64,000 nt of DNA. Origin: Brucella haematophila. GTDB lineage: Bacteria; Pseudomonadota; Alphaproteobacteria; Rhizobiales; Rhizobiaceae. This document shows, piece after piece, positions 1 through 64,000 of this stretch. The notes below the pieces were generated by a model. The model was given only the letters and a program-made list of their open reading frames with translations. It was not told the DNA's origin and searched no databases. Positions within the stretch are counted from its first letter, which is position 1, and each line of letters starts with the position of its first letter. A program made the translations under genes and the position numbers. The stretch spans positions 241,755 to 305,754 of the forward strand of contig NZ_VCPE01000005.1 of assembly GCF_005938105.1 (NCBI RefSeq), given 5' to 3'.

Positions 1-787
1 GGGCACGGGAAATACGGTCCTGAATGATGTTAAAGGCATCCATCATCACACCGGTGATTCCAAGACGCGCTTCCTTTTCGCCATGGATCGCGTTGGGTAG
101 ACTTTCCTGGCGCATCTGGGCGTGTTTGATGACCGCCGCACGGCCATACTGGTCGTAATGGAGATTGACCGCCAGAACGAGCCGCTGCTCATAGGCGCGG
201 CAAACGGAAACCGGCACAGGATTGACGAGCGCACCGTCGACCAGCACACGCTCATCCCACCGCACAGGCTCGAACACGCCGGGCAGGGCATAGGAGGCGC
301 GCATCGCGTCCACCAGCGGTCCGGACGACAGCCATATTTCATGGCCGGTACGCAATTCCGTGCAGACCGCGACAAAGGGCCGTGTGAGCTCTTCTATGCG
401 CAGGCCATCGAGATGTTCGCGTAAGCGCCCATCGAGCTTCATGCCGCCAAACAGCCCACTCCCACGAAATGTAATGTCGAGGAGATTGAACATGCGACGG
501 CGGGTCAGACTGCGGGCGAATTCTTCCAACTCATCGAGCTTGCCTGCGAGATAACAACCGCCGACGAGTGCGCCAATAGATGTACCGGCGATCATTTCGA
601 TCTTGATGCCAGCCTCGTCAAGCGCGCGCAACACGCCGATATGCGACCAGCCGCGCGCAGCACCGCCGCCAAGCGCCAGCGCGATCTTACGCGGCTCGCG
701 CTTGATTTCGGGCTTCTCAATGACTTCCTGAGCAGGCGCTTCGACGTCAATGCTGACAGTCCTGCGCCGTACCCCCCAGTTAAGCAT
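1..787 (-). CDS. Patatin-like phospholipase family protein (3' end outside window)
   Basis: This is a serine lipid acyl-hydrolase of the bacterial patatin/RssA type. The protein starts MLNWGVRRRT and carries the glycine-rich oxyanion loop GGGAARGWSHIG at about residues 40-51, the nucleophile elbow GTSIG at about 69-73, and the Asp dyad motif VDGALVNP further on. Together these give the Ser-Asp catalytic dyad of the family. No signal peptide is visible, so a cytoplasmic or membrane-associated role is likely. The ATG is the first in frame after stops in the same frame, and AAGGTG lies directly before it. The C-terminus runs off the left edge of the window. It lies downstream of hisI on the same strand with a gap of about 115 bases. 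The physiological substrate is not known. Confidence 0.88.
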   Translation of the reverse strand, partial: MLNWGVRRRTVSIDVEAPAQEVIEKPEIKREPRKIALALGGGAARGWSHIGVLRALDEAGIKIEMIAGTSIGALVGGCYLAGKLDELEEFARSLTRRRMFNLLDITFRGSGLFGGMKLDGRLREHLDGLRIEELTRPFVAVCTELRTGHEIWLSSGPLVDAMRASYALPGVFEPVRWDERVLVDGALVNPVPVSVCRAYEQRLVLAVNLHYDQYGRAAVIKHAQMRQESLPNAIHGEKEARLGITGVMMDAFNIIQDRISRA

Positions 788-902
788 CACCTTGGACACC
801 TCATCGTTTCGATCAGATTAGCGAAACATGGTATCCAAAGAATAAATGCTGCAAATTGATGACGCGAGGCCTATTCGCATCATCACATCGTTTTGAAGGC
901 GA

Positions 903-1334
903 TCAATGATCGTGATCGCAATCGCCGCCATTTTCGATTTTCAGTGTGGTTTCACCATTTTCAGTGACCACCTGCCGGTAGAAGCATGAGCGGCGTCCGG
1001 TATGGCAGGTGGGGCCATCGCCAGCAACACGAACCTTGAGCCACAAGGCGTCCTGATCGCAATCGGTGCGCAATTCAATCACGCTTTGCAAATTGCCGGA
1101 GGTTTCGCCCTTCTTCCAAAGCGTGTTGCGTGAGCGCGACCAGTAATGCGCGACCCCTGTATCCAGCGTCAGGCGAAGCGCCTCCGCATTCATATGGGCA
1201 ACCATCAAAAGCACACCGTCACGCTCGTCTGTGACGACTGCCGTGATAAGGCCGGAAGCATCGAAGCGCGGCATGAATACCGCACCTTCTTCAATTGTGT
1301 TTTTATCGGAAGGCTGGGCAGGGAAGGTCGTCAT
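903..1334 (-). CDS. hisI: Phosphoribosyl-AMP cyclohydrolase
   Basis: HisI opens the adenine ring of phosphoribosyl-AMP in the third step of histidine synthesis, in the cytoplasm. The 143-residue protein matches a stand-alone HisI, without the HisE domain found fused to it in enterobacteria. The family core is visible: VAHMNAEAL and [18 protein letters not shown] in the first half, then a [11 protein letters not shown] metal-binding Asp cluster and the Cys-containing [13 protein letters not shown] segment. The C-terminus ends in an acidic/histidine tail DCDHDH. It lies between folE and the patatin-like gene on the same strand, an order typical of Brucella and relatives. Confidence 0.96.
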
Positions 1335-1354
1335 TGTCTCACCTGAAATGGATA

Positions 1355-1384
1355 AGAGGCACGCGTTTTATACCGCGTGCCTCT
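1355..1384. terminator. 11-bp perfect hairpin between folE and hisI
   Basis: AGAGGCACGCG and CGCGTGCCTCT form a perfect 11-bp stem with an 8-base loop directly after folE. There is no strong T-tract on either side, so it may act as a weak terminator or an mRNA-stabilising end for folE. Confidence 0.5.
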
Positions 1385-1444
1385 GAATATCTGAAAAACA
1401 TGTCATGCATAGCCGAAAAGCCGAAGCCTTTCGGGGGCAGCGCC

Positions 1445-2092
1445 TTATTTGCTGCGCGACAGGGTCATGAAACGCACCTGTTCATCCACCTTGACCTTCA
1501 TCTCTCCGGTGAAAGTGGTGGTAATGGTGGTCGAACCCTGCTTGCGAATACCGCGCATGGCCATGCACATATGCTCGGCCTCGATCATCACAGCAACGCC
1601 ACGCGGCTTCAGAATATTCTGAATGCTGTCGGCGATCTGCGCAGTGATGCTTTCCTGCGTCTGCAGGCGATGCGCGAAAATATCGACCACGCGGGCGATT
1701 TTCGACAGGCCAACAACCTTGTGGTCAGGAAGATAGGCGACATGCGCCTTGCCGATGATCGGAACCATATGGTGTTCGCAATGCGAGAAGAAGGAAATGT
1801 CCTTCACCAGCACCATATCATTATAACCGGCAACTTCCTCGAACACGGTGCCAAGCACTTCTTCAGGGCTCTCCGAATAACCGGAAAAAAGCTCCTTATA
1901 GGCCTTGGCAACACGCTTTGGCGTTTCCAGAAGGCCTTCGCGTTCCGGATCATCGCCAGCCCACAGCAAAAGCGTGCGAACTGCCGCTTCCGCATCGGCT
2001 TGCGTCGGCTTACCGTGCAACGGGGTAACATTTGCCTGCTTCTTTGAAGACAGGCCGGATTCGTCATCTTCTTTGAGGATGCGCGCGTCCAT
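1445..2092 (-). CDS. folE: GTP cyclohydrolase I
   Basis: FolE converts GTP to 7,8-dihydroneopterin triphosphate, the first step of tetrahydrofolate synthesis. From the chosen ATG ([10 protein letters not shown]) the protein is 215 residues, normal for the family. The C-terminal two thirds shows the catalytic core: the zinc and GTP site [18 protein letters not shown], then [20 protein letters not shown], and the final Cys-containing [12 protein letters not shown] segment. A longer open frame exists upstream, but its residues do not resemble the family and a GGAGA site stands before the chosen start. It is divergent from the Fe-S scaffold gene across a 520-base AT-rich gap. Confidence 0.96.
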
Positions 2093-2612
2093 CAGTATTC
2101 TCCAGTAGTCTCCTTCAAGGAGGAGACGAGTTAAACGGACAATACAACGATACGCTTTGCGAGCGGGCGATGTATTGATCCGGTGGCTTAAGCGCACCGG
2201 ACAGGTTTCATGCCACCACCATGGCACTGTGCTAAAACATGATACCGTAAAACACAAAGGTTTTTCGTATCAGATCATGTCTTAAAACAGACTGTCGGAG
2301 CGTTCAACAATAGTTAAAAGTCCAACGTTCCAACGCCATCCAAAGTGCAGGCGTTACTTGCCTAATATATAGGGAGTAAATTGCAACTTCAAACTGATAT
2401 CAAAAAACATTTTTTTGTTTTTTCTCTGACTGGTATCAACGTTTTGAAATTCGTATCATTTTGGCGCAATGAAAGCGGCAGGGGCAGGATTCGAAAAACT
2501 CCTGTATCTTGCTCAATCTGACGCTTTCGACGGATTTGAAGTTCCTGACTGCTGGCACCATGTAAATGAATGAAGCTGCATGGCCAGCATATCAGGCGGA
2601 AGGCTTACGCAC
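2093..2612. promoter_or_regulatory. Divergent folE / Fe-S scaffold control region with GTATCA cluster
   Basis: This AT-rich gap has no convincing gene. It contains the hexamer GTATCA or its complement at 2240-2245 (TGATAC), 2267-2272, 2433-2438 and 2453-2458, plus a near copy ATATCA at 2397-2402. About 0.1 copies would be expected by chance in 220 bases. A small AAAAAAC/GTTTTTT hairpin lies at about 2402-2420. It must hold the promoters of both flanking genes. The regulator is unknown. Confidence 0.4.
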
Positions 2613-3053
2613 ATGATCGACGACATCTACAACAAACGCATCCTGGAGTTTGCAGGCAATTTGGAGCGTATCGGTCGGCTGGCGGAGCCGGATGCCGTCG
2701 CAACGATGCATTCCAAGCTGTGCGGTTCGACGGTCACCGTCTATCTCAAGATGGCGGACGGTGTAGTGACCGATTTTGCACACGAGGTGAAAGCCTGTGC
2801 CTTGGGGCAGGCGTCTTCCTCTGTCATGGCGCGCAACGTCATCGGCGCGACTGCCGACGAACTGAAAGCCGTCCGCGATGCGATGTATGCCATGCTCAAG
2901 GAAAACGCTCCGTCACCGGAAGGACGATTCGAAGACCTGAAATATTTCGAGCCGGTGCGCGAATACAGAGCTCGCCACGCATCGACGCTTTTGACCTTCG
3001 ACGCCGTTGTCGATTGCATTCGCCAGATCGAAGACAAAGCCAAGGCCGCCTGA
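2613..3053 (+). CDS. Iron-sulfur cluster assembly scaffold protein, NifU/IscU N-terminal type
   Basis: This is a small scaffold on which transient Fe-S clusters are built before transfer to target proteins. The 146-residue product has the three expected cysteines, in SKLCGSTV, KACALGQASSS and AVVDCIRQ, spaced as in IscU/NifU. The usual Asp next to the first Cys is replaced (CGST instead of CGD), as in several alphaproteobacterial homologues. The ATG is preceded by GGAAGG at good spacing. Other in-frame codons upstream lack a site. It is followed after four bases by yidD, so the two are probably co-transcribed. Which cysteine desulfurase it works with cannot be told from here. Confidence 0.85.
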   Translation: MIDDIYNKRILEFAGNLERIGRLAEPDAVATMHSKLCGSTVTVYLKMADGVVTDFAHEVKACALGQASSSVMARNVIGATADELKAVRDAMYAMLKENAPSPEGRFEDLKYFEPVREYRARHASTLLTFDAVVDCIRQIEDKAKAA

Positions 3054-3057
3054 CCCA

Positions 3058-3429
3058 ATGTGCTCCTGTGGCGAAGACCACACGACTGATACGCAGCCTC
3101 CAGCAAAGCGATACAGCCGTAATTTCACCGAGCGCTGGCGCAAGACGCCGGGGAGGGTGTTTGGCACGGCGTTTGTCCGATTCTATCAGCTGACACTGTC
3201 GTCGCTGATCGGAAATTCCTGCCGCCATATGCCGACCTGTTCCGAATATGCCTATGAAGCGATTGCGCGTCATGGCCTGTGGAGTGGCGGCTGGATGGGG
3301 CTTTTCCGGGTCATGCGCTGCGGCCCGTTCGGCACGCATGGTTTTGACCCCGTGCCGCGTGAATTGTCGGGCGAGCTGAAATGGTATCTGCCCTGGCGTT
3401 ACTGGCGCTGCTCGACACCCCACCAATAA
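3058..3429 (+). CDS. yidD: Membrane protein insertion efficiency factor YidD
   Basis: YidD is a small peripheral inner-membrane protein that helps YidC and Sec insert membrane proteins. The diagnostic core is present: FYQLTLSSLIGNSCRHMPTC, then SEYAYEAIARHGLWSGGWMG and RVMRCGPFGTHGFDPVP, with the family's three conserved cysteines. The chosen ATG gives a 123-residue protein with a short polar N-terminal extension (MCSCGEDHTT). The start lies four bases after the stop of the Fe-S scaffold gene, which suggests translational coupling. In many bacteria yidD sits next to rnpA and yidC; in this group it is detached, as here. Confidence 0.93.
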   Translation: MCSCGEDHTTDTQPPAKRYSRNFTERWRKTPGRVFGTAFVRFYQLTLSSLIGNSCRHMPTCSEYAYEAIARHGLWSGGWMGLFRVMRCGPFGTHGFDPVPRELSGELKWYLPWRYWRCSTPHQ

Positions 3430-3653
3430 ATACCAGCATTTTTTCCCGACGCTTAGAATTCATTAACGATATCAATGTTTCTTAGAGAATAAGAATTGAG
3501 GCATCGTTATGGTCTTTTTCAGGCCGCAATTTGCCTGCAATGCAGCTGAAGCGCATCCTGCAAGATGTGCCTAATGATCAAAAGGCTGGAGTGGTTATAA
3601 CGACACGAATGTCGCTTAAGACCGATCTGGCATTTTTACATCCGCGAGCCACC

Positions 3654-4853
3654 ATGCTGACATCGTCGTCCCGTATCGCACGTTTCGTTGCTTCTGTAGC
3701 GTTTGGAGCCACTGTTCTTTGTGCCTCCACAGCATTGGCGAAGCCGTCGTGGGTCGTGTTCGACGCTGACAGCAACCGAATTCTTGGGCAGGACGACGCG
3801 AATATCCAGCGCGCACCGGCATCGCTCGCCAAGATGATGACGCTTTACATCACGTTTGAAGCTTTGAAGACGGGCCGTCTCCATTGGGACGACGAGATGC
3901 CCATTTCCAAGAATGCTGCTGCGAAGGTGCGCATGAAGCTCTGGCTCAAGCCGGAGCAGACCATTTCCGTGCGCGACACGGTCAATGCGATGATCATCAT
4001 TTCGGCAAATGATGCGGCAACCGTGATGGGCGAATATATCGGCGGCTCTGAAGCGGGTTTCGGCCGTCTGATGACGCAGCGCGCACGTCAGATCGGCATG
4101 AAGAGCACTTTCTTTGTCAATCCTTCGGGACTGACCGCGAATATGACCCAGCTCACCACCGCGCGCGATATGGCGGTGCTCGGTATGGCTCTGCGCCGCG
4201 ACTTCCCTGATCAGTATGCACTGTTTTCGCAGCGCTCTTTTACCTATCGCGGCCGGGTTTATAACGGCCACAACAATCTGATGTACCGCTATGGCGGCGT
4301 CGATGGCATCAAGACCGGCTATACAAACGTATCCGGCTATAATCTCGTTTCGTCCGCCATTATCGGCGGCAAGCATCTCGTGGGAGTGGTGCTGGGCGCC
4401 GGTTCGGCAGGCGAGCGTGATGGCCAGATGGCCAAGCTTCTGACCCGCTATGGCAATGCCAGCGGCGAGGGTACGGCAGTAGCGATGGCAAAGCCGGTCG
4501 CATTTGCGCCGTCGCCGAAAGAAACCCCGAAGAAGGATTCGGTTGCGGACCTGATTGACGATTCCCAGATCGAGCAGGGCGATGGCGGCTATCTCGTCGC
4601 GTCCGCCGGTGCGGCCTGGCGTATCCAGCTTGCTGCAACGCCGACGCGCGCCGGGGCTGCTGAGCTTCAGGAAAAGCTGCGCCCCGCCGTGGATCAGGTT
4701 GCCCATGGTCTGAGGGGCGAAATTTCACCGGATGGCAAGCGCCGCAAGGTCTATCGCGTCTGGTTTGGCGGCTTCAAGGATTCTGCCTCCGCTGAAAAGG
4801 CCTGCGCCAAGCTGAAGAAGCAGCGTATCGACTGCCTGCCCATCAAGGGCTGA
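3654..4853 (+). CDS. D-alanyl-D-alanine carboxypeptidase with C-terminal SPOR domain
   Basis: This is a low-molecular-mass penicillin-binding protein (PBP5/6, peptidase S11 type) that trims the last D-Ala from peptidoglycan stem peptides in the periplasm. A signal peptide fits residues 1-29 (cleavage after CASTALA). The three active-site motifs are seen: SLAKM (SxxK), SAN (SxN) and KTG in GIKTGYTNVSGY. The last 80 or so residues (AWRIQLAATPTRAG onward) match a SPOR domain, which binds denuded glycan at division sites. Upstream in-frame ATGs at 3609 and 3531 would add 15 or 41 residues before the signal peptide. None has a strong ribosome site, so the start is uncertain. Confidence 0.9.
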   Translation: MLTSSSRIARFVASVAFGATVLCASTALAKPSWVVFDADSNRILGQDDANIQRAPASLAKMMTLYITFEALKTGRLHWDDEMPISKNAAAKVRMKLWLKPEQTISVRDTVNAMIIISANDAATVMGEYIGGSEAGFGRLMTQRARQIGMKSTFFVNPSGLTANMTQLTTARDMAVLGMALRRDFPDQYALFSQRSFTYRGRVYNGHNNLMYRYGGVDGIKTGYTNVSGYNLVSSAIIGGKHLVGVVLGAGSAGERDGQMAKLLTRYGNASGEGTAVAMAKPVAFAPSPKETPKKDSVADLIDDSQIEQGDGGYLVASAGAAWRIQLAATPTRAGAAELQEKLRPAVDQVAHGLRGEISPDGKRRKVYRVWFGGFKDSASAEKACAKLKKQRIDCLPIKG

Positions 4854-4877
4854 CATCCCATTTACGAATTATTTTAA

Positions 4878-4907
4878 ACATCCCGACAAATAGCCCTGTC
4901 GGGATGT
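4878..4907. terminator. 11-bp perfect hairpin after the carboxypeptidase gene
   Basis: ACATCCCGACA and TGTCGGGATGT pair perfectly around an 8-base loop between the carboxypeptidase stop and thrS. It is not followed by a T-run on the plus strand. On the minus strand it is followed by TTTAAAAT. It probably marks the transcript end. Confidence 0.55.
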
Positions 4908-5013
4908 CGCGCTTTACTGGCCGGGCAAAAAATACTAGAAGCCTCACAATACTGACAACGCATGATCATGAACCACCCGCAATCGTTGGCGGGACTGGAT
5001 AAGGACGAATAGA

Positions 5014-6993
5014 ATGTCGAATACCGTTTCCATGCAATTCCCTGATGGTTCCGTACGGGACTATGATGCATCGACCACCGGCGCTGCACTTGCGGAATCA
5101 ATCTCCAAATCTCTCGCAAAAAAGGCAGTGGCCTATGCCGTCGACGGCACCGTGCGTGATCTTTCCGATCCGCTTGGCGCTTCCGGCAAGATCGAGATTC
5201 TCACCCGCGAAGATCCGCGCGCGCTTGAACTGATCCGTCACGATACGGCGCACGTTCTGGCAGAGGCTGTTCAGGAGCTTTTCCCGGGTACGCAGGTTAC
5301 CATTGGCCCCGTCATCGAAAACGGTTTCTATTACGACTTTGCGCGGAATGAACCGTTCACCCCGGACGATCTGCCGGTGATCGAAAAGAAGATGCGCGAG
5401 ATCATTCAGCGCAACAAAGCGTTCACCAAGGAAATCTGGTCGCGCGACAAGGCCAAGCAGGTTTTTGCCGACAAGGGCGAGGCCTACAAGGTCGAACTCG
5501 TCGATGCCATTCCAGAAGGTCAGGATCTCAAGATCTATTACCAGGGCGACTGGTTCGATCTTTGCCGCGGTCCGCACATGGCTTCCACGGGCCAGATCGG
5601 CAATTCCTTCAAGCTGATGAAGGTTGCCGGTGCTTACTGGCGCGGTGATTCCAACAATCCGATGCTGACCCGCATCTACGGCACCGCTTTTGCCAACGAC
5701 AACGACCTTCAGGCCTATCTGCATATGCTTGAAGAAGCCGAAAAGCGCGATCATCGTCGCCTTGGCCGCGAAATGGACCTGTTCCATTTCCAGGAAGAAG
5801 GACCGGGCGTCGTGTTCTGGCACGCCAAGGGCTGGAAAATGTTCCAGAATCTGGTGAGCTACATGCGCCGTCGCCTCGACAGCCACGGCTATCAGGAAGT
5901 CAACGCGCCGCAGGTGCTCGACAAGTCGCTCTGGGAGACTTCCGGTCACTGGGGTTGGTATCGCGACAACATGTTCAAGGTAACGGTTGCCGGTGACGAC
6001 ACCGACGACGACCGCGTCTTTGCGCTGAAGCCGATGAACTGCCCCGGCCACGTGCAGATTTTCAAGCATGGCCTCAAGTCGTACCGTGATCTGCCGATCA
6101 AGCTTGCCGAGTTCGGCAATGTGCATCGCTATGAACCGTCGGGCGCTCTGCATGGCCTCATGCGCGTGCGCGGCTTTACGCAGGACGATGCGCACATCTT
6201 CTGCACCGAAGAGCAGATGGCTGCGGAATGCCTGCGTATCAACGATCTTATTCTGTCGGTCTATAAGGATTTCGGCTTTGAAGGGATCACGATCAAGCTC
6301 TCGACGCGCCCTGAAAAGCGAGTCGGTTCGGACGAGCTTTGGGATCGCGCTGAAAGCGTGATGATGACTGTTCTCGAACAGATCGAGCAGCAGTCGGACG
6401 ACATCAAGACCGGTATCCTGCCGGGTGAGGGTGCGTTCTACGGGCCGAAGTTCGAATATACGCTGAAGGACGCCATCGGTCGCGAATGGCAGTGCGGCAC
6501 CACGCAGGTCGATTTCAACCTGCCGGAACGTTTTGGCGCCTTCTACATCGACAATGAATCGGAAAAGCGCCAGCCGGTCATGATCCATCGCGCCATCTGC
6601 GGCTCCATGGAACGTTTCCTCGGCATTCTGATCGAAAACTTTGCCGGCCATATGCCGCTCTGGTTCGCGCCGGTTCAGGTCGTGGTGACGACGATCACTT
6701 CGGACGCCGACGATTATGCCATCGAAACAGCTGCAAAGCTGAAGGCTGCCGGTTTGCAGGTTGTCACTGATCTGCGCAACGAGAAGATCAACTACAAGGT
6801 TCGCGAACATTCGCTCCAGAAGGTTCCGGTCATTCTCGTTTGCGGCAAGCGTGAAGCGGAAGAACAGACGGTCAATATGCGCCGCTTCGGCTCTCGCGAT
6901 CAGGAACCGATGACACGCGATGAGGCGATTGCCCGTCTTGTTGAAGAGGCAACCCCTCCGGATCTGATCCGCCTCAAGAATGGCGGCAGATAA
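5014..6993 (+). CDS. thrS: Threonyl-tRNA synthetase
   Basis: ThrRS charges tRNA-Thr and edits mischarged Ser-tRNA-Thr. The 659-residue length is normal. Domains in order: TGS (1-65), the editing domain with [16 protein letters not shown] and a [16 protein letters not shown] zinc-like motif (about 65-240), the class II catalytic core ([18 protein letters not shown], then [11 protein letters not shown] and [20 protein letters not shown], with the Cys and His zinc ligands), and the anticodon-binding domain (about 550-650). It stands alone, ending in a strong intrinsic terminator. No T-box-like leader is seen upstream, as expected for this phylum. Confidence 0.98.
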
Positions 6994-7013
6994 CAAGAGC
7001 CTTGCTCCAAACA

Positions 7014-7042
7014 AAAAGACCGCGCCTTGAGCGCGGTCTTTT
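7014..7042. terminator. Bidirectional intrinsic terminator between thrS and the facing gene
   Basis: AAAAGACCGCGC and GCGCGGTCTTTT form a 12-bp stem with a CTTGA loop, flanked by A and T tracts. It can stop transcription from both thrS and the converging gene on the other strand. Confidence 0.9.
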
Positions 7043-7064
7043 CTATTTCAGGGTACTTATCATC

Positions 7065-8081
7065 TCAGTCGAGACTGTCGTCGGATGCCTCGAATTCCTT
7101 GTTGGCGATAACTTCGACTTCTTCATTCTTTCCAGACGAAACCTTGAAATCCCGCTGATAGATGCGATCCTTGTTCTTCGCCACGGCGACATAATCACCC
7201 TCGATCAAAACCAGCGACGAATAGGCGCCCACGCTTTCACGCACCACATCGCCTGAAGCATTGAGAACCGACCATGATGTATCGGCCAGCGCTTCGCCGC
7301 CATGTTCGCGCACCAGCTTCAGCGTCATTTCAGCAGCGCGGTGCTCGACCGTTGCTTCGGTGAGCTTGCCTGCCTCGACGCGAATATCGGCGCGGATAAT
7401 GGCGTTGGCAGAGCCATAATTGGAGACAACGTGATAAGTGCCGCTGTTGAGCCGGATAATGGCGTTTGGCTTCACGTCCGGGACGATCAAAGAACGCTCG
7501 TTATTGTCCTCGTCAGCATAGATCGAAAACCGCAGCAAATCGTCCTTGATCTTGCTTTTATCGGGCAGAACCGCGCTCAGCTTCATTCCGCCCGCATCGA
7601 GCATCATCAGCTCTTGCCGGGCATTGTTGCCAAGCGTTATGCGCTTGGTGGCGCCAGCGCGCCCATAGGCCACGTGCACGAGGTAACTCCCCTCCGGCAG
7701 ATTGAACGCGGCGCTTCCGCCCTGTGCGCTGGCGATCAGCGGCAATTGCCCGTCCGGCCCAACATTGGGGGAGAACACACGCCAGACCAGCCCCGTCGGT
7801 ATGTCGGCGCCATCTTCGATGAGGCGAGCTTTCAGATCCAGCTCGGTGGTTTTCATCAAGGGATTGTTTTCCGGGCTTGTCGGCGACGCATAGGGGCTGA
7901 GCGTCGGTAGATTAAGCGCCGGTTCTGGAAGGTTCAATCCACCACTTGCCTCGGCAGCAGGGTCAAGGCCCTGCGCCCATGCAGGCGCACCCGACATCGC
8001 AGACAGCAGCGCAAAAGCAAGCCATTCGCCGCGAAAATATCGTGATGTTTGAATGCGAGGCAGAAATTTGAAAACCGACAT
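7065..8081 (-). CDS. Secreted hypothetical protein conserved in Rhizobiales type
   Basis: I do not recognise a named family. The 338-residue product has a signal peptide (hydrophobic stretch WLAFALLSAMSGAPAWA, cleavage after PAWAQ at about residue 37). A Pro/Asn-rich linker follows, and then several repeated beta-rich units of roughly 80 residues. Each unit contains a Gly-x-Tyr segment (EGSYLVHVAYG, SGTYHVVSNYG, EGDYVAVAKN). These resemble prealbumin/carboxypeptidase-regulatory-like beta-sandwich modules, so an extracytoplasmic binding or structural role is a fair inference. The acidic tail (EFEASDDSLD) is unusual. It faces thrS and is divergent from the nitroreductase gene. Confidence 0.75.
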   Translation of the reverse strand: MSVFKFLPRIQTSRYFRGEWLAFALLSAMSGAPAWAQGLDPAAEASGGLNLPEPALNLPTLSPYASPTSPENNPLMKTTELDLKARLIEDGADIPTGLVWRVFSPNVGPDGQLPLIASAQGGSAAFNLPEGSYLVHVAYGRAGATKRITLGNNARQELMMLDAGGMKLSAVLPDKSKIKDDLLRFSIYADEDNNERSLIVPDVKPNAIIRLNSGTYHVVSNYGSANAIIRADIRVEAGKLTEATVEHRAAEMTLKLVREHGGEALADTSWSVLNASGDVVRESVGAYSSLVLIEGDYVAVAKNKDRIYQRDFKVSSGKNEEVEVIANKEFEASDDSLD

Positions 8082-8276
8082 AGCTTTTTTGAGCCCATGC
8101 CGGTGTCGAATTCAAGGCCAAATCGATAATGACGCCGGCATTTTTTAGGCATCACCATGCTGCGGTTTCCCCGAGTTTTGACTTTACACCGCCCTTGCAA
8201 CGGGCGAGAAGAGGCGGCCCTTCGAAAAGAAGAGTGGCATTTCAGGTTTTAGCAAGTTCCAGTCGTGAGGTTTTCC

Positions 8277-8861
8277 GTGGCGCATCCGGTGTTCGATTTT
8301 CTAGCTCAGCGTAGTTCCACGCCGATTTCAGCAATTGGCGCTCCAGCACCAGAAGGCGAAGAACTGGCTGAACTGCTTAAAGTGGCAGCCCGCGTTCCTG
8401 ATCACGGTCGCCTGACGCCCTGGCGTTTCATCCTCTACCGTGGCGATGCTCGTAAACGGGTAGGGGAGTTTCTGGCCAAGCGCGCAGAAGAACGCGAAGG
8501 ACCATTGCCTGAGGGCCGCAAGGAACAGGAATTGACCCGCTTTTCGCGTGCGCCGCTCGTCATCGGCATTGTATCGTCGCCCGTCGGGCATGAGCGCATC
8601 CCGGAGTGGGAGCAGTTTTTGTCGGCAGGTGCTGTCGCGATGAACCTCTGCATTGCCGCCAATGCGCTTGGCTATGCGACCAACTGGATCACCAACTGGT
8701 ATTCGGACGATGCACCTTCGCGCGCATATCTTGGCCTCGCGCCCAATGAACGAGTGGCCGGTTTCGTTCATATCGGCAGTGCGGAAAACAAGATGCCGGA
8801 ACGTCCCCGTGCAGATATGGACAAGATCGTTTCCGATTATTCCGGCCCGTGGGCGGAATAA
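8277..8861 (+). CDS. Nitroreductase family protein
   Basis: This is an FMN-dependent NAD(P)H oxidoreductase of the compact nitroreductase superfamily (YdjA-like). The 194-residue product begins MAHPVFDFLAQRSS. It shows the FMN phosphate loop (RSSTP), the APVPDHGRLTPWRF-like segment (here ARVPDHGRLTPWRFI) and the GYATNWITNWYSDD region that shapes the active site. GTG at 8277 was chosen because GAGG stands seven bases before it. A GTG 12 bases upstream is also in frame. The flavin reductase gene follows after about 40 bases, suggesting a two-gene flavoenzyme transcript. The natural substrate is unknown. Confidence 0.85.
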   Translation: MAHPVFDFLAQRSSTPISAIGAPAPEGEELAELLKVAARVPDHGRLTPWRFILYRGDARKRVGEFLAKRAEEREGPLPEGRKEQELTRFSRAPLVIGIVSSPVGHERIPEWEQFLSAGAVAMNLCIAANALGYATNWITNWYSDDAPSRAYLGLAPNERVAGFVHIGSAENKMPERPRADMDKIVSDYSGPWAE

Positions 8862-8902
8862 GATAGAGCTTTAAAACTATTTCCCAAGACAAGGAAATCT
8901 CG

Positions 8903-9511
8903 ATGTTTTATGAGCCAAAAGAGGGGCATCCGCTGCCCCACAATCCCTTCAAGGCGATTGTCGCACCGCGCCCGATCGGCTGGATCGGCACGTGCTCGAA
9001 AAACGGAGCGGCCAATCTGGCTCCGTATTCTTTCTTCAATGCGATCTGCGATACGCCGCCCATGGTGATGTTTTCATCCAGCGGCATCAAAGACAGCGTG
9101 ACTTTCATCGAAGAAACCGGTGAGTTCACGACCAATCTGGTGAGCGATCATCTCAAGACGCATATGAATACGTCATCCGTGGATGCGCCACGCGGCACCA
9201 GCGAGTTCGATTATGCCGGATTGACCCGCGCACCATCGAAAATCATTGCGGCTCCGCGGGTGAAAGAGGCCTATGCCTCGCTGGAATGTGTTGCCGTCGA
9301 TATCAGGCGGTTGCAGGACAAGGAAGGCAAGCCGACCGACAATTACATGGTTATCGGTGAAGTCGTCGGTGTCCATATCGACGAGAGCATCCTGACGGAC
9401 GGTCTGGTTGATATAACCAAGGTGAAACCCGTAACGCGCCTCGGCTATATGGATTACGCCACGACCGAGAGCGTCTATCAGATGTTCCGACCAAAATGGT
9501 CCAACAAATAA
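8903..9511 (+). CDS. Flavin reductase-like domain protein
   Basis: The 202-residue product belongs to the FMN-binding split-barrel flavin reductase family. The signature region is IVAPRPIGWIGTCSKNGAAN with ANLAPYSFFNAICDTPPMV, which binds FMN. The sequence then continues with SGIKDSVTFIEETGEFTTNLV. Such proteins reduce flavin with NAD(P)H or act as stand-alone flavoproteins. A partner oxygenase is not encoded nearby. It lies 41 bases after the nitroreductase gene on the same strand and has AAGGAAATCTCG before the ATG. A terminator overlaps its end. Confidence 0.88.
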   Translation: MFYEPKEGHPLPHNPFKAIVAPRPIGWIGTCSKNGAANLAPYSFFNAICDTPPMVMFSSSGIKDSVTFIEETGEFTTNLVSDHLKTHMNTSSVDAPRGTSEFDYAGLTRAPSKIIAAPRVKEAYASLECVAVDIRRLQDKEGKPTDNYMVIGEVVGVHIDESILTDGLVDITKVKPVTRLGYMDYATTESVYQMFRPKWSNK

Positions 9512-9534
9512 GGGGCTGATTACAGCCCCTTTTT
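9511..9534. terminator. Shared terminator of flavin reductase and mazG
   Basis: AGGGGCTG and CAGCCCCT form an 8-bp stem around ATTA and are followed by TTTT. The hairpin overlaps the stop codon of the converging mazG gene. Confidence 0.85.
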
Positions 9535-10344
9535 CTTGGCTTCAATCCAGATACCTTCCATTTCGTCGAGGCTTGCTGAATCGAGGTTGTTTCCGGCCTC
9601 ATCCAGCGTCTTCTCGATGAAATGGAAGCGCCGCTTGAATTTGTCATTGGCCGCAATCAGCGCCGTTTCGGCATCAATCTCAAGGTGGCGGCCAAGATTG
9701 ACCATGGCGAAGAGCAGGTCGCCATATTCTTCCGCGATATGGGCCTTGTCCTGTGCCGCCATTGCTTCCTTCAACTCGGCAGTCTCTTCGGAAATCTTCT
9801 CAAGAATCGGCGCGGCTTCAGACCAGTCGAAGCCGACTTTTGCCGCTTTCTGCTGTAGTTTCAGCGCACGAACGAGGGCAGGGAAGTTGGTTGGGATGTC
9901 GTCGAGAAAACCGTTATTCTCATGCGTATCAAGCCCGAGATTTGCGCGGCGTTCGGCGCGCTCCGCCTTCTCTTCCGCCTTGATCCGGTTCCACGAGCCT
10001 TTGGCCATGCCAGCGGAACGGGCTTCCTCATCTCCAAAGACATGCGGATGGCGACGGATCATCTTATGGGTGATCGCCTCCACCACATTGCCAAAATCGA
10101 AACTGCCTTGCTCTTCGGCCATCCGTGCATGGAATACCACCTGTAGCAGAAGATCGCCCAGCTCCTCGCGCAGATCATCCATGTCGTCGCGCTCAATGGC
10201 GTCGAGAACTTCATACGCCTCTTCCAGCGTATAAGGCATGATCGAGCGGAAATTTTGCTCAACATCCCATGGGCAGCCGGTTTTCGGATCACGAAGAGCA
10301 GCCATAATCTCAAGCAGGCGATCAATATTGCGGGAAGGGGTCAT
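9520..10344 (-). CDS. mazG: Nucleoside triphosphate pyrophosphohydrolase MazG
   Basis: MazG hydrolyses (d)NTPs to monophosphates plus pyrophosphate, and in E. coli lowers ppGpp build-up. The 274-residue protein has the two tandem MazG domains expected of the long form. The first has CPWDVEQNFRSIMPYTLEEA and EELGDLLLQVVFHARMAEE. The second has EISEETAELKEAM and EEYGDLLFAMVNLGRHL. Each carries the EExxE...ExxD metal-binding helices. The start MTPSRNIDRLL is preceded by GGAG at nine bases; a longer in-frame ORF upstream does not match the family. It is divergent from galE. Confidence 0.95.
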   Translation of the reverse strand: MTPSRNIDRLLEIMAALRDPKTGCPWDVEQNFRSIMPYTLEEAYEVLDAIERDDMDDLREELGDLLLQVVFHARMAEEQGSFDFGNVVEAITHKMIRRHPHVFGDEEARSAGMAKGSWNRIKAEEKAERAERRANLGLDTHENNGFLDDIPTNFPALVRALKLQQKAAKVGFDWSEAAPILEKISEETAELKEAMAAQDKAHIAEEYGDLLFAMVNLGRHLEIDAETALIAANDKFKRRFHFIEKTLDEAGNNLDSASLDEMEGIWIEAKKKGL

Positions 10345-10489
10345 CTGCGCTCCATCAAACTTCGCTAACTCCGTTTCCAGTTGTTCCCAAAGAATCATCT
10401 GGAACGGGTTGAAGTCCGTTGCCGATTTTGCATAGTCAGCTCGGGATCGCACATCGGGGCGGCATGTTCAACAAGTGGATACTTGATCG

Positions 10490-11497
10490 ATGACAATTCT
10501 TGTGACTGGCGGCGCCGGCTATATCGGCTCTCATACCTGCGTTCAGCTGATCGAGGCAGGCCATGAAGTGGTCGTGGTCGATAATTTCGACAATAGTAAC
10601 CCGGAAGCCCTTCACCGGATCGAAAGAATTACCGGTCGCGCACCCATTCGCGAACCAGGAGACATTCGTGACCGCGCGCTTCTGGAACAGATCATCACGC
10701 GCCACAAATGTACCGCTGTAATCCATTTCGCGGGTTTGAAGGCTGTCGGCGAATCGAGCGAAAAGCCACTGCATTATTATGACTGCAACGTGCTGGGCAC
10801 GCTGCGGCTGTTGCAGGCGATGGAAGCAACCGGCGTCAAAACGCTGGTATTCTCCTCATCCGCGACTGTTTACGGTGATCCGCAAAAATTGCCGATCACC
10901 GAAGACCAGCAGCTTTCCGCGACAAATCCTTATGGTCGTACCAAGCTCATCATCGAAGAAATGCTGCGCGATCTCTACAACAGCGACAATAGCTGGAAGA
11001 TCGCCATTCTGCGCTACTTCAACCCCGTTGGTGCACATGAAAGCGGCCTGATTGGCGAAGATCCGAAGGGCATTCCGAACAATCTGATGCCGATTATCGC
11101 GCAGGTTGCGACAGGACGTCGGGAAAAACTCAACATCTGGGGCAACGATTATGCAACGCCGGACGGCACGGGCGTTCGTGATTATATCCACGTGGTTGAT
11201 CTGGCCGCCGGACACCTTAAGGCATTGAAAAAGCTGGACGAGCCAAAATGTTTTTCTGTTAATCTCGGTACAGGGCAGGGCTATAGCGTGCTGGATGTCG
11301 TCAAGGCATTCGAGCATGTCTCCAACCGCCAGATCAATTACGAGATTGCGCCGCGCCGTCCGGGCGACGTTGCTGAATGCTATGCCGATCCGACCTTTGC
11401 CAACGACTTTCTTGGCTGGTCAGCCGAGAAGAACCTGCGCGAGATGTGCCAGGATATGTGGAACTGGCAGTCAAAAAACCCGAATGGCTACGAGTAA
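10490..11497 (+). CDS. galE: UDP-glucose 4-epimerase
   Basis: GalE interconverts UDP-glucose and UDP-galactose for lipopolysaccharide and exopolysaccharide synthesis. The 335-residue short-chain dehydrogenase fold is clear. The NAD-binding loop TGGAGYIGSH is at residues 7-16, the catalytic Ser region is SSSATVYG, and the YxxxK motif is NPYGRTKLIIEEM. The line RYFNPVGAHESGLIGEDP and the end segment RPGDVAECYAD are typical. The ATG overlaps a short gap after mazG on the opposite strand. A strong hairpin lies downstream. Confidence 0.96.
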   Translation: MTILVTGGAGYIGSHTCVQLIEAGHEVVVVDNFDNSNPEALHRIERITGRAPIREPGDIRDRALLEQIITRHKCTAVIHFAGLKAVGESSEKPLHYYDCNVLGTLRLLQAMEATGVKTLVFSSSATVYGDPQKLPITEDQQLSATNPYGRTKLIIEEMLRDLYNSDNSWKIAILRYFNPVGAHESGLIGEDPKGIPNNLMPIIAQVATGRREKLNIWGNDYATPDGTGVRDYIHVVDLAAGHLKALKKLDEPKCFSVNLGTGQGYSVLDVVKAFEHVSNRQINYEIAPRRPGDVAECYADPTFANDFLGWSAEKNLREMCQDMWNWQSKNPNGYE

Positions 11498-11547
11498 GCT
11501 GGCATTCGCCAGTTAATCGCAAGCAAATCCCGGAAAAGTGAAGCAAA

Positions 11548-11588
11548 CGGGCCTGTTTTCTACCCACCAAGGATTGAAAACAGGCCCG
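11548..11588 (+). terminator. Perfect 13-bp stem-loop after galE
   Basis: CGGGCCTGTTTTC and GAAAACAGGCCCG pair perfectly around a 15-base loop (TACCCACCAAGGATT). No T-run follows. It could stabilise or end the galE transcript, or be a regulatory structure for what follows. Confidence 0.55.
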
Positions 11589-11595
11589 ATGCGTT

Positions 11596-11717
11596 TAATA
11601 AACAGGCCCCGCAAAACAGGGCTTAAAGGTACGTGAGCACCGGAATGTAGAAAATCGACATTTGCAGCCACACAGGGCGACTTTTGGAATAGGCTCTAAT
11701 AAACAGGCCCCGCAAAA
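11596..11717. repeat. 21-bp direct repeat with hairpin potential in the galE-symporter gap
   Basis: TAATAAACAGGCCCCGCAAAA occurs exactly twice, at 11596-11616 and 11697-11717. Each copy is followed by AGGGC and can fold into a small GGCCC/GGGCC-type hairpin. The ACAGGCCC core is also shared with the 13-bp hairpin just upstream. The 315-base gap before the symporter gene holds no other gene. A duplicated control element is possible. Confidence 0.55.
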
Positions 11718-11812
11718 ATAGGGCCTATGTCCCTGAATATCTCCCATGTCTCATGGATGCGACGCGGCGCCCGGTCCTCCCCAAGGCGCGCCGAACAAGA
11801 TTGGACGAAACA

Positions 11813-12769
11813 ATGCGCTTCCTGCCGGATAAATTCACCTCCATGCTGATCGCCACAATTCTGCTAGCATCGGTGCTACCGGTTCAGGGCGAATTTGCCG
11901 AATGGTTCGGCATGGCGACGAAAGTCGCCGTCGGCCTTCTGTTCTTCCTGCATGGCGCGCGTCTTTCGCGTGAAGCGGTCATTTCCGGCATCACCCACTG
12001 GAAACTGCATCTGGCCGTGTTCCTGTCGACATTCGTGCTCTTTCCAATCCTGGGGCTAGCGGCGGGCTGGATTATTCCCGGTCTGGCACAATCGGCCTTC
12101 TATACAGGCATTCTTTATCTCTGCGTGCTGCCTTCGACGGTTCAGTCGTCCATCGCCTTCACGTCCATGGCAGGCGGCAATGTTTCGGCTGCAATTGTTT
12201 CGGCTTCGGCATCGAATATTTTCGGTATGTTCCTCACACCGCTTCTGGTGGGCCTGCTTTTTGCGGTGCAGAGTGGAGGAGGCGGCATCTCGATTGATGC
12301 GTTTGAAGCCATTCTGCTGCAATTGCTGCTGCCCTTCGTTCTGGGTCAGATTCTGCAACCCTGGATCGGCAGCTTCATGCGTCGTAACAGCAAGCCGCTC
12401 AGCTTTGTGGATCGCGGCTCAATCCTGATGGTCGTCTATCTGGCTTTCAGCGAAGCCATCGTGGAAGGTCTTTGGAAATCAGTCTCTTGGGACGATCTGG
12501 TGATGATGGTTGGCGTCAATATAGTGTTGCTGATTGTCGTTCTGCTGATTACCTGGTACGGCAGCAAGAGACTGGGCTTTAATCGCGCCGATTGCATAAC
12601 CATCATGTTCTGCGGCTCCAAGAAAAGCCTTGCCAGTGGTGCGCCCATGGCCAGCGCCATTTTCGCGAGCGCCAATGTCGGCAGTATTGTGCTACCATTG
12701 ATGCTGTTTCATCAGATTCAGCTTATGGCTTGCGCAGTGATTGCGCGCAAACTGGCCGATCATAAATAA
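11813..12769 (+). CDS. Bile acid:sodium symporter family protein (YfeH-like)
   Basis: This integral inner-membrane transporter belongs to the BASS superfamily. From MRFLPDKFTS the protein is 318 residues, with about nine or ten hydrophobic segments. Characteristic family segments are present: GLLFFLHGARLSRE in the second helix, YLCVLPSTVQSSIAFTSMAGGN in the crossing helix, and CGSKKSLASGAPMA near the end, which match the sodium and substrate sites. The start was taken at the ATG after GGACGAAACA because the residues encoded upstream are Arg/Pro-rich and unlike the family. Its substrate is not known; organic anions are likely. Confidence 0.88.
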   Translation: MRFLPDKFTSMLIATILLASVLPVQGEFAEWFGMATKVAVGLLFFLHGARLSREAVISGITHWKLHLAVFLSTFVLFPILGLAAGWIIPGLAQSAFYTGILYLCVLPSTVQSSIAFTSMAGGNVSAAIVSASASNIFGMFLTPLLVGLLFAVQSGGGGISIDAFEAILLQLLLPFVLGQILQPWIGSFMRRNSKPLSFVDRGSILMVVYLAFSEAIVEGLWKSVSWDDLVMMVGVNIVLLIVVLLITWYGSKRLGFNRADCITIMFCGSKKSLASGAPMASAIFASANVGSIVLPLMLFHQIQLMACAVIARKLADHK

Positions 12770-12807
12770 GCTGCCGAACTATACAGACTTTGAAAAGGCA
12801 TACGGTA

Positions 12808-13638
12808 ATGGCGCAGACCGACGACAAATCCTTCGATGAAGACGCTCTGGCGGAAGCCTATGATCGTGCGTTGGCGCTTGAAAAAGCAGGCGATTTCGAC
12901 GGCGCTGCAAAAGCCTATGAAGAAGTTCTGGCCATCGATCCCGACGATCATGGCGGCGCGGCCGTGCGGCTTGCCAGCATGGGACGCGGCGCTGTTCCGT
13001 TGAAAGCCCCCGACGCCTATGTGGCGACACTGTTCGACCAGCATGCCGAAATGTTCGACACGATTCTCGTGGACCAGCTTGGCTATGACGTGCCGCTGCA
13101 GCTGCGCGAAATATTGCTGGAGATCGATGACGAATTTCATCGTGATCGTATGCTCGATCTTGGCTGCGGCACCGGTCTGTCTGCTGATGCGCTCGACGAT
13201 ATGGCAACGCACAAGACGGGCGTAGACATTTCTGAAAACATGATCGAAGTCGCGTTTGAAAAAGGCGACTATGACGCGCTGTTCGTTGGCGAAGCAGTAC
13301 GCTTTCTTGAAATGACGGCTGAGGATAATTGGGACCTGATCGTGGCGACCGACGTGCTGCCTTACATGGGCGAGCTGGATCGCTTCTTCGCAGGTGTGGC
13401 GACGCAACTCGAGCCGGACGGCTATTTCGGCTTTTCGAGTGAAACACAGGACGAAGCGCGCTTTGCAGGCCGGGCTTTCATGGTTGGCGATTATCAGCGC
13501 TTCGCGCATGCCAAGTCATATGTGACGGCAATGCTGGATGCGCACGGCATGGACTGCATTCGCTGCGAGAACATCACCGTGCGCAGCGAGCAAGGATCGC
13601 CGGTTCCTGGACATCTTTATGTCGCACGGCGCCGCTGA
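12808..13638 (+). CDS. TPR-linked SAM-dependent methyltransferase
   Basis: The 276-residue protein has two parts. Residues 1-60 contain a TPR-like pair (EAYDRALALEKAGDFDGAAK and YEEVLAIDPDD). Residues 90-276 form a class I methyltransferase with motif I LDLGCGTGLSADAL and the acidic motif II VDISENMIEVA. Such TPR-methyltransferase fusions are common in Rhizobiales, and their target is not established. AAAAGG precedes the ATG. It follows the symporter gene by 38 bases and could share its transcript. Confidence 0.85.
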   Translation: MAQTDDKSFDEDALAEAYDRALALEKAGDFDGAAKAYEEVLAIDPDDHGGAAVRLASMGRGAVPLKAPDAYVATLFDQHAEMFDTILVDQLGYDVPLQLREILLEIDDEFHRDRMLDLGCGTGLSADALDDMATHKTGVDISENMIEVAFEKGDYDALFVGEAVRFLEMTAEDNWDLIVATDVLPYMGELDRFFAGVATQLEPDGYFGFSSETQDEARFAGRAFMVGDYQRFAHAKSYVTAMLDAHGMDCIRCENITVRSEQGSPVPGHLYVARRR

Positions 13639-14015
13639 CATTTCCATCATCGACGATTGAGCTGAACCGCATTATCAATGCATGATCATCCGGTTCAGCA
13701 GGAACTGATAGGCTTGATTTGCCGAGGGCCGACCAAAGCGTCTCGATAGGATATGCCACACTGAATAGATATCTATTAGTTCCATAATCTATCTTATGTG
13801 ATCAATATACGTAGCTGGGTAGGTTCTAGCTTGAAGTCGGTCTTACGTTGGTTTCAACGAACGAAAAGCAGCAAATGAATCGATGGAAAACGCCTGCTCC
13901 TCATCGACTTCCCGAACGATGTAAGATCGCTCTTAGCCAAACCGCAAGCTGCTCTCTTGTTCGTGTCGTTTTTCGCTACGCCCGGCAATAGCACCACTAT
14001 AGCCCGTTGCAACGT
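13639..14015. other. Gap with a 9-bp hairpin, otherwise no gene seen
   Basis: GCTGAACCG (13661-13669) pairs with CGGTTCAGC (13691-13699) just after the methyltransferase gene and is probably its transcript end. The rest, including an AT-rich patch near 13770-13810, shows no convincing ORF or RNA. Confidence 0.4.
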
Positions 14016-15134
14016 TCAGCTCGGCGGACCGAAATATTTGGTTCTCAGCTTCGCGATTTCCTCGCTCTCGTGGAGACTTATGATCGCCACGCTGGCTGGT
14101 TGGACAAGCTCGCTGTGACGTGGAAACGCAAAACCGTATTTATCCGGGCTGAATGCTCCGCCGACAAGGTCGAGCGGCTCATCGGTATGCTGATGTGTGT
14201 AATATTCCAGCACTGGACCGTCAGCAACGATCGCCGCGATCTCATCATTGACGAGAGCGGAAACAGCTTCCGGCAAATGATCAAACGATACAGTGGCTAT
14301 GGAGCGGGATTTCAGAAATTGTTCCGCAACACTGCCGGTTCGCACGCCGACGGATTTTCTTTGTAGATCGCTCAAACTCGATATCGTGTTGTCGATATGC
14401 GCCACGGTCATCACGCTGGTGATCGATGACGTGACATAAGCGATAATGGCAATACCGAAGACCATCCAGAACGTTTGCCACACACGCCCCATCCAACCGA
14501 ACAGGTTTTTGCGCGAGCTTTTGCCGGAAGTGGCAATTGAAACCACATGATAAAAGCTCTCCGCCAGCCCTTCCCGCCAGCGTTTCGGAAAATTTTCATC
14601 GAAGCGTCTGTCGAACAACGTCAGAAACAGCGTTGCTGCCAGAAGAATGCCCAGAATCCAGACATAGGTGGTTAAGTGGCCAGCGCGATTGAGACGGCTG
14701 ACAAGGTCATCCCATCCTGTCCCGGCCTGGCTATGCACCATGATGCGCAGGCCCGCATCGAACCAGGGATAGGTAAAATCGGCGATTTCTGCGCGGTTCT
14801 CGGTGATGGTAAGATTGGTGACGGCTGCATCAATCTTGCCCTCCGAAACGGCTTTCATCAGGTCGCCATAGTTCGGATATTCCACATAGTGCGACGTAAT
14901 ATTCAGGCGTGCGGCGATGTTCTGCCAGATGTCGATTGCCATGCCGGAATAACCGTTACCGTCCCTGGTAACGAAGGGTTCGCTGACATAGATGCCAACT
15001 TGGACTGGCTTTGATGCCTCGGTCGGTCCCTGCGCATTGGACACGCCCGAAAACACCGCCAAGAACACAGGATAAAGAAGGGCAAATATAATTCTATATT
15101 TTATATTACCTAATGATAATAAAAACATAATCAA
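14016..15134 (-). CDS. Bacterial ionotropic glutamate receptor-like channel (substrate-binding domain plus pore)
   Basis: The architecture matches prokaryotic glutamate-gated channels such as GluR0. There is a signal peptide (residues 1-34), then the first half of a periplasmic amino acid-binding domain (VQVGIYVSEPFVTRDGNGYS, with TNLTITENRAEIADFTYPW). A transmembrane helix follows (TTYVWILGILLAATLFLTLF), then a re-entrant pore loop around SFYHVVSIATSGKSS, and a second helix (FWMVFGIAIIAYVTSSITSV). The second half of the binding domain ends the 372-residue chain. The potassium-filter signature TVGYG is absent, so ion selectivity cannot be assumed. It is a single gene with very AT-rich DNA upstream. 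A simpler alternative is a degenerate binding-protein fusion. Confidence 0.82.
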   Translation of the reverse strand: MIMFLLSLGNIKYRIIFALLYPVFLAVFSGVSNAQGPTEASKPVQVGIYVSEPFVTRDGNGYSGMAIDIWQNIAARLNITSHYVEYPNYGDLMKAVSEGKIDAAVTNLTITENRAEIADFTYPWFDAGLRIMVHSQAGTGWDDLVSRLNRAGHLTTYVWILGILLAATLFLTLFDRRFDENFPKRWREGLAESFYHVVSIATSGKSSRKNLFGWMGRVWQTFWMVFGIAIIAYVTSSITSVMTVAHIDNTISSLSDLQRKSVGVRTGSVAEQFLKSRSIATVSFDHLPEAVSALVNDEIAAIVADGPVLEYYTHQHTDEPLDLVGGAFSPDKYGFAFPRHSELVQPASVAIISLHESEEIAKLRTKYFGPPS

Positions 15135-15561
15135 ATCCGACCATCAAAATAATCTGAAATATATAGAGTATGATTGCAGATTTTCTTGCTATTATCAACT
15201 ATACTGAATAAATATAAGAAATAACTATAATATATCTTGGTAAAGGGTCATGACCTCCGCATTCTTGCAACACGAACGCACCCTGCCCGTCTGACTGTTC
15301 CGGCGATCAATCTGATCAGCGATTGACAAATTTCGCGGTTGATTAAAATCATTCTCTCACTGCCCGCATCATGAGAATGACTGAAACGTGTTTGGAACCT
15401 GAAGCGGTCTAAGACCAAAGCAGCATGTAATCGTCGTGTACATGTTGTATGACCCGACACGGGTTCCAGCACTCGCGTTTTTGGCCAGCTCTTGGTCACA
15501 ACGCACATCGAACGGGCATTCCCGGCCCGCTGGCTGGATGGGATAGAAGGTAGAATTATAG
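15135..15561. other. AT-rich intergenic region between the channel and CoA-transferase genes
   Basis: Bases 15135-15245 are strongly AT-rich (many TATA-type tracts) and must hold the promoter of the channel gene on the minus strand. The remainder leads to the CoA-transferase gene. No ORF with a ribosome site and no clear RNA structure was found. Confidence 0.4.
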
Positions 15562-17055
15562 ATGTTGGAAGCACGCATTCGAAACGCTTCGCTGCGAGAC
15601 AAGATTATTACCCCGGAACAGGCCGCCAGCCTCATTAAGGATGGCATGATTGTCGGTATGAGCGGCTTTACCCGCGCTGGCGACGCCAAGGCGGTTCCAG
15701 TTGCCATGGCGGCCCGTGCCGCAACTGATCCTTTTCAGATTACCCTGATTACCGGCGCTTCGCTTGGACACGACGTCGATAAGATCCTGACGGAAGCTCA
15801 TGTGCTCGCCCGTCGTATGCCATTTCAGGTTGATCGCACGCTGCGTTCCGCGATCAATCGTGGCGAGGTCATGTTTATCGACCAGCATCTGTCCGAAACG
15901 GTTGAGCAATTGCGCTCCAACCAGATCGGCCCGATTGATTATGCAGTGGTCGAGGCGCTAGCGATCACCGAAAGCGGCGGCATTATCCCGACCACCTCGG
16001 TTGGCAATTCGGCGAGCTTTGCCATTCTGGCCGATAAGGTGATCGTGGAGGTCAATCTCAATCAGCCTATGGCGCTGGAAGGTCTGCACGACATCTATAT
16101 CCCGACCAAGCGCCCTACCCGCGACCCGATCCCGGTTACGGCCTGCGACAGCCGCGTCGGCTTGCCCTATATTCCGATCCCGGTCGAGAAAATTGCCGGT
16201 ATCGTCATCACGCAGGAAAATGACAGTGCGTCGACGGTTGAACCAGCCGACAGCGAAACCATCGCCATTGCCGGTCATCTGATCGATTTCCTGAAGGATG
16301 AAGTGGCACATGGCCGTCTCGATCTGACGCTTAATCCGCTTCAGGCCGGGATCGGCACCATCGCAAACGCCGTGCTCAACGGTTTTGCCGATAGCCCTTT
16401 CCACAATCTGCGCATGTATAGTGAAGTGCTGCAGGACAGCACCTTCGAGCTTTTCGACGCCGGAAAGCTGGACTATGCCTCCGGCGCTTCGATCACACTC
16501 AGCCCGGCAGTCGGTGAACGCGTCTTCAACAATATCGACCGCTACCGCGACAAGCTGATTCTGCGCCCGCAGGAAATCAGCAACCACCCGGAAGTCATCC
16601 GTCGCCTCGGCATCATCGGAATCAATACGGCCCTTGAATTCGATATTTATGGCAATGTGAATTCCACCCATGTCGATGGAACGCATATGATGAACGGTAT
16701 TGGCGGCTCAGGCGATTTCGCGCGCAACGCCTATATCTCGATCTTTGTCAGCAAGTCCGAAGCCAAGAACGGCGCAATCTCGTCAATCGTGCCGATGGTC
16801 ACCCATGTGGATCACACGGAACATGACGTCGATATTCTGGTGACGGAACAGGGCCTTGCCGATTTGCGCGGCCTTGCTCCACGCGAGCGCGCCCGTGTCA
16901 TCATCGACAATTGCGCACATCCGGATTATCGCGACCAGCTCAACGACTATTTTGAGCGCGCCTGCAAGCGCGGCGGTCACACGCCTCACCTTCTGGAAGA
17001 AGCTTTCAGCTGGCATATGCGCCGTCGCGAAAGCGGCAGCATGCAGCAGGGATAA
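15562..17055 (+). CDS. Succinyl-CoA:acetate CoA-transferase / acetyl-CoA hydrolase family protein
   Basis: The 497-residue protein belongs to the class I CoA-transferase branch that includes AarC, Ach1 and Cat1. These enzymes move CoA between succinate, acetate or propionate. The N-terminal CoA-binding segment VGMSGFTRAGDAKAVPVA, the central GIGTIANAVLNG, and MNGIGGSGDFARNAYIS are typical. The catalytic glutamate is expected in DILVTEQGLADLRGL. The length agrees with succinate CoA-transferases (about 500). It appears to be monocistronic. Which acyl-CoA pair it uses in vivo cannot be decided from sequence alone. Confidence 0.92.
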   Translation: MLEARIRNASLRDKIITPEQAASLIKDGMIVGMSGFTRAGDAKAVPVAMAARAATDPFQITLITGASLGHDVDKILTEAHVLARRMPFQVDRTLRSAINRGEVMFIDQHLSETVEQLRSNQIGPIDYAVVEALAITESGGIIPTTSVGNSASFAILADKVIVEVNLNQPMALEGLHDIYIPTKRPTRDPIPVTACDSRVGLPYIPIPVEKIAGIVITQENDSASTVEPADSETIAIAGHLIDFLKDEVAHGRLDLTLNPLQAGIGTIANAVLNGFADSPFHNLRMYSEVLQDSTFELFDAGKLDYASGASITLSPAVGERVFNNIDRYRDKLILRPQEISNHPEVIRRLGIIGINTALEFDIYGNVNSTHVDGTHMMNGIGGSGDFARNAYISIFVSKSEAKNGAISSIVPMVTHVDHTEHDVDILVTEQGLADLRGLAPRERARVIIDNCAHPDYRDQLNDYFERACKRGGHTPHLLEEAFSWHMRRRESGSMQQG

Positions 17056-17122
17056 TATTCCGCCTGTGGTGGCCGGCGTTCAAAACCGGCCATCAATCAT
17101 CCTGCCCGCTCGCAGTTCGAGC

Positions 17123-17147
17123 GGAACCTTCTCCAAATCGAAACGTT
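17123..17147 (+). promoter_or_regulatory. Perfect EcfG-type (general stress sigma) promoter
   Basis: GGAAC and CGTT are separated by exactly 16 bases. This matches the alphaproteobacterial general-stress sigma factor consensus GGAAC-N16/17-CGTT. It points toward the small membrane protein gene about 160 bases downstream. Confidence 0.65.
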
Positions 17148-17305
17148 ATTCGGCATATCGTTTTCAAACTGGAAACGAGAATGCTGCGGGAGAAGCTGGG
17201 AACCTTGCCCCATGTTTTCCGTATAATGTTTAGTCTGGCGTTCTGGAGGAGCGGCCGTCGGACACAAACGACAACAGTGCCGTTCCAGGAAGGTTCAGAA
17301 CAACT

Positions 17306-17467
17306 ATGTCCATCCTCATCAGCCTTCTAATAACAATTCTTGTTATCTTCCTCGTGCTTTATCTCATCAACATGCTTCCGCTGGACGCAAAGGTGAAGCA
17401 GATCGCTCAAGTTATTGTGATCATCATTGGTATCATTTCTCTCCTGAAATATCTCGCCATCTTCTGA
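17306..17467 (+). CDS. Small Thivi_2564-type membrane protein, 53 residues
   Basis: The product is almost entirely two hydrophobic helices (SILISLLITILVIFLVLYLI and IAQVIVIIIGIISLLKYLAI) joined by a short polar turn NMLPLDAKVKQ. This is the layout of the small inner-membrane proteins annotated as the Thivi_2564 family, whose function is unknown. GGAAGG lies about 12 bases before the ATG, a little far. A perfect EcfG-type promoter stands upstream, so expression in the general stress response is likely. The gene is easily missed because of its length. Confidence 0.75.
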   Translation: MSILISLLITILVIFLVLYLINMLPLDAKVKQIAQVIVIIIGIISLLKYLAIF

Positions 17468-17906
17468 CGACCACCGCCCCCACCCGGCTCATCGCCGATA
17501 AAATCACTAAAATTATACATTTGTCGCAAGACAACACTCCCGACGAGAGACGAGTTCTTTCGGAGCGTTCTGGCCATCTGCGCGCTTCGTGAAGCTCGTC
17601 TCCGTCACCCACAGGCGGTTGTCTCCGCCCTTCCCTTATGTTAGCCATTGCAATCATCGGTTAGATAATTCGAATATCCCGATATTTCCCCCCTCTCCCA
17701 AAAACCGTTTGCATATTCAGACTCAGGCTTTAAAACCTTAAATTGTGTCTTTCGGGAAACGGTTCGTGGAAAAGTTGCAATCATACCTTTTGGCATCTTT
17801 TCCTGACGGGCAGATGCTTTTATAAGCCGTCCAGTCAATTGCTCCCTCAACGTAAGGTTTCGAGTGACAATTAAATAATCCTGATCCAGGGACGGGGAGT
17901 TAGGAA
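17468..17906. other. Gap before the diguanylate cyclase, nothing clear seen
   Basis: No ORF with a supported start, tRNA or strong hairpin was found. It must contain the promoter of the diguanylate cyclase gene, whose Shine-Dalgarno (GGGGAG, GGAA) lies at its right end. Confidence 0.3.
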
Positions 17907-18695
17907 ATGAAAGCAGCGTTATGGAAAGCAGGAGTCATAACACTTTCTGTCGTGCTGTTTTCTGTGTCGCTCACCTGGATGATTTCTGCCCTGTCTGGTG
18001 AACGGCCGGGCATTGTTGCGCTGGCGCTTAGTTCGGGTATTCCCTTTGCCACGGCCTTTCCGTCACTCGCATACATTTTCCGACAGCATAACAAGCTGAA
18101 AGACGCCTATAACCAGCTTGAAAGAGCGCATGTCGAATTGCAGGCGCGGGCACGCATCGATCACATGACGGGTTTGCTCAATCGCGAAGCCTTGTTCGAT
18201 GCCATGAAGATCAGCAGGTCGCGCATTGAAACCGGCGTGCTGATGGTGATCGACGCCGACCATTTCAAAGCCATCAACGATACATTTGGTCATGGCGCTG
18301 GCGACCGCGCATTGAAGCTGATCGCATTTGCCCTGCAAAATGTGACGCGAAAGGGCGATCTGGTCGGGCGTATCGGAGGCGAAGAGTTTTGCGTCTTCTT
18401 GCCGGGCGCCAGTAGTGAAACGGGTGTACGCGTGGCGCAGCGCATCCGCACCGAAGTGGAAGGCACGCCCTTCCACTCGACGGAATATCAGGTCTATCCG
18501 CTGACGATCAGCATCGGTGTAGCGTCAGCTCCAAAAACCGAAAGCAATTCGCAGGTGATGAGCCGCGCCGATCGATGCCTTTATCAAGCCAAGCAACGCG
18601 GACGCAATTGCGTGGTGCTGGACGAAGAAAGCGCTCGGCTGGCGAGCGCTTCGGTTGTTTCCATCACCAATGGGCGTGAAAGAGTACGCGGCTGA
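17907..18695 (+). CDS. Membrane-bound diguanylate cyclase (GGDEF)
   Basis: This enzyme makes cyclic di-GMP from two GTP. Two N-terminal transmembrane helices (about residues 7-28 and 36-58) anchor it, and a short coiled-coil linker (KLKDAYNQLERAHVELQARA) leads to the GGDEF domain (about 90-245). The active-site motif reads GGEEF in RIGGEEFCVFLPG, a functional variant. The preceding DADHFKAINDTFGHGAGD is intact. The inhibitory RxxD motif is not at the usual place five residues before GGEEF (KGDLVGRI is found), so product inhibition may be absent. No sensory domain of recognisable type is present. Confidence 0.93.
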   Translation: MKAALWKAGVITLSVVLFSVSLTWMISALSGERPGIVALALSSGIPFATAFPSLAYIFRQHNKLKDAYNQLERAHVELQARARIDHMTGLLNREALFDAMKISRSRIETGVLMVIDADHFKAINDTFGHGAGDRALKLIAFALQNVTRKGDLVGRIGGEEFCVFLPGASSETGVRVAQRIRTEVEGTPFHSTEYQVYPLTISIGVASAPKTESNSQVMSRADRCLYQAKQRGRNCVVLDEESARLASASVVSITNGRERVRG

Positions 18696-18707
18696 AATAA
18701 TCAGCGG

Positions 18708-19232
18708 TTAGTCCACCCACGGCGTGACTTCTTCCTCCGACCATCCGACCGGAACAAAGCCCATCTTCTGATAGAGCTGCAATGCGCGCGGGCTGTCGAG
18801 CGTATTGGTATGGATGGTGACTTTCTGTGGCCCGTGAGCCCATGCGGCGGAAATGGCTTCGCTGAGGAAGAACTTGCCGAGCCCCCGCCCCTGAAAATCA
18901 CGCATCAGACCAAAATAAAGAATTTCAGCCGTTTCCGGCATGGCCGTCAGATCCAGTTCCACGAAACCGGCCGGATTACCATCCGCATAGAGCACGTGGA
19001 TCGCACTCGTATCCGCATGGATGATGCTGGCCACTTCCGCATCGCTTTGCACACGGCGCATCATCCAGTGATGCTGCCGACCGACCTGTTCGTAAAGATA
19101 GCGATAGAAATGCACTGGCATGTCGCTGGCCCGCATGATGGCGAGCCGCACGCCAGACGGAACCGGTACGGAAAGCGCCGGTCGCGTCTGCATTTCCAGA
19201 TGCGTAATGCGGGCAGTAAGCTTGTCGACCAT
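18708..19232 (-). CDS. GNAT family N-acetyltransferase
   Basis: The 174-residue protein has the acetyl-CoA binding signature in LMRDFQGRGLGKFFLSEAI and the later NTLDSPRALQLYQKMGFVPV segment of the GNAT fold. The substrate is unknown. The ATG lies two bases after the stop of the sulfurtransferase gene, so the two are translationally coupled. The whole cysK-alaX-sseA-GNAT set looks like one transcript. Confidence 0.9.
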   Translation of the reverse strand: MVDKLTARITHLEMQTRPALSVPVPSGVRLAIMRASDMPVHFYRYLYEQVGRQHHWMMRRVQSDAEVASIIHADTSAIHVLYADGNPAGFVELDLTAMPETAEILYFGLMRDFQGRGLGKFFLSEAISAAWAHGPQKVTIHTNTLDSPRALQLYQKMGFVPVGWSEEEVTPWVD

Positions 19233-19234
19233 GA

Positions 19235-20089
19235 TCAGTCGGCTTCGCCCGTCACCACCGGCGTATCCTGCCTGCTGCCCCATTCACTCCAGGAGCCGTC
19301 ATAGAGCCGGTTATCCTTATGGCCGAGCGAGGCCAGCGCCAGCATGATGACCGCCGCGGTGACGCCGGAACCGCAGCTTGTGACGACAGGTTTGGCGAGA
19401 TCGACCCCTGCCTTGTCGAAGATCGCGCGTAGACTATCCAGATCTTTCAGCTCGCCATTCTCCGACAGCGTGCCGACAGGAACGTTGCGCGCGCCCGGCA
19501 TGTGACCGGAACGCATACCCGCACGCGGTTCGGCGTCCCGCCCGGTAAATCGTCCGGCGGCACGCGCATCGGCAACCTGCGCGCGGCGCTCGTCGACGAT
19601 CTCCCGCATTTCCGGGAAAGCAACAACGCCAGCCTGATCGAAAGCGGGTGTGAATAGCGAGGCTGCAATTTTCGTCGGCTCGTCGGTCACGGGATAACCT
19701 GCGGCCTTCCATCCGTCGAACCCGCCATCAAGAACGAATACATTCTTGGCGCCCATCACGCGGAACATCCACCAGACGCGGGGTGCGGCAAACATGCCGG
19801 GACCGTCATAGACGATAATTGTCTCGTCGGCGGTGATGCCCATGGCGCCAACATGCTGCGCGAAAAGTTCCGGCGACGGCAAGGTGTGCGGCAGGCCGGA
19901 ATCCTTGTCGGCGATCACGTCCTGATCGAAGAAGACTGCGCCCGGAATATGCGCTGCATGATATTCTTCAAGACCGTTGCGGCCGGCGGCAGGCAGATAC
20001 CAGGACGCATCGACAATCGCCACTCCGGGTTGTCCGAGGCGTTCTTTCAGCCAGTCGCGTGAAACGACAAATGCGCTCTTCTCAGCCAT
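19235..20089 (-). CDS. sseA: 3-mercaptopyruvate sulfurtransferase
   Basis: This enzyme moves sulfur from 3-mercaptopyruvate to thiol acceptors or cyanide. Two rhodanese domains are present. The first is an inactive one (about 1-140, with HIPGAVFFDQDVIADKDSGL and VWWMFRVMGAKNVFVLDGG). The second is catalytic, with the active-site loop SCGSGVTAAV containing the persulfide cysteine. CGSGVT rather than CRxGx[RT] distinguishes mercaptopyruvate from thiosulfate enzymes. The 284-residue size fits. GAGGAG precedes the ATG. It lies 19 bases after alaX and two bases before the GNAT gene in a cysteine-related operon. Confidence 0.94.
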   Translation of the reverse strand: MAEKSAFVVSRDWLKERLGQPGVAIVDASWYLPAAGRNGLEEYHAAHIPGAVFFDQDVIADKDSGLPHTLPSPELFAQHVGAMGITADETIIVYDGPGMFAAPRVWWMFRVMGAKNVFVLDGGFDGWKAAGYPVTDEPTKIAASLFTPAFDQAGVVAFPEMREIVDERRAQVADARAAGRFTGRDAEPRAGMRSGHMPGARNVPVGTLSENGELKDLDSLRAIFDKAGVDLAKPVVTSCGSGVTAAVIMLALASLGHKDNRLYDGSWSEWGSRQDTPVVTGEAD

Positions 20090-20108
20090 GATCATACTCC
20101 TCAAATGC

Positions 20109-20852
20109 TCAAGCTTCTGGCAAGGCGCCGAAGCGAATGCGGAAACGGCGGTTTTCCTTGCCCTTCTTCTCAATCTTGCCGATATGGATTTCGCCCACTT
20201 CCTGCGTTTCGGACACATGGGTGCCGCCGCATGGCTGGGAATCCACCGAACCATTTTCACCAATGGCGACGAGCCGGATACGGCCAAGCCCGACAGGCGG
20301 GCGGACATTCTTCGATTTCACAATATCAGGGTTAGCGAGAAATTCTTCATCGCTGATCCAGCTGATCGAAACGGGATCATTGGCTTTGACCAGCTCCATG
20401 ATCTTTTCGGTCACGAATTCCTTCGTATAGGTCGGATCTGGCAGATCAAAGTCGACCCGGCTTTCATCTTCACCCACGGCCGCACCGGTGATCGGAAATG
20501 GACAGGCGACCGACAAAAGATGGCAAGCGGTGTGCATGCGCATCAGCTTGTAACGACGCGGCCAATCGATATGCAAAACGAGCGTTTCACCGACCGTCGG
20601 CGCTGCCTGCCCTTCGGCGGGCACATGAACGATTTCATTCTTGTTTTCGCCGGTAACGGTCGCTGCAATCTCGATCCGCGATCCATCGGCGCGCTCAAAA
20701 AAGCCGATATCTCCCGGCTGTCCGCCGGAGGTCGCGTAGAAATTTGTCTGGTCGAGAATAATACCGCCAGCCTCGGTAATGGCGAGAACCTTGCCCTCCG
20801 CCGTTGAAAGATAGGAATCTTCACGGAAAAGCGCATCGGTCTCATAGGCCAT
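20109..20852 (-). CDS. Alanyl-tRNA editing protein AlaX
   Basis: This is a free-standing homologue of the AlaRS editing domain that hydrolyses mischarged Ser- or Gly-tRNA-Ala. The zinc-binding motifs are present: HxxxH in MRMHTACHLLS and CxxxH in QPCGGTHVSETQEVG. The N-terminal GGQPGDIG loop is also typical. With 247 residues it is the longer AlaX form. It sits four bases after the cysteine synthase gene and upstream of sseA, an unusual place for a translation quality-control factor. The link with cysteine metabolism is an inference from position only. Confidence 0.92.
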   Translation of the reverse strand: MAYETDALFREDSYLSTAEGKVLAITEAGGIILDQTNFYATSGGQPGDIGFFERADGSRIEIAATVTGENKNEIVHVPAEGQAAPTVGETLVLHIDWPRRYKLMRMHTACHLLSVACPFPITGAAVGEDESRVDFDLPDPTYTKEFVTEKIMELVKANDPVSISWISDEEFLANPDIVKSKNVRPPVGLGRIRLVAIGENGSVDSQPCGGTHVSETQEVGEIHIGKIEKKGKENRRFRIRFGALPEA

Positions 20853-20856
20853 TGTT

Positions 20857-21885
20857 TTATTCCTCGAACGGTATGTCTATCTCGGTTTTGGTTTCCAGCC
20901 AGCCCGGCACCGGCAAGTTCTTGCCGCGCAGGAAGGACGGATTGAACATTTTCGACTGGTAACGATTACCATAGTCGCAAAGCACCGTCACAATTGTGTG
21001 GCCCGGACCGAGATCTTTTGCAAGCCGGATCGCACCGGCAATATTGATGCCGGAAGAGCCGCCGAGGCAAAGCCCCTCATTCTCCACGAGATCGAACACG
21101 ACATCGAGCGCATCGGCATCCGCAATGCGATAGGAAAAATCAGGCGTGAAACCTTCCAGATTGGCCGTGATACGCCCCTGCCCGATGCCTTCGGTGATCG
21201 AATCGCCTTCGGATTTCAATTCGCCGGTCGTGTAATAGGAATAGAGCGCTGCACCATAGGGATCGGCGAGCCCGATCTTGATATCGGGATTATGATCCTT
21301 CAAGCCGAAGGCGGTCCCGACAAGCGTACCACCCGATCCGACCGCAGCCACGAAACCGTCAACCTTGCCATTGGTATCGCGCCAGATTTCAGGCGCAGTG
21401 GTTTCGATATGCGCCTGACGATTTATCGGATTGTCAAACTGGTTGGCCCAGATCGCGCCATTCGGCTCGGTTTTGGCAAGCTGTTCAGCCAGCCGCCCTG
21501 ACAGGCGCACATAGTTGTTGGGATTACGATAAGGTGCTGCTGGAACTTCGATCAGTTCCGCACCGAGCAGACGCAGCGCGTCCTTCTTTTCCTGGCTCTG
21601 TGTTTCCGGAATGACGATGACCGTGCGATAGCCGAGCGCCTTCGCAACAAGGGTCAGACCGATGCCGGTATTGCCTGCCGTTCCTTCGACAATCACGCCG
21701 CCCGGACGAAGCAGGCCGCGCTTTTCCGCGTCACGTATGATGTAGAGCGCTGCACGGTCCTTGACCGACTGTCCCGGATTGAGGAATTCAGCCTTGCCGT
21801 AAATCTCGCAACCGGTGATTTCGGAAGCCTTCTTGAGACGAATCAATGGCGTGTTACCGATTGCGTCTAGAACCGATTGGAGCAT
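20857..21885 (-). CDS. Cysteine synthase A-type O-acetylserine sulfhydrylase
   Basis: This is a PLP enzyme of the OASS fold that makes cysteine from O-acetylserine and sulfide. The PLP lysine is in NPGQSVKDRAALYII, and the phosphate loop is EGTAGNTGIGLTLVA. GSGGTLVGTAFGLK and LGGSSGINIAGAIRLA complete the active site. The protein is 342 residues from MLQSVLDAIGNTPLIRL. An ATG three codons upstream (21894) is also possible, but the AAGGATGG site fits the chosen start better. The 15-residue or longer C-terminal extension (GWLETKTEIDIPFEE) is common in alphaproteobacterial homologues. It is the first gene of the cysK-alaX-sseA-GNAT operon. Confidence 0.92.
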   Translation of the reverse strand: MLQSVLDAIGNTPLIRLKKASEITGCEIYGKAEFLNPGQSVKDRAALYIIRDAEKRGLLRPGGVIVEGTAGNTGIGLTLVAKALGYRTVIVIPETQSQEKKDALRLLGAELIEVPAAPYRNPNNYVRLSGRLAEQLAKTEPNGAIWANQFDNPINRQAHIETTAPEIWRDTNGKVDGFVAAVGSGGTLVGTAFGLKDHNPDIKIGLADPYGAALYSYYTTGELKSEGDSITEGIGQGRITANLEGFTPDFSYRIADADALDVVFDLVENEGLCLGGSSGINIAGAIRLAKDLGPGHTIVTVLCDYGNRYQSKMFNPSFLRGKNLPVPGWLETKTEIDIPFEE

Positions 21886-22068
21886 AGCTTCCATCCTTCA
21901 TCATTGGCCGAGCTGTTTGCCGGGAAAGTATGAGGAACTGCCCTGCCCTTCAAGGAAGGATGGAATAATTTTCCACACCAACTGGCAAACTCAATCCACA
22001 AAATGTCGGTTCAAAAGAAAAAGCCGCCCGAAATGGGCGGCTTTTGTAAAAGATGTTTCGGAACGGCG

Positions 22069-23472
22069 TTATGCAGCGCGCTGTCCACCGCCGCCATTAC
22101 CGTTACGGCGCTTCCGACGGAATGGACGCTTTGCCTTCGGTGCGGCTTCGCCAGTCGCATTGGCATGGCCACCTGCGGAAGCGTGGTTGCCCCCACGATG
22201 TTCACCCGGCTTCTGCGCTGGACGACGATGCTGCTGCGGCGACGGGCCCTTGCGGTGCTGCGTCTTCTGCGGCTTGTCTTCGCCCACAATCGAAATGCGC
22301 GGCGCTGCTGCTGGTGCCGGTGCAAGCTTGACCGGAGCATCCTTGATCGGAAGCTTGGTGCGGGTCACGCGTTCCACAGCACGCAGCTTCGAATCCTCGG
22401 TCGCCTGATCGTACAGGGTGATCGAAGCGCCGCTGGCGCCATTACGCCCCGTACGGCCGATGCGGTGTACGTAGGTTTCCGGCTCATCCGGGAGGTCATA
22501 GTTGACCACATGGCTGATGCCGGGAACATCGATACCGCGCGCGGCGATATCGGTTGCAACCAGAATGCGCAGCGTGCCGTCGCGGAAACCGTTCAGCGCG
22601 CGCTGGCGGGCATTCTGCGACTTGTTGCCGTGAATGGCCGCAACGTCGAACTTGTCACGCTCAAGGTGGCGCACGACCGCATCGGCACCATGCTTGGTGC
22701 GGGTGAAGACGATAACCGAACGCATGTTCTTGTCGGCCAGCAGAGCCGACAGAAGACGGCGCTTTTCCTTGGTCGGCACAGGATGCACAACCTGGGTGAT
22801 TTCGGCAGCCGTTGTGCCCTGCGGCGCAACTTCCACACGAACCGGATCACGAAGCAGGCTGCCTGCGAGCGCTGCAATTTCCTTCGGCATGGTTGCCGAG
22901 AAAAGCGCGGTCTGGCGGTCGGCATGGGTTGCCTTGGCAATACGCTTCACGTCGTTGATGAAACCCATATCGAGCATGCGATCAGCTTCATCGAGCACCA
23001 GCCAGCGGGTCTGCGACAGGTCAACCAGACCTTCGCGCATCAGATCCGTCAGACGGCCCGGCGTTGCAATCAGCACATCGATGCCAGGTGCGATACGCTT
23101 GATCTGCGTCAGCTTCGATACGCCGCCAAGCACGAGCGCGGTCGAAATATGCGCGGTCTTGGAAACGTTGCGGATCGTCTGTTCAATCTGGACGGCCAGT
23201 TCGCGGGTTGGCGCCAGAACAAGCGCGCGTGCTGTCTTTGGACGGCGCTTATCGCCCAGACCGATGATCTTTTGCAGGATCGGCAGGCTGAAAGCAGCAG
23301 TCTTGCCCGAGCCGGTCTGCGCAATACCGAGAATGTCCTTGCCTTCCAGCTGCGGCGGGATCGCCTGCGTCTGGATTGGCTTCGGTTCGGTCATGCCAGC
23401 AGCTTCAACGCCCTTGAGCAAAACGCCGGTGACGCCAAGAGCGGCAAAGCCGCCCGTATTTTCATTTGTCAA
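22069..23472 (-). CDS. DEAD-box RNA helicase, RhlE type
   Basis: This ATP-dependent RNA helicase shows all core motifs in order: Q motif (PKPIQTQAIPPQ), AQTGSGKT, PTRELAVQI, TPGRLTDLM, VLDEADRMLDMGF, SATMPKEI, then in the second RecA domain VIFTRTKHGAD, VATDIAARGIDVPG and HRIGRTGRNG. The C-terminal 100 residues are Pro/Ala/Lys/His/Arg-rich and low in complexity, typical of RhlE tails that bind RNA. TTG at 23472 gives an N-terminus (TNENTGGFAALGVTG) that aligns with the family. An ATG 25 codons upstream is the alternative. Proteins of this group act in cold adaptation, ribosome assembly and RNA decay. Confidence 0.92.
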   Translation of the reverse strand: MTNENTGGFAALGVTGVLLKGVEAAGMTEPKPIQTQAIPPQLEGKDILGIAQTGSGKTAAFSLPILQKIIGLGDKRRPKTARALVLAPTRELAVQIEQTIRNVSKTAHISTALVLGGVSKLTQIKRIAPGIDVLIATPGRLTDLMREGLVDLSQTRWLVLDEADRMLDMGFINDVKRIAKATHADRQTALFSATMPKEIAALAGSLLRDPVRVEVAPQGTTAAEITQVVHPVPTKEKRRLLSALLADKNMRSVIVFTRTKHGADAVVRHLERDKFDVAAIHGNKSQNARQRALNGFRDGTLRILVATDIAARGIDVPGISHVVNYDLPDEPETYVHRIGRTGRNGASGASITLYDQATEDSKLRAVERVTRTKLPIKDAPVKLAPAPAAAPRISIVGEDKPQKTQHRKGPSPQQHRRPAQKPGEHRGGNHASAGGHANATGEAAPKAKRPFRRKRRNGNGGGGQRAA

Positions 23473-23776
23473 TTCAATCTCTTTCGGCGGCACCGCACAT
23501 CTGCGGTCCGCTTTCAATGCCGGGAAAGCGCAACTTGCCCGAGCCAAATCCGTATTTATGATAACGACGGGACGCCGGGAAAACCCCTGGCGACTTGCGC
23601 AGCCGTGCCCGAGCAGATCTCAGGTCCCCTCCGCTGCCAGACCATTCTGGAAGACAGAGGTGTGACGCAACAAGTCCAATGCCGGGAAAGCCGACATCTA
23701 ACGTCGGCCCATGCGCCTGCCGCCCATATGGGGTGGTTTGCGCAAAAAAGCAAATGTTTTCGCTTTAAACTTCAGT
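23473..23776. other. Gap upstream of the helicase with a short direct repeat
   Basis: CAATGCCGGGAAAG occurs at 23515-23528 and again at 23677-23690, and a related CGCCGGGAAAA lies between. A small ACCGCAC/GCGGT inverted repeat sits near 23491. These may be leader elements of the helicase mRNA. No gene is seen. Confidence 0.35.
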
Positions 23777-25033
23777 TCAAATGATGAAATCAGCCAGAAC
23801 CTGATTGTCGGTAATGTCCTGATAAGCCCAACCGGCTTCGCCGAACTTCCTTTCAAGAAGTTTGAAGTTGGCGGCATCCTTCGTTTCGATACCAATCAGC
23901 ACCGAGCCGAAATTGCGGGCGGATTTCTTCAGATACTCGAAGCGCGCGATGTCATCTTCCGGGCCCAGCAGATCGAGGAACGAACGCAGCGCGCCGGGGC
24001 GCTGCGGGAAGCGGAAAATGAAGTATTTCTTCAGGCCTTCAAAGCGAAGCGCTCTTTCGCGCACATCGGGCAGGCGTTCGAAATCGAAATTGCCGCCCGA
24101 AACGACAATCACGATGCGTTTGCCTTTGAGTTCGCTTTTCTTGAAATCCTTCAGCGCATCAATGCCCAATGCGCCTGCTGGTTCCAGCACCACACCTTCG
24201 ATATTGAGCATTTCAATGATCGTCGCGCAAAGACGGTTTTCCGGAACCGTTATGACAGACTTTGCGTCAAAGCCTTTGAGAAGCTTGAAGTTTTCCTTGC
24301 CAATCTCGGCAACGGCCGCCCCATCTACAAAATTATCGACATGGGTAAGCTTGATGCGCTTGCCCGCTTCCAGACTGCCTTTCAGGCTTGCGGCACCCTT
24401 CGGTTCGACAAAGCGAAACGCGGTTTTCCAGCCAAGATCGGAAATATACTGCGTCACACCGCCGGAAAGCCCGCCGCCGCCAACCGGCAGCAGAACCAGA
24501 TCCGGCTTCTTGCCTTCCGGCAATTGCCGTTCGATTTCCAGCGCGACAGTCGCCTGACCTTCTACAATGCCCGGATGATCGAAAGGCGGCACCATGACGC
24601 CCTTGTTGCTGGCCGCAAATTCCTGCGACGCAGCATAGCAGACGTCGAAAATATCGCCGATGAGCTTGATTTCGATGAACTCACCGCCGAAAGCGCGGGT
24701 TTTGTCGATTTTCTGCTGCGGCGTGGTCACAGGCATGAAAACAACGCCCTTGCGACCAAAATGGCGACAGACGAAAGCAAAACCCTGCGCGTGATTGCCG
24801 GCAGAAGCGCAGACAAAGACGACATTCTCGTCGGTTGTCTTGACGGCCTTGGAGATAAAATTGAAAGCGCCACGAATCTTGTAGGACCGCACCGGCGTCA
24901 GATCTTCGCGCTTCAACCAAATCTCTGCGCCATATTTGCGGGAGAGATAATCGTTGAGTTGCAATTGTGTCTCGGGGAAAAGCGCACGTATTGCCTTTTC
25001 GGCCTGAGCCACGGATTTGACGAAGGCGGTCAT
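23777..25033 (-). CDS. ilvA: Threonine ammonia-lyase (threonine deaminase)
   Basis: IlvA deaminates threonine to 2-oxobutanoate, the entry to isoleucine synthesis. The PLP lysine is in REDLTPVRSYKIRGAFNFIS, the phosphate-binding Gly loop is PVGGGGLSGG, and ASAGNHAQGFAF binds the substrate. The C-terminal region (about 325-418, RALRFEGLKKYFIFRFPQRP) is a single ACT-like regulatory domain, giving the 418-residue short form rather than the 510-residue two-domain form. Feedback by isoleucine is expected but not shown. It is monocistronic. Confidence 0.93.
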   Translation of the reverse strand: MTAFVKSVAQAEKAIRALFPETQLQLNDYLSRKYGAEIWLKREDLTPVRSYKIRGAFNFISKAVKTTDENVVFVCASAGNHAQGFAFVCRHFGRKGVVFMPVTTPQQKIDKTRAFGGEFIEIKLIGDIFDVCYAASQEFAASNKGVMVPPFDHPGIVEGQATVALEIERQLPEGKKPDLVLLPVGGGGLSGGVTQYISDLGWKTAFRFVEPKGAASLKGSLEAGKRIKLTHVDNFVDGAAVAEIGKENFKLLKGFDAKSVITVPENRLCATIIEMLNIEGVVLEPAGALGIDALKDFKKSELKGKRIVIVVSGGNFDFERLPDVRERALRFEGLKKYFIFRFPQRPGALRSFLDLLGPEDDIARFEYLKKSARNFGSVLIGIETKDAANFKLLERKFGEAGWAYQDITDNQVLADFII

Positions 25034-25358
25034 ACTGAAACTCTCTTCATTCCTACTCGGTGTTCACATCGCTATACGGATTTGCTAATGCAAACAAGGA
25101 TGAAGCTATAAACTTGAGCTGCTTTGTACCGTTTTAAGAACGGCAATATTGACGTGTTTCGCGGCGGAATGGTTGGCCCAAGCCGGTCTTATTTGGCGCC
25201 AGTCCCCTAGTGATATTGCCTCGACACATTATGAAGAAATTCACTCCAATCTTGCGGCTCATCGACACAACAAACAGCGCGGCCCAATTAGTAGGGATGC
25301 TTCAATTGTGGACGTTTGCTGTGGAGTCGGGAGTAATATCAACTCAGCTCAACTGTGG
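25034..25358. other. Transition from core to accessory DNA
   Basis: From about 25140 the base composition turns AT-richer, and no supported ORF was found up to the end of the unknown minus-strand gene. The left boundary of the accessory region is somewhere here, but no repeat or tRNA marks it. Confidence 0.35.
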
Positions 25359-26042
25359 TTATTTTCTCGAAAATCGTTCCAGTATTCTATTGGCTCGCCC
25401 GGCATCTCCACCGAAGAAATTTGTAAGCTGACCTAGAGCTTTATCCATCACTGCTGGATATAATTCCCCTGTTCTCCTCACAAACTCCAATACTTTGCCA
25501 ATCCTACTGAAATGTAATCTTAATCCCGCTTTCCATGCGGCGGTACCTTCTTCAGGATACTCTATATCACTGCATGATACTCCTCTATCATTCATTATTG
25601 CATTCATGGCATTGTCGAAATTTAGTCTTATATTCTTTTTTTTTGGCATTTTTGCGATTGAGGGAACCCAATTACCAAATAGTTCATCAACTTCCGAATC
25701 AGGTGACAGTGGTCGCGCACCATGAGAACCGTCACGCGGCAACGCGTTGATGCCGCTTGTTCCTGGAACGTTTGCACCGTGAGTTGCGGCGTCTCCTAAT
25801 AATGAATCAATCGAGAAATCTGTGTAGTTCCGGGCACGTTTTGCCAGAGTAAGGCCACCAGCGGAAGGGGCTAAACGTTTACCGGGAAGTTTCATGGCAG
25901 GACCAGATCGCCCCGGGGCCTGTGCTCCAGATATAATACTACGTTGTGAAGCGTGAGTGTCCATACTGGCTCTCGCAGCTTCTCGCGCTGCTATGTTTTC
26001 CGGCTCTAGACCGAAAAAATGCAACATTTCTTCAACTTGCAT
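25359..26042 (-). CDS. Unrecognised 227-residue protein, candidate effector-like
   Basis: I do not recognise this protein. The first 100 residues are rich in Ala, Ser, Gly and Pro and look disordered. A short motif TDFSIDSLLG lies near the middle and a basic patch KMPKKKNIRL near residue 135. The C-terminal 90 residues look helical (WKAGLRLHFSRIGKVLEFVR, then ALGQLTNFFGG) and end in a basic tail RANRILERFSRK. No signal peptide is present. The codon use is AT-richer than its neighbours, and it sits in an island next to an integrative element. The disordered start and basic tail resemble type IV or III secreted effectors, but this is a guess. The ATG at 26042 was preferred to a TTG five codons upstream. 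Confidence 0.6.
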   Translation of the reverse strand: MQVEEMLHFFGLEPENIAAREAARASMDTHASQRSIISGAQAPGRSGPAMKLPGKRLAPSAGGLTLAKRARNYTDFSIDSLLGDAATHGANVPGTSGINALPRDGSHGARPLSPDSEVDELFGNWVPSIAKMPKKKNIRLNFDNAMNAIMNDRGVSCSDIEYPEEGTAAWKAGLRLHFSRIGKVLEFVRRTGELYPAVMDKALGQLTNFFGGDAGRANRILERFSRK

Positions 26043-26229
26043 AACATTATCTTTCAAAATCTATTCAATATGAATTTACGTACAACTGGTGACTTTAAAG
26101 AATAAACATAGGAATAATTTCGACGCAGAATTTAATTCAATACATATTGGATCACGATAATCAGCCATTATCAACGGTAACAAATTACGGCTCCAATTTA
26201 TTAGAATCTATTCAGCCGCCAAAGACTAC

Positions 26230-26511
26230 CTACCCCACATAGTAAACAGTGACGATCTTGCGATCCCCGAAGACCATCAGCGGTCCGTCATTCAGCAGTT
26301 CGAACAGCACGGCTTCGTCAAGTGGAAGCGGGATTGTTATTTCTTCGAGGTATAGCGCCTGCCACGAAATAGACCGCTCTCTCTGTAATTCGCGCTGCAT
26401 CAAACGAAGCGCGGCCTCGGCTTCTGGCCGCTGGTCCTGGCGGAAGAATCCGCCGCACCAATCCTGAACATGATCATAGGTGATTGTGTAATAGGTTACA
26501 GTGTCTGTCAT
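26230..26511 (-). CDS. Small hypothetical protein, 93 residues
   Basis: The protein starts MTDTVTYYTITYDHVQDWCG and contains a helical middle (PEAEAALRLMQRELQRERSI) and a beta-rich end (GPLMVFGDRKIVTVYYVG). No family is recognised. A GTG three codons upstream is also in frame. It lies in the accessory region between the unknown 227-residue protein and the split tRNA. The ordered amino acid pattern suggests a real gene. Confidence 0.5.
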   Translation of the reverse strand: MTDTVTYYTITYDHVQDWCGGFFRQDQRPEAEAALRLMQRELQRERSISWQALYLEEITIPLPLDEAVLFELLNDGPLMVFGDRKIVTVYYVG

Positions 26512-26988
26512 ACCGGTCACGCCCCCAAAGCACTCTCGCGGTACGCCCCCGCATTGTGCCCTTCGATCTTTGGTGATCAGGGTGTTAGTAACCGCACTGC
26601 GACGGCCTCACGACCTTTGGCTTCAGAGAAGCTTGGACATACGTCGCAAGCACCCTGACCATAAAGGACGAAGGTTCGGCGCCTTTCGGTGACGCCAACC
26701 ACGCAGTGATAAAGGGGTTACTAAGCCCCAGACCGCCGCGTAGCGGTCCATCCGTAGGCGTAAATCATTCCTGACGACTTGTCATATCCAAAATTCGTCA
26801 GCTGACAGGCTCTTGCGGAAATAATGGCATCTGGCGCGAACCGATCAAAATCATGGTCGGGAAAACACGCCGATCATACCGCTTTTCTATTTTAGAACAT
26901 AAGGATATTCGATAATTCAGCTGTTATTGCTGACAAGCTTTCTGTCTTGAAATCAACGCGCAAATCATGACATAGAAATCCAGTCGCT
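26512..26988. other. Non-coding stretch left of the split tRNA
   Basis: Apart from the candidate structured RNA and two hairpins, no gene is seen. The right end should hold the native promoter of the interrupted tRNA-Leu gene; TTGAAA at 26947-26952 followed by CATAGAAA near 26971 is a possible pair. Confidence 0.4.
26577..26658. ncRNA. Candidate structured RNA with three nested stems
   Basis: Three perfect stems are nested around one centre: TCAGGGTG/CACCCTGA (26577-26584 and 26651-26658), TGCGAC/GTCGCA (26598-26603 and 26643-26648) and GCTTC/GAAGC (26620-26624 and 26628-26632). Two more hairpins follow at 26714-26729 (GGGG/CCCC) and 26731-26748 (GACCGC/GCGGTC). There is no ORF here. The strand is not determined, and neither promoter nor T-run is clear, so this is only a candidate. 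Confidence 0.35.
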
Positions 26989-27032
26989 GCGGTCGTGGCG
27001 AAACTGGTATACGCAACGGACTTAAGATCCGT
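26989..27032 (+). pseudogene. 5' half of an interrupted tRNA-Leu(UAA)
   Basis: The sequence has the acceptor 5' strand GCGGTCG, a leucine-type D arm, and the anticodon stem-loop ACGGA-CTTAAGA-TCCGT with anticodon TAA at 27023-27025. The rest of the tRNA is missing here. Its matching 3' half, ending in CGACCGC-ACCA, lies 2.6 kb away at 29614-29670. The two acceptor strands pair perfectly, and joining the halves at GGACTTAA gives an 86-base tRNA-Leu. An integrative element therefore interrupts the gene in the anticodon loop. Confidence 0.85.
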
Positions 27033-27048
27033 TCGGGGGTCTTTTTTT
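27025..27048 (+). terminator. Terminator formed at the left junction of the element
   Basis: AGATCC, which includes the 3' strand of the anticodon stem, pairs with GGGTCT around GTTCGG (one G-U pair) and is followed by seven Ts. It would stop transcription coming from the old tRNA promoter right after the anticodon loop. Confidence 0.6.
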
Positions 27049-27057
27049 ACCGTATAT

Positions 27058-27134
27058 GTTACGCTATCGTATTGACAATCCTTGAAATTACAGGATATTT
27101 TTCTCGTTTGTGACAAATGTTACGATATCGTAAC
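27058..27134. promoter_or_regulatory. Promoter framed by two copies of a palindromic operator
   Basis: GTTACGATATCGTAAC at 27119-27134 is a perfect 16-bp palindrome. A diverged copy, GTTACGCTATCGTATT, lies at 27058-27073, 61 bases away. Between them is a -35 box TTGACA (27072-27077) and an AT-rich -10 candidate GATATTTT near 27094-27101, reading toward the cargo genes. The winged-helix regulator of the element is the obvious candidate binder. Confidence 0.6.
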
Positions 27135-27141
27135 GGATGTT

Positions 27142-27169
27142 GTGACCTAGAACCCGTGACCCAGTGACC
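27142..27169. repeat. GTGACC repeats near the left end (candidate integrase arm sites)
   Basis: GTGACC occurs at 27142-27147, 27156-27161 and 27164-27169, about 120 bases inside the left junction. The same hexamer clusters near the right end. They are candidates for arm-type integrase sites. Confidence 0.4.
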
Positions 27170-27183
27170 TAAGAGGTAAATTC

Positions 27184-27579
27184 GTGTCCAAAATTGCAAA
27201 GATCATGTGCGCCCTGAGCGCCACTTTCGTGCTCGTATCGGCTCCAGTCGAGGCGGCTTCCTTCGGTGCCCGTGGTGGCTTCAGCGGAGGCCGTTCGTCC
27301 TTCTCGTCGCGCTCCTTCTCTGCCCCTCGCAGCTACTCAGCGCCTCGGACTTATTCCGCCCCGCGTTCCTACTCGGCTCCCCGCACGACAACCCGAACGA
27401 TCATCCGAGAGAACCACTATCGGTCCTCAGGTGGCGGCTTCAGGACGATACCGGACTTCAACGATGACCCCGACACGACCCATGCGGATGTCCTCAGGAT
27501 GTTCAACAGGGCAATCGTGGCGGCTGAGGATCGGGAAGAAAAGGAAGCCTTGGCGTCTGCCGTGGCTACGCTCCAGTGA
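27184..27579 (+). CDS. Secreted Ser/Pro/Arg repeat protein, element cargo
   Basis: The 131-residue product has a signal peptide (MSKIAKIMCALSATFVLVSA, cleavage near VEA-AS). A Gly/Ser/Arg-rich stretch follows, and then tandem hexapeptides of the form SYSAPR/TYSAPR (about residues 44-68). The C-terminal part is folded-looking and acidic (TTHADVLRMFNRAIVAAEDR). GTG is the start, with AGAGG seven bases before it. It is the first gene after the operator-framed promoter. Repeat tails of this kind are common in envelope or secreted proteins, and a specific role is unknown. Confidence 0.75.
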   Translation: MSKIAKIMCALSATFVLVSAPVEAASFGARGGFSGGRSSFSSRSFSAPRSYSAPRTYSAPRSYSAPRTTTRTIIRENHYRSSGGGFRTIPDFNDDPDTTHADVLRMFNRAIVAAEDREEKEALASAVATLQ

Positions 27580-27797
27580 GGGGTGATCCCTGCACGAAAT
27601 GCCGGTTCTACGATGACGACTGGGGAAGCAACTGCCGACACCCTGAGTTGCTCAAATGGTGCCCCGTCAACGGCAACCAGCCGAGCTACCCCCACGATAA
27701 CCGGAAGCAGGACGGTAAGTGTGGCATTGAGGGGAAGTATTTCGAACCCCGGACCACCTTAAGAAGCCTTCTTCGGGGTCTTGCGCGTCTGGCTTAG
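27576..27797 (+). CDS. Small cysteine-motif protein coupled to the secreted repeat protein
   Basis: The GTG start overlaps the TGA of the preceding gene (GTGA), so translation is probably coupled. The 73-residue product contains CTKC, then NCRHPE, WCPVNG and KCGIEG. This five-cysteine pattern looks like a compact metal-binding or disulfide-bonded fold, and a FEPR-type segment follows. There is no signal peptide. No family is recognised with certainty. Similar short CxxC...C...C proteins occur in phages and genomic islands. Confidence 0.6.
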   Translation: MRGDPCTKCRFYDDDWGSNCRHPELLKWCPVNGNQPSYPHDNRKQDGKCGIEGKYFEPRTTLRSLLRGLARLA

Positions 27798-27906
27798 GTA
27801 CTCCGCATCACGCGCCGCAATATGCCGCTCCAGTTCCTCCCTCAGCCGCTCATCAGCTAACCTGAGGTTCTCCGGGGTGTGACTATCGATGACGCGGGAC
27901 TTGTTC
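27760..27906 (-). pseudogene. Start-less remnant ORF inside the element
   Basis: On the minus strand an open frame reads VIDSHTPENLRLADERLREE, then LERHIAARDAEYL and a basic end KTPKKAS. The composition looks like a genuine helical protein, but no ATG, GTG or TTG lies between the upstream stop and this text. It is probably the tail of a deleted gene. Confidence 0.3.
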
Positions 27907-27929
27907 TAACACCTTAGTTTAATAACCGT

Positions 27930-27965
27930 CCCCTAAGCCTATTGCGTAGTCGTTACGCTTAGGGG
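27930..27965. promoter_or_regulatory. Inverted repeat before the element's regulator gene
   Basis: CCCCTAAGC pairs with GCTTAGGGG around 18 bases, and an inner CGTA/TACG pair lies inside. TATATA follows at about 27968 as a possible -10. It may be an autoregulatory operator of the winged-helix gene 50 bases downstream. Confidence 0.45.
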
Positions 27966-28017
27966 GTATATACGCGGGCGTAAGAGTTCCGATTTGTATC
28001 TTGTAGGAGAGCAGACG

Positions 28018-28425
28018 ATGACCGCATCGAACACAACCGATCAGGCTGAAGAGGTCATGATTGCAAGAAAGCTGACTAGGCTTCTGGATTTCTTCCAAGG
28101 GGAGAATACCAAGATGCAAATCAATCTCTTGCAAACATTCCTTCACATTAAGGCTAACCCAGACATCCCTTTCAAGAAGCTCGAAGCACTCTTGGGCACG
28201 TCCAATGCGTCCGTGTCCCGGAATATCGCTGTGCTGACTTCTGAAGGGTACAAGAAACGAGGCTCCGACGACCGATACGAAGGTCGCAACCTCGTTGAAA
28301 CCCGAGAGGTCCCCACGGACAAGACCTCAAAGGTAGCAAGGCTGACCCCTGAGGGTGAAGCTGTGTTCGATGAGTTTGTCCGCATCCTAAGGAGTGGCAA
28401 CAATGGCAGTAAGACTGAGAGGTAA
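28018..28425 (+). CDS. Winged-helix transcriptional regulator (MarR-like)
   Basis: The 135-residue protein contains a predicted winged helix: INLLQTFLHIKANPDIPFKK, then LEALLGTSNASVSRNIAVLT as helix-turn-helix, and a charged wing (KKRGSDDRYEGRNLVETREV) ending in LTPEGEAVFDEF. This layout is that of MarR/ArsR-like repressors. AGGAG lies eight bases before the ATG. The integrase start overlaps its end by 23 bases, so both are on one transcript. It is the likely repressor of the element's operator-framed promoter and perhaps of its own gene. Confidence 0.78.
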   Translation: MTASNTTDQAEEVMIARKLTRLLDFFQGENTKMQINLLQTFLHIKANPDIPFKKLEALLGTSNASVSRNIAVLTSEGYKKRGSDDRYEGRNLVETREVPTDKTSKVARLTPEGEAVFDEFVRILRSGNNGSKTER

Positions 28426-29428
28426 GGTCTGGCAAGTTGACGTAACGCTTGCTGGGCATGGTCGTCTTCGGCCCACCTTTGAAACAGAAGGTGAGGCACG
28501 GACGTGGGAGCGTGATGCAATCCACGCGGCACAGACCGGACGCCCTCTCCCTGACACGGGTACAAATATCAAGCAAGGTGGCGGTCGTATCTCCGTCCTC
28601 AAGGACTTAGTTCCTGAGGTTGAGCAAGACTGGCTGGCCGAAGGTGCCTCAGCGTTCAAAGACCTCAGCCGAAACCTAAGGTGTTTCGTTGACTGGTTCG
28701 GAGAGCGCCGCCACCCGAGCGAGATAGATGAGACCACGCTCGACAGGTATTCGAACTACCTTCGTACTGAGAAGCAGAACATGGGATCGACCGTCAATCG
28801 CAAGATGTCGGCTGTCCGGGTGCTGCTGAAGAAGGCCAAGCGATACAAGCTTATCACTTCACTTCCTGAGTTCACGAAGCTGCCGGAAACGAAAGGCTCT
28901 CTCAACTTCCTGAACTTCGGGGAAGAGGAGCCGGTCCTGAAGAAGCTGGATCACCTCGGCTATGACGCCCTGCACGATCTGGTCTCCTTCCTGATTGATA
29001 CAGGTTGTCGCATCAATGAAGCCCTGAGCGTCGAGTGGAAGACCATTCGCGGCGACAGGGTGACGTTCGAGAACCGCAAGAACGGCCAGTTCGGCACCGT
29101 GCCGCTGACCAAGAGAGCCGCTCAGGCGCTCAAGAACAGAAAGAAGCTCGGGACAGACCCCGACCGCCCCTTCGGTGACATCAATTACGATGGTGCCCGA
29201 GGCGTTCTCCGGTCAGTCTATAGCCAGCTCGGCGGGGAGTTCGCTAAGATCACCCAGCCTTTCCACATCTACAGACACTCTTGTGCAAGCCGTCTGGCGA
29301 TCAAAAACGTCAACGCTAAGCGCATCATGGAGTGGATGGACCACTCGTCGATCATCGTTACGCAGCGCTATATGAAGCTGGCTGTGTCCGATCTGGACGA
29401 GGCAAGAAACGCACTAGAAGCAGCCTGA
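28403..29428 (+). CDS. Tyrosine recombinase / phage-type integrase
   Basis: This is the site-specific recombinase of the element. The 341-residue protein has a small N-terminal arm-binding region, a core-binding SAM-like domain (about 75-165, FVDWFGERRHPSEIDETTLD) and a catalytic domain. The catalytic residues are seen in order: Arg in DTGCRINEALSVEW, Lys in the FENRKNGQFGTV hairpin, HxxR in FHIYRHSCASRL, His in EWMDHSSI, and the nucleophile Tyr in VTQRYMKLA. AAGGAG stands eight bases before the ATG, inside the regulator gene. The set is complete, so the enzyme is probably active. Confidence 0.93.
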   Translation: MAVRLRGKVWQVDVTLAGHGRLRPTFETEGEARTWERDAIHAAQTGRPLPDTGTNIKQGGGRISVLKDLVPEVEQDWLAEGASAFKDLSRNLRCFVDWFGERRHPSEIDETTLDRYSNYLRTEKQNMGSTVNRKMSAVRVLLKKAKRYKLITSLPEFTKLPETKGSLNFLNFGEEEPVLKKLDHLGYDALHDLVSFLIDTGCRINEALSVEWKTIRGDRVTFENRKNGQFGTVPLTKRAAQALKNRKKLGTDPDRPFGDINYDGARGVLRSVYSQLGGEFAKITQPFHIYRHSCASRLAIKNVNAKRIMEWMDHSSIIVTQRYMKLAVSDLDEARNALEAA

Positions 29429-29469
29429 TAAGGTTGCCAGAGGAATGCGCGTCACAGGGCCTTGAACTT

Positions 29470-29505
29470 GTGACCGAAGCTGTGACATAAGCAGTGACCG
29501 TGACC
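29470..29505. repeat. GTGAC(C/A) repeats near the right end (candidate integrase arm sites)
   Basis: GTGACC or GTGACA begins at 29470, 29482, 29494 and 29500, spaced 12, 12 and 6 bases. This lies about 110-145 bases from the right junction and matches the GTGACC cluster near the left end. Confidence 0.45.
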
Positions 29506-29594
29506 GCAGGCGTGGTGAAACTGGTAGACACAGCAGACTTAAAATCTGCCGTCCGTTCAAGGACTTACGGGTTCGATCCCCGTCGCCTGCACCA
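29506..29594 (+). tRNA. Complete tRNA-Leu(UAA), carried by the element
   Basis: All arms fold. The acceptor is GCAGGCG/CGCCTGC with encoded ACCA. The anticodon stem-loop is GCAGA-CTTAAAA-TCTGC with anticodon TAA at 29540-29542. The long variable arm is GTCC/GGAC and the T arm is ACGGG-TTCGATC-CCCGT. It differs from the interrupted host tRNA-Leu over the acceptor, variable and T arms, so it is not a simple duplication. It lies inside the right junction and upstream of the original tRNA terminator. Confidence 0.95.
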
Positions 29595-29613
29595 CTGACC
29601 CCCGAACATCAAA

Positions 29614-29670
29614 GGACTTAAAATCCGTCGCCTTTTAGGCTTGCGGGTTCAAGTCCCGCCGACCGCACCA
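29614..29670 (+). pseudogene. 3' half of the interrupted tRNA-Leu(UAA)
   Basis: Starting within the anticodon stem (GGACTTAAAATCCGT), this piece contains a variable arm (GCC/GGC), the T arm GCGGG-TTCAAGT-CCCGC and the acceptor 3' strand CGACCGC with ACCA. The acceptor pairs with the 5' half at 26989-26995. Confidence 0.85.
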
Positions 29671-29682
29671 CAATTATTCATG

Positions 29683-29714
29683 CAAAAGCCGCCGTGTTTT
29701 CCCGGCGGCTTTTG
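29683..29714. terminator. Terminator behind the tRNA-Leu locus, shared with wrbA
   Basis: CAAAAGCCGCCG and CGGCGGCTTTTG form a 12-bp stem followed by TTTTGA. It probably ended the original tRNA-Leu transcript and now ends that of the element-borne tRNA. On the other strand it can end wrbA. Confidence 0.8.
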
Positions 29715-29730
29715 TTTTGATCGGGCGCTA

Positions 29731-30330
29731 TCAGCCGTGCAGCTTGGCGGTGATTTCTGCGACACGCTTGCCCTGAAAACGTGCGCCTTCTAGTTCCTGT
29801 GCAGATGGCTGGCGCGAACCATCGCCGTCTGCCGTCGTCGTCATGCCGTAAGGCGCCCCGCCGCGCACCACATCATTGCCCATCTGCCCCTGATAGGCAT
29901 AGGAAAGCGGCACAATGATCATGCCATGATGCTGCAACTGCCACTGCGCCGAAATCAAGGCCAGTTCCGCGCCGCCATGCTGCGTCGCCGTTGAAACCAT
30001 CACCGAGCCGACCTTGTTGAGCAGCGCGCCCTTGGCCCACAGACCACCGGTCTGGTCGAGAAAATTTTTCATCTGCGCGGCCATCATGCCGTAGCGGGTC
30101 GCGGTGCCCAATATAATGGCGTCATATTCGACCAGATCGTTCGGCGATGCGATGGCTGCGTCCTGATCGACCTTATAATGCGAGGCCTTGGCGACTTCGA
30201 GCGGAACCAGTTCCGGCACCCGCTTGATCGTGACTTCCGCACCACCTTCGCGCGCACCTTCCGCCGCAGCCTTGGCCATCTGCTCCATATGCCCGTAGGA
30301 CGAATAGTACAGCACCAGAACTTTTACCAT
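29731..30330 (-). CDS. wrbA: NAD(P)H:quinone oxidoreductase, type IV
   Basis: WrbA is a flavodoxin-like FMN enzyme that reduces quinones by two electrons and so avoids semiquinone radicals. The 199-residue length is typical. The FMN phosphate loop is [19 protein letters not shown] at the N-terminus. [21 protein letters not shown] and the [10 protein letters not shown] segment form the rest of the flavin site. A GGAGA site lies before the ATG. It is divergent from the cinA-like gene. Confidence 0.96.
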
Positions 30331-30505
30331 CTGACGTCTCCGTTTTCGGTTTTACGGAACCCCTTTTCCGCATTCACTCAACTAGAGAGCATTTTCATTT
30401 TGGGAAGATGACCGAACGGAGGAACATTTTGTCTTTTGCGACAAACCGGTTGCGGCGGGGTGCACCTGAGGCTTAACTGTCGCCAGATTGAAATGGAGTC
30501 TGGGC

Positions 30506-31264
30506 ATGACCGACACTTCGCAGCAGGCCGTCAGGGCTGCAATGCTCTCCATTGGCGACGAACTTCTCTCCGGGCGCACCAAGGACAAGAACATCGGGCA
30601 TCTCGCCGATCTGCTGACGGCTGTGGGCATCGATCTCAAGGAAGTGCGCATCGTGCCGGACGAGGAAGACGCCATTGTCGCCGCGCTCAATGCCCTGCGT
30701 CCGAATTTTGATTATGTCTTCACTTCGGGCGGCATCGGCCCGACCCATGACGACATCACCGCCGACGCCGTTTCAAAAGCCTTTGATGTGCCCTGCATCT
30801 ATGATGAAAAGGCCATGAAGCTTCTCGGCGACAATTATGCCCGGCGCGGTCTGGAATTCACCGATTCCCGCAAGCGCATGGCCCGTATGCCGCAGGGTTC
30901 GGAACACATCGACAATCCGGTCTCTTCCGCACCGGGCTTTCACATTGGCAATGTCTATGTGATGGCGGGCGTTCCGTCCGTTTTTCAGGCCATGCTGGAC
31001 AATGTAATCCCCACCTTGCGGACCGGCCGCAAGCTTTTGTCACGCGCTGTGCTCTGTCCGTTCGGCGAAGGCGTCATCGGCGCGCCGCTGGCCGAAATCC
31101 AGAAGCAGAACCCCGACACGATCATCGGTTCCTATCCGAAATTCGAAAATGGACGCTTCAGCACCGAGCTTGTGGTACGCGGCAGCGATCCGCAGAAGAT
31201 CGATGCGGCAGCTGCCGAAATTGATGCCATGATTGCCGGGCTGGTGGCTTCCGGTGCAAGCTGA
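30506..31264 (+). CDS. CinA-type molybdopterin-binding domain protein
   Basis: The 252-residue protein consists of the MoaB/Mog-like fold that forms the N-terminal half of CinA; the C-terminal nicotinamide-nucleotide amidase domain is missing. The family motifs GDELLSGRTKDKNIGHLADL and TSGGIGPTHDDITADAVSKAF are clear. In full CinA this domain hydrolyses ADP-ribose. The role of the single-domain form is less certain. GGAG stands before the ATG. It is followed by the universal stress gene after about 110 bases. Confidence 0.88.
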   Translation: MTDTSQQAVRAAMLSIGDELLSGRTKDKNIGHLADLLTAVGIDLKEVRIVPDEEDAIVAALNALRPNFDYVFTSGGIGPTHDDITADAVSKAFDVPCIYDEKAMKLLGDNYARRGLEFTDSRKRMARMPQGSEHIDNPVSSAPGFHIGNVYVMAGVPSVFQAMLDNVIPTLRTGRKLLSRAVLCPFGEGVIGAPLAEIQKQNPDTIIGSYPKFENGRFSTELVVRGSDPQKIDAAAAEIDAMIAGLVASGAS

Positions 31265-31372
31265 CCAAACTGGCATATTCGAAAACACATCCTTTAAGTT
31301 TTGCAACCTTTTGCGTGCGCAACTCGTTGCATTCTATGCTAAAATGGAAAAACAGCTGGAAGGAGATCGGTC

Positions 31373-32218
31373 ATGACCTACAAAACGGTGGTTGCCTATT
31401 CCCGGAGCGAGGCCGAGCTGAAGCGGGTTCTATCCGCCATCGCGCTTTTGATGCGAAAAGTGCCCGATCTTCATGTCATCGGCCTCTATTCCATCCCCTC
31501 TCCCATCGTTTATGCCGACCCCAACGGGTTTATCGATCCCGGCATGTTCGAACTGCATGACAAGCAGCACAAGGAACTGTCCGAGCGGCTGAAACACGTC
31601 TTTGAAGAAGAGATGCGCCGTCAGGATGCGCATTTCGAATTCCGGATCACCCGCTCGGAAACCGGCACCGCTGCCGATGGCGTTTTGACCTCGTGTCTCG
31701 GTGCGGAATTGCTGGTTGCTGGCCAGCCGGACCCCGATGATCCCGCCACCAATGACGAAACCGCCGACACGATTGTCTTCAATTCAAGCTGTCCGGTTCT
31801 GCTCGTACCTTATGCACCTGTGATGCGGCCATTGTCGCTCGACCGGATTGTTGTTGCCTTCAACGGTAAGCGAGAAGCGGCCCGCGCCGCATTCGATGCC
31901 CTGCCCCTAATGAAACAGGCTGGCCGTACTGAAATCGTGTGGGTCGACCCGCCAGAAGCCGAGGGCGAGGACGAAGCGCTCGCCGGTACCGAGCTGGCTG
32001 AATCCATTGCTCGCCACGGCATCGAAGTGAATGTCACGCCGCTCGGCTCGAATGGACGCTATGCGCAGGATGCGCTGCGTGAACATATCATTGCTGAACG
32101 TGCTGATCTGCTCGTGATGGGCGCCTATAGCCATTCGCGCCTGCGCGAGCTAGTTTTCGGTGGTGTGACACGCTCAATGCTCAATGAACTTCCCGTTCTG
32201 ACACTGTTTTCGCGGTGA
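31373..32218 (+). CDS. Universal stress protein, tandem UspA domains
   Basis: The 281-residue protein contains two UspA folds. The second (about 150-281) keeps the ATP-binding signature G-x2-G-x9-G-S/T in MGAYSHSRLRELVFGGVTRS. The first (1-140) lacks a clear version of it. UspA proteins accumulate in stress and stasis and bind ATP or other ligands. AAGGAGA lies well placed before the ATG. No EcfG-type promoter was found upstream. Confidence 0.88.
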   Translation: MTYKTVVAYSRSEAELKRVLSAIALLMRKVPDLHVIGLYSIPSPIVYADPNGFIDPGMFELHDKQHKELSERLKHVFEEEMRRQDAHFEFRITRSETGTAADGVLTSCLGAELLVAGQPDPDDPATNDETADTIVFNSSCPVLLVPYAPVMRPLSLDRIVVAFNGKREAARAAFDALPLMKQAGRTEIVWVDPPEAEGEDEALAGTELAESIARHGIEVNVTPLGSNGRYAQDALREHIIAERADLLVMGAYSHSRLRELVFGGVTRSMLNELPVLTLFSR

Positions 32219-32421
32219 CATGTCTGCTCATTTCGAGCGGGCAATTATCCCCAATTCGCCGCATCCAGCCCCTTCAAGCCATAACAGACTTGCAAGATCG
32301 GTGTTTTTGCGGTTATCAGCACTACCCGGCGCTGACTGTGCCGGGTTGAAGAAACCTTTTCATCGTGTTGCAGCCCCTTAACGTGGGCGCAGACGACGAA
32401 AGCAAAGGTCTACACAGTTCA

Positions 32422-32488
32422 GCGCGCTTGACGGTGGTCATCGCGCATTTTTGGTTTAGCCAGTCTGTGGGCCACAGCCCACGGACTG
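32422..32488 (+). promoter_or_regulatory. Tandem hairpins in the gpt leader, possible attenuator
   Basis: The first hairpin (32422-32446) has GCGCG/CGCGC and TGAC/GTCA stems around GGTG and is followed by ATTTTT, like an intrinsic terminator. The second (32461-32488) is a 12-bp stem, CAGTCTGTGGGC with GCCCACGGACTG, containing one G-U pair and a CACA loop. It ends 17 bases before the gpt start codon. A terminator-like hairpin inside a 287-base leader suggests transcription attenuation or a riboswitch. Confidence 0.45.
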
Positions 32489-32505
32489 TTCCATGGAGCG
32501 TCTCG

Positions 32506-33003
32506 ATGTCCTTGCCCGATAAAGCCTTTCCCGTATCCTGGGATCAGTTCCACCGCGATGCCCGCGCGCTTGCCTGGCGCATTTCCGGCATGGGGCGCGA
32601 TTGGCGTGCAATCGTCGCGATTACGCGCGGCGGCCTGGTGCCTGCGGCCATTATCTGCCGTGAACTCGGCATCCGTCTTATCGAAACCGTCTGCATTGCC
32701 TCCTATCACGACTACACGTCGCAGGGCGAAATGCAGATCCTCAAGGGTATCGGCGAACAGCTTCTGGAAAATGGCGGTGAAGGCGTGATCGTCGTCGACG
32801 ACCTTACCGATACCGGCAAGACTGCGGCAATCGTCCGCGAAATGATGCCAAAGGCGCATTTTGCAACGGTTTATGCCAAGCCGAAAGGCCGCCCGCTGGT
32901 CGATACGTTCGTGACCGAAGTATCGCAGGACACCTGGATCTATTTCCCGTGGGACATGGGCTACACCTATCTGGAGCCGATTGCCGGCGACAAGCGCGGA
33001 TAA
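32506..33003 (+). CDS. gpt: Xanthine phosphoribosyltransferase
   Basis: Gpt salvages xanthine and guanine with PRPP to XMP and GMP. The 165-residue protein carries the PRPP-binding loop [14 protein letters not shown] and the N-terminal [19 protein letters not shown], and keeps the family length. The end [20 protein letters not shown] gives the purine-binding aromatic region. The ATG follows GGAG in the stem of a leader that folds into two hairpins. It stands alone and ends in a strong terminator. Confidence 0.94.
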
Positions 33004-33033
33004 GTTCCCGCATATCGCACCTTGAGACATTCG

Positions 33034-33064
33034 AAATGCCAGCCCTCACCGGCTGGCATTTTTT
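33034..33064 (+). terminator. Intrinsic terminator of gpt
   Basis: AAATGCCAGCC and GGCTGGCATTT form an 11-bp stem around CTCACC, followed by TTTTT. Confidence 0.93.
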
Positions 33065-33389
33065 ATTGGGCACAATTGTTCTGCTTATAAAACCAGCAGG
33101 ATGGAGCACATTTTTAAAATCAGAAGACATTCTCAAAAAGCGCGCAAAACGAAAATAAACGAAAATGAAAAAGGGGATATTTCTGCCGTAATCGCGTGCT
33201 ATAAGAAAATGGTCGAAATGGCGCTGACAGCGGTCAGGTTCGGCGTTGGATAACGACGCGCCCTCCCTGTATTTCAATAGTCGCTTTAAAATGAAGGACT
33301 TTTTCGTCCTTTTGTAAGGTCTGTTGCGCATTTGAGCAGTTGTTATTTTGGCGAATCATTCCATTTTAAGGAAAAGAGGGAATTTCGCA
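33065..33389. other. Gap before the NUDIX gene
   Basis: A small hairpin AAGGAC/GTCCTT with a following TTG lies at 33294-33313. The rest is AT-rich and shows no supported gene. It must hold the promoter of the NUDIX gene. Confidence 0.35.
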
Positions 33390-33878
33390 GTGAAGACGGC
33401 AGCCAAACAACTTATTGCAACGGAAAAGCGTATTCTTACGCCTTCTGGCCGTTTGCAGCAGGTTGCGGCCCTCGTCTATCGTCGAGAAATGGGTATTCTT
33501 CAGGTACTTGTCATCACAAGCCGCGGTACGGGCCGCTGGATCATCCCCAAGGGCTGGCCGCAAGTCGGTCGCACACTCGCTGAAACAGCCTTGCGCGAAG
33601 CCTTCGAAGAGGCAGGTGTGCGCGGCGATGTCACGCCTGAGCCTGTCGGCAGCTTCAATTACTGCAAAATGGATATGCCGCCAGAGCGGATCAACCAGTT
33701 TTCTGTCGCGGTTTATGCTGTCCGCTTCACTGGCCAGGAGAAAAGCTGGCCCGAACAAGATCAGCGCATCTGCGAATGGGTGTGCCCAGATGAAGCGGCA
33801 AGGCGCGTCGAAGAGACAGAGCTGAAGCAGATTCTTCTGCGCTTTGGTGATTCGGGTATGAGAGTCGCCGCTGAATAG
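33390..33878 (+). CDS. NUDIX hydrolase
   Basis: The 162-residue protein contains the NUDIX box in PKGWPQVGRTLAETALREAF followed by EEAGV. The catalytic REAFEEAGV part is intact; the first Glu of the consensus is Arg, as in the diphosphoinositol-polyphosphate-phosphohydrolase-like group common in Rhizobiales. Such enzymes cleave nucleoside-diphosphate-linked compounds or inositol pyrophosphates. GTG was chosen because GAGGG lies nine bases before it. A TTG 14 codons upstream has no better site. Confidence 0.87.
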   Translation: MKTAAKQLIATEKRILTPSGRLQQVAALVYRREMGILQVLVITSRGTGRWIIPKGWPQVGRTLAETALREAFEEAGVRGDVTPEPVGSFNYCKMDMPPERINQFSVAVYAVRFTGQEKSWPEQDQRICEWVCPDEAARRVEETELKQILLRFGDSGMRVAAE

Positions 33879-34197
33879 CGGCGCCATTTCTCCATTAACG
33901 CTACATATCTGCGCTTGCTCGGCCTATCCGTAGCATTTCCAGCGGCAATTCCGCTTCTCAAACCTTGTGATCACTATCCGCATCGCTTCCAGACCGAAAT
34001 TCTCAGCGTCCTGTACAAGGCTTCAATCGCTCAAAGCAGGCTGTTTCGCACCGCCATCTCGCGCTTTTTGCTTAGACCCTGCATCAAAACATGGTTTGAT
34101 CCCACTGTTTTTGCGAAATAATTGCCCTCAAGGATTGGTTAAAATGGGGTAAAAGCGTTTTAGCCGGCTTCGGTCACAAAAGCTTCTCTTCTCCCCG

Positions 34198-34206
34198 TTA
34201 TCCACA
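34198..34206 (+). promoter_or_regulatory. Perfect DnaA box TTATCCACA
   Basis: The 9-base consensus DnaA site occurs once in the nrdJ upstream region. DnaA control of ribonucleotide reductase is known in E. coli (nrdAB). One box alone is weak evidence. Confidence 0.4.
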
Positions 34207-34483
34207 TTCTCCCCCAGCGCCTGACGCACAATATCTAGCGTTAGACGCCTTACAACAAACCAATGCTTGACGCTCGCAGCCGAGTCGTTTTTTATGAACT
34301 TATCGTTGCGTAAGTGGCGTGGCCGGGCGTCTGAATAGCCGGTCTTTCTTTCAGGTTAGTCAAGTTCTGGAACGGGCGTTGCGCTTATTCAGCGTAGATT
34401 TCGCTCCGGGCTTCGTCGTGCCCGATTTCCGGGCCGGACCACCTTTGGAGAAGCAGATGCAGCCACATGACGAAAGAGCGTTA

Positions 34484-34530
34484 ACACTAGATTTAGTATT
34501 TGCGCTCATGCTTCTTACAAGATAGAGTAT
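34484..34530 (+). promoter_or_regulatory. Pair of NrdR-like boxes
   Basis: ACACTAGATTTAGTAT (34484-34499) and TTACAAGATAGAGTAT (34515-34530) agree at 11 of 16 positions and start exactly 31 bases apart. NrdR binds two 16-bp boxes spaced about three helical turns apart before ribonucleotide reductase genes. A third ACTATATATAG-like site lies at 34755-34765, next to the nrdJ start. Confidence 0.55.
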
Positions 34531-34783
34531 TTTTCGATCTGCTGATTTGTTGGTTTGCAATACCCCTGACAAGGATAGCTCTGGCTGCCTTGGGGTGTTT
34601 TGTTGCGCGCCTGATGCAGCAGAAACAGAATTCGGGATCCCGGTTATGTGCCGGAATCCTCACCAAGAAGCCCTTCCTCGCAGGAGGGCTTTCAAACAGA
34701 GACGCGGTACAGACAGCAAGTGGCGGGCCATGGTGGAAACTCACCCTTGGCGCTACTATATATAGAACGTTTGGATGGAAAAG

Positions 34784-37700
34784 ATGAAGATCGAACGCCG
34801 TTTCACGAAAGAGAATCAGTCGGCCTATGCGGACATCGCGTTTCGGACTGCGACCAGCGAGATCAAAAATCCCGATGGATCCATCGTATTCCGCCTGGAA
34901 AACATCAATGTACCGGCTCAGTTCAGTCAGGTCGCAGCCGACATTCTTGCGCAGAAATATTTCCGCAAGGCTGGCGTGCCTGCCCATCTGAAGAAAGTCG
35001 AAGAAAACGACGTCCCGTCGTGGCTGTGGCGCTCGGTCGCCGATGAAGATGCGCTGGCATCGCTGCCGCAGAACGAGCGTTATGGCTCCGAAATGGACGC
35101 CTGTCAGGTTTTTGATCGCCTTGCCGGCACCTGGACCTATTGGGGCTGGAAAGGCGGCTATTTCGGTTCGGAAGAAGATGCGCTCGCCTTCCGTGACGAG
35201 CTTGCCTATATGCTCGCTACCCAGCGCGTCGCACCGAACAGCCCGCAATGGTTCAACACCGGCCTGCATTGGGCTTATGGCATTGACGGTCCCGGTCAGG
35301 GCCATTTCTATGTCGACTGGCAGACCGGCAAGCTGACCAAATCCAAGTCGTCCTACGAACACCCGCAGCCGCATGCCTGCTTCATCCAGTCCGTCGCTGA
35401 CGATCTGGTCAATGAAGGCGGCATCATGGACCTTTGGGTTCGCGAAGCGCGCCTGTTCAAATACGGCTCCGGCACGGGCTCCAACTTCAGCCATCTGCGC
35501 GGCGAAGGCGAAAAGCTTTCCGGCGGCGGCAAGTCGTCTGGCCTGATGAGCTTCCTCAAGATCGGTGACCGCGCTGCGGGCGCCATCAAGTCGGGCGGCA
35601 CGACCCGTCGCGCCGCAAAGATGGTCGTGGTCGACATCGACCATCCGGATATCGAAGAATATATCGACTGGAAGGTGAAGGAAGAGCAGAAGGTTGCTTC
35701 GCTCGTCACCGGTTCCAAGATCGTCAAGCAGCATCTGGCTGCGATCATGAAGGCTTGCGTCAACTGCGAAGCCGACAATGACGATTGCTTCGACCCGTCG
35801 AAGAACCCTGCCCTGAAGCGCGAAATCAAGGCAGCCAAGAAGAACCAGGTTCCTGAAAACTACGTCAAGCGCGTGATCCAGTTTGCACGCCAGGGCTATA
35901 CCGACATTCAGTTCAAGACCTATGACACGGACTGGGATTCGGAAGCCTATCTCACGGTTTCGGGCCAGAATTCGAACAACTCCGTCTCGCTGAAGGATGA
36001 ATTCCTGCGCGCCGTCGAAAACGACAGCGACTGGAACCTGACCGCACGTAAAGACGGCAAGGTCATGAAGACCCTGAAGGCGCGCGATCTTTGGGAAAAG
36101 ATCGGTTACGCCGCATGGGCGTCTGCTGATCCGGGTCTGCACTACAACACGACCATGAACGACTGGCACACCTGCCCGGTCGCCGGTCCGATCCGCGCTT
36201 CCAACCCGTGCTCGGAATATATGTTCCTTGACGATACGGCTTGTAACCTGGCGTCGATCAACCTGCTCACCTATCGCAACAAGGACGGTTCGTTCGACAT
36301 TGCGGCTTACGAGCACACGGCGCGCCTGTGGACCATCGTTCTCGAAATCTCGGTGATGATGGCGCAGTTCCCGTCCAAGGAAATTGCCCGCCTCTCCTAC
36401 GAATACCGCACGCTCGGCCTCGGCTATGCCAATATTGGCGGCCTGCTGATGACTTCCGGTATTCCTTATGACTCCGATGAAGGCCGCGCCATCTGCGGTG
36501 CGCTGACCGCGATCATGACCGGTATTGCCTATGCAACCTCCGCCGAAATGGCGAAGGAACTGGGTACTTTCCCAAGCTATGAGCCGAATGCCGAGCATAT
36601 GCTGCGCGTCATGCGTAACCATCGTCTGGCCGCCCATGGCGAGACGGAAGGTTATGAAGGTCTCGCCGTCAACCCGGTTGCACTGATTGCCGAGGACTGC
36701 CCGGATCAGGACCTGATCACCCATGCCCGTGCGGCCTGGGACAAGGCGCTGGAACTCGGTGAAAAGCACGGCTACCGCAACGCCCAGTCGACCGTTATCG
36801 CGCCAACCGGCACGATCGGCCTCGTCATGGATTGCGACACGACCGGTATCGAGCCTGACTTCGCGCTGGTGAAGTTCAAGAAGCTGGCCGGTGGCGGCTA
36901 CTTCAAGATCATCAACCGCGCCGTGCCGGAAGCGCTCCGCACGCTCGGTTACTCGGAAAGCCAGATTGCCGAAATCGAAGCCTATGCTGTCGGCCACGGC
37001 AACATCAATCAGGCTCCGGGCGTCAATCCTTCGTCGCTGCGCGGCAAAGGCTTCACCGATGAGAAGATCGAAGCCCTGAATGCAGCGCTCAAGAGCGCGT
37101 TCGACATCAAGTTCGCTTTCAACAAGTGGACGCTGGGCGAAGATTTCTGCAAGGACGTGCTGAAGCTCACCGACGAACAGCTGAACGATTTCTCGTTCGA
37201 AATGCTGCCGGCTCTGGGCTTCTCCAAGAAGGACATCGAAGCTGCCAACATCCATGTTTGCGGCGCAATGACCCTCGAAGGTGCACCGTTCCTCAAGGAA
37301 GAAGACTACGCAGTGTTCGATTGCGCCAATCCGTGCGGCAAGATCGGCAAGCGTTACCTCTCGGTGGATAGCCACATCCGCATGATGGCTGCCGCACAGC
37401 CATTCATTTCGGGCGCGATCTCCAAGACGATCAACATGCCGAACGACGCGACCGTTGAAGACTGCAAGAACGCTTACATGCTGTCATGGAAGCTGGCTCT
37501 GAAGGCCAATGCGCTTTACCGCGACGGTTCCAAGCTTTCGCAGCCGCTCAACGCTGCGCTGATCTCGGACGATGAAGACGAAGATGATGCAGTCGAAGCG
37601 CTGATCGAAGCACCGGCCGCGGCCCGCGCCGTTCAGGTGACGGAACGCATCGTCGAAAAAGTCATCGAGAAGATCGTGCATGAGCGCGAAAAGCTTCCAA

Positions 37701-38572
37701 ACCGCCGTCAGGGCTACACCCAGAAGGCAGTTGTCGGCGGACACAAGGTCTATCTGCGCACCGGCGAGTTCGGTGATGGACGCCTCGGTGAAATCTTCAT
37801 CGATATGCACAAAGAAGGCGCTGCTTTCCGTGCGATGATGAACAACTTCGCCATCGCTGTGTCGCTCGGCCTGCAATATGGCGTGCCGCTGGAAGAATAT
37901 GTGGAGGCATTCACCTTCACCAAGTTCGAACCGGCTGGCATCGTGATCGGCAATGACGCGATCAAGACCGCAACGTCGATCATCGACTATGTGTTCCGCG
38001 AACTGGCTGTGTCCTATCTGGGCCGCAACGACCTCGCCCATGTCGACACCAGCGATTTCTCGAACACGGCGCTCGGCAAGGGTATCCAGGAAGGCAAGAC
38101 CAATCTGGTTTCGACCGGCTGGACGCGCGGCTACAAGCCGACGCTGGTGACCAACACGACGCCGGGCAGCGAAGCCAAGGGTTCGTCGGCATCGGCACCG
38201 CAGGCTTCGAATGTCACGACCTTGAAGTCCAGCGCTGCTCCGGCTGGTCGCCCGGCGACCATCGGTCTGGTGACGGAAGGTGCAACGGCTTTCAAGCGTG
38301 AGTTTGAAGAACAGACTACGCCTGCTCCGGTACAGCAGCAGGAAACCTCGGCTGCAACCGAACTGTTCTCCGACAAGGCTGCTGCCGATGCTGCTTCGGC
38401 CCGTGCCGAAAGCGCCAACTCGGCAAAGAAGATCGAAGCCGACCGTCGCATCAAGTCGATGATGCAGGGTTACACCGGCGACAGCTGCACGGAGTGCCAG
38501 AACTTCACCATGGTGCGTAATGGTACCTGCCTGAAGTGCGACACCTGCGGTGCAACGAGCGGCTGCAGCTGA
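34784..38572 (+). CDS. nrdJ: Vitamin B12-dependent (class II) ribonucleotide reductase
   Basis: This enzyme reduces ribonucleotides to deoxyribonucleotides using adenosylcobalamin, with or without oxygen. The 1262-residue protein is the long alphaproteobacterial form. The catalytic barrel contains [51 protein letters not shown] and the [19 protein letters not shown] loop. Long insertions separate it from the C-terminal TSCPD-type domain (about 990-1080) and a final zinc-ribbon-like tail with CTECQNFTM and [14 protein letters not shown], whose cysteines re-reduce the active site. The start [10 protein letters not shown] was chosen over an ATG three codons upstream. It is monocistronic, with NrdR-like boxes about 250 bases upstream. 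Confidence 0.96.
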
Positions 38573-38612
38573 TCGAACGGCGGCAAGAAGCCATTCAATA
38601 TTCTACGAAGAT

Positions 38613-38640
38613 AAAAGAGCGCCCCTCGGGGCGCTCTTTT
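38613..38640 (+). terminator. Intrinsic terminator of nrdJ
   Basis: AAAAGAGCGCCCC and GGGGCGCTCTTTT pair over 13 bases with a TC turn, ending in TTTT. Confidence 0.93.
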
Positions 38641-38818
38641 CGTTCGTGAAGAGACGAAACAGCTCGTACATCCTCGCGCAAAAGCAATGCGCATGTTTTC
38701 TTCGTGTCACCGCGGTTAAGACTTCCAAACAGGCAACTTGTGGGCATACTGGTCTTCGATACTTTGTCGGCTCATTTCGAGAGTCGGCCCCTCCCCATTC
38801 CGGTTTTGTGAGGACGCG

Positions 38819-39850
38819 ATGAAAGCGATTGTCATCCACGCCGCAAGGGACTTGCGCATTGATGAGTGTGAGCCCGAGACGCCCGGTCCCGGCGAGGTTG
38901 AAATCCGTCTCGCCACTGGCGGCATATGCGGCTCGGACCTGCATTATTACAACCATGGCGGCTTCGGCACCGTGCGCGTCAAAGAACCGATGATCCTTGG
39001 GCACGAGGTTTCCGGTCATATCGCAGCGCTTGGCGAAGGCGTTTCCGGGCTAGCCATCGGCGATCTGGTCGCCATATCGCCGTCCCGTCCCTGCGGTCAC
39101 TGCGAATATTGCCTCAAAGGGCTGCCCAACCACTGTTTCAACATGCGTTTTTACGGATCGGCGATGCCCTTCCCGCATATTCAGGGCGCGTTCCGGGAAC
39201 GGCTTGTCGCTCAGGCAAGCCAATGTGTGAAGGCCGATGGTCTCAGCGCCGGTGAAGCAGCAATGGCCGAACCGCTCGCAGTCACACTGCATGCCACCCG
39301 CCGCGCAAGCGAGATATTGGGCAAGCGCGTGCTGGTGACCGGCTGCGGCCCCATCGGTACGCTTTCGATCCTGTCGGCCCGTCGTGCGGGCGCGGCAGAA
39401 ATCATCGCGGTGGATATTTCCGGGCCAGCACTGGAATTTGCGCGCAAGGCTGGTGCGGATCGCACGATTAATCTTTCGCAGAACCCGGAAGGGCTGGCCG
39501 AATTCAGCCAGAACAAAGGTTCGTTCGACATATTGTACGAGTGTTCCGGCGCAGCATCTGCCCTTGTGGCAGGCATACACGCGCTTAGACCACGCGGTAT
39601 CATCGTACAGCTTGGAGTGGGCGGTGATATGAACCTGCCAATCAACACGATAACAGCCAAAGAACTCGACCTGCGTGGTTCATTCCGCTTTCACGAAGAA
39701 TTCGCTCTCGCCGTAAAGCTCATGCAGGACGGGTTGATCGACGTTAAACCGCTCATCACGCAGACCCTGCCGCTCGCTGATGCGCTGAGAGCCTTTGATA
39801 TCGCTTCGGATAAAACGCAATCGATGAAAACCCAGATTGCATTCAACTAA
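38819..39850 (+). CDS. idnD: L-idonate 5-dehydrogenase
   Basis: This zinc alcohol dehydrogenase oxidises L-idonate to 5-keto-D-gluconate. The 343-residue length equals that of IdnD. Catalytic zinc ligands lie in GGICGSDLHYYNHGG and GHEVSGHIA. The structural-zinc cysteines lie in SRPCGHCEYCLKGLPNHC. The NAD-binding loop is VTGCGPIGTLSI. GAGG lies before the ATG. The next gene encodes the enzyme for the following step, which supports the idonate assignment over other sorbitol-dehydrogenase-like functions. No idonate transporter is nearby. Confidence 0.9.
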   Translation: MKAIVIHAARDLRIDECEPETPGPGEVEIRLATGGICGSDLHYYNHGGFGTVRVKEPMILGHEVSGHIAALGEGVSGLAIGDLVAISPSRPCGHCEYCLKGLPNHCFNMRFYGSAMPFPHIQGAFRERLVAQASQCVKADGLSAGEAAMAEPLAVTLHATRRASEILGKRVLVTGCGPIGTLSILSARRAGAAEIIAVDISGPALEFARKAGADRTINLSQNPEGLAEFSQNKGSFDILYECSGAASALVAGIHALRPRGIIVQLGVGGDMNLPINTITAKELDLRGSFRFHEEFALAVKLMQDGLIDVKPLITQTLPLADALRAFDIASDKTQSMKTQIAFN

Positions 39851-39918
39851 AGAATTTCCAGTAAAAGCACGAGGCGGGTCGAATGCCTCGTGCTGACCGA
39901 ACCGCTCCAGGAGGAGAA

Positions 39919-40674
39919 ATGAGCGTCCAACTCTTCGATCTGACAGGCAAACGCGCGCTTGTGACCGGCTCGTCGCAAGGGATCGGCTATGCGCTGGCAA
40001 AGGGCCTCGCCGCCGCTGGAGCCGACGTCGTTCTCAACGGTCGCGATGCGGCCAAGCTAAAGGCTGCCGCCGAAAGCCTCGGAGTGAAGCACACGCTGGC
40101 CTTCGACGCGACGGACCATGAAGCCGTTCGCGCCGCCATAGATGGGTTCGAAGCGGATTTCGGCCCCATCGACATTCTGGTCAACAATGCGGGCATGCAG
40201 CACCGCACCCCGCTGGAAGACTTTCCAGCCGATGCTTTTGAACGTTTGCTGAAAGCCAATGTCTCCACAGTGTTCAATGTGGGGCAGGCTGTTGCCAGAC
40301 ATATGATCAAGCGCGGCGCGGGCAAGATTATCAACATCGCCAGCGTCCAGACCGCACTCGCCAGACCGGGCATTGCCCCTTACACCGCCACCAAAGGCGC
40401 TGTCGGCAATCTCACCAAGGGCATGGCCACCGACTGGGCGAAATACGGCTTGCAATGCAACGCAATCGCGCCGGGATATTTCGATACGCCGTTGAACGCC
40501 GCCCTCGTTTCAGATCCGGCTTTCTCCAGCTGGCTTGAAAAGCGTACCCCGGCGGGACGCTGGGGTAAGGTCGATGAGCTGGTCGGCGCATGCATTTTCC
40601 TTGCGTCCAATGCCTCATCCTTCGTCAATGGCCATGTGCTCTATGTGGATGGCGGCATCACCGCCTCTCTTTGA
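39919..40674 (+). CDS. idnO: Gluconate 5-dehydrogenase (5-keto-D-gluconate reductase)
   Basis: This short-chain dehydrogenase interconverts 5-keto-D-gluconate and D-gluconate. The cofactor loop is VTGSSQGIGYALAKGLA, NNAGMQHR is the NNAG motif, and the active-site YxxxK is in APYTATKGAVGNLTK, with Ser in NIASVQTALARPG. The 251-residue length is normal. AGGAGGAG stands just before the ATG. With idnD upstream it forms the two-step route from L-idonate to gluconate. Confidence 0.9.
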   Translation: MSVQLFDLTGKRALVTGSSQGIGYALAKGLAAAGADVVLNGRDAAKLKAAAESLGVKHTLAFDATDHEAVRAAIDGFEADFGPIDILVNNAGMQHRTPLEDFPADAFERLLKANVSTVFNVGQAVARHMIKRGAGKIINIASVQTALARPGIAPYTATKGAVGNLTKGMATDWAKYGLQCNAIAPGYFDTPLNAALVSDPAFSSWLEKRTPAGRWGKVDELVGACIFLASNASSFVNGHVLYVDGGITASL

Positions 40675-40703
40675 AGATCAAAGACTGTAGCAATTTGCAT
40701 CCA

Positions 40704-40740
40704 GATGCCGGTCCGTGGATAATTTAACCGGATCGGCATC
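40704..40740 (+). terminator. Hairpin after idnO
   Basis: GATGCCGGTCC and GGATCGGCATC form an 11-bp stem with one G-U pair. No T-run follows, so it is a probable but weak transcript end. Confidence 0.5.
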
Positions 40741-40882
40741 CCCTAAAAATACTCTTGGCGGTTGATTTGAAAGCCGCGCCGCCTTATTTCGCAATATATC
40801 TCGATGATACAATCATCAAAACTGTGGTGGTCGTTGAACGGCAACCATCAACACTCGCGAAAACACGTCTCGGGAAAATCTA

Positions 40883-42094
40883 TTGTCGGAATTCTTTATT
40901 TCAAATCCGTGGGCGGAGACGCTTACGGCTCTTGGGGGATTGTTTCTCTCTGCATTCGTCGCAAATTTTCTGATCAAGGCGATCCTGCTCAAGCTGCTTG
41001 ACCGGATCGTTCGGAAGACCTCATTCGGTCAGGACGAAGAGCTGAACCAGCACAGCGTCATCAGCCGTCTGGCCAATATCATTCCTGCCTTAATCATCTC
41101 TTCCGGCATTCTGGCGATACCTGGATTGCCGGAAACAGCAATTACTATCATTCGTAATGTTGCGATTGCCTTCATCATTCTGACGCTGGCCTTAGCGGTC
41201 AATTCGGCATTCGGTGTGGTCGACACGCTTTATCATCGACGTCCAGAAGCACGTTATCGGCCCATCAAGGGTTATATTCAGGTCACCAAACTGGCGGTCT
41301 ATATCATTGCCGCCGTCCTTATCATCGCAACCCTGCTTGATAAGTCGCCGGTTATTCTGCTTTCCGGTGTCGGTGCGATGGCTGCCGTGCTGATCCTCGT
41401 TTTTCAGGACACGCTGCTCTCACTGGTCGCCAGTATGCAGATCGCCTCGTCAAACATGGTCCGCGTGGGAGACTGGATTGAGATGAAGAACCTCGATGCC
41501 AATGGTGATGTGACGGAAATCGCGCTTTATACGGTCAAGGTGCAGAACTTCGACAAAACGATCACCACCATCCCGATCCGCAAGCTCATCACCGAACCGA
41601 TGAAGAACTATCGCGGCATGCAGGAATCGGGTGGCCGTCGTATCAAGCGCGCGCTTTACATCGATCAGAACTCAATCCGTTTCCTTTCCGACGATGAACG
41701 CGCAAGCATGGCTTCTGTTGACTGGCTGGCGGACTATCTGCCCAAAAAAGCCAAGGAAATCGCGGAGTGGAATGACAAGCTGGGCGACCGCGCCAAAAAT
41801 CCCGTCAACACGCGGCGTTTCACCAATATCGGCACGTTCCGCGCTTATGTGGAAAACTATCTGCGCAATCACTCCGGCGTTCATAAGGGCATGACGCTGC
41901 TCGTGCGCCAGATGGACCCAACCCCGGAGGGACTGCCTCTCGAAATCTATTGCTTCGCCAACACCACGGTCTGGGCGTCTTTCGAGCAGATACAGTCGGA
42001 TATTTTCGACCATCTCTATGCGGTGCTGCCGGAATTCGGCTTGAGCGCATTCCAGAACCCGAGCGGCAAGGATTTCCGCAAGCTAGTGGATTGA
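40883..42094 (+). CDS. MscS family mechanosensitive ion channel (YbdG-like)
   Basis: The 403-residue protein has about five N-terminal transmembrane helices and then the conserved MscS pore helix and beta domain: LLSGVGAMAAVLILVFQDTL, SLVASMQIASSNMVRVGDWI and the TVKVQNFDKTITTIPIRKL segment. A 50-residue insertion in the C-terminal domain (LADYLPKKAKEIAEWNDKLG) is typical of the YbdG/YnaI-like branch. It protects against osmotic downshock. The start codon is TTG with GGGA eight bases before it. No other start fits as well. Confidence 0.9.
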   Translation: MSEFFISNPWAETLTALGGLFLSAFVANFLIKAILLKLLDRIVRKTSFGQDEELNQHSVISRLANIIPALIISSGILAIPGLPETAITIIRNVAIAFIILTLALAVNSAFGVVDTLYHRRPEARYRPIKGYIQVTKLAVYIIAAVLIIATLLDKSPVILLSGVGAMAAVLILVFQDTLLSLVASMQIASSNMVRVGDWIEMKNLDANGDVTEIALYTVKVQNFDKTITTIPIRKLITEPMKNYRGMQESGGRRIKRALYIDQNSIRFLSDDERASMASVDWLADYLPKKAKEIAEWNDKLGDRAKNPVNTRRFTNIGTFRAYVENYLRNHSGVHKGMTLLVRQMDPTPEGLPLEIYCFANTTVWASFEQIQSDIFDHLYAVLPEFGLSAFQNPSGKDFRKLVD

Positions 42095-42146
42095 ATTTGA
42101 CGTTTAAATCCCGGCAGACACATATGCTGTTTCAAACGTCAAATTC
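42093..42146. repeat. 13-bp perfect inverted repeat after the MscS gene
   Basis: GAATTTGACGTTT and AAACGTCAAATTC enclose 28 bases and begin in the stop codon of the channel gene. No T-run follows. It is a likely transcript-end structure or part of a palindromic repeat. Confidence 0.6.
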
Positions 42147-42173
42147 GAAAAATCCATTAGATGCATATAGTTG

Positions 42174-42249
42174 CTAGTGGTCTTTATGATTCCAACATTT
42201 ACTCAGCGCTTGGAACCGAGGGATGCAAATGTTGGAAGCAGACCACTAG
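42174..42249. repeat. 76-bp interrupted palindrome
   Basis: Two perfect arm pairs are nested: CTAGTGGTCT/AGACCACTAG (42174-42183 and 42240-42249) and TTCCAACATTT/AAATGTTGGAA (42190-42200 and 42227-42237), around a 26-base centre. The size and shape resemble the dispersed palindromic intergenic repeats known from Brucella genomes, but identity could not be checked. Confidence 0.65.
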
Positions 42250-42267
42250 TGCTGGCCGAGTAAAGCT

Positions 42268-43605
42268 TTAGCGAAGAGCCTCGACGACGCGCGCGTCTAG
42301 GTTTTGAACGCTATAGCCTGAACGGGTGGGCGTCAGCCCCAGACGCACCACGGCCAGATGCATGGAAGGAACGATCATGACGGTTTGTCCGTCATGGCCG
42401 GACATCCAGAATGCATCGTCTGGAATGCCGCCCTCGCCTGCCTTGGCCCCGCCAGCCCGTAACCAGACTTGCGCTGAACCGTAACGACCATCTGAGGCCG
42501 ATGACGGCTTGCGCATAAACGAAACGAAATCCACTGGCAGAACTTCCTTGCCATCGAGTTTCGCGCCGTCTGCCAGAAATGCGCCCAGCTTGGCCCAATC
42601 GCGCGCCGTCGCATACATATAGGATGAGCCCGCAAACACGCCCGAGGCGTCGGTTTCCAATATGGCGCTGGTCATGCCCAGCGGTTCGAACAGAGCGATG
42701 CGCGGATAGACGAGTGCCTCATTCCGGTCGTCAAAACTCTCCATGAACAGCTTGGACAGAATATTCGCCGTACCGCTGGAATAGTTGAATTTCGTTCCCG
42801 GTTGCGCCTCCAGCGGAAGCGAAGCCGCAAATCCAGCCATATCCTTTTCGAGAAACAGCATGCGGGTAACATCGGCCACCGTTCCGTAATTCTCGTTAAA
42901 CCGCAGCCCGCTTTCCATGGCCATCAGATTGGCAACGGTAATCGTGGCGCGCTCGTCATTTTGCCATTCCGGTAGAAGATTGCTTTTGCCCAGATCCATG
43001 CGATTTTCAGCAACGCGCATCCCGATCAGCGTCGCCATGACGGATTTGGTCATCGACCAGCCGAGCAGCGGCGTATCGGCGCTGAAGCCTTCGCCATAGG
43101 TTTCGGCGACAAGCTGACCATTATGAATAACAGCAACCGCTCGCATGCCGGGGCCCGCCAGTTCGTTGTCCTCGATAACGCTCTGCACCTTTGCAGAGAT
43201 CGCGATATCCAGCGACGGCGCCGTCGCTGATGCAGCCTCGTCGCTAACGACGCTGCGGCTATCCGTTGATTGAATATTGGCGCATCCCTGTCCGGGAAGA
43301 TACACAGCTTTGCTGACCGCGAAGAATCCGAAAATCCGCACCGTTACGCTGTTGGTGTTGTCGTCCACGGCAACATTGAGGAATTTCAACAGCGGATTTC
43401 CCGGTGCCTGAACATCATCGGCGAGAACAGCATCGGGGTCGCGCTTTGCGATAAAGACATTGGAGCAAACGATCTTAGCCGCATAGCCCGTGCCAACCCG
43501 CAAAAGCTCGGGTGGGCTGAAACCGAGCCACACCGCCGCACCGACGACCAGCACAACGATCAAGCCAATGATGCATTGTAGAAATCGCTTTAAAAACTTC
43601 GGCAT
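42268..43605 (-). CDS. Serine hydrolase, beta-lactamase/class C family
   Basis: The 445-residue protein has a membrane anchor or uncleaved signal at residues 8-28 (CIIGLIVVLVVGAAVWLGF) and an N-terminal linker region. A penicillin-recognising serine hydrolase domain follows. The nucleophile motif is SMTK in LLGWSMTKSVMATLIG, the YxN position reads YSSG in KFNYSSGTANILS, and the third motif is HDG in MSGHDGQTVMIVP. This pattern is that of 6-aminohexanoate-dimer-hydrolase or esterase-like members rather than true beta-lactamases. It acts in the periplasm. The substrate is unknown. Confidence 0.88.
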   Translation of the reverse strand: MPKFLKRFLQCIIGLIVVLVVGAAVWLGFSPPELLRVGTGYAAKIVCSNVFIAKRDPDAVLADDVQAPGNPLLKFLNVAVDDNTNSVTVRIFGFFAVSKAVYLPGQGCANIQSTDSRSVVSDEAASATAPSLDIAISAKVQSVIEDNELAGPGMRAVAVIHNGQLVAETYGEGFSADTPLLGWSMTKSVMATLIGMRVAENRMDLGKSNLLPEWQNDERATITVANLMAMESGLRFNENYGTVADVTRMLFLEKDMAGFAASLPLEAQPGTKFNYSSGTANILSKLFMESFDDRNEALVYPRIALFEPLGMTSAILETDASGVFAGSSYMYATARDWAKLGAFLADGAKLDGKEVLPVDFVSFMRKPSSASDGRYGSAQVWLRAGGAKAGEGGIPDDAFWMSGHDGQTVMIVPSMHLAVVRLGLTPTRSGYSVQNLDARVVEALR

Positions 43606-43701
43606 GAGTTACCGTTTTCTCTTCAGAGCAAGCACCGCTTCCGTATCGAGAAGACAGACTTGCAAAAACACGTTTGAACGAAGATCAATGTTGCTGCGCA
43701 A

Positions 43702-44286
43702 TCAGGATTGCTTCTGATTTTTCTCCAGCAGAATGCCCGACAGAATTTCGATTTGCTGCTGTTGTTTCTCGATCAACGCCCGCAATTCGTTTGAGCGCAA
43801 TTGATCGAACTTCTCATGCAGAGCCATGATTTCGATCTCTGCCTTCAAATTCACTTCATAGTCGTGCGATGCGTCCAGCCGGTCCTTAGCTGCCTGCCGG
43901 TTCTGGCTCATCATGATGATTGGCGCTTGAACCGCCGCCAGCATGGAAAGAACCAGATTGAGAAAAATATACGGATAAGGGTCAAAGGCTCTGGTCGCGA
44001 GCAAGCTATTGAACGCCACCCAGACCGCGAGAATGACACCAAAGACAATGATAAAGGTCCACGAGCCGCCAAATTCGGCGACCTTGTCAGCCAGACGCTG
44101 CCCGGTGGTTCGTTTTTCGTCGAAGGATTCGTTGATATCTTGCGCGATGGTCTGCCGTTCGGCCAACCGCTTGAGAACGGACTTTTCCCGGACGGTTAAT
44201 GTCTCCGGTGATCGTCCCAGATAGCGCAACACCCTATCGAGAACTTCCTGACGAAACTTGCTGGCTTTATCGTCCGCTTCCGACAT
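43702..44286 (-). CDS. DUF1003 membrane protein
   Basis: The 194-residue product begins MSEADDKASKFRQEVLDRVL. It has two transmembrane helices (SWTFIIVFGVILAVWVAF and YIFLNLVLSMLAAVQAPIIM) separated by the DUF1003 signature FDPYPY and followed by SQNRQAAKDR, and ends in a coiled coil (about 140-194). Function is unknown; several relatives are stress-induced. ATGs 20, 11 and 8 codons upstream are in frame, but GGAG lies six bases before the chosen one. A CGAAC-N17-CGTC sequence upstream is close to an EcfG promoter. Confidence 0.88.
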   Translation of the reverse strand: MSEADDKASKFRQEVLDRVLRYLGRSPETLTVREKSVLKRLAERQTIAQDINESFDEKRTTGQRLADKVAEFGGSWTFIIVFGVILAVWVAFNSLLATRAFDPYPYIFLNLVLSMLAAVQAPIIMMSQNRQAAKDRLDASHDYEVNLKAEIEIMALHEKFDQLRSNELRALIEKQQQQIEILSGILLEKNQKQS

Positions 44287-44392
44287 GCCGATCTCCGAGT
44301 CTGACCACATTACCCGCATGTTTCTGCGAAACGGAGATTCAGTCAATTACCGACGTTTTATAGAATCAGGATGTTCGACTGGTCATATGAAA

Positions 44393-44412
44393 AGGGGCGC
44401 TCACGCGCCCCT
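44393..44412 (-). terminator. Terminator of the His/Arg/Tyr-rich protein gene
   Basis: AGGGGCGC and GCGCCCCT form an 8-bp stem around a 4-base loop. Read on the minus strand it is followed by TTTTC. Confidence 0.8.
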
Positions 44413-44419
44413 CATTATT

Positions 44420-44746
44420 TTATCGATTGGAACTGCCCGGGCCATTCCACCGGCCACCGTGATACCGGTGATGTCCGCGATAGTAATCACGCTTGTAATG
44501 ACGGTGCGATTGCCAGCGGTGATCCCTGTAATGACGACGATCGGAACGCCAATGATCCCGTCTGTGGTAATTCCGCTTCTTCCAGTGCTTATGCGAATGG
44601 TAACCGCGATGGTCGCGAACCTGTTCGACATTGGAGGTTACGCCGGGCTTTGCGAGATTGGCCACTGGCGCAGCGGAAGCCGCTCCGGCGCCCACTAACA
44701 AGCCAACGCCAACAATTCCAGCAATAAGTCCACTAAAGAGCTTCAT
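44420..44746 (-). CDS. Secreted His/Arg/Tyr-rich small protein
   Basis: The 108-residue product has a signal peptide (MKLFSGLIAGIVGVGLLVGA, cleavage near GAASA-AP). From about residue 50 it is extremely rich in His, Arg, Tyr and Lys (for example HWRSDRRHYRDHRWQSHRHY). Proteins of this composition occur in Rhizobiales envelopes, and the His clusters could bind metals. The exact role is unknown. GAGGAG and AGGAA precede the ATG. An ATG ten codons upstream is less likely because it lies before the signal peptide. Confidence 0.8.
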   Translation of the reverse strand: MKLFSGLIAGIVGVGLLVGAGAASAAPVANLAKPGVTSNVEQVRDHRGYHSHKHWKKRNYHRRDHWRSDRRHYRDHRWQSHRHYKRDYYRGHHRYHGGRWNGPGSSNR

Positions 44747-44925
44747 TTCCTGTACTCCTCTTGATGGAAGCATCATGAAACTTAGCGCATGAACTCAAAA
44801 TGAACAGCTTCGACTTTTCAACCATCTGTGATCATCTTAAGAAGCACCACAATATTCTTCAAAATATTTTTTGTGCGATAATAATTAGTTACCACGCTGG
44901 CAAAGCCGGGAAATACCCAGCAAAT

Positions 44926-45095
44926 ATTCGTTACAAATCTTCGATTGAGATAAACGCTGCCCACTGTAAATTCATCTTCGGCGGCCCAAGCAACCGCCCC
45001 GACTGGAAGACACACCAGTCCGTTTAATTGCGTGTTGCCCCAATAACGCGCAATTGACATGGGAGACGCCACGCTGCCCTTGTTGAGCGTCTCCC
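44926..45095 (+). ncRNA. Candidate small RNA A (paralogous pair)
   Basis: The locus starts with ATTCGTTACAAATCT, shared exactly with candidate B 1.2 kb away. A GGAAA lies 15 bases before the CGTT, resembling an EcfG promoter with a spacer one base short. It ends with a 9-bp hairpin GGGAGACGC/GCGTCTCCC whose loop contains TGCCCTTG, also found in B. No T-run follows the hairpin. No ORF is present. Confidence 0.4.
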
Positions 45096-45297
45096 ACTCC
45101 ATCTTCTCGATGCAACCTGAACGGGTTCATTTTTCTGCCGCCTTTATGCAATCATCTCCACACGCGCTTCGTTGCATCGGCGGTGAAGCGCACCCCGGCG
45201 TCATTATGCACCAAACACAAACGTCGGGGTTTCTCCTTCTGGTTCCCGCTTTCATACGGTTGCAGCAGTCAATCCAAACGCTTTAGGCATCGAACGG

Positions 45298-45322
45298 TGA
45301 ACCATCCTGCTATTCATGCGTT
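45298..45322 (+). promoter_or_regulatory. EcfG-like promoter of the CsbD gene
   Basis: TGAAC-N16-CGTT differs at one base from the GGAAC-N16-CGTT general-stress consensus and lies 40 bases before the start codon of the CsbD gene. Confidence 0.55.
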
Positions 45323-45361
45323 ACCCCTCTGTCCCCAAAACGCAAAACGGAGGAAATCCCG

Positions 45362-45571
45362 ATGGACTGGAACCGTGTTGAAGGCAACTGGAAGCAGGTT
45401 AAAGGCAAGATCCAGGAACAATGGGGCAAGCTAACCGACGACGATCTGGACCAGATCAGCGGTCGTCGCGAGCAGCTTGAAGGCAAGATTCAAGAACGGT
45501 ATGGCGTGGCGAAAGACCGGGCCAAATCCGAAATTGACGACTGGTATGACCGCCAGCAATGGTTGTCCTGA
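45362..45571 (+). CDS. CsbD family stress protein
   Basis: The 69-residue hydrophilic protein matches CsbD: it starts MDWNRVEGNWKQVKGKIQEQ and contains WGKLTDDDLDQISGRREQLE and KIQERYGVAKDRAKSEIDDW. CsbD-type proteins are induced by general stress in many bacteria, and their molecular role is unknown. GGAGGA precedes the ATG. The upstream EcfG-like promoter supports stress control. A strong terminator follows immediately. Confidence 0.94.
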   Translation: MDWNRVEGNWKQVKGKIQEQWGKLTDDDLDQISGRREQLEGKIQERYGVAKDRAKSEIDDWYDRQQWLS

Positions 45572-45574
45572 ATG

Positions 45575-45598
45575 AAACCCCGCTACGGCGGGGTTTTT
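45575..45598 (+). terminator. Intrinsic terminator of the CsbD gene
   Basis: AAACCCCGC and GCGGGGTTT pair around TACG and are followed by TT. Confidence 0.92.
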
Positions 45599-45712
45599 CA
45601 TTTCTTTAAGTTGCCTCCAAAGTTCATCCTTTCAGCCACTCGACTTGTACTTGCGACTCAGTTTTTATCCCGCATCAATTGCTTTAGCTTTTGAATAGAT
45701 ATGAGGGAAACC

Positions 45713-46084
45713 ATGCGGGGATTTCTAATCGCGGCGTTTGTGCTTGCGTCGGCTTCTGTTGCCAGTGCGGCCGAAAAACCAATCGATTCATATTATGCGC
45801 GTCTCAGCGCCGCCGATCATTTCAACTCGTCCGGCGAGCGGCTTACCACGGCAGCCGCCATCATCCGGCAGGACCGGGCGAATGTTTATGTCTACGGAAA
45901 GCGTGATTCCGAGGATGATCTGGATGACTATTTCAACAATAAGGCCAACCGGGCGCGTCTTGAGCGCATGGTTGCCAATGGCAGCTTCTATGGACGTTCC
46001 GAGCACGACATTCTGAACGGCACGCCTTTGATTTATGTCGAAATTTACGACGACAGCGTTGTTGTGTCAGTCAAGGGCGACTGA
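45713..46084 (+). CDS. Secreted hypothetical protein, 123 residues
   Basis: A signal peptide MRGFLIAAFVLASASVASA (cleavage before AEKPID) is followed by about 100 residues (DSYYARLSAADHFNSSGERL onward, then DDLDDYFNNKANRARLERMV). No family is recognised. GAGGG lies five bases before the ATG. An ATG four codons upstream (45701) is less likely. It follows the CsbD terminator in a run of small envelope or stress genes. Confidence 0.72.
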   Translation: MRGFLIAAFVLASASVASAAEKPIDSYYARLSAADHFNSSGERLTTAAAIIRQDRANVYVYGKRDSEDDLDDYFNNKANRARLERMVANGSFYGRSEHDILNGTPLIYVEIYDDSVVVSVKGD

Positions 46085-46123
46085 CTTTTAGAGGCATTGC
46101 CGCTCCGGATAGCAGCAGCAACA

Positions 46124-46268
46124 ATTCGTTACAAATCTGCAATTGCGCTCTTTAACCGGCGGAATATCGTTCACAGCGGGTCGCCCCAAATGGCCCGCTG
46201 CGTATTTCGTTGAACTGGTACGTAGCCATAGGGAGACGTGACATGCCCTTGCCACGCCTCCCTTTTTC
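46124..46268 (+). ncRNA. Candidate small RNA B (paralogous pair)
   Basis: It begins with the same ATTCGTTACAAATCT as candidate A, with GGATA 15 bases before CGTT. It ends in a hairpin GGGAGACGTG/CCACGCCTCCC (one mismatch) with TGCCCTTG in the loop, followed by TTTTT. This is a proper intrinsic terminator with no ORF before it, which makes B the stronger candidate of the two. An inner GCGGGTCG...GGCCCGC stem lies midway. Confidence 0.5.
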
Positions 46269-46375
46269 TATGTTAACTGAAACTCCGCTCGCGTTAGACG
46301 CTTGAGCCTGTCCTGCTTTCCCGATATCCAATAGTCCTGACCGTTCCAGTCTGATCTGCATCGCAGGGGTATGAA

Positions 46376-46813
46376 ATGTCACGTAAACTGAATGTTGCTG
46401 CTTGTGCATTGGCGCTTCCCGCGCTGGCATCCTGCACGGCATCGCCTTCAGCCAATGTCAATCCGCCCAAGCCGCCTGTCGATCCAACCCCGATCATTGG
46501 CACGTGGTGTAGCAATAACGACAAGCGCTACACGATTTCCCCGGAGCGGTTCGATAGCCGTGACATGCAGTGTACGGTGATGAAACTCGACAACTACAAG
46601 GGAACGTTCACGCTCAATCTGGTTTGCGGTAGCAACGCCCAACAGGTCAGCGAGAATGTGACGATCACGCCAATAGGCGACGCTCTTGAGATCGTGTTCC
46701 TGTCGAAAGGTGTTCGCCACACCCGCGTAAACCGCTGTGGACCTTCGCCCTCGGCGCCGGTTGTAGCCCCCGTGCAATCCGAGCCAGCCCTGCCCCTTCC
46801 GCCCGTACAGTAA
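46376..46813 (+). CDS. Putative lipoprotein, 145 residues
   Basis: The N-terminus has a type II signal: MSRKLNVAACALALPALASC with the lipobox LASC at residues 17-20. A Pro-rich linker follows (NVNPPKPPVDPTPI), then a domain of about 85 residues with four cysteines (TWCSNNDKRY, DMQCTVMKL, NLVCGSN, VNRCGPS) and a Pro/Ala tail. The function is unknown. GGGG stands seven bases before the ATG. Confidence 0.78.
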   Translation: MSRKLNVAACALALPALASCTASPSANVNPPKPPVDPTPIIGTWCSNNDKRYTISPERFDSRDMQCTVMKLDNYKGTFTLNLVCGSNAQQVSENVTITPIGDALEIVFLSKGVRHTRVNRCGPSPSAPVVAPVQSEPALPLPPVQ

Positions 46814-47045
46814 GAGGCGATTCCAGAAGTGTGTCATGCGTTTATGTTGGCGAAACATTCCGAAAGTTAGCCGGCAATACACTTTCAGTAGAGGTAAATA
46901 TCCGTATTTCTGGTGCTAGCCGGCCTAAAAGGCTTGCACCAGACGACAAATGCATTACGTGTCTCCTGACAAGCGAAAGCGACGATATTTTTCTTCAGGC
47001 CAGAGCCGCGCTTTCATCCACTCAGCTCAATCGGAGGCTTCGCCA

Positions 47046-47351
47046 ATGAAGAAAGCTATTCTCATCTGCATCGCGGCATTATCGGTAGGCGGCTTCGCTG
47101 CCACCAGCACAGTTATGGCTGCAACCTCTCCCAAACAGCGCGCCGCCGAGGTGAAAGCGGTCGTAGACGCGGTTTCTCGCGAACTCCCCAAGAACCCGAT
47201 CAATACGGTGATGTACATTCGCGCAAACAATTTCGAGGTTCTCGCCGGAACCTGCACCGTGCGGGCACATATCGTCTCTTCCAAGGCGACAGAATCCGGC
47301 AAGCCCGACAAGATCAAGGTCCGTCTCAACCGGCAGCGGTGCACGCGATAG
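47046..47351 (+). CDS. Secreted hypothetical protein, 101 residues
   Basis: A signal peptide (MKKAILICIAALSVGGFAAT, cleavage near VMA-AT) is followed by a basic domain with two cysteines (LAGTCTVRAHIV and LNRQRCTR) that could form a disulfide. No family is recognised. GGAGG lies before the ATG. A longer in-frame reading upstream has no signal and is not supported. Confidence 0.72.
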   Translation: MKKAILICIAALSVGGFAATSTVMAATSPKQRAAEVKAVVDAVSRELPKNPINTVMYIRANNFEVLAGTCTVRAHIVSSKATESGKPDKIKVRLNRQRCTR

Positions 47352-47436
47352 GGACAAGCCGTTCCTGCACAAGATTGCTTATCGTTAATATTGCTCATTC
47401 TGGCGGATCAAACGTATCCATGAGATAATATTAGCC

Positions 47437-47619
47437 ATGAGAACTAAAGCGCTAACACGGACCCGACATACTGCTCTGATTGCGGTCAGGGTGTTGTGTC
47501 TTATTGTGCCGATTTTGGTCGCCCTCGCCGCCCTTATGCTCATTACCAGATTTGATGATGACAGAAATATCGTGACGAATACGGGCATTCCGGGAGCCAC
47601 CGCGCCGACCGGTAACTGA
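47437..47619 (+). CDS. Possible small membrane protein, 60 residues
   Basis: The frame encodes a basic N-terminus (MRTKALTRTRHTALIAVRVL), one hydrophobic helix (CLIVPILVALAALMLI) and a short polar tail. The ribosome site is weak (GAGAT). It may be real, but evidence is thin. Confidence 0.4.
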   Translation: MRTKALTRTRHTALIAVRVLCLIVPILVALAALMLITRFDDDRNIVTNTGIPGATAPTGN

Positions 47620-47688
47620 AGGCTCGTGCAAGCGCATTGACGAGCCTTGAGGTATGCCAACGAGATGAATTCAAAAGAGATTTGGAAA

Positions 47689-47763
47689 TGGTGGGCGCGA
47701 CAGGGATTGAACCTGTGACCCCTCCCGTGTGAAGGGAGTGCTCTACCGCTGAGCTACGCGCCC
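47689..47763 (-). tRNA. tRNA-Val(CAC)
   Basis: On the minus strand the acceptor GGGCGCG/CGCGCCC, the D arm, the anticodon stem-loop CTCCC-TTCACAC-GGGAG with anticodon CAC, the T arm and the encoded ACCA are all present. Confidence 0.96.
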
Positions 47764-47891
47764 TTAGAGCCGTCTATGTGCTCAATCAAGGTGACGCGGA
47801 TATACGGTCCCGCTCGGGGCAAAGTCAAGCACCCGCAATCTCATTTCCCAAAATGATTTTCAGCACTGAAATCAGTTCGGTACGCTTCAAC

Positions 47892-47923
47892 AAAAATGGC
47901 GGCTATCGAACGATAACCGCCAT
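47892..47923 (-). terminator. Intrinsic terminator of the L,D-transpeptidase gene
   Basis: Read on the minus strand, ATGGCGGTTATCG pairs with CGATAGCCGCCAT (one G-U pair) and is followed by TTTT. Confidence 0.85.
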
Positions 47924-47976
47924 ATCCAAGACCTTTAAATCCGTACTGCCACTGAACGCCAGCGGCAGAAGGTCGA

Positions 47977-49986
47977 TTAAAGCGCTGCCAGTCGCGAAGC
48001 CGCCGTCTTGTCGGAAGCCTTTTGCATGCCTGAGTCGCGATCATAAACGTCGCCGTAATACCGAATCTGGCCATTCACATCAGGCCACGCGGTGAAGTAG
48101 GAAATATAGACCGGCACTGGCTCCGGCACCTTGATGCCGCGCTCGTTCTTGCCAAAATATTTTTCCAGTTCGCCAACCGGCTTGCCAAGTACGGCGGCAG
48201 CCATATCCCGCGGACGTTCCAGACGAATGCAGCCATGGCTCAGCGCACGCATATCGCGGCTGAAATACGACTTTGCCGGTGTGTCATGCATGTAGATATC
48301 ATGTTCGTTCGGGAACAGAATCTTCAGTTCACCCAATGCATTATCCAGGCTCGGCTTCTGACGGATACCGACATGCGCTTTGCCCGAAGCTACAGCGCTC
48401 CAGTTGACGGCACTTGCCGAAACCTTCTTGCCAGCGACATAGACTTCATAGCCGTTACGGTCGAGATAGCTGGTGTCGCGCATGACCTTGGGCAGCATTT
48501 CGTTCAGAATAATCGAACGCGGCACCCCCCAGGACGGGTTGAACACAACCGTCTGGACCTTGTTGTAGAAGAAATAGGTCTGGTGGGTCGGCGAGCCGAT
48601 CACCACATTCATGCCCAGCTTTTCCTGACCGCCTTCGAAATATTCGGCACGGTAGGCAGGCTGGTTGACCATCACGTAGCGCGTGCCAAAATCATGCGGC
48701 AGCCAGCGCAGGCGTTCCATCGAATAGAGAATGCGGTCGCGCTTGACGGATGATTGCTCTCCTTGCAGCGCGGAAATCGTGTTGCGTCCGATAACACCAT
48801 CCGGCGCACTACCGGAAAGCTTCTGATAATCCTTGATCGCAGAAACCAGTTCCGGATCGTAAAGGCTCGTTTCCGCATGAGCCTGCAAGACATCGCGGTG
48901 TTTTTCCAGATAGTCAGCGGGTGCGTGTTTGGTGATCAGCGCGACGATCTTGGCCAGCTGATCACTGCTGTCACCCGGACGAATAGCGCCATCGAGAGAC
49001 ACACGAACGGTTTCACCCGTTGGAGCGTCCGTCTCGGACAAAGCCTGCTTCAAAGCCGCATATTGCGCATTGTCGGGCTGGAACCCGTGCAGATAAGCGG
49101 ATGGATCAGCTTCATCCGCCAGTTTGGCCAGCACAGCTTTCGGATCGACGCGATCACGCGGCAGATCGTGGAAACCGCTCAAGCGGTCGGCGATTACACG
49201 TCCCTCGCCCGCATCCATCGCATAGCGCAGCGCACGGGCCGACATGCGAACTTCAAACTCGGCCAGTTTCTGCTGACGCTCTTCGTTCTGCGCCGGATCG
49301 AAATTGTCAGACGGGATCGTCACCGCATATTCATCGGCGTTGAGACCGTCTTCGCCTGCACGTGCGAAAAAGGCTGCAACGGCCTTGGCGCGATCAAGCA
49401 CCTTGCCGTCTGCCGACCACATGAAAGAGCGGTTGGTCGAGTAATAGGAAACGATCGCTTCCGCGATTGGCTTCTCCGCCTTCACATCGACCGACTTCAA
49501 ATAATCCATTGCTGCGTCGAAAGCACGATTACCAGCCGTTTCGCTGGCTTCTGGCGCCTTTTCCACGCGGATTGGCGACATGCCGGATGTCAGTGGATCA
49601 ACAGCCGTTGTCGGGGCCGTTGCAGCCGTAACCTGCATGTCGAGCGCCGTGAAATCGATCTTGATCAGCGTTTCCGGCTTGTAATCATAGATTTCCGGTC
49701 CCTTGACCGTCACACGCTGTGCAGGAGGCGCGATACGCGTTGGTGCCGTTGGCGCAGCCGCGGCTGCAGCGCGGGGCGCGACGGCGGCGGGCGGAAGCGG
49801 GGCGACCGGCTGCTCAGCCTGCTGGCGGCGCTGCTGGAACAGTTCGAAAAGTGAATTCGCTGCCTGCGCCTGCGTAACAGGGAACAGGGCTGATGCGGCC
49901 AGAGCCAGTAACATCGCATTGCGGATATAAGACCCGCTCGTGCGAATTTCCTTTGCATCCATCTGCGCGCGCCGAGAAAACTGCAT
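47977..49986 (-). CDS. L,D-transpeptidase family protein (YcbB-like)
   Basis: This periplasmic enzyme forms 3-3 cross-links in peptidoglycan. The protein of about 669 residues has a signal peptide (NAMLLALAASALFPVTQAQA), an Ala/Pro-rich linker and a scaffold region. A peptidoglycan-binding domain follows (DPELVSAIKDYQKLSGSAPD, GVIGRNTISALQ). The YkuD catalytic domain shows HDTPAKSYFSRDMRALSHGC followed by IRLERP, with the His and Cys nucleophile. The ATG at 49962, eight codons inside, is an equally possible start. It is monocistronic, with its terminator before tRNA-Val. Confidence 0.92.
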   Translation of the reverse strand: MQFSRRAQMDAKEIRTSGSYIRNAMLLALAASALFPVTQAQAANSLFELFQQRRQQAEQPVAPLPPAAVAPRAAAAAAPTAPTRIAPPAQRVTVKGPEIYDYKPETLIKIDFTALDMQVTAATAPTTAVDPLTSGMSPIRVEKAPEASETAGNRAFDAAMDYLKSVDVKAEKPIAEAIVSYYSTNRSFMWSADGKVLDRAKAVAAFFARAGEDGLNADEYAVTIPSDNFDPAQNEERQQKLAEFEVRMSARALRYAMDAGEGRVIADRLSGFHDLPRDRVDPKAVLAKLADEADPSAYLHGFQPDNAQYAALKQALSETDAPTGETVRVSLDGAIRPGDSSDQLAKIVALITKHAPADYLEKHRDVLQAHAETSLYDPELVSAIKDYQKLSGSAPDGVIGRNTISALQGEQSSVKRDRILYSMERLRWLPHDFGTRYVMVNQPAYRAEYFEGGQEKLGMNVVIGSPTHQTYFFYNKVQTVVFNPSWGVPRSIILNEMLPKVMRDTSYLDRNGYEVYVAGKKVSASAVNWSAVASGKAHVGIRQKPSLDNALGELKILFPNEHDIYMHDTPAKSYFSRDMRALSHGCIRLERPRDMAAAVLGKPVGELEKYFGKNERGIKVPEPVPVYISYFTAWPDVNGQIRYYGDVYDRDSGMQKASDKTAASRLAAL

Positions 49987-50348
49987 TTCAACCGCCAAAG
50001 TTAGCATGTCCGCCAAAAGGCGAATCCGTCTCAATCATTTCGCGTAGATTTTATGAATCTCGTATAGAAAGTTTTAACGCTAACGCCACTTCTTTCAATT
50101 TCTTGCTCTAAATTAATCACAAAACTTTGAGGGAGACGTATTAAAGCAACATGTGGCCTGCAACGGTCGGACCGTGTTTATCCCATTGCGCAATGTGCCG
50201 CAGTGGCTTCCGCCTCTCATCGCGCTAAAAGCCCCTCAGAATTTATCCCGGATGCTGCCCAGCAATCCGGGTTTTGAGCAACATAACGTGCAGGCGGTGA
50301 TCTCGCGATTTCCGGCCAGCGCGGCAGGCAAGCAAGCGAGGTACCACG
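49987..50348. other. Divergent region between the L,D-transpeptidase and fumarase genes
   Basis: No ORF or RNA is supported. It holds the two outward promoters. An AT-rich patch lies at 50040-50130. Confidence 0.35.
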
Positions 50349-51968
50349 ATGGCAGAAGCAAGCGCCGCCGATCTTTTTCCTCTTGGCGAAGACACCACCC
50401 CTTATCGCAAACTGACCTCCGACTTTGTTTCGGTCGATACGTTCAAAGGCCAGGAAATCCTGACCGTCGACCCGGAAGGTCTGCGTCTTCTTTCTGAAGC
50501 GGCATTTGCCGATATCAACCATCTGCTGCGCCCGGGACACCTCCAGCAGCTCGCCAAAATCATGGAAGACCCGGAAGCGACCGACAATGATCGCTTTGTG
50601 GCCTATGACCTTCTGAAAAACGCCAATATCGCCGCCGGCGGCGTCCTGCCGATGTGTCAGGATACCGGCACCGCGATCATCATGGGCAAAAAGGGCCGTC
50701 GCGTCTGGACCGAAGGCGGCGATGCCGACGCGCTCGGCAGCGGGGTGCTCGACGCTTATAACAAGAAAAACCTGCGTTATTCGCAGCTCGCGCCGCTGTC
50801 GATGTTTGAGGAAAAGAACACCAAGAACAATCTGCCTGCGCAGATCGACATCTATGAAGAAGGCGAAGACGCCTACAAATTCCTGTTCGTGGCAAAGGGC
50901 GGCGGTTCGGCCAACAAGACATTCCTGTATCAGGGCACGCCATCGCTTTTGACCCATGACCGCATGATCGACTTCCTCAAGGACAAGATCCTGAGCCTTG
51001 GCACTGCGGCCTGCCCGCCTTACCATCTGGCAATTGTCATCGGCGGCACATCAGCCGAGATGAACCTCAAGACCGTCAAGCTTGCCTCCACGCGCTATCT
51101 CGATAGCCTGCCGACGGAAGGTTCGGAAACCGGCCATGCTTTCCGCGATCTGGAAATGGAAGCCGAAATCCACAAGCTGACCCAGTCGCTGGGCGTCGGC
51201 GCACAGTTCGGCGGCAAGTATTTCTGCCATGACGTGCGCGTCATTCGCCTGCCGCGCCATGGCGCATCGTTGCCAATCGGCATCGGCGTTTCCTGCTCGG
51301 CAGATCGTCAGGCCAAGGGCAAGATCACCAAGGACGGTATTTTCCTGGAACAGCTGGAGACCAATCCGGCGCAATACATGCCGGATATCGACGAAGAAAA
51401 GCTGTCGTCGCATGTGGTGAAGATCGATCTCAACCAGCCAATGGCCGAGATTCTGAAAGAACTGTCCAAGCACCCCGTCAAGACGCAGCTTTCGCTGACC
51501 GGCCCTATTATCGTCGCCCGCGATCTGGCGCATGCGAAAATTCGCGAGCGGCTGGAAAACGGCGAATCCATGCCGGATTATTTCAAGAACCACCCGATCT
51601 ATTATGCCGGTCCAGCCAAGACGCCAGCCGGTTATGCATCGGGTTCGTTCGGCCCAACCACGGCAGGCCGTATGGACTCCTATGTCGACCAGTTCCAGTC
51701 GTTTGGCGGCTCTATGGTGATGCTCGCCAAGGGCAACCGTTCGCGTCAGGTGCGCGAAGCCTGCGGAAGCCATGGCGGTTTCTATCTCGGCTCCATCGGT
51801 GGCCCCGCTGCCCGTCTGGCGCAGGACTGCATCAAGAAAGTTGAAGTGGTCGAATATCCAGAACTGGGCATGGAAGCCATCTGGCGGATCGAAGTGGAAG
51901 ATTTCCCTGCTTTCATCGTCATCGACGACAAGGGCAATGACTTCTTCAAGGAACTCAATCTGGGTTGA
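50349..51968 (+). CDS. Fumarate hydratase class I (iron-sulfur)
   Basis: This enzyme hydrates fumarate to malate in the TCA cycle with an oxygen-sensitive 4Fe-4S cluster. The 539-residue protein is colinear with FumA/FumB. Cluster cysteines are expected in [11 protein letters not shown], in the [20 protein letters not shown] region with GVSCSADRQ, and near [13 protein letters not shown]. The line [20 protein letters not shown], near the C-terminus, is typical of the beta domain. GAGG precedes the ATG. It stands alone with a strong terminator. Confidence 0.96.
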
Positions 51969-51997
51969 TCTGGCCCGATTGATCTCCGAAACGAATA

Positions 51998-52024
51998 AGG
52001 GCGGCTGTTACAGCCGCCCTTTTT
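51998..52024. terminator. Terminator between fumarase and SDR genes
   Basis: AGGGCGGCTG and CAGCCGCCCT form a 10-bp stem around TTA, with TTTT after it. It can serve both converging genes. Confidence 0.92.
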
Positions 52025-52027
52025 GTA

Positions 52028-52774
52028 TCAGGCATTCGCTCCGCCGTCGGCGGTCAGCGTGGCACCCGTAACGAAGCGCGACTCGGGACCTGCAAGCCAT
52101 GCCACCAGATTTGCAATATCATCCGGCGAGCCATAGCTTCCCGTCGCGATACGCTCCAGCTGCGGGCCAGAGTGATCGCCGCCAGCAGGGTTCATATCCG
52201 TATTGGTAGACCCCGGCTGTACGACATTGACCGTCACGCCCTTGGGGCCAAGATCGCGGGCAAGCCCCTTCGTCAGACCAATCAATGCCGACTTGCTGGC
52301 GGCATAGAGGCTAATGCCCGGCCAAGCGACAAGGTCCGCCAGATTAGAGCCGATGGTGACGATGCGTCCACCCTCGCCCAGATGCGGCGAAGCTGCGGAT
52401 ATGGCGGCGAACACCGCCCGGAAATTCACCGCCATAACCTCATCGAAATCCGCAAGCGTCACCTGATCCAGCGGAGCTGCACGCCAGATGCCAGCGCTAT
52501 TGACCAGAATATCCAGACGACCCAGCTCTTTGACCGTCGCTTCAATTGCAGCGGCAATTTCATCGGCGTCACGGTTATCCGCCTTGAATGCGACTGCTCG
52601 ACCACCTTCGGCAGTGATCGCCGATACGACTGCGTCGGCTTTGTCCTTCGAGCTGACATAGGTGATTGCAACACTTGCACCGTCTTTTGCCAGTCGTCGC
52701 GCAATCGCGGCACCGATACCGCGACTACCGCCGGTTACAAAGGCCACTTTTCCATTCAAAGGCTTTCCAGTCAT
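52028..52774 (-). CDS. SDR family oxidoreductase
   Basis: The 248-residue short-chain dehydrogenase has the NAD(P) loop VTGGSRGIGAAIARRLA, NSAG in LDILVNSAGIWRAAP, and the active site Ser in TIGSNLADLVAWPG with YxxxK in LYAASKSALIGL. It resembles 3-oxoacyl-reductase-like enzymes that often protect against reactive carbonyls. AAGGAT lies before the ATG. It is divergent from a TetR gene with a shared palindromic operator, which implies induction by a small molecule. Confidence 0.93.
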   Translation of the reverse strand: MTGKPLNGKVAFVTGGSRGIGAAIARRLAKDGASVAITYVSSKDKADAVVSAITAEGGRAVAFKADNRDADEIAAAIEATVKELGRLDILVNSAGIWRAAPLDQVTLADFDEVMAVNFRAVFAAISAASPHLGEGGRIVTIGSNLADLVAWPGISLYAASKSALIGLTKGLARDLGPKGVTVNVVQPGSTNTDMNPAGGDHSGPQLERIATGSYGSPDDIANLVAWLAGPESRFVTGATLTADGGANA

Positions 52775-52785
52775 GAAGGCATCCT

Positions 52786-52807
52786 TTATGTATCGATTGA
52801 TACATAA
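52786..52807. promoter_or_regulatory. 22-bp palindromic operator between SDR and TetR genes
   Basis: TTATGTATC and GATACATAA pair perfectly around GATT. It lies 12-33 bases before the SDR start codon and 68 bases before the tetR start, so the repressor could block both promoters. Confidence 0.8.
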
Positions 52808-52874
52808 TAGGTGTCAGGCTTGCCGAATATCGTCAAGAGGTTTATTTAACGATCAATACAAAAAGGAGATTGGC

Positions 52875-53480
52875 GTGTCGGAACGCGGAAGACCTCGCAA
52901 CTTTGATCGGGAACAGGCATTGCGTTCAGCAATGTATGTTTTCTGGGAAAAGGGTTTTGACGGCGCGTCGCTGTCGGACCTGACCGCTGCGATGGGCATC
53001 AATGCGCCCAGCCTTTATGCGGCCTTTGGCAGCAAGGAGGGGCTCTATATGGATGCCCTGTCGCTCTATTCGAACGAGGTCGGCACCGATATCTGGACAC
53101 AACTGGAAGAAACCCCAGACGTGAAACAGGCGTTCGAGCGTTTTTTGATTGTGAGTGCCGAGACTTTCTCGGTCACCGACAAGCCGCGCGGGTGTCTGAT
53201 CGCGCTGGATGCGCTTAACCGTACCCAGTCCAGCCAGAATGTCTGCAATGTCCTGAAAGAACGCCGCAACAACAATATCGAGGTGCTGCGCATCCGCCTT
53301 CAGCGCAGTATCGATGAAGGTTCCCTGCCCGCGACCATCGACACAGGCGCTATCGCCACCTTTTACGCGACAGTGCAGAACGGCATGTCCATCCTTGCGC
53401 GTGACGGCGGCAGCGCGGAAAGTCTGGTTGCCGCAGCGCATGGCGCCATGGCGGCGTGGGACAGGCTTACCGCCGCGTGA
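52875..53480 (+). CDS. TetR/AcrR family repressor
   Basis: The 201-residue protein has the N-terminal helix-turn-helix of TetR regulators (ALRSAMYVFWEKGFDGASLS, DLTAAMGINAPSLYAAFGSK, EGLY) and a ligand domain of the COG1309 type found in YxaF-like quinone or aldehyde sensors. The cysteine in DKPRGCLIALDAL is conserved in that group. The GTG start follows AAGGAG. It most likely controls the divergent SDR gene and itself through the 22-bp operator. Confidence 0.92.
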   Translation: MSERGRPRNFDREQALRSAMYVFWEKGFDGASLSDLTAAMGINAPSLYAAFGSKEGLYMDALSLYSNEVGTDIWTQLEETPDVKQAFERFLIVSAETFSVTDKPRGCLIALDALNRTQSSQNVCNVLKERRNNNIEVLRIRLQRSIDEGSLPATIDTGAIATFYATVQNGMSILARDGGSAESLVAAAHGAMAAWDRLTAA

Positions 53481-53493
53481 CAGGTTTATGTCC

Positions 53494-54408
53494 CTATGCC
53501 ACAGCCCGCAAAGGCACGGGACCAGCGACATAATCCGCAATTTTATCGGCCACATCCGCACTGGCTATAATGCGCCGGTGCCCAAGGCCGTCAGCCCAGT
53601 GAAGACGGACATGCGACCCTGCTTTGGCAGCCATTTCCGCACAGCGCGCCGGAACTTCCTTGTCGTCGCGTGCATGAATAACCAGCGTCGGGATCGACAA
53701 CCGGCGCAGATGCACGTCGGTATCGAAATCGTGGATCGGGCGCGCAGCAACATGCTGAACCGTATCCTTCATTGCCTGACGCACATTGGCGTTCAAACGA
53801 AGCACCTTTCCGAAGCCTTCGAAAACACCGTCCATGGAATGCGGTGACGCGATTGTGACCAGCTTGGCGGGGCGTCGCTCGCGATAGCACCCAAGCGGAC
53901 CGGCGGCCGCATTAACGACAACCGCACCGCCAAAGGAATGCCCAACCATGGCATGGAACGGCCCATACTGACGCCAGGCAGCATCCACTGCCGCTATGGC
54001 CTGAATGAAATTAAGCTCGCGTCCCGCCGATGCGCCATGTCCCGGCAGATCGAGGGCCACCACCCGCTCACCGCGTGCAACCAGCGCGCCGACAATGGCC
54101 ATCATATCCGCACTGCGCGAACCCCAGCCATGCACGACGAGCGAGGTGCGGGCATTGTGTCGGTCCACGCCCGCGGGCTCGAAAAGATAGGTCGCCACAA
54201 CGCCACGATCGATAATCAGATCGAGCCTTTTGGCCTTGAGCAACTCTTCACTCGTCTGCTGCAACTTTTCCGCATAGGCTTTGGTTTTCGGTTTGCGGCT
54301 GGGTGTGCGGCAGAAAATCTTGAATGCCGCGCGACCTGCACGTTCCGGCGCGATGTGTCCGAGCACGCCCAGACCGAATCGCGTAACCTGAAGAGATAAC
54401 GTTGCCAT
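53494..54408 (-). CDS. Alpha/beta hydrolase
   Basis: The 304-residue protein shows the nucleophile elbow GHSFGG in HAMVGHSFGGAVVVNAAAG and the oxyanion segment LVVHGWGSRSADM. It carries the DLPGHGAS line, a late acid in VIHARDDKEVP, and the catalytic His in LHWADGLGHRRII. The family is general, so the substrate (probably an ester or lipid) is open. GAGG lies before the ATG. It is divergent from a MarR gene, with the tandem operator just before its start. Confidence 0.9.
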   Translation of the reverse strand: MATLSLQVTRFGLGVLGHIAPERAGRAAFKIFCRTPSRKPKTKAYAEKLQQTSEELLKAKRLDLIIDRGVVATYLFEPAGVDRHNARTSLVVHGWGSRSADMMAIVGALVARGERVVALDLPGHGASAGRELNFIQAIAAVDAAWRQYGPFHAMVGHSFGGAVVVNAAAGPLGCYRERRPAKLVTIASPHSMDGVFEGFGKVLRLNANVRQAMKDTVQHVAARPIHDFDTDVHLRRLSIPTLVIHARDDKEVPARCAEMAAKAGSHVRLHWADGLGHRRIIASADVADKIADYVAGPVPLRAVA

Positions 54409-54424
54409 AGCGGGGCCTCAATCA

Positions 54425-54462
54425 TGTTCAATCCTGAACAAATAATTGTACAAGAATGAACA
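54425..54462. promoter_or_regulatory. Tandem operators between the hydrolase and MarR genes
   Basis: TGTTCA-ATCC-TGAACA (54425-54440) is a perfect palindrome. TGTACA-AGAA-TGAACA (54447-54462) is a second copy with one mismatch, 22 bases further, or two helical turns. The second overlaps the first possible ATG of the marR gene. Confidence 0.75.
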
Positions 54463-54920
54463 AAATGCAAGACAAGATACAAAAGCTGCCGTGGGATAAT
54501 CCGCGCTTCAAAAACTGGATCGCTGTTGCGAGAGCTGGCAAGGCGGTTGAACGCGCGCTGGCGCAGGGGCTGGCGCCATTCGACCTGAAGATTGCCGACC
54601 TTGATGTGCTGATGAATATTTATCGCCATCCGGGCGAATCGCAGCACGATCTCGCCCGCAGAATTCTGGTCGGGCGGTCCAACATCACGATGTTGCTACC
54701 GAAGCTGGAGAATCGCGGACTGCTGATGCGTACCGGCGATGCGACCGACAAACGCATCATCCGCCTTACTCTTACACAGGATGGTGAGAAGCTGCTCGGT
54801 GAAGCGCTGGCGGTCTATAGCGAATTGATCGACCGCGTGATGGCGCATTCCACCGCATCGCAATGCAACGCTATGGGCGACATGATGCGACGCATCGCGG
54901 AAATGCTCGAGAAAGAATGA
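54456..54920 (+). CDS. MarR family transcriptional regulator
   Basis: The 154-residue protein has a MarR winged helix: LKIADLDVLMNIYRHPGESQ, HDLARRILVGRSNITMLLPK as recognition helix, and the wing MRTGDATDKRIIRLTLTQDG with the DxR motif. ATG at 54456 lies inside an operator copy and lacks a clear ribosome site; ATG at 54465 is the alternative. The divergent alpha/beta hydrolase gene is the likely target, with autoregulation. Confidence 0.9.
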   Translation: MNKMQDKIQKLPWDNPRFKNWIAVARAGKAVERALAQGLAPFDLKIADLDVLMNIYRHPGESQHDLARRILVGRSNITMLLPKLENRGLLMRTGDATDKRIIRLTLTQDGEKLLGEALAVYSELIDRVMAHSTASQCNAMGDMMRRIAEMLEKE

Positions 54921-54929
54921 GGTACGAGC

Positions 54930-55289
54930 TCATCGATCGCGCTTGAGCCCTTTTTCGGCCAGTTCGTCGAGATAGGTCTGCCAAAGCGTCTCTTTTTCGG
55001 TGCCAAGCTTATGCAAATAGGTCCAGGAAAACAGGCCGGTATCGTGCATGTCGTCAAAGGTGATACGCACCGCGTAATTGCCCACCGGCTCGACCTTGAT
55101 GATCTCGACATTGCGTTTGCCGCCAACCGTAATGCGCTGTTCGGGCGAATGGCCCTGCACTTCCGCCGATGGAGAAAGCACACGCAACAGCTCTGCGGTC
55201 AGTTCAAATCGCTCGCCGCTGTCAAAAGCCACCGTCAGCAATTTGCGGTCGCTGGAAACACGCAGTTCGGTCGGCCAGACGTCGCTCAT
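54930..55289 (-). CDS. DUF971 / gamma-butyrobetaine-hydroxylase-like N-terminal domain protein
   Basis: The 119-residue protein MSDVWPTELRVSSDRKLLTV matches the small DUF971 domain that also forms the N-terminus of gamma-butyrobetaine hydroxylase. The segment VGNYAVRITFDDMHDTGLFS and W-T-Y-L-H-K-L are diagnostic. In Mrp/ApbC contexts it is linked to Fe-S cluster assembly. GGAGA lies seven bases before the ATG. It converges on the marR gene and is divergent from moaA. Confidence 0.9.
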   Translation of the reverse strand: MSDVWPTELRVSSDRKLLTVAFDSGERFELTAELLRVLSPSAEVQGHSPEQRITVGGKRNVEIIKVEPVGNYAVRITFDDMHDTGLFSWTYLHKLGTEKETLWQTYLDELAEKGLKRDR

Positions 55290-55457
55290 TGCTGTTCTCC
55301 ATATCAAAGCGCGCTCCGCAATTTTCAGAGCTTGCATGTGATAGGCCGCATGTCAAAATACCGCAAGTGCGTTGAAACTGCTTCAGCCCGGCAAAACTGG
55401 ACAAGGCGAAGCGGAAGTCCTATCTCATAAGAGCAGGAGGATACTGCGTCGTACCTT

Positions 55458-56513
55458 ATGGGAACAATGGCTTCACAGATGAGAACCTTGCAGGCACAGC
55501 CCTTTGTTTCCCCGACCGGACCGATGATCGATCCTTTCGGGCGGACGGTCAGTTATTTGCGCGTTTCGGTGACGGACCGTTGTGATTTCCGCTGCACCTA
55601 TTGCATGGCGGAACATATGACCTTCCTTCCCAAGAAGGACCTGCTGACGCTGGAAGAGCTGGAACGGCTCTGCACTGTGTTCATCGACAAGGGCGTGCGC
55701 AAGCTACGCCTGACTGGCGGTGAACCATTGGTACGCAAGAACATCATGCATCTGATCCGCGGGCTTTCCCGCCATCTGGCATCGGGTGCACTGGAAGAAC
55801 TCACGCTGACCACCAACGGCTCGCAACTTGCGCGGTTCGCCGGAGAACTGGCCGACTGCGGCATCAAGCGCATCAATGTCTCGCTCGATACGCTCAATCC
55901 CGAAAAGTTTCACGAGATCACCCGCTGGGGTGATCTTGCACGTGTGCTTGAGGGTATAGATGCCGCGCAAAAGGCAGGCATCCGTGTGAAGATCAATGCC
56001 GTCGCGCTTAAAGATTTCAACGAATTCGAAATTCCGGACCTTATCCGCTGGGCCCATGGCCGCGATATGGATATGACGCTGATCGAAACCATGCCGATGG
56101 GCGAAATCGAATTCGACCGCACTGAACAGTATCTGCCGTTGTCACAGGTGCGCAGCGACCTGTCAGCTCAATTCACGATGAATGATATCCCCTATCGCAC
56201 GGGCGGCCCTGCCCGCTATGTGACGATAGAGGAAACCGGTGGACGTCTCGGCTTCATCACGCCGTTGACCCATAATTTCTGCGAAAGCTGCAACCGTGTT
56301 CGCCTGACCTGTACCGGCATGCTCTATATGTGCCTTGGCCAGAATGATGATGCCGATCTGCGCAAGGCGCTGCGTGAGAACGACAGCGATGTATTCCTCG
56401 GCCAGGCTATCGATGAGGCTATTTCGCGCAAGCCCAAGGGCCATGATTTCATCATCGATCGCGATCATAACCGGCCCGCTGTGGCGCGCCATATGAGCCT
56501 GACCGGCGGATAA
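55458..56513 (+). CDS. moaA: GTP 3',8-cyclase
   Basis: MoaA is the radical SAM enzyme that starts molybdenum cofactor synthesis from GTP. The N-terminal cluster motif CxxxCxxC is in [15 protein letters not shown], the SAM-binding GGEP is in [13 protein letters not shown], and the second cluster motif is [18 protein letters not shown]. The chain ends in the GG dipeptide needed for activity. AGGAGG lies 16 bases before the ATG, longer than usual. mobA and mobB follow after a transporter gene, making a cofactor region. Confidence 0.96.
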
Positions 56514-56606
56514 AGCGCATTTATACTTTTGAGTGAAAATACTCGCAAATAATTGTCGCGAAATAAACTTTAACACGGTATTGGATTCTAAACTGGATTC
56601 TATACC

Positions 56607-57530
56607 GTGCTGCAGTCAGAGAATTTCCGCGCAAGTATTTATATGCTTCTCGCCATGGGTGTTTTCACCATCGGGGACAGCATCACCAAATTCCTTCTCA
56701 CGGAAATGAACAGTGGTCAGTATATGCTGATCCGCGGCGTCTTCGCGACGGTGATGATCGGCTTTCTGGCCTGGCGTCACGGCGCCTTGCGCAAACTCTC
56801 TCTGGAACGGATGACAGTCCTGCGCGTGCTGGGCGAAGTGGTTGCGACAATCACTTACATCGTCTCGCTCGGACATCTCTCGCAGGCCTTTTGCTCTGCC
56901 GTGTTTCAGGCAACGCCTTTGGTGGTGACGCTTGGAGCCGCGATCTTTCTCAAGGAGAAAGTCGGCTGGCGGCGTTGGGCATGTATTCTGGTCGGCTTTG
57001 TCGGCGTCCTCATCATCATCCGCCCCGGTTCAGCCGGTGCGGCAAGTTTCGCAGCAGTGGCCGTGTTGCTGGCGAGCGTCGGCTTTGCGGCGATGCGGGA
57101 CATTGCAACGCGCCGCGTACCGGCCCATGTGCCAACGCTCTATCTCTCCACACTAACCGCAGGTGCAATTGCGGTCACCGGCGGCGTGCTGACTGTCCCA
57201 ATGGGCGGGTGGCAGCCTATCGGCCTCGTTCCCATTGCCGCCATGCTCTGCGCGGCGGTGCTGCTGCTGATCGGGTATCACTTCATCATTCTAGCCATGC
57301 GTGAAGGCGAAGTGTCCTTCGTCTCCCCGTTTCGCTATTCCAGCCTGCTTTGGGCGATAGGCTTGAGCATAGCGGTCTTTGGCGAAGCGCCGGATAGCTA
57401 TACAATCATTGGCTCTGTCATGGTGGTCGGAAGCGGTATCTACATGGTCTATCGCGAAAACGCGCTGAAAAAGCGCGAGAAGAACAAGAGCACATTGGCT
57501 TCCATTCCAACTGGTCTTGGACCGAAATAA
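56607..57530 (+). CDS. DMT superfamily (EamA) transporter
   Basis: The 307-residue inner-membrane protein has about ten hydrophobic helices in two EamA repeats, for example IYMLLAMGVFTIGDSITKFL and ACILVGFVGVLIIIRPGSAG. The GTG start has little upstream consensus. Its last base overlaps the mobA start, so it is translationally coupled to the molybdenum cofactor genes. Substrate unknown; a link with cofactor supply is only positional. The upstream gap has a small direct repeat TGGATTCTA (56582 and 56594). Confidence 0.88.
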   Translation: MLQSENFRASIYMLLAMGVFTIGDSITKFLLTEMNSGQYMLIRGVFATVMIGFLAWRHGALRKLSLERMTVLRVLGEVVATITYIVSLGHLSQAFCSAVFQATPLVVTLGAAIFLKEKVGWRRWACILVGFVGVLIIIRPGSAGAASFAAVAVLLASVGFAAMRDIATRRVPAHVPTLYLSTLTAGAIAVTGGVLTVPMGGWQPIGLVPIAAMLCAAVLLLIGYHFIILAMREGEVSFVSPFRYSSLLWAIGLSIAVFGEAPDSYTIIGSVMVVGSGIYMVYRENALKKREKNKSTLASIPTGLGPK

Positions 57531-58183
57531 TGGTCGATCAACCAGATATCGCCGGTGCGATTATTGCCGGTGGATTGTCGAGCCGAATGCGCGAAGGCGG
57601 AATTGCGGGAGACAAGTTCCTGCAGGTTCTGGGTTCCTGTACCATCATCGCTGAAGTTGCCGCGCGACTGAAGCCGCAGGTGGGATCGCTTTTCATCAAC
57701 GCCAATGGCGACCCGTCCCGGCTGGCCAGCCTCGGCCTTGCCGTTGTCGCTGATATCCTCGCAGAGCATGGTGGCCCTCTGCCGGGCATTCTCACCGCGC
57801 TCATCCACGCAAAAGATTCGTCATGGCTGCTGACCGCAGCGGCGGACACGCCATTTCTGCCTGCTGATCTTGGAAAGCGGCTCCTCGAATGCCAAAGACA
57901 GAGTGGCAAGGACATCATCCTCGCCAGTTCTGCCGGGCATGTTCATCCCATATTTGGCCTGTGGAGCACACAACTGGCGGATCGGCTGAGAGACTGGCTT
58001 TCGACGGCGGAGAAAGCCAGTGTTCTGGCATTCGCACGCGATGTTGATTTCGAAATGGTAGACTTTCCGCTTGTAACGACCAAGGATCGCTCGGAAACCT
58101 ATGATCCATTCTTCAATATCAACCGGCCCGATGACCTTGTCGAAGCCCGGCGATTGAATCGACTGAACGGAGGGATGCCATGA
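57530..58183 (+). CDS. mobA: Molybdenum cofactor guanylyltransferase
   Basis: MobA joins GMP from GTP to Mo-molybdopterin to give the bis-MGD cofactor. The N-terminal nucleotide loop is IAGGLSSRMREGGIAGDK, a variant of LAGGxSxRMGxDK with a four-residue insertion. DTPFLPADLG and the final FNINRPDDLVEA are typical. The 217-residue length fits. The start overlaps the stop of the transporter gene and its stop overlaps mobB (ATGA). Confidence 0.93.
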   Translation: MVDQPDIAGAIIAGGLSSRMREGGIAGDKFLQVLGSCTIIAEVAARLKPQVGSLFINANGDPSRLASLGLAVVADILAEHGGPLPGILTALIHAKDSSWLLTAAADTPFLPADLGKRLLECQRQSGKDIILASSAGHVHPIFGLWSTQLADRLRDWLSTAEKASVLAFARDVDFEMVDFPLVTTKDRSETYDPFFNINRPDDLVEARRLNRLNGGMP

Positions 58184-58683
58184 CGCAAAAGCTTTTCGGC
58201 ATTACGGGCTGGAAGAATTCCGGCAAGACCACCTTGACCGAAAAGCTCGTGCGCTGCCTGACCGAACGCGGCTACCGCATTGCGACAATCAAACATGCGC
58301 ACCACAATTTCGACATCGATCACGAAGGCACCGATTCCTGGCGGCATCGCAAGGCCGGAGCGGCTGAAGTCGCCATTGTTTCAGACCGTCGCTTCGCCAT
58401 CATGCATGAAAATCTCGACGGGCCGGAGATTTCGCTGCAAGAGATCGCGGACAAGCTTGCGCCCTGCGATCTGATTCTCGTCGAAGGCTATAAACGTGAG
58501 CCGCACAAGAAAATCGAGCTACGCCGAACAGGCAGTCATGACGGCCCACCGCTCGCCGAAAACGACCCGAGCATCGTCGCCATTGCAACCGATCATCCAC
58601 AACCAGGCTTGAGCCTGCCGGTCTTCGATATCAATATGGTCGATGAAATTGCCGATTTCATCCAAAATGAAATGGCACTTTGA
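58180..58683 (+). CDS. mobB: Molybdopterin-guanine dinucleotide biosynthesis adaptor
   Basis: MobB is a GTP-binding P-loop protein that works with MobA. The Walker A motif GWKNSGKTTLTEKL is at the N-terminus. IKHAHHNFDIDHEGTDSWRH and LILVEGYKREPHKKIELRR follow as in the family. The 167-residue length is normal. The four-base ATGA overlap with mobA shows coupling. Confidence 0.95.
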   Translation: MTQKLFGITGWKNSGKTTLTEKLVRCLTERGYRIATIKHAHHNFDIDHEGTDSWRHRKAGAAEVAIVSDRRFAIMHENLDGPEISLQEIADKLAPCDLILVEGYKREPHKKIELRRTGSHDGPPLAENDPSIVAIATDHPQPGLSLPVFDINMVDEIADFIQNEMAL

Positions 58684-59020
58684 GCAATTCCCTACCGCTT
58701 TCCGCCAAAACGTCAACTTTCACTATTTTGCTGCCACTTTCGGCGGAATACGCTGTGAATTCCGCAATAATTATACGCAAAATTATTACGCAAGCCATCT
58801 TGCCTTCCGGTGAAAAGTGGTGGGAATATCGTGTTCGGATTGGAGGGCGGCGGCGAACATGCGAAAAATTATTGCGCAGCCTCCGCTGAACCATCTATTG
58901 GTAGCGGCGGGAGGAATGTCTATCGATCGATAATCCTCAATTTTAAATTGCAATTGCACGACAAATGGCTGACCAGAAAAATAATCAGGGAACCAGCCAG
59001 AGTAAACGAGAGGACTAAAT
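58684..59020. promoter_or_regulatory. Control region of the amino acid transporter with twin AT-rich motifs
   Basis: ACGCAAAATTATTACGCA (58775-58792) and ATGCGAAAAATTATTGCGCA (58859-58878) are near copies of one imperfect palindrome about 84 bases apart. No ORF is supported. They are candidate operators for the binding-protein gene downstream, which starts behind GAGAGGACTAAAT. Confidence 0.45.
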
Positions 59021-59827
59021 ATGCGCGTATTGAAGCGTATCGTAGCAGCAGCTTCGGTTGCGACCATTGCAACTATGGCTGGCGGATTGGCCATCGGCGC
59101 CGCAAATGCCCAGGAGCCTTTGAAGCTCACCATCGCCACTGAAGGCGCCTACCCCCCCTTCAATTTCATCAAGCCGGACGGCACCTTGTCGGGATTTGAC
59201 GTGGATATTGCGAAGGCACTTTGTGATGAAATGAAGGCGCAATGTACCTTCATCACCCAGGAATGGGATGGCGCGATTCCAGCACTTCAGGCTGGCAAGT
59301 TCGACGCCTTCATCGCTTCCATGTCCATCACCGATGAACGCAAGAAGCAGGTCGATTTCTCCAACAAATACTACAATACGCCTCCGGGCATCGTCGCTCC
59401 GAAGGATAGCGACATCAAGGGCGTGACCAAGGAAGATCTCGCCGGCAAGACGATCGGCGTGCAGGTTTCCACCACCCACGCCAATTACTCGGAAAAGACC
59501 TTTACCGACAGCACGATCAAGGCCTACCCGACCGCTGAGGAATACCGCCTCGATCTGGCCAATGGCCGTCTCGACGCTGCCAATGATGATAGCGTCACGC
59601 TCGGCGAATGGCTGAAGACGCCGGATGGCGCATGCTGCAAGATGGTCGGCACTTTCCCGCCGGTTGTTGAAATTCACGGTCCAGGCGCTGGCGTTGCCTT
59701 CAAGAAGGGCCGCCCGGAACTGGTTGAAAAGTTCAACGCAGCTATCAAGGCGATCCGCGCGAACGGAAAGTACAAGGAAATCAACGATAAGTACTTTGAG
59801 TTCGACGCTTACGGCGCCGAAAACTAG
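59021..59827 (+). CDS. Polar amino acid ABC transporter, substrate-binding protein
   Basis: This periplasmic binding protein belongs to the lysine/arginine/ornithine/histidine type (SBP family 3). The signal peptide ends near IGAANA-QE. The mature protein begins LKLTIATEGAYPPFNFIKPD, followed by GFDVDIAKALCDEMKAQCTF, MSITDERKKQVDFSNKYY and GVQVSTTHANYSEKTF, all family features. The length of 268 is normal. A stabilising hairpin lies between it and the permease genes, as usual when the binding protein is made in excess. Confidence 0.94.
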   Translation: MRVLKRIVAAASVATIATMAGGLAIGAANAQEPLKLTIATEGAYPPFNFIKPDGTLSGFDVDIAKALCDEMKAQCTFITQEWDGAIPALQAGKFDAFIASMSITDERKKQVDFSNKYYNTPPGIVAPKDSDIKGVTKEDLAGKTIGVQVSTTHANYSEKTFTDSTIKAYPTAEEYRLDLANGRLDAANDDSVTLGEWLKTPDGACCKMVGTFPPVVEIHGPGAGVAFKKGRPELVEKFNAAIKAIRANGKYKEINDKYFEFDAYGAEN

Positions 59828-59844
59828 GTTTCTTTGAAGACGTA

Positions 59845-59875
59845 TGCGCCGGTTTGTGTCAAACAAACCGGCGCA
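59845..59875 (+). repeat. Intercistronic 12-bp hairpin after the binding-protein gene
   Basis: TGCGCCGGTTTG pairs with CAAACCGGCGCA around 7 bases. Lacking a T-run, it probably attenuates transcription or shields the upstream mRNA so that more binding protein than permease is made. Confidence 0.7.
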
Positions 59876-59960
59876 CATCATTTATGGCGGACAGTTCGGT
59901 AGAAGCGCTCGAAATAGAGACCACCGGACGAACAAACGCCCAGAAAAAAGAAAAAAGGCG

Positions 59961-60683
59961 ATGGAACATTACGCCACTTTATTGAGTTTCGGCCCCGAAG
60001 GCTGGTCGAGGAGTATCGCCTGGGGCCTGTTGGTAACGGTCACTCTGGCAATAGCCACCCTGCCCGTAGGCCTCGTTCTTGGATTTCTGGTTGCTTTGGG
60101 GAAGCAATCGACCGAACCGTCGATCCGACTGGCTTCGAATATCTACACGACCATCTTCCGTGGTCTTCCAGAACTTCTGACCCTGTTCCTGGTTTATTTC
60201 GGCGCCTCTCTCGGCTTGCAGAAACTCCTGGCACTGTTTGGCATCAATGCGAATGTCGAGATCAATGCCTTCGCCGCCGGTATGGTGGCGCTCGGTTTCG
60301 TTTTTTCGTCCTATTCGAGTGAAGTCTTCCTGTCCGCTTTCCGCGCCATTCCGCGCGGGCAATATGAAGGCGGTTATGCCGTTGGCCTCTCGCACTGGCA
60401 GACCATGCGCAAGGTCATCCTGCCGCAACTGATCCGCATTGCCCTGCCGGGTCTTGCCAATCTGTGGCTGGTGCTGCTGAAAGACACCTCGCTCGTATCC
60501 GTGATCACACTGTCTGATATTATGCGGCAAACGTCCATTGCAGCGCGCGTGACCAAGGAGCCATTCCTGTTCTTTGGCGTCGCATGTCTGCTCTATCTCG
60601 CTCTCGCGATCATCTCGTCCTATTTCATCAACCGCATAGCCCAATGGGCTGATGCGGGCAGCAACCGGTCGCGAGGCGCATGA
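59961..60683 (+). CDS. Amino acid ABC transporter permease (HisQ-like)
   Basis: The 240-residue membrane protein has five hydrophobic helices and the EAA loop YEGGYAVGLSHWQTMRKVIL followed by PQLIRIALPG. IYTTIFRGLPELLTLFLVYF matches the HisQ/ArtQ branch. AAGG lies before the ATG. Its stop overlaps the start of the second permease gene by four bases. Confidence 0.93.
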   Translation: MEHYATLLSFGPEGWSRSIAWGLLVTVTLAIATLPVGLVLGFLVALGKQSTEPSIRLASNIYTTIFRGLPELLTLFLVYFGASLGLQKLLALFGINANVEINAFAAGMVALGFVFSSYSSEVFLSAFRAIPRGQYEGGYAVGLSHWQTMRKVILPQLIRIALPGLANLWLVLLKDTSLVSVITLSDIMRQTSIAARVTKEPFLFFGVACLLYLALAIISSYFINRIAQWADAGSNRSRGA

Positions 60684-61519
60684 TCATGAGCGAAGCTGTC
60701 ACACAAAACAGTGCTGCCGTCATAGCGCCACCACCGGTCGCCCGCCAATGGACCCGCGCCCGTATTGCAGGCCATATCTTCGTCGGCATATGGGCTTTGC
60801 TCTTCGCGGGTTTGGCCATCTATCTCTACAATGTCTGGCGGATCGATCTCTTCGAGACCTATGGCCCGCGCTACTGGTCCGGGCTTCTGATCACGCTGAA
60901 GCTCGTCGTGGTGTCGATCCTTGTCGGCGCCGCGCTGTCGATCCCGATTGCCGCCGCACGCATGTCGAACAATCGCTGGCTGAAAGCCATCGCATTCGGC
61001 TATGTCTATTTCTTCCGCGGCACACCGCTTCTGGCGCAAACCTTCCTGATCTATTACGGTTTCGGCACCTTCCGGCCTTTTCTTGAAAGCATTGGCCTAT
61101 GGGTGTTTTTCCGCGATGCATGGAATTGCGCCATTCTCGCTTTCTCGCTCAATACGGCGGCCTATCAGGCAGAAATCCTGCGTGGCGCGATCCAGAGTGT
61201 TGCAATGGGCCAGTGGGAAGGTGCAGCAGCGCTCGGCATTTCCAAGCGTGTGACCTTCTGGAAAGTCATTCTTCCACAGGCGCTGATCGTTGCCCTGCGT
61301 CCATACGGCAATGAAATCATCCTGATGATCAAGGGTTCGGCCATCGTTGCCATCATCACGGTTCTCGACCTGATGGGTGAGACGCGGCGCGCCTATTCCC
61401 GCACCTTCGATTTCCAGACCTATCTCTGGGCGGCAGTGATCTACCTGTTGATTGTCGAAGTGCTACGCCACATCTGGGATTATCTCGAACGACGGCTGAC
61501 ACGACATCTTGTTCGCTGA
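60680..61519 (+). CDS. Amino acid ABC transporter permease (HisM-like)
   Basis: The 279-residue protein has an N-terminal polar extension, five or six hydrophobic segments, and the EAA loop GQWEGAAALGISKRVTFWKV followed by ILPQALIVALRP. FFRGTPLLAQTFLIYYGFGT matches the HisM/ArtM branch. It pairs with the preceding permease as a heterodimer. No ATP-binding subunit follows; the operon ends in a terminator, so the ATPase must be encoded elsewhere or shared. Confidence 0.93.
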   Translation: MIMSEAVTQNSAAVIAPPPVARQWTRARIAGHIFVGIWALLFAGLAIYLYNVWRIDLFETYGPRYWSGLLITLKLVVVSILVGAALSIPIAAARMSNNRWLKAIAFGYVYFFRGTPLLAQTFLIYYGFGTFRPFLESIGLWVFFRDAWNCAILAFSLNTAAYQAEILRGAIQSVAMGQWEGAAALGISKRVTFWKVILPQALIVALRPYGNEIILMIKGSAIVAIITVLDLMGETRRAYSRTFDFQTYLWAAVIYLLIVEVLRHIWDYLERRLTRHLVR

Positions 61520-61541
61520 TTTAATGAGAAGGTCCTGAATT

Positions 61542-61575
61542 TAGCCCCCGGCAGCCTTGCAGCTTCCGGGGGCTA
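61542..61575 (+). terminator. Hairpin ending the transporter operon
   Basis: TAGCCCCCGG and CCGGGGGCTA form a 10-bp stem around 14 bases, followed by TCTGTTT. Confidence 0.8.
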
Positions 61576-61638
61576 TCTGTTTAATCAACAAGTGCATTCG
61601 CCGCTCGGCGGGGTGCATCCAATTCCTGAAGCATAGCA

Positions 61639-62271
61639 ATGGGCAATATCATGCTGAAAATCTGGGGTCGCACCAATTCCACCAATGTCAAGAAAGCGCT
61701 CTGGATAGCGCAGGAGCTTGGCCTTGATTACGAACAGATCGATGTTGGCGGCCAGTTTGGCGGGCTGGACGATCCGACCTTTCTGGCACGCAATCCCAAT
61801 GGCCTTATTCCGCTTCTCGAAGACGGTGAAACCGTGCTCTGGGAATCGAATGTCATCACGCGCTATCTGGCGGCGACCTATGGCAAGGACAGCCTGTGGA
61901 TCGAAAGTCCGGCCAAGCGTGCACAGGCGGAAAAGTGGATGGATTGGGCATCCACCACGCTCTACACCGACTTTAGCAATGTCATGAAGCACATGATCCG
62001 CCTACCCGAAGACAAGCGTGACCCGGCAATCCTGCAACGTGGTCTCGAGGGCCTTGCCCGTTCCATGACGATTGCCAATAGTGGGCTGGACCACTCACCC
62101 TGGTTCTCAGGTGAAAAATTCGGCATCGGCGACATTCCAGTTGCCTGCTATGCCTATGCATGGTTCGAATTCGCTATCGAACGTCCTTCTCTTCCGCAGC
62201 TTGAAAGCTGGTATGAGCGCTTGAAAGAGCGCCCCGCCTACCGTTCGGCTGTGATGACACCCCTCACCTGA
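61639..62271 (+). CDS. Glutathione S-transferase family protein
   Basis: The 210-residue protein has an N-terminal thioredoxin-like domain (KIWGRTNSTNVKKALWIAQE, with Ser/Asn near the usual catalytic position; NPNGLIPLLEDGETVLWESN with the cis-Pro and the ES motif) and a helical C-terminal domain (FGIGDIPVACYAYAWFEF). It resembles the GstA/beta-like enzymes of Rhizobiales. The exact substrate is not known. ATG at 61651 is a possible alternative start. It lies 37 bases before the dehydrogenase gene. Confidence 0.9.
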   Translation: MGNIMLKIWGRTNSTNVKKALWIAQELGLDYEQIDVGGQFGGLDDPTFLARNPNGLIPLLEDGETVLWESNVITRYLAATYGKDSLWIESPAKRAQAEKWMDWASTTLYTDFSNVMKHMIRLPEDKRDPAILQRGLEGLARSMTIANSGLDHSPWFSGEKFGIGDIPVACYAYAWFEFAIERPSLPQLESWYERLKERPAYRSAVMTPLT

Positions 62272-62307
62272 TCATATGGTCCATAAACTATCCAGAGGAA
62301 TGAACGA

Positions 62308-63189
62308 ATGACGACCACTGCAAAAGTAGCCTTTCTCGGGCTGGGCGTGATGGGCTACCCGATGGCAGGTCACCTGAAGAACAAAGGTGGCCACGACGTT
62401 ACGGTTTATAACCGCACGACGGCCAAGGCGGAAAAATGGGCGAAAGAATTTGGCGGCAGCTTCGCAGCGACGCCCGCAGATGCCGTGCGCGACGCCGACT
62501 ATGTGTTCGCCTGCGTTGGCAACGATGACGACCTGCGTTCTGTCACCATCGGCGCGGACGGTGCTTTTTCGACAATGAAAAAGGATGCGATCTTCATCGA
62601 CAATACGACGGCCTCTGCCGAAGTTGCGCGTGAGCTTTCAGAAGAAGCGCAAAAGCGTGGCATTCACTTCATCGATGCACCGGTTTCCGGCGGGCAGGCG
62701 GGCGCAGAAAACGGCGTACTGACCGTGATGGTTGGCGCCAGCGAAGTCGTCTTCGAGCGTGCCAAGCCGATTATCGATGCCTATGCCCGTTCGGTCGGCC
62801 TTATGGGTCCGGTCGGTTCGGGACAGCTTGCCAAGATGGTGAACCAGATTTGCATCGCCGGTCTCGTTCAGGGATTGGCCGAAGGCATTCATTTCGGCAA
62901 GAAGGCTGGCCTCGATATCGAAAAGCTCATCGCGGTCATTTCCAAGGGCGCTGCGGGTTCGTGGCAGATGGAAAACCGCTCCGGCACGATGAACCAGGGT
63001 AAATATGACTTTGGCTTCGCCGTTGACTGGATGCGGAAGGATCTAGGCATCTGCCTTGATGAAGCTGATCGCAATGGCGCGCTTCTGCCCGTCACGGCGC
63101 TTGTCGACCAGTTCTACAAGGAAGTACAGAAGATCGGCGGCAATCGCTGGGATACGTCTTCGCTGCTGGCTCGTCTGGAACAGAAGTGA
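62308..63189 (+). CDS. NAD(P)-dependent oxidoreductase of the 3-hydroxyisobutyrate dehydrogenase family
   Basis: The 293-residue protein has the Rossmann loop FLGLGVMGYPMAGHLKNKG, the substrate motif DAPVSGGQAGAENGVLTVMV and the catalytic Lys region GSGQLAKMVNQICIAGLVQG. This set covers 3-hydroxyisobutyrate, tartronate-semialdehyde and related beta-hydroxyacid dehydrogenases. The sequence alone does not decide between them. It probably shares a transcript with the glutathione transferase gene upstream and ends in a strong terminator. Confidence 0.92.
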   Translation: MTTTAKVAFLGLGVMGYPMAGHLKNKGGHDVTVYNRTTAKAEKWAKEFGGSFAATPADAVRDADYVFACVGNDDDLRSVTIGADGAFSTMKKDAIFIDNTTASAEVARELSEEAQKRGIHFIDAPVSGGQAGAENGVLTVMVGASEVVFERAKPIIDAYARSVGLMGPVGSGQLAKMVNQICIAGLVQGLAEGIHFGKKAGLDIEKLIAVISKGAAGSWQMENRSGTMNQGKYDFGFAVDWMRKDLGICLDEADRNGALLPVTALVDQFYKEVQKIGGNRWDTSSLLARLEQK

Positions 63190-63211
63190 ATATCGACTGG
63201 ATTATGATCAA

Positions 63212-63247
63212 AAGAAAAAGCCCGGCATCGCAGCCGGGCTTTTTCTT
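63212..63247. terminator. Terminator after the dehydrogenase gene
   Basis: AAGAAAAAGCCCGGC and GCCGGGCTTTTTCTT pair over 15 bases around ATCGCA. It also faces the minus-strand fadL fragment. Confidence 0.93.
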
Positions 63248-63269
63248 GATGTTGGCTTGATCAGTTCGA

Positions 63270-63907
63270 TCAGAACTTGACCTTCGCCGTCAGCGAGAGA
63301 CCGCCGACGAAGTCGTTGTCGAAGTTGCCCTTGGAACCAGACAGGCTCGGCTGGCCACCAACGACAGTATCGTCCAGTTCACCCGAGGTCAGCCAGCCAG
63401 CGGCGCCTGCAAGACGGATTTCAACCTGATCATTCGGCTTGTAGTTGGTGCCAAGACCAAACAGCCAGATGTCAGTCTGCGAGGTCAGGCCCGTGCTGGT
63501 GCCACGATCCCAGGTCACAGTTCCAGCAACCGACCACTGGTCGTTGAGCTTGTGACCGACGCCACCGCTAACCGTCCAGCCGTCCTGATAGTAGAGATTC
63601 AGGCTCGTGATCTTTGTGCCGGACGGTACGATCTTGCTGTCGGAAGAAGCGAAATCAACCGAAGTCAGTGACGACCAGTCAGTCCACTTCACCGAACCGA
63701 ATGCGAGCCAATCAGGCGCGATACCGGTCTGGAACTTGAATTCAACTGACTGCGGAGTTGCCACATCGCTCGACACGTTGATCGGCAAACCCTTGCCGGT
63801 GAGCGGGTTCAGAGCCAGATTGTCGATGGTGCCTTCGAGATTATACTTGACCTCGGACTGGTACACGATGCTGGCGCGCATTGCGTATTCCGGAATTTCG
63901 TACGCAG
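63270..63907 (-). pseudogene. C-terminal part of a FadL-type outer membrane porin, cut by an insertion
   Basis: The remaining 210 or so residues are beta-strand text of the FadL/OmpP1 long-chain fatty acid transporter family: AYEIPEYAMRASIVYQSEVK, then WLAFGSVKWTDWSSL, LNLYYQDGWTVSGGVGHKLN and WSVAGTVTWDRGTSTGLTS. It ends in the C-terminal Phe typical of outer membrane proteins (LTAKVKF). A complete FadL has over 400 residues, so the signal peptide and N-terminal half are missing. The reading frame continues into the neighbouring insertion sequence end, from a GTG at 63944, but without a signal peptide the product would not reach the outer membrane. Confidence 0.8.
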
Positions 63908-64000
63908 TGTTGATTGCCGCTGAGAAGTGACCCGGTTTTTCCACCGAGAATTGACCCGCCTTTTAATTAATGTTCGGGTTTTTATTCACGGTCAAGTTTC
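63908..64000. mobile_element. End of an IS21-family-like insertion sequence (continues beyond window)
   Basis: From TGTTGATTGCCGCTGAG onward the text shows two imperfect repeats, CGCTGAGAAGTGACCCGG and CACCGAGAATTGACCCGC. Such multiple terminal repeats beginning with TG are typical of IS21-type ends. The element interrupts the fadL reading frame. Its transposase genes would lie outside the window. Confidence 0.6.

What the first reader, a model, noticed from the sequence alone, without database searches (positions are those of the whole stretch)
26989..29670. Integrative element that splits a tRNA-Leu(UAA) gene and supplies a different complete tRNA-Leu(UAA)
Seen: the 5' half (acceptor GCGGTCG) and 3' half (CGACCGC-ACCA) of one tRNA-Leu are 2.6 kb apart, joined by GGACTTAA repeats in the anticodon loop. 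A complete but distinct tRNA-Leu(UAA) sits just inside the right end. Known: tRNA-targeting elements normally rebuild the target gene from their own att sequence. Here neither junction is a whole tRNA. Inference: the element destroys the host tRNA and replaces it, so losing the element by deletion rather than clean excision would be lethal if no other UAA-reading leucine tRNA exists. This is an addiction mechanism without a toxin.
Basis: partly seen in the sequence, partly recalled or inferred. Interest (0 to 1): 0.88.

Follow-up and report, generated by a model that had tools for sequence, protein, structure and literature searches.

The report
Prophage remnant replacing an essential tRNA
A virus that hides in bacterial DNA has cut an essential transfer-RNA gene in two and supplies its own copy instead, a trick already described in print; the new part is that a few related bacteria seem to have kept such a viral copy for good after losing the virus.

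Summary
A host tRNA-Leu(UAA) gene is split in its anticodon loop by a 2.6-kb insert carrying a different, complete tRNA-Leu(UAA), the only intact one found in this genome. A near relative has the clean empty site. The insert is the remnant of a T7-like temperate prophage; another species of the genus has a 42.4-kb version in the same gene, with the same layout.

This is tRNA-dependent lysogeny (published 2024), and T7-like rhizobial phages that replace tRNA-Leu were described in 2021. So this is a new, decayed member of a known kind.

Beyond what I found in print: (1) about 38 kb is lost, yet the tRNA, integrase and both att sites remain. (2) 3 of 35 genus genomes (G013, G017, G020) lack the core gene and instead have a tRNA-Leu(UAA) 98-99% identical to one on a T7-like viral contig, still joined to a short broken stub of that phage's integrase; they lie apart on gene trees. 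The phage tRNA has apparently become the host gene. (3) tRNA-Leu(CAA) is split in two species by another element. 'Addiction' fits but is untested.

The parts
26989..27025 (+). 5' half of the host (core) tRNA-Leu(UAA), to the anticodon loop
   Evidence: identical to the 5' half of the intact gene in G030, G016 and G024
27018..27025 (+). att core, left copy (GGACTTAA; similarity runs on through [G/A]ATCCGT)
27031..27048 (+). right arm of an intrinsic terminator plus T-run (GTTCGGGGGTC T7), phage half at attL
   Evidence: 11-bp duplex with 29597-29607, -24.3 kcal/mol, 0 of 1000 shuffles as good; a stem of different sequence at the same place in G008
27110..27168 (+). four GTGAC repeats, candidate integrase arm-type sites (left)
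   Evidence: only two places of the 64-kb window hold four GTGAC within 80 bp on this strand, the two ends of the insert; that they bind integrase is inference
27184..27579 (+). small ORF (131 aa), probably phage; part of its last third is like a protein upstream of MarR in the G008 prophage
   Evidence: Pfam DUF6197, PHROG 762, tblastn 66% over 35 aa
28018..28425 (+). MarR-like regulator as in temperate T7-like phages
   Evidence: PHROG 9665 E 5.8e-17; 61% to G008; Pfam MarR_2 below its cut-off
28394..29428 (+). tyrosine integrase (ATG at 28403 also possible); segments with the catalytic R, HxxR, H and Y present
   Evidence: PF00589 E 3.3e-14; PHROG 1; 75% to the G008 prophage; segments located (catalytic roles recalled)
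29470..29504 (+). four GTGAC repeats, candidate integrase arm-type sites (right)
29506..29594 (+). complete phage-borne tRNA-Leu(UAA), 89 nt, 74% identical to the core gene
29597..29607 (+). left arm of the attP terminator (GACCCCCGAAC)
29614..29621 (+). att core, right copy
29614..29670 (+). 3' half of the host tRNA-Leu(UAA) with encoded CCA

Best explanation
This is the internally deleted remnant of a T7-like (Autographiviridae) temperate prophage that uses tRNA-dependent lysogeny. Shown from sequence: an insert with a tyrosine integrase sits at a short core in the anticodon loop of the single-copy host tRNA-Leu(UAA), which leaves the host gene in two halves; a complete, diverged tRNA-Leu(UAA), absent from relatives without such a prophage, sits between the integrase and the right att core and is the only intact UAA-anticodon leucine tRNA found in the genome; compared with the homologous prophage of G008 about 38 kb of phage genes are missing, but the tRNA end, the integrase and both att sites remain. 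Inferred: the integrase made the insertion; the phage tRNA is transcribed and charged and reads UUA codons for the host; selection for it is why decay spared that end; the integrase could still excise the remnant and restore the host gene.
For: Empty site in G030, 96% identical on both sides. Same layout (5' half, 42.4 kb of phage, MarR, int, complete tRNA-Leu(UAA), 3' half) in G008, whose near relative G033 has the empty site; that prophage encodes a T7-type RNA polymerase (PHROG 414, E 6e-268), DNA polymerase, connector, tail protein and terminase. Window ends match the two ends of that prophage: 26961-27172 at 75% (this includes the host 5' half), 27931-29671 at 72%. Only one intact tRNA-Leu(UAA) among 52 tRNA hits. 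Arm-like repeats at the two ends and nowhere else in the window. The nearest named phages are integrase-bearing T7-like phages; 7 of the 11 distinct ones read carry a complete tRNA-Leu within 3 kb of the integrase. The mechanism has been shown genetically in mycobacteriophages (PMC10865867).
Against: No expression, charging or excision data. UUA codons are rare (2 in the 8 genes counted), so the strength of selection is unmeasured. The attL copy has G where the host and attR have A, so the exact crossover is not fixed. 4 of 11 named relatives, and 3 of 9 order-level places with a near-full-length integrase match, have no tRNA-Leu within the stretch read, so the tRNA is not universal in the lineage. 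27173-27930 has no DNA-level match to the G008 prophage, so the deletion joint is only approximate.
Confidence: 0.93

Rival explanations
1. The tRNA at 29506 is an old host tRNA-Leu(UAA) and the split one is a pseudogene; the insert merely landed between two host copies.
For: Multi-copy tRNA genes occur; the tRNA looks like a normal bacterial tRNA-Leu.
Against: Relatives have one 86-nt gene across a clean empty site and not this tRNA. A related tRNA sits in the same place inside the intact G008 prophage and in G052 beside a related integrase.
Confidence: 0.02
2. The complete tRNA is a by-product of imprecise excision from an earlier host (the view taken of LUZ100's tRNA-Leu in PMC10134795) and is functionally neutral; the cell tolerates loss of tRNA-Leu(UAA).
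For: Phages do pick up tRNA genes; UUA is rare.
Against: The phage tRNA has the anticodon of the disrupted gene in each of the six cases where both could be read: UAA in G000, G008 and G052; UAG in G414 (host 3' half only); CAA in G017 and G027. It survives in a remnant that lost most phage genes. UUA codons do occur, and by decoding rules (recalled) only this tRNA reads them. Deleting the equivalent tRNA in mycobacteriophage Fionnbharth left lysogens only at very low frequency (PMC10865867, abstract).
Confidence: 0.04
3. For the GCCCGC-type genes of G013, G017 and G020: not independent phage captures, but one ancestral capture followed by differential loss, or later transfer between species.
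For: All three share the same 187-194-nt homologous block, and lie at what seems one syntenic locus: G013 and G017 beside thr dehydratase, G020 near the block on the other side of the locus after a rearrangement.
Against: Trees place them apart (G017 with G001, 100/100 by rpoB; G013 with G014 by thr dehydratase; G020 elsewhere); G001 and G014 carry the core gene and no integrase stub. In the two pairs measured the host copies are as far from each other (87% and 84%) as from the virus (88-89%). The shared extent could be the tRNA plus its promoter kept by selection.
Confidence: 0.4
4. The GCCCGC-type tRNA went from a host to the phage, not from phage to host.
For: The two are 98-99% identical and the direction of a transfer is not read from identity alone.
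Against: The block shared with the virus includes about 17 codons of the 5' end of an integrase that in the viral contig is an open frame (running off the contig end) and in the hosts is cut off or frame-shifted; sister species have the core gene.
Confidence: 0.1

Closest known systems
tRNA-dependent lysogeny (Guerrero-Bustamante & Hatfull 2024, PMC10865867; abstract, passages, sections 10 and 11 read)
   Same: Tyrosine integrase, short att core inside a tRNA gene, host tRNA rebuilt at neither junction, phage encodes a cognate tRNA.
   Different: Described for actinobacteriophages (Lys, Ile2, Leu-CAA), with Lactobacillus prophage Lj965 mentioned as a likely case; here a T7-like phage of an alphaproteobacterium, tRNA-Leu(UAA), and a remnant.
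Rhizobium leguminosarum phage TRX32-1 / RHEph01 group (PMC8631192; passages read)
   Same: T7-like temperate phages, 12-bp core in a host tRNA-Leu, complete phage tRNA-Leu that the authors say presumably replaces the interrupted one.
   Different: Their tRNA-Leu is UAG and lies antisense just upstream of the integrase; here UAA, downstream and co-directional. Apart from their four lysogens, that paper found no intact or degraded prophages of the group in 196 strains; here decay is the main feature.
Sinorhizobium meliloti prophages replacing tRNA genes (PMC11476347, PMC12429752; passages read)
   Same: Inactivated host tRNA gene replaced by a phage isoacceptor; the authors propose that this diversifies tRNA genes.
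   Different: In the passages seen, the replacement is part of a resident phage-related sequence; here three genomes have the tRNA with no integrase of the lineage at the locus.
Pseudomonas phage LUZ100 and Pelagibacter HTVC119P/HTVC200P (records read around the integrase; PMC10134795 passages)
   Same: MarR, integrase and a complete tRNA-Leu(UAA) side by side.
   Different: tRNA lies antisense between MarR and integrase; for LUZ100 it was read as an imprecise-excision relic; in the two pelagiphage records it is unannotated. Their attB was not tested here.
T7-like cyanophages P-SSP7 and S-TIP37 (PMC8776855; passages read)
   Same: T7-like phages that integrate into a host tRNA-Leu gene.
   Different: The authors found integration without stable lysogeny; no complete phage tRNA is mentioned in the passages seen.

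Membership tests
tRNA-dependent lysogeny | phage-type tyrosine integrase | tested here: met
tRNA-dependent lysogeny | short (about 10 bp) common core overlapping a host tRNA gene | tested here: met
   GGACTTAA plus [G/A]ATCCGT in G000, 13 bp GGACTTAAAATCC in G008, GACTTAAAATC in G052; collinear blocks overlap by 19 and 16 bp in G030 and G033
tRNA-dependent lysogeny | functional tRNA not rebuilt at attL or attR | tested here: met
   attL 25.1 bits, below the cut-off of 29, though ARAGORN calls it; attR lacks the 5' half
[quoted passage not shown]
tRNA-dependent lysogeny | disrupted host tRNA is single-copy | tested here: met
   all 52 hits lie in stretches read with ARAGORN; one (C55:158976) has no clear anticodon and one (C21:29871) is not called; 55-contig assembly, so a copy in a gap is not excluded
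tRNA-dependent lysogeny | phage tRNA needed for lysogeny or survival | not testable with these tools
   needs genetics
Autographiviridae (T7-like) temperate phage | T7-type RNA polymerase and virion gene set | tested here: not met
   none in the ORFs of the 2.6-kb insert; present in the homologous G008 prophage, so the window holds a fragment of such a phage, not a phage
Autographiviridae (T7-like) temperate phage | MarR regulator followed by integrase of the Pasto/LUZ100/HTVC type | tested here: met
conventional tRNA-integrating island that rebuilds its target | att segment completes the host tRNA | tested here: not met

The most novel reading that the evidence does not exclude
tRNA-dependent prophages act as a one-way ratchet on an essential gene: after integration kills the host tRNA-Leu(UAA), prophage decay leaves the phage tRNA as the only copy, so the core gene is permanently displaced. 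Within one genus there are two current occupants (G000 remnant, G008 full prophage) and three species (G013, G017, G020) with no integrase of this lineage at the locus, whose tRNA-Leu(UAA) still carries about 17 broken codons of a phage integrase. This explains why their tRNA-Leu(UAA) is only 75-78% identical to the core gene while tRNA-Leu(CAA) is 99-100% and tRNA-Leu(UAG) 96-100% identical across the genus genomes tested, wherever intact.
Probability: 0.75. Interest if true: 0.68.

Novelty: new member of a known kind. Interest (0 to 1): 0.52.

Why it matters
tRNA genes are often treated as vertically inherited, near-invariant parts of a genome. Here an essential one is held by a phage remnant in one species and, by integrase-stub evidence, has apparently been replaced for good by phage copies in others. 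That turns 'why do temperate phages carry tRNAs' and 'can a phage lock its tRNA into a host' into questions testable by comparative genomics, and it offers a reading of the tRNA-Leu beside the integrase in other T7-like phages (LUZ100, Pelagibacter HTVC119P and HTVC200P).

Tried and rejected
Considered and rejected: a cyanobacterial-type group I intron in the window's tRNA-Leu(UAA) (no Rfam intron match; the insert is mostly protein-coding phage DNA), although one relative, G027, seems to have such an intron. A second host tRNA-Leu(UAA) (none found). A functional tRNA at attL as called by ARAGORN. An apparent split of tRNA-Leu(UAG) in G013 turned out to be two contig ends meeting. A relic of the L195-type phage in relatives that keep the core tRNA: none among the genus tRNA loci searched, which match only in the tRNA and, in some, up to 14 bases before it. 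Naming the organism through plasmid records: no match. The integrase group that matches only from about residue 104 (G000:C55 and many relatives) has no tRNA in the stretches scanned (L003-L010; L205-L212 and L219; L011-L019 were not scanned) and was set aside.

Results against the reading: 4 of 11 named phages have no tRNA-Leu within the stretch read around the integrase, and the roseophage paper (PMC11092137, passages) reports no tRNA in its ten genomes, nine of them with an integrase. Of the 19 order-level loci scanned, 4 have a complete tRNA-Leu (L204, L213, L217, L218), L216 has only 3' parts of tRNAs, L214 has a tRNA-Lys and 13 have none. In L204, L217 and L218 only one tRNA-Leu was seen, so a split host gene was not shown there. 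G013 is a 72%-complete assembly. The rpoB tree lacks G013 (gene not found in its assembly), includes a G001 gene whose frame is broken in the assembly, has 11 of 22 inner branches open, and its bootstrap had not settled. G025 and G027 also have non-core tRNA-Leu(UAA) genes, with native-looking sequence upstream, which I cannot explain by a phage. L051 (integrase 68%) was not resolved: its tRNA-Leu(UAA) lies 0.8 kb away on the other strand. Viral contigs L052 and L053 (integrase 76%) end just after the integrase, so their tRNA region could not be read.
Full report
What is there. The window (G000:C45:241755-305754) holds a 2.6-kb insert in a tRNA-Leu(UAA) gene. The 5' half lies at 26989-27025 and the 3' half at 29614-29670, each ending or starting in the anticodon loop at the shared core GGACTTAA. 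A complete but different tRNA-Leu(UAA) lies at 29506-29594. The left junction is called a tRNA by ARAGORN but scores 25.1 bits against a cut-off of 29 with the Rfam tRNA model and folds little better than shuffles; the complete tRNA scores 56 bits with z -3.3.

Empty site. The near relative G030 is collinear with window 26228-27032 (96.6%) and 29610-33000 (96.4%); its two matching blocks overlap by 19 bp inside an intact 86-nt tRNA-Leu(UAA). In a search of 35 genus genomes with the 5' half and its upstream flank, 32 matched. Of the 30 loci returned, 28 hold an intact 86-87-nt gene and two, G000 and G008, are split. The five remaining genomes are G013, G017 and G020 (no match) and G025 and G027 (weak match), treated below.

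Only copy. The tRNA search of the genome gave 52 hits (150 of 152 candidates scored). All 52 lie in stretches that I ran through ARAGORN; the leucine set is UAG, CAA, CAG, GAG and the phage-borne UAA. One hit (C55:158976) has no clear anticodon and one (C21:29871) is not called. UUA codons occur (one each in two of eight genes counted, one of the two being the integrase). That only tRNA-Leu(UAA) reads UUA is established knowledge, not a result here.

What the insert is. It encodes a 131-aa ORF, a MarR-like regulator and a tyrosine integrase with its catalytic segments. Its closest relative among the genus genomes, in G008 (75% identity), belongs to a 42.4-kb prophage in the same tRNA gene; G033, a near relative of G008, shows that empty site. 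The G008 prophage has a T7-type RNA polymerase, DNA polymerase, connector, tail protein, internal virion protein and terminase; of the seven of its proteins scanned, one had no match. The window matches the left end of that prophage (26961-27172, 75%, host 5' half included) and its right end (27931-29671, 72%), and the 131-aa ORF is over 35 residues like a G008 protein upstream of MarR. So the window holds both ends of such a phage with about 38 kb lost between them, the joint lying somewhere in 27173-27300 or so.

The att region. In G000 and G008 the phage halves on either side of the core pair as an intrinsic terminator: 11 bp, -24.3 kcal/mol, 0 of 1000 shuffles as good in G000; -20.1, 2 of 1000 in G008, with a different stem sequence. 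The core would thus sit in the loop of a terminator downstream of the phage tRNA, and integration splits it; the consequence for expression is not known. Four GTGAC repeats lie at each end of the insert, and these are the only places in the 64-kb window with four of them within 80 bp on that strand; G008 has two and three at the corresponding places. I take them as arm-type integrase sites (inference).

How it most likely works. Integrase joins phage and host in the anticodon loop and kills the host tRNA; the phage supplies the same isoacceptor; the cell lives on the phage tRNA. This is tRNA-dependent lysogeny, defined with genetics in mycobacteriophages (PMC10865867: abstract, passages, sections 10 and 11). 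The TRX32-1 group of T7-like rhizobial phages was described in 2021 as interrupting tRNA-Leu and carrying a complete tRNA-Leu that presumably replaces it (PMC8631192, passages), and Sinorhizobium prophages likewise (PMC11476347 and PMC12429752, passages). The steps shown here are the anatomy, the empty sites and the single copy; expression, charging, essentiality and excision are inferred.

How widespread. Of the 13 best phage hits (20 listed of 251 records), two are RefSeq duplicates; of the 11 distinct phages I read up to 3 kb either side of the integrase, 7 carry a complete tRNA-Leu: UAA in Pasto, LUZ100, HTVC119P and HTVC200P; UAG in Lo5R7ANS, RHEph01 and TRX32-1. None was found in CRP-804, CRP-403, CRP-118 and HTVC109P. 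In the order, 20 of 397 genomes have the integrase at E up to 1e-25. Of nine places where the match spans nearly the whole protein (G000, G052, G170, G239, G279, G325, G414, G418, G429), six have a complete tRNA-Leu beside it (G000, G052, G170, G239, G325, G414) and three have none within the stretch read. G008, found in another search, adds a seventh. A split host gene was seen directly in G000, G008 and G052, and a host 3' half of the UAG isotype in G414. The G052 element is a 14.5-kb island with a type I restriction-modification system.

Permanent replacement. G013, G017 and G020 have no match to the core 5' half but a tRNA-Leu(UAA) beginning GCCCGC, 75-78% identical to the core gene and 98-99% to a tRNA on viral contig L195 (9.2 kb held of 39.3 kb). 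L195 encodes a MarR protein and a terminase with a T7-type domain and carries the tRNA beside the 5' end of an integrase similar to that of G052 (33% over 75 residues, E 1.8e-10), which runs off the contig end. In the three genomes 187-194 nt align at 88-89% to L195 (E 1e-65 to 2e-68); the block holds the tRNA, about 50 bases before it and about 17 codons of the integrase, in the hosts cut off or frame-shifted. No integrase of this lineage was detected in the 11-12-kb loci, and the genus-wide search showed no near-full-length relative of the window's integrase in these genomes. Among the genus tRNA loci compared, only these three align across the stub. A thr-dehydratase tree places G013 with G014 and G017 with G001, both of which have the core gene, and G020 apart; an rpoB tree, without G013, again pairs G017 with G001 (100/100) and puts G020 elsewhere. 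Compared with its sister G001, G017 has a 347-bp segment in place of 1079 bp at the locus, with the tRNA in the opposite orientation. The control isoacceptors are stable: tRNA-Leu(CAA) is 99-100% identical over its whole length in 14 of 16 genomes tested, and tRNA-Leu(UAG) 96-100% in 15 of 16. The exceptions are G013's UAG gene, cut by contig ends (100% over the 67 bases held together), and G017 and G027 for CAA, which are split. The GAG and CAG isoacceptors were not tested this way.

A second system. In G017 and G027 tRNA-Leu(CAA) is split at CTCAAAA, and a different complete tRNA-Leu(CAA) lies near the 3' half on the other strand. In G017 an integrase C-terminal domain, just under Pfam's cut-off, lies nearby. 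No integrase of the window's lineage was detected in these stretches. The two halves lie on different contigs, so insert length is unknown, and no empty site was aligned.

Limits. Genus identity is not established by any search; from recall the window resembles the Brucella/Ochrobactrum group. The number of replacement events (one to three) is not settled, and transfer from host to phage is unlikely but not excluded. I did not find a report of prophage-free replacement scars in the searches made (listings only, open-licence papers), but PMC11476347 already proposes that phages diversify tRNA genes.

Noticed in passing
L124 (G027:C13), Rfam match 4102-4309 on the - strand: tRNA-Leu(UAA) interrupted by a roughly 208-nt insert that matches the group I intron family (RF00028, E 3.9e-6, below the curated cut-off); its exons are only 78% identical to the core gene.
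   Followed up: partly
L188/L189 (G017:C118, C80) and L190/L191 (G027:C53, C60): tRNA-Leu(CAA) split in its anticodon loop with a different complete tRNA-Leu(CAA) near the 3' half: apparently a second tRNA-dependent system in the genus.
   Followed up: partly
L117 (G052:C1:579598-594112): 14.5-kb island using the same integrase type and its own tRNA-Leu(UAA), carrying a type I restriction-modification system and a resolvase-like ORF (resolvase by eye, not scanned): tRNA-dependent integration outside an intact phage.
   Followed up: partly
L129 2893-2978 and L220 2787-2872 (Pelagibacter phages HTVC119P and HTVC200P): complete tRNA-Leu(UAA), unannotated in the records, between MarR and integrase.
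   Followed up: no
L120 (G025:C9), tRNA at 5390-5478, - strand: 89-nt tRNA-Leu(UAA) more like the phage ones (84-87%) than the core gene (75%), in the usual position with native-looking upstream sequence; origin unexplained.
   Followed up: no
L125 (G000:C55:73000-80000), integrase ORF 2632-3591, - strand: integrase-like gene with relatives in many genus genomes, next to two very similar, oppositely oriented porin-like genes (porin by recall).
   Followed up: no
L192 (G029:C3, 123519-123570 of the contig): orphan 3' half of tRNA-Leu(CAA) at 96% in a genome with an intact copy; looks like an att relic.
   Followed up: no
L121/L185 (G020:C24:44.5-70.0 kb): the segment between thr dehydratase and tRNA-Leu(GAG) seems inverted relative to G000, bringing tRNA-Leu(GAG) beside the UAA gene.
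   Followed up: no
window 25106-26227: about 1.1 kb with no match in the otherwise collinear near relative G030.
   Followed up: no
window 2100-2138, - strand: THF-II riboswitch (Rfam RF02977, 62.8 bits).
   Followed up: no
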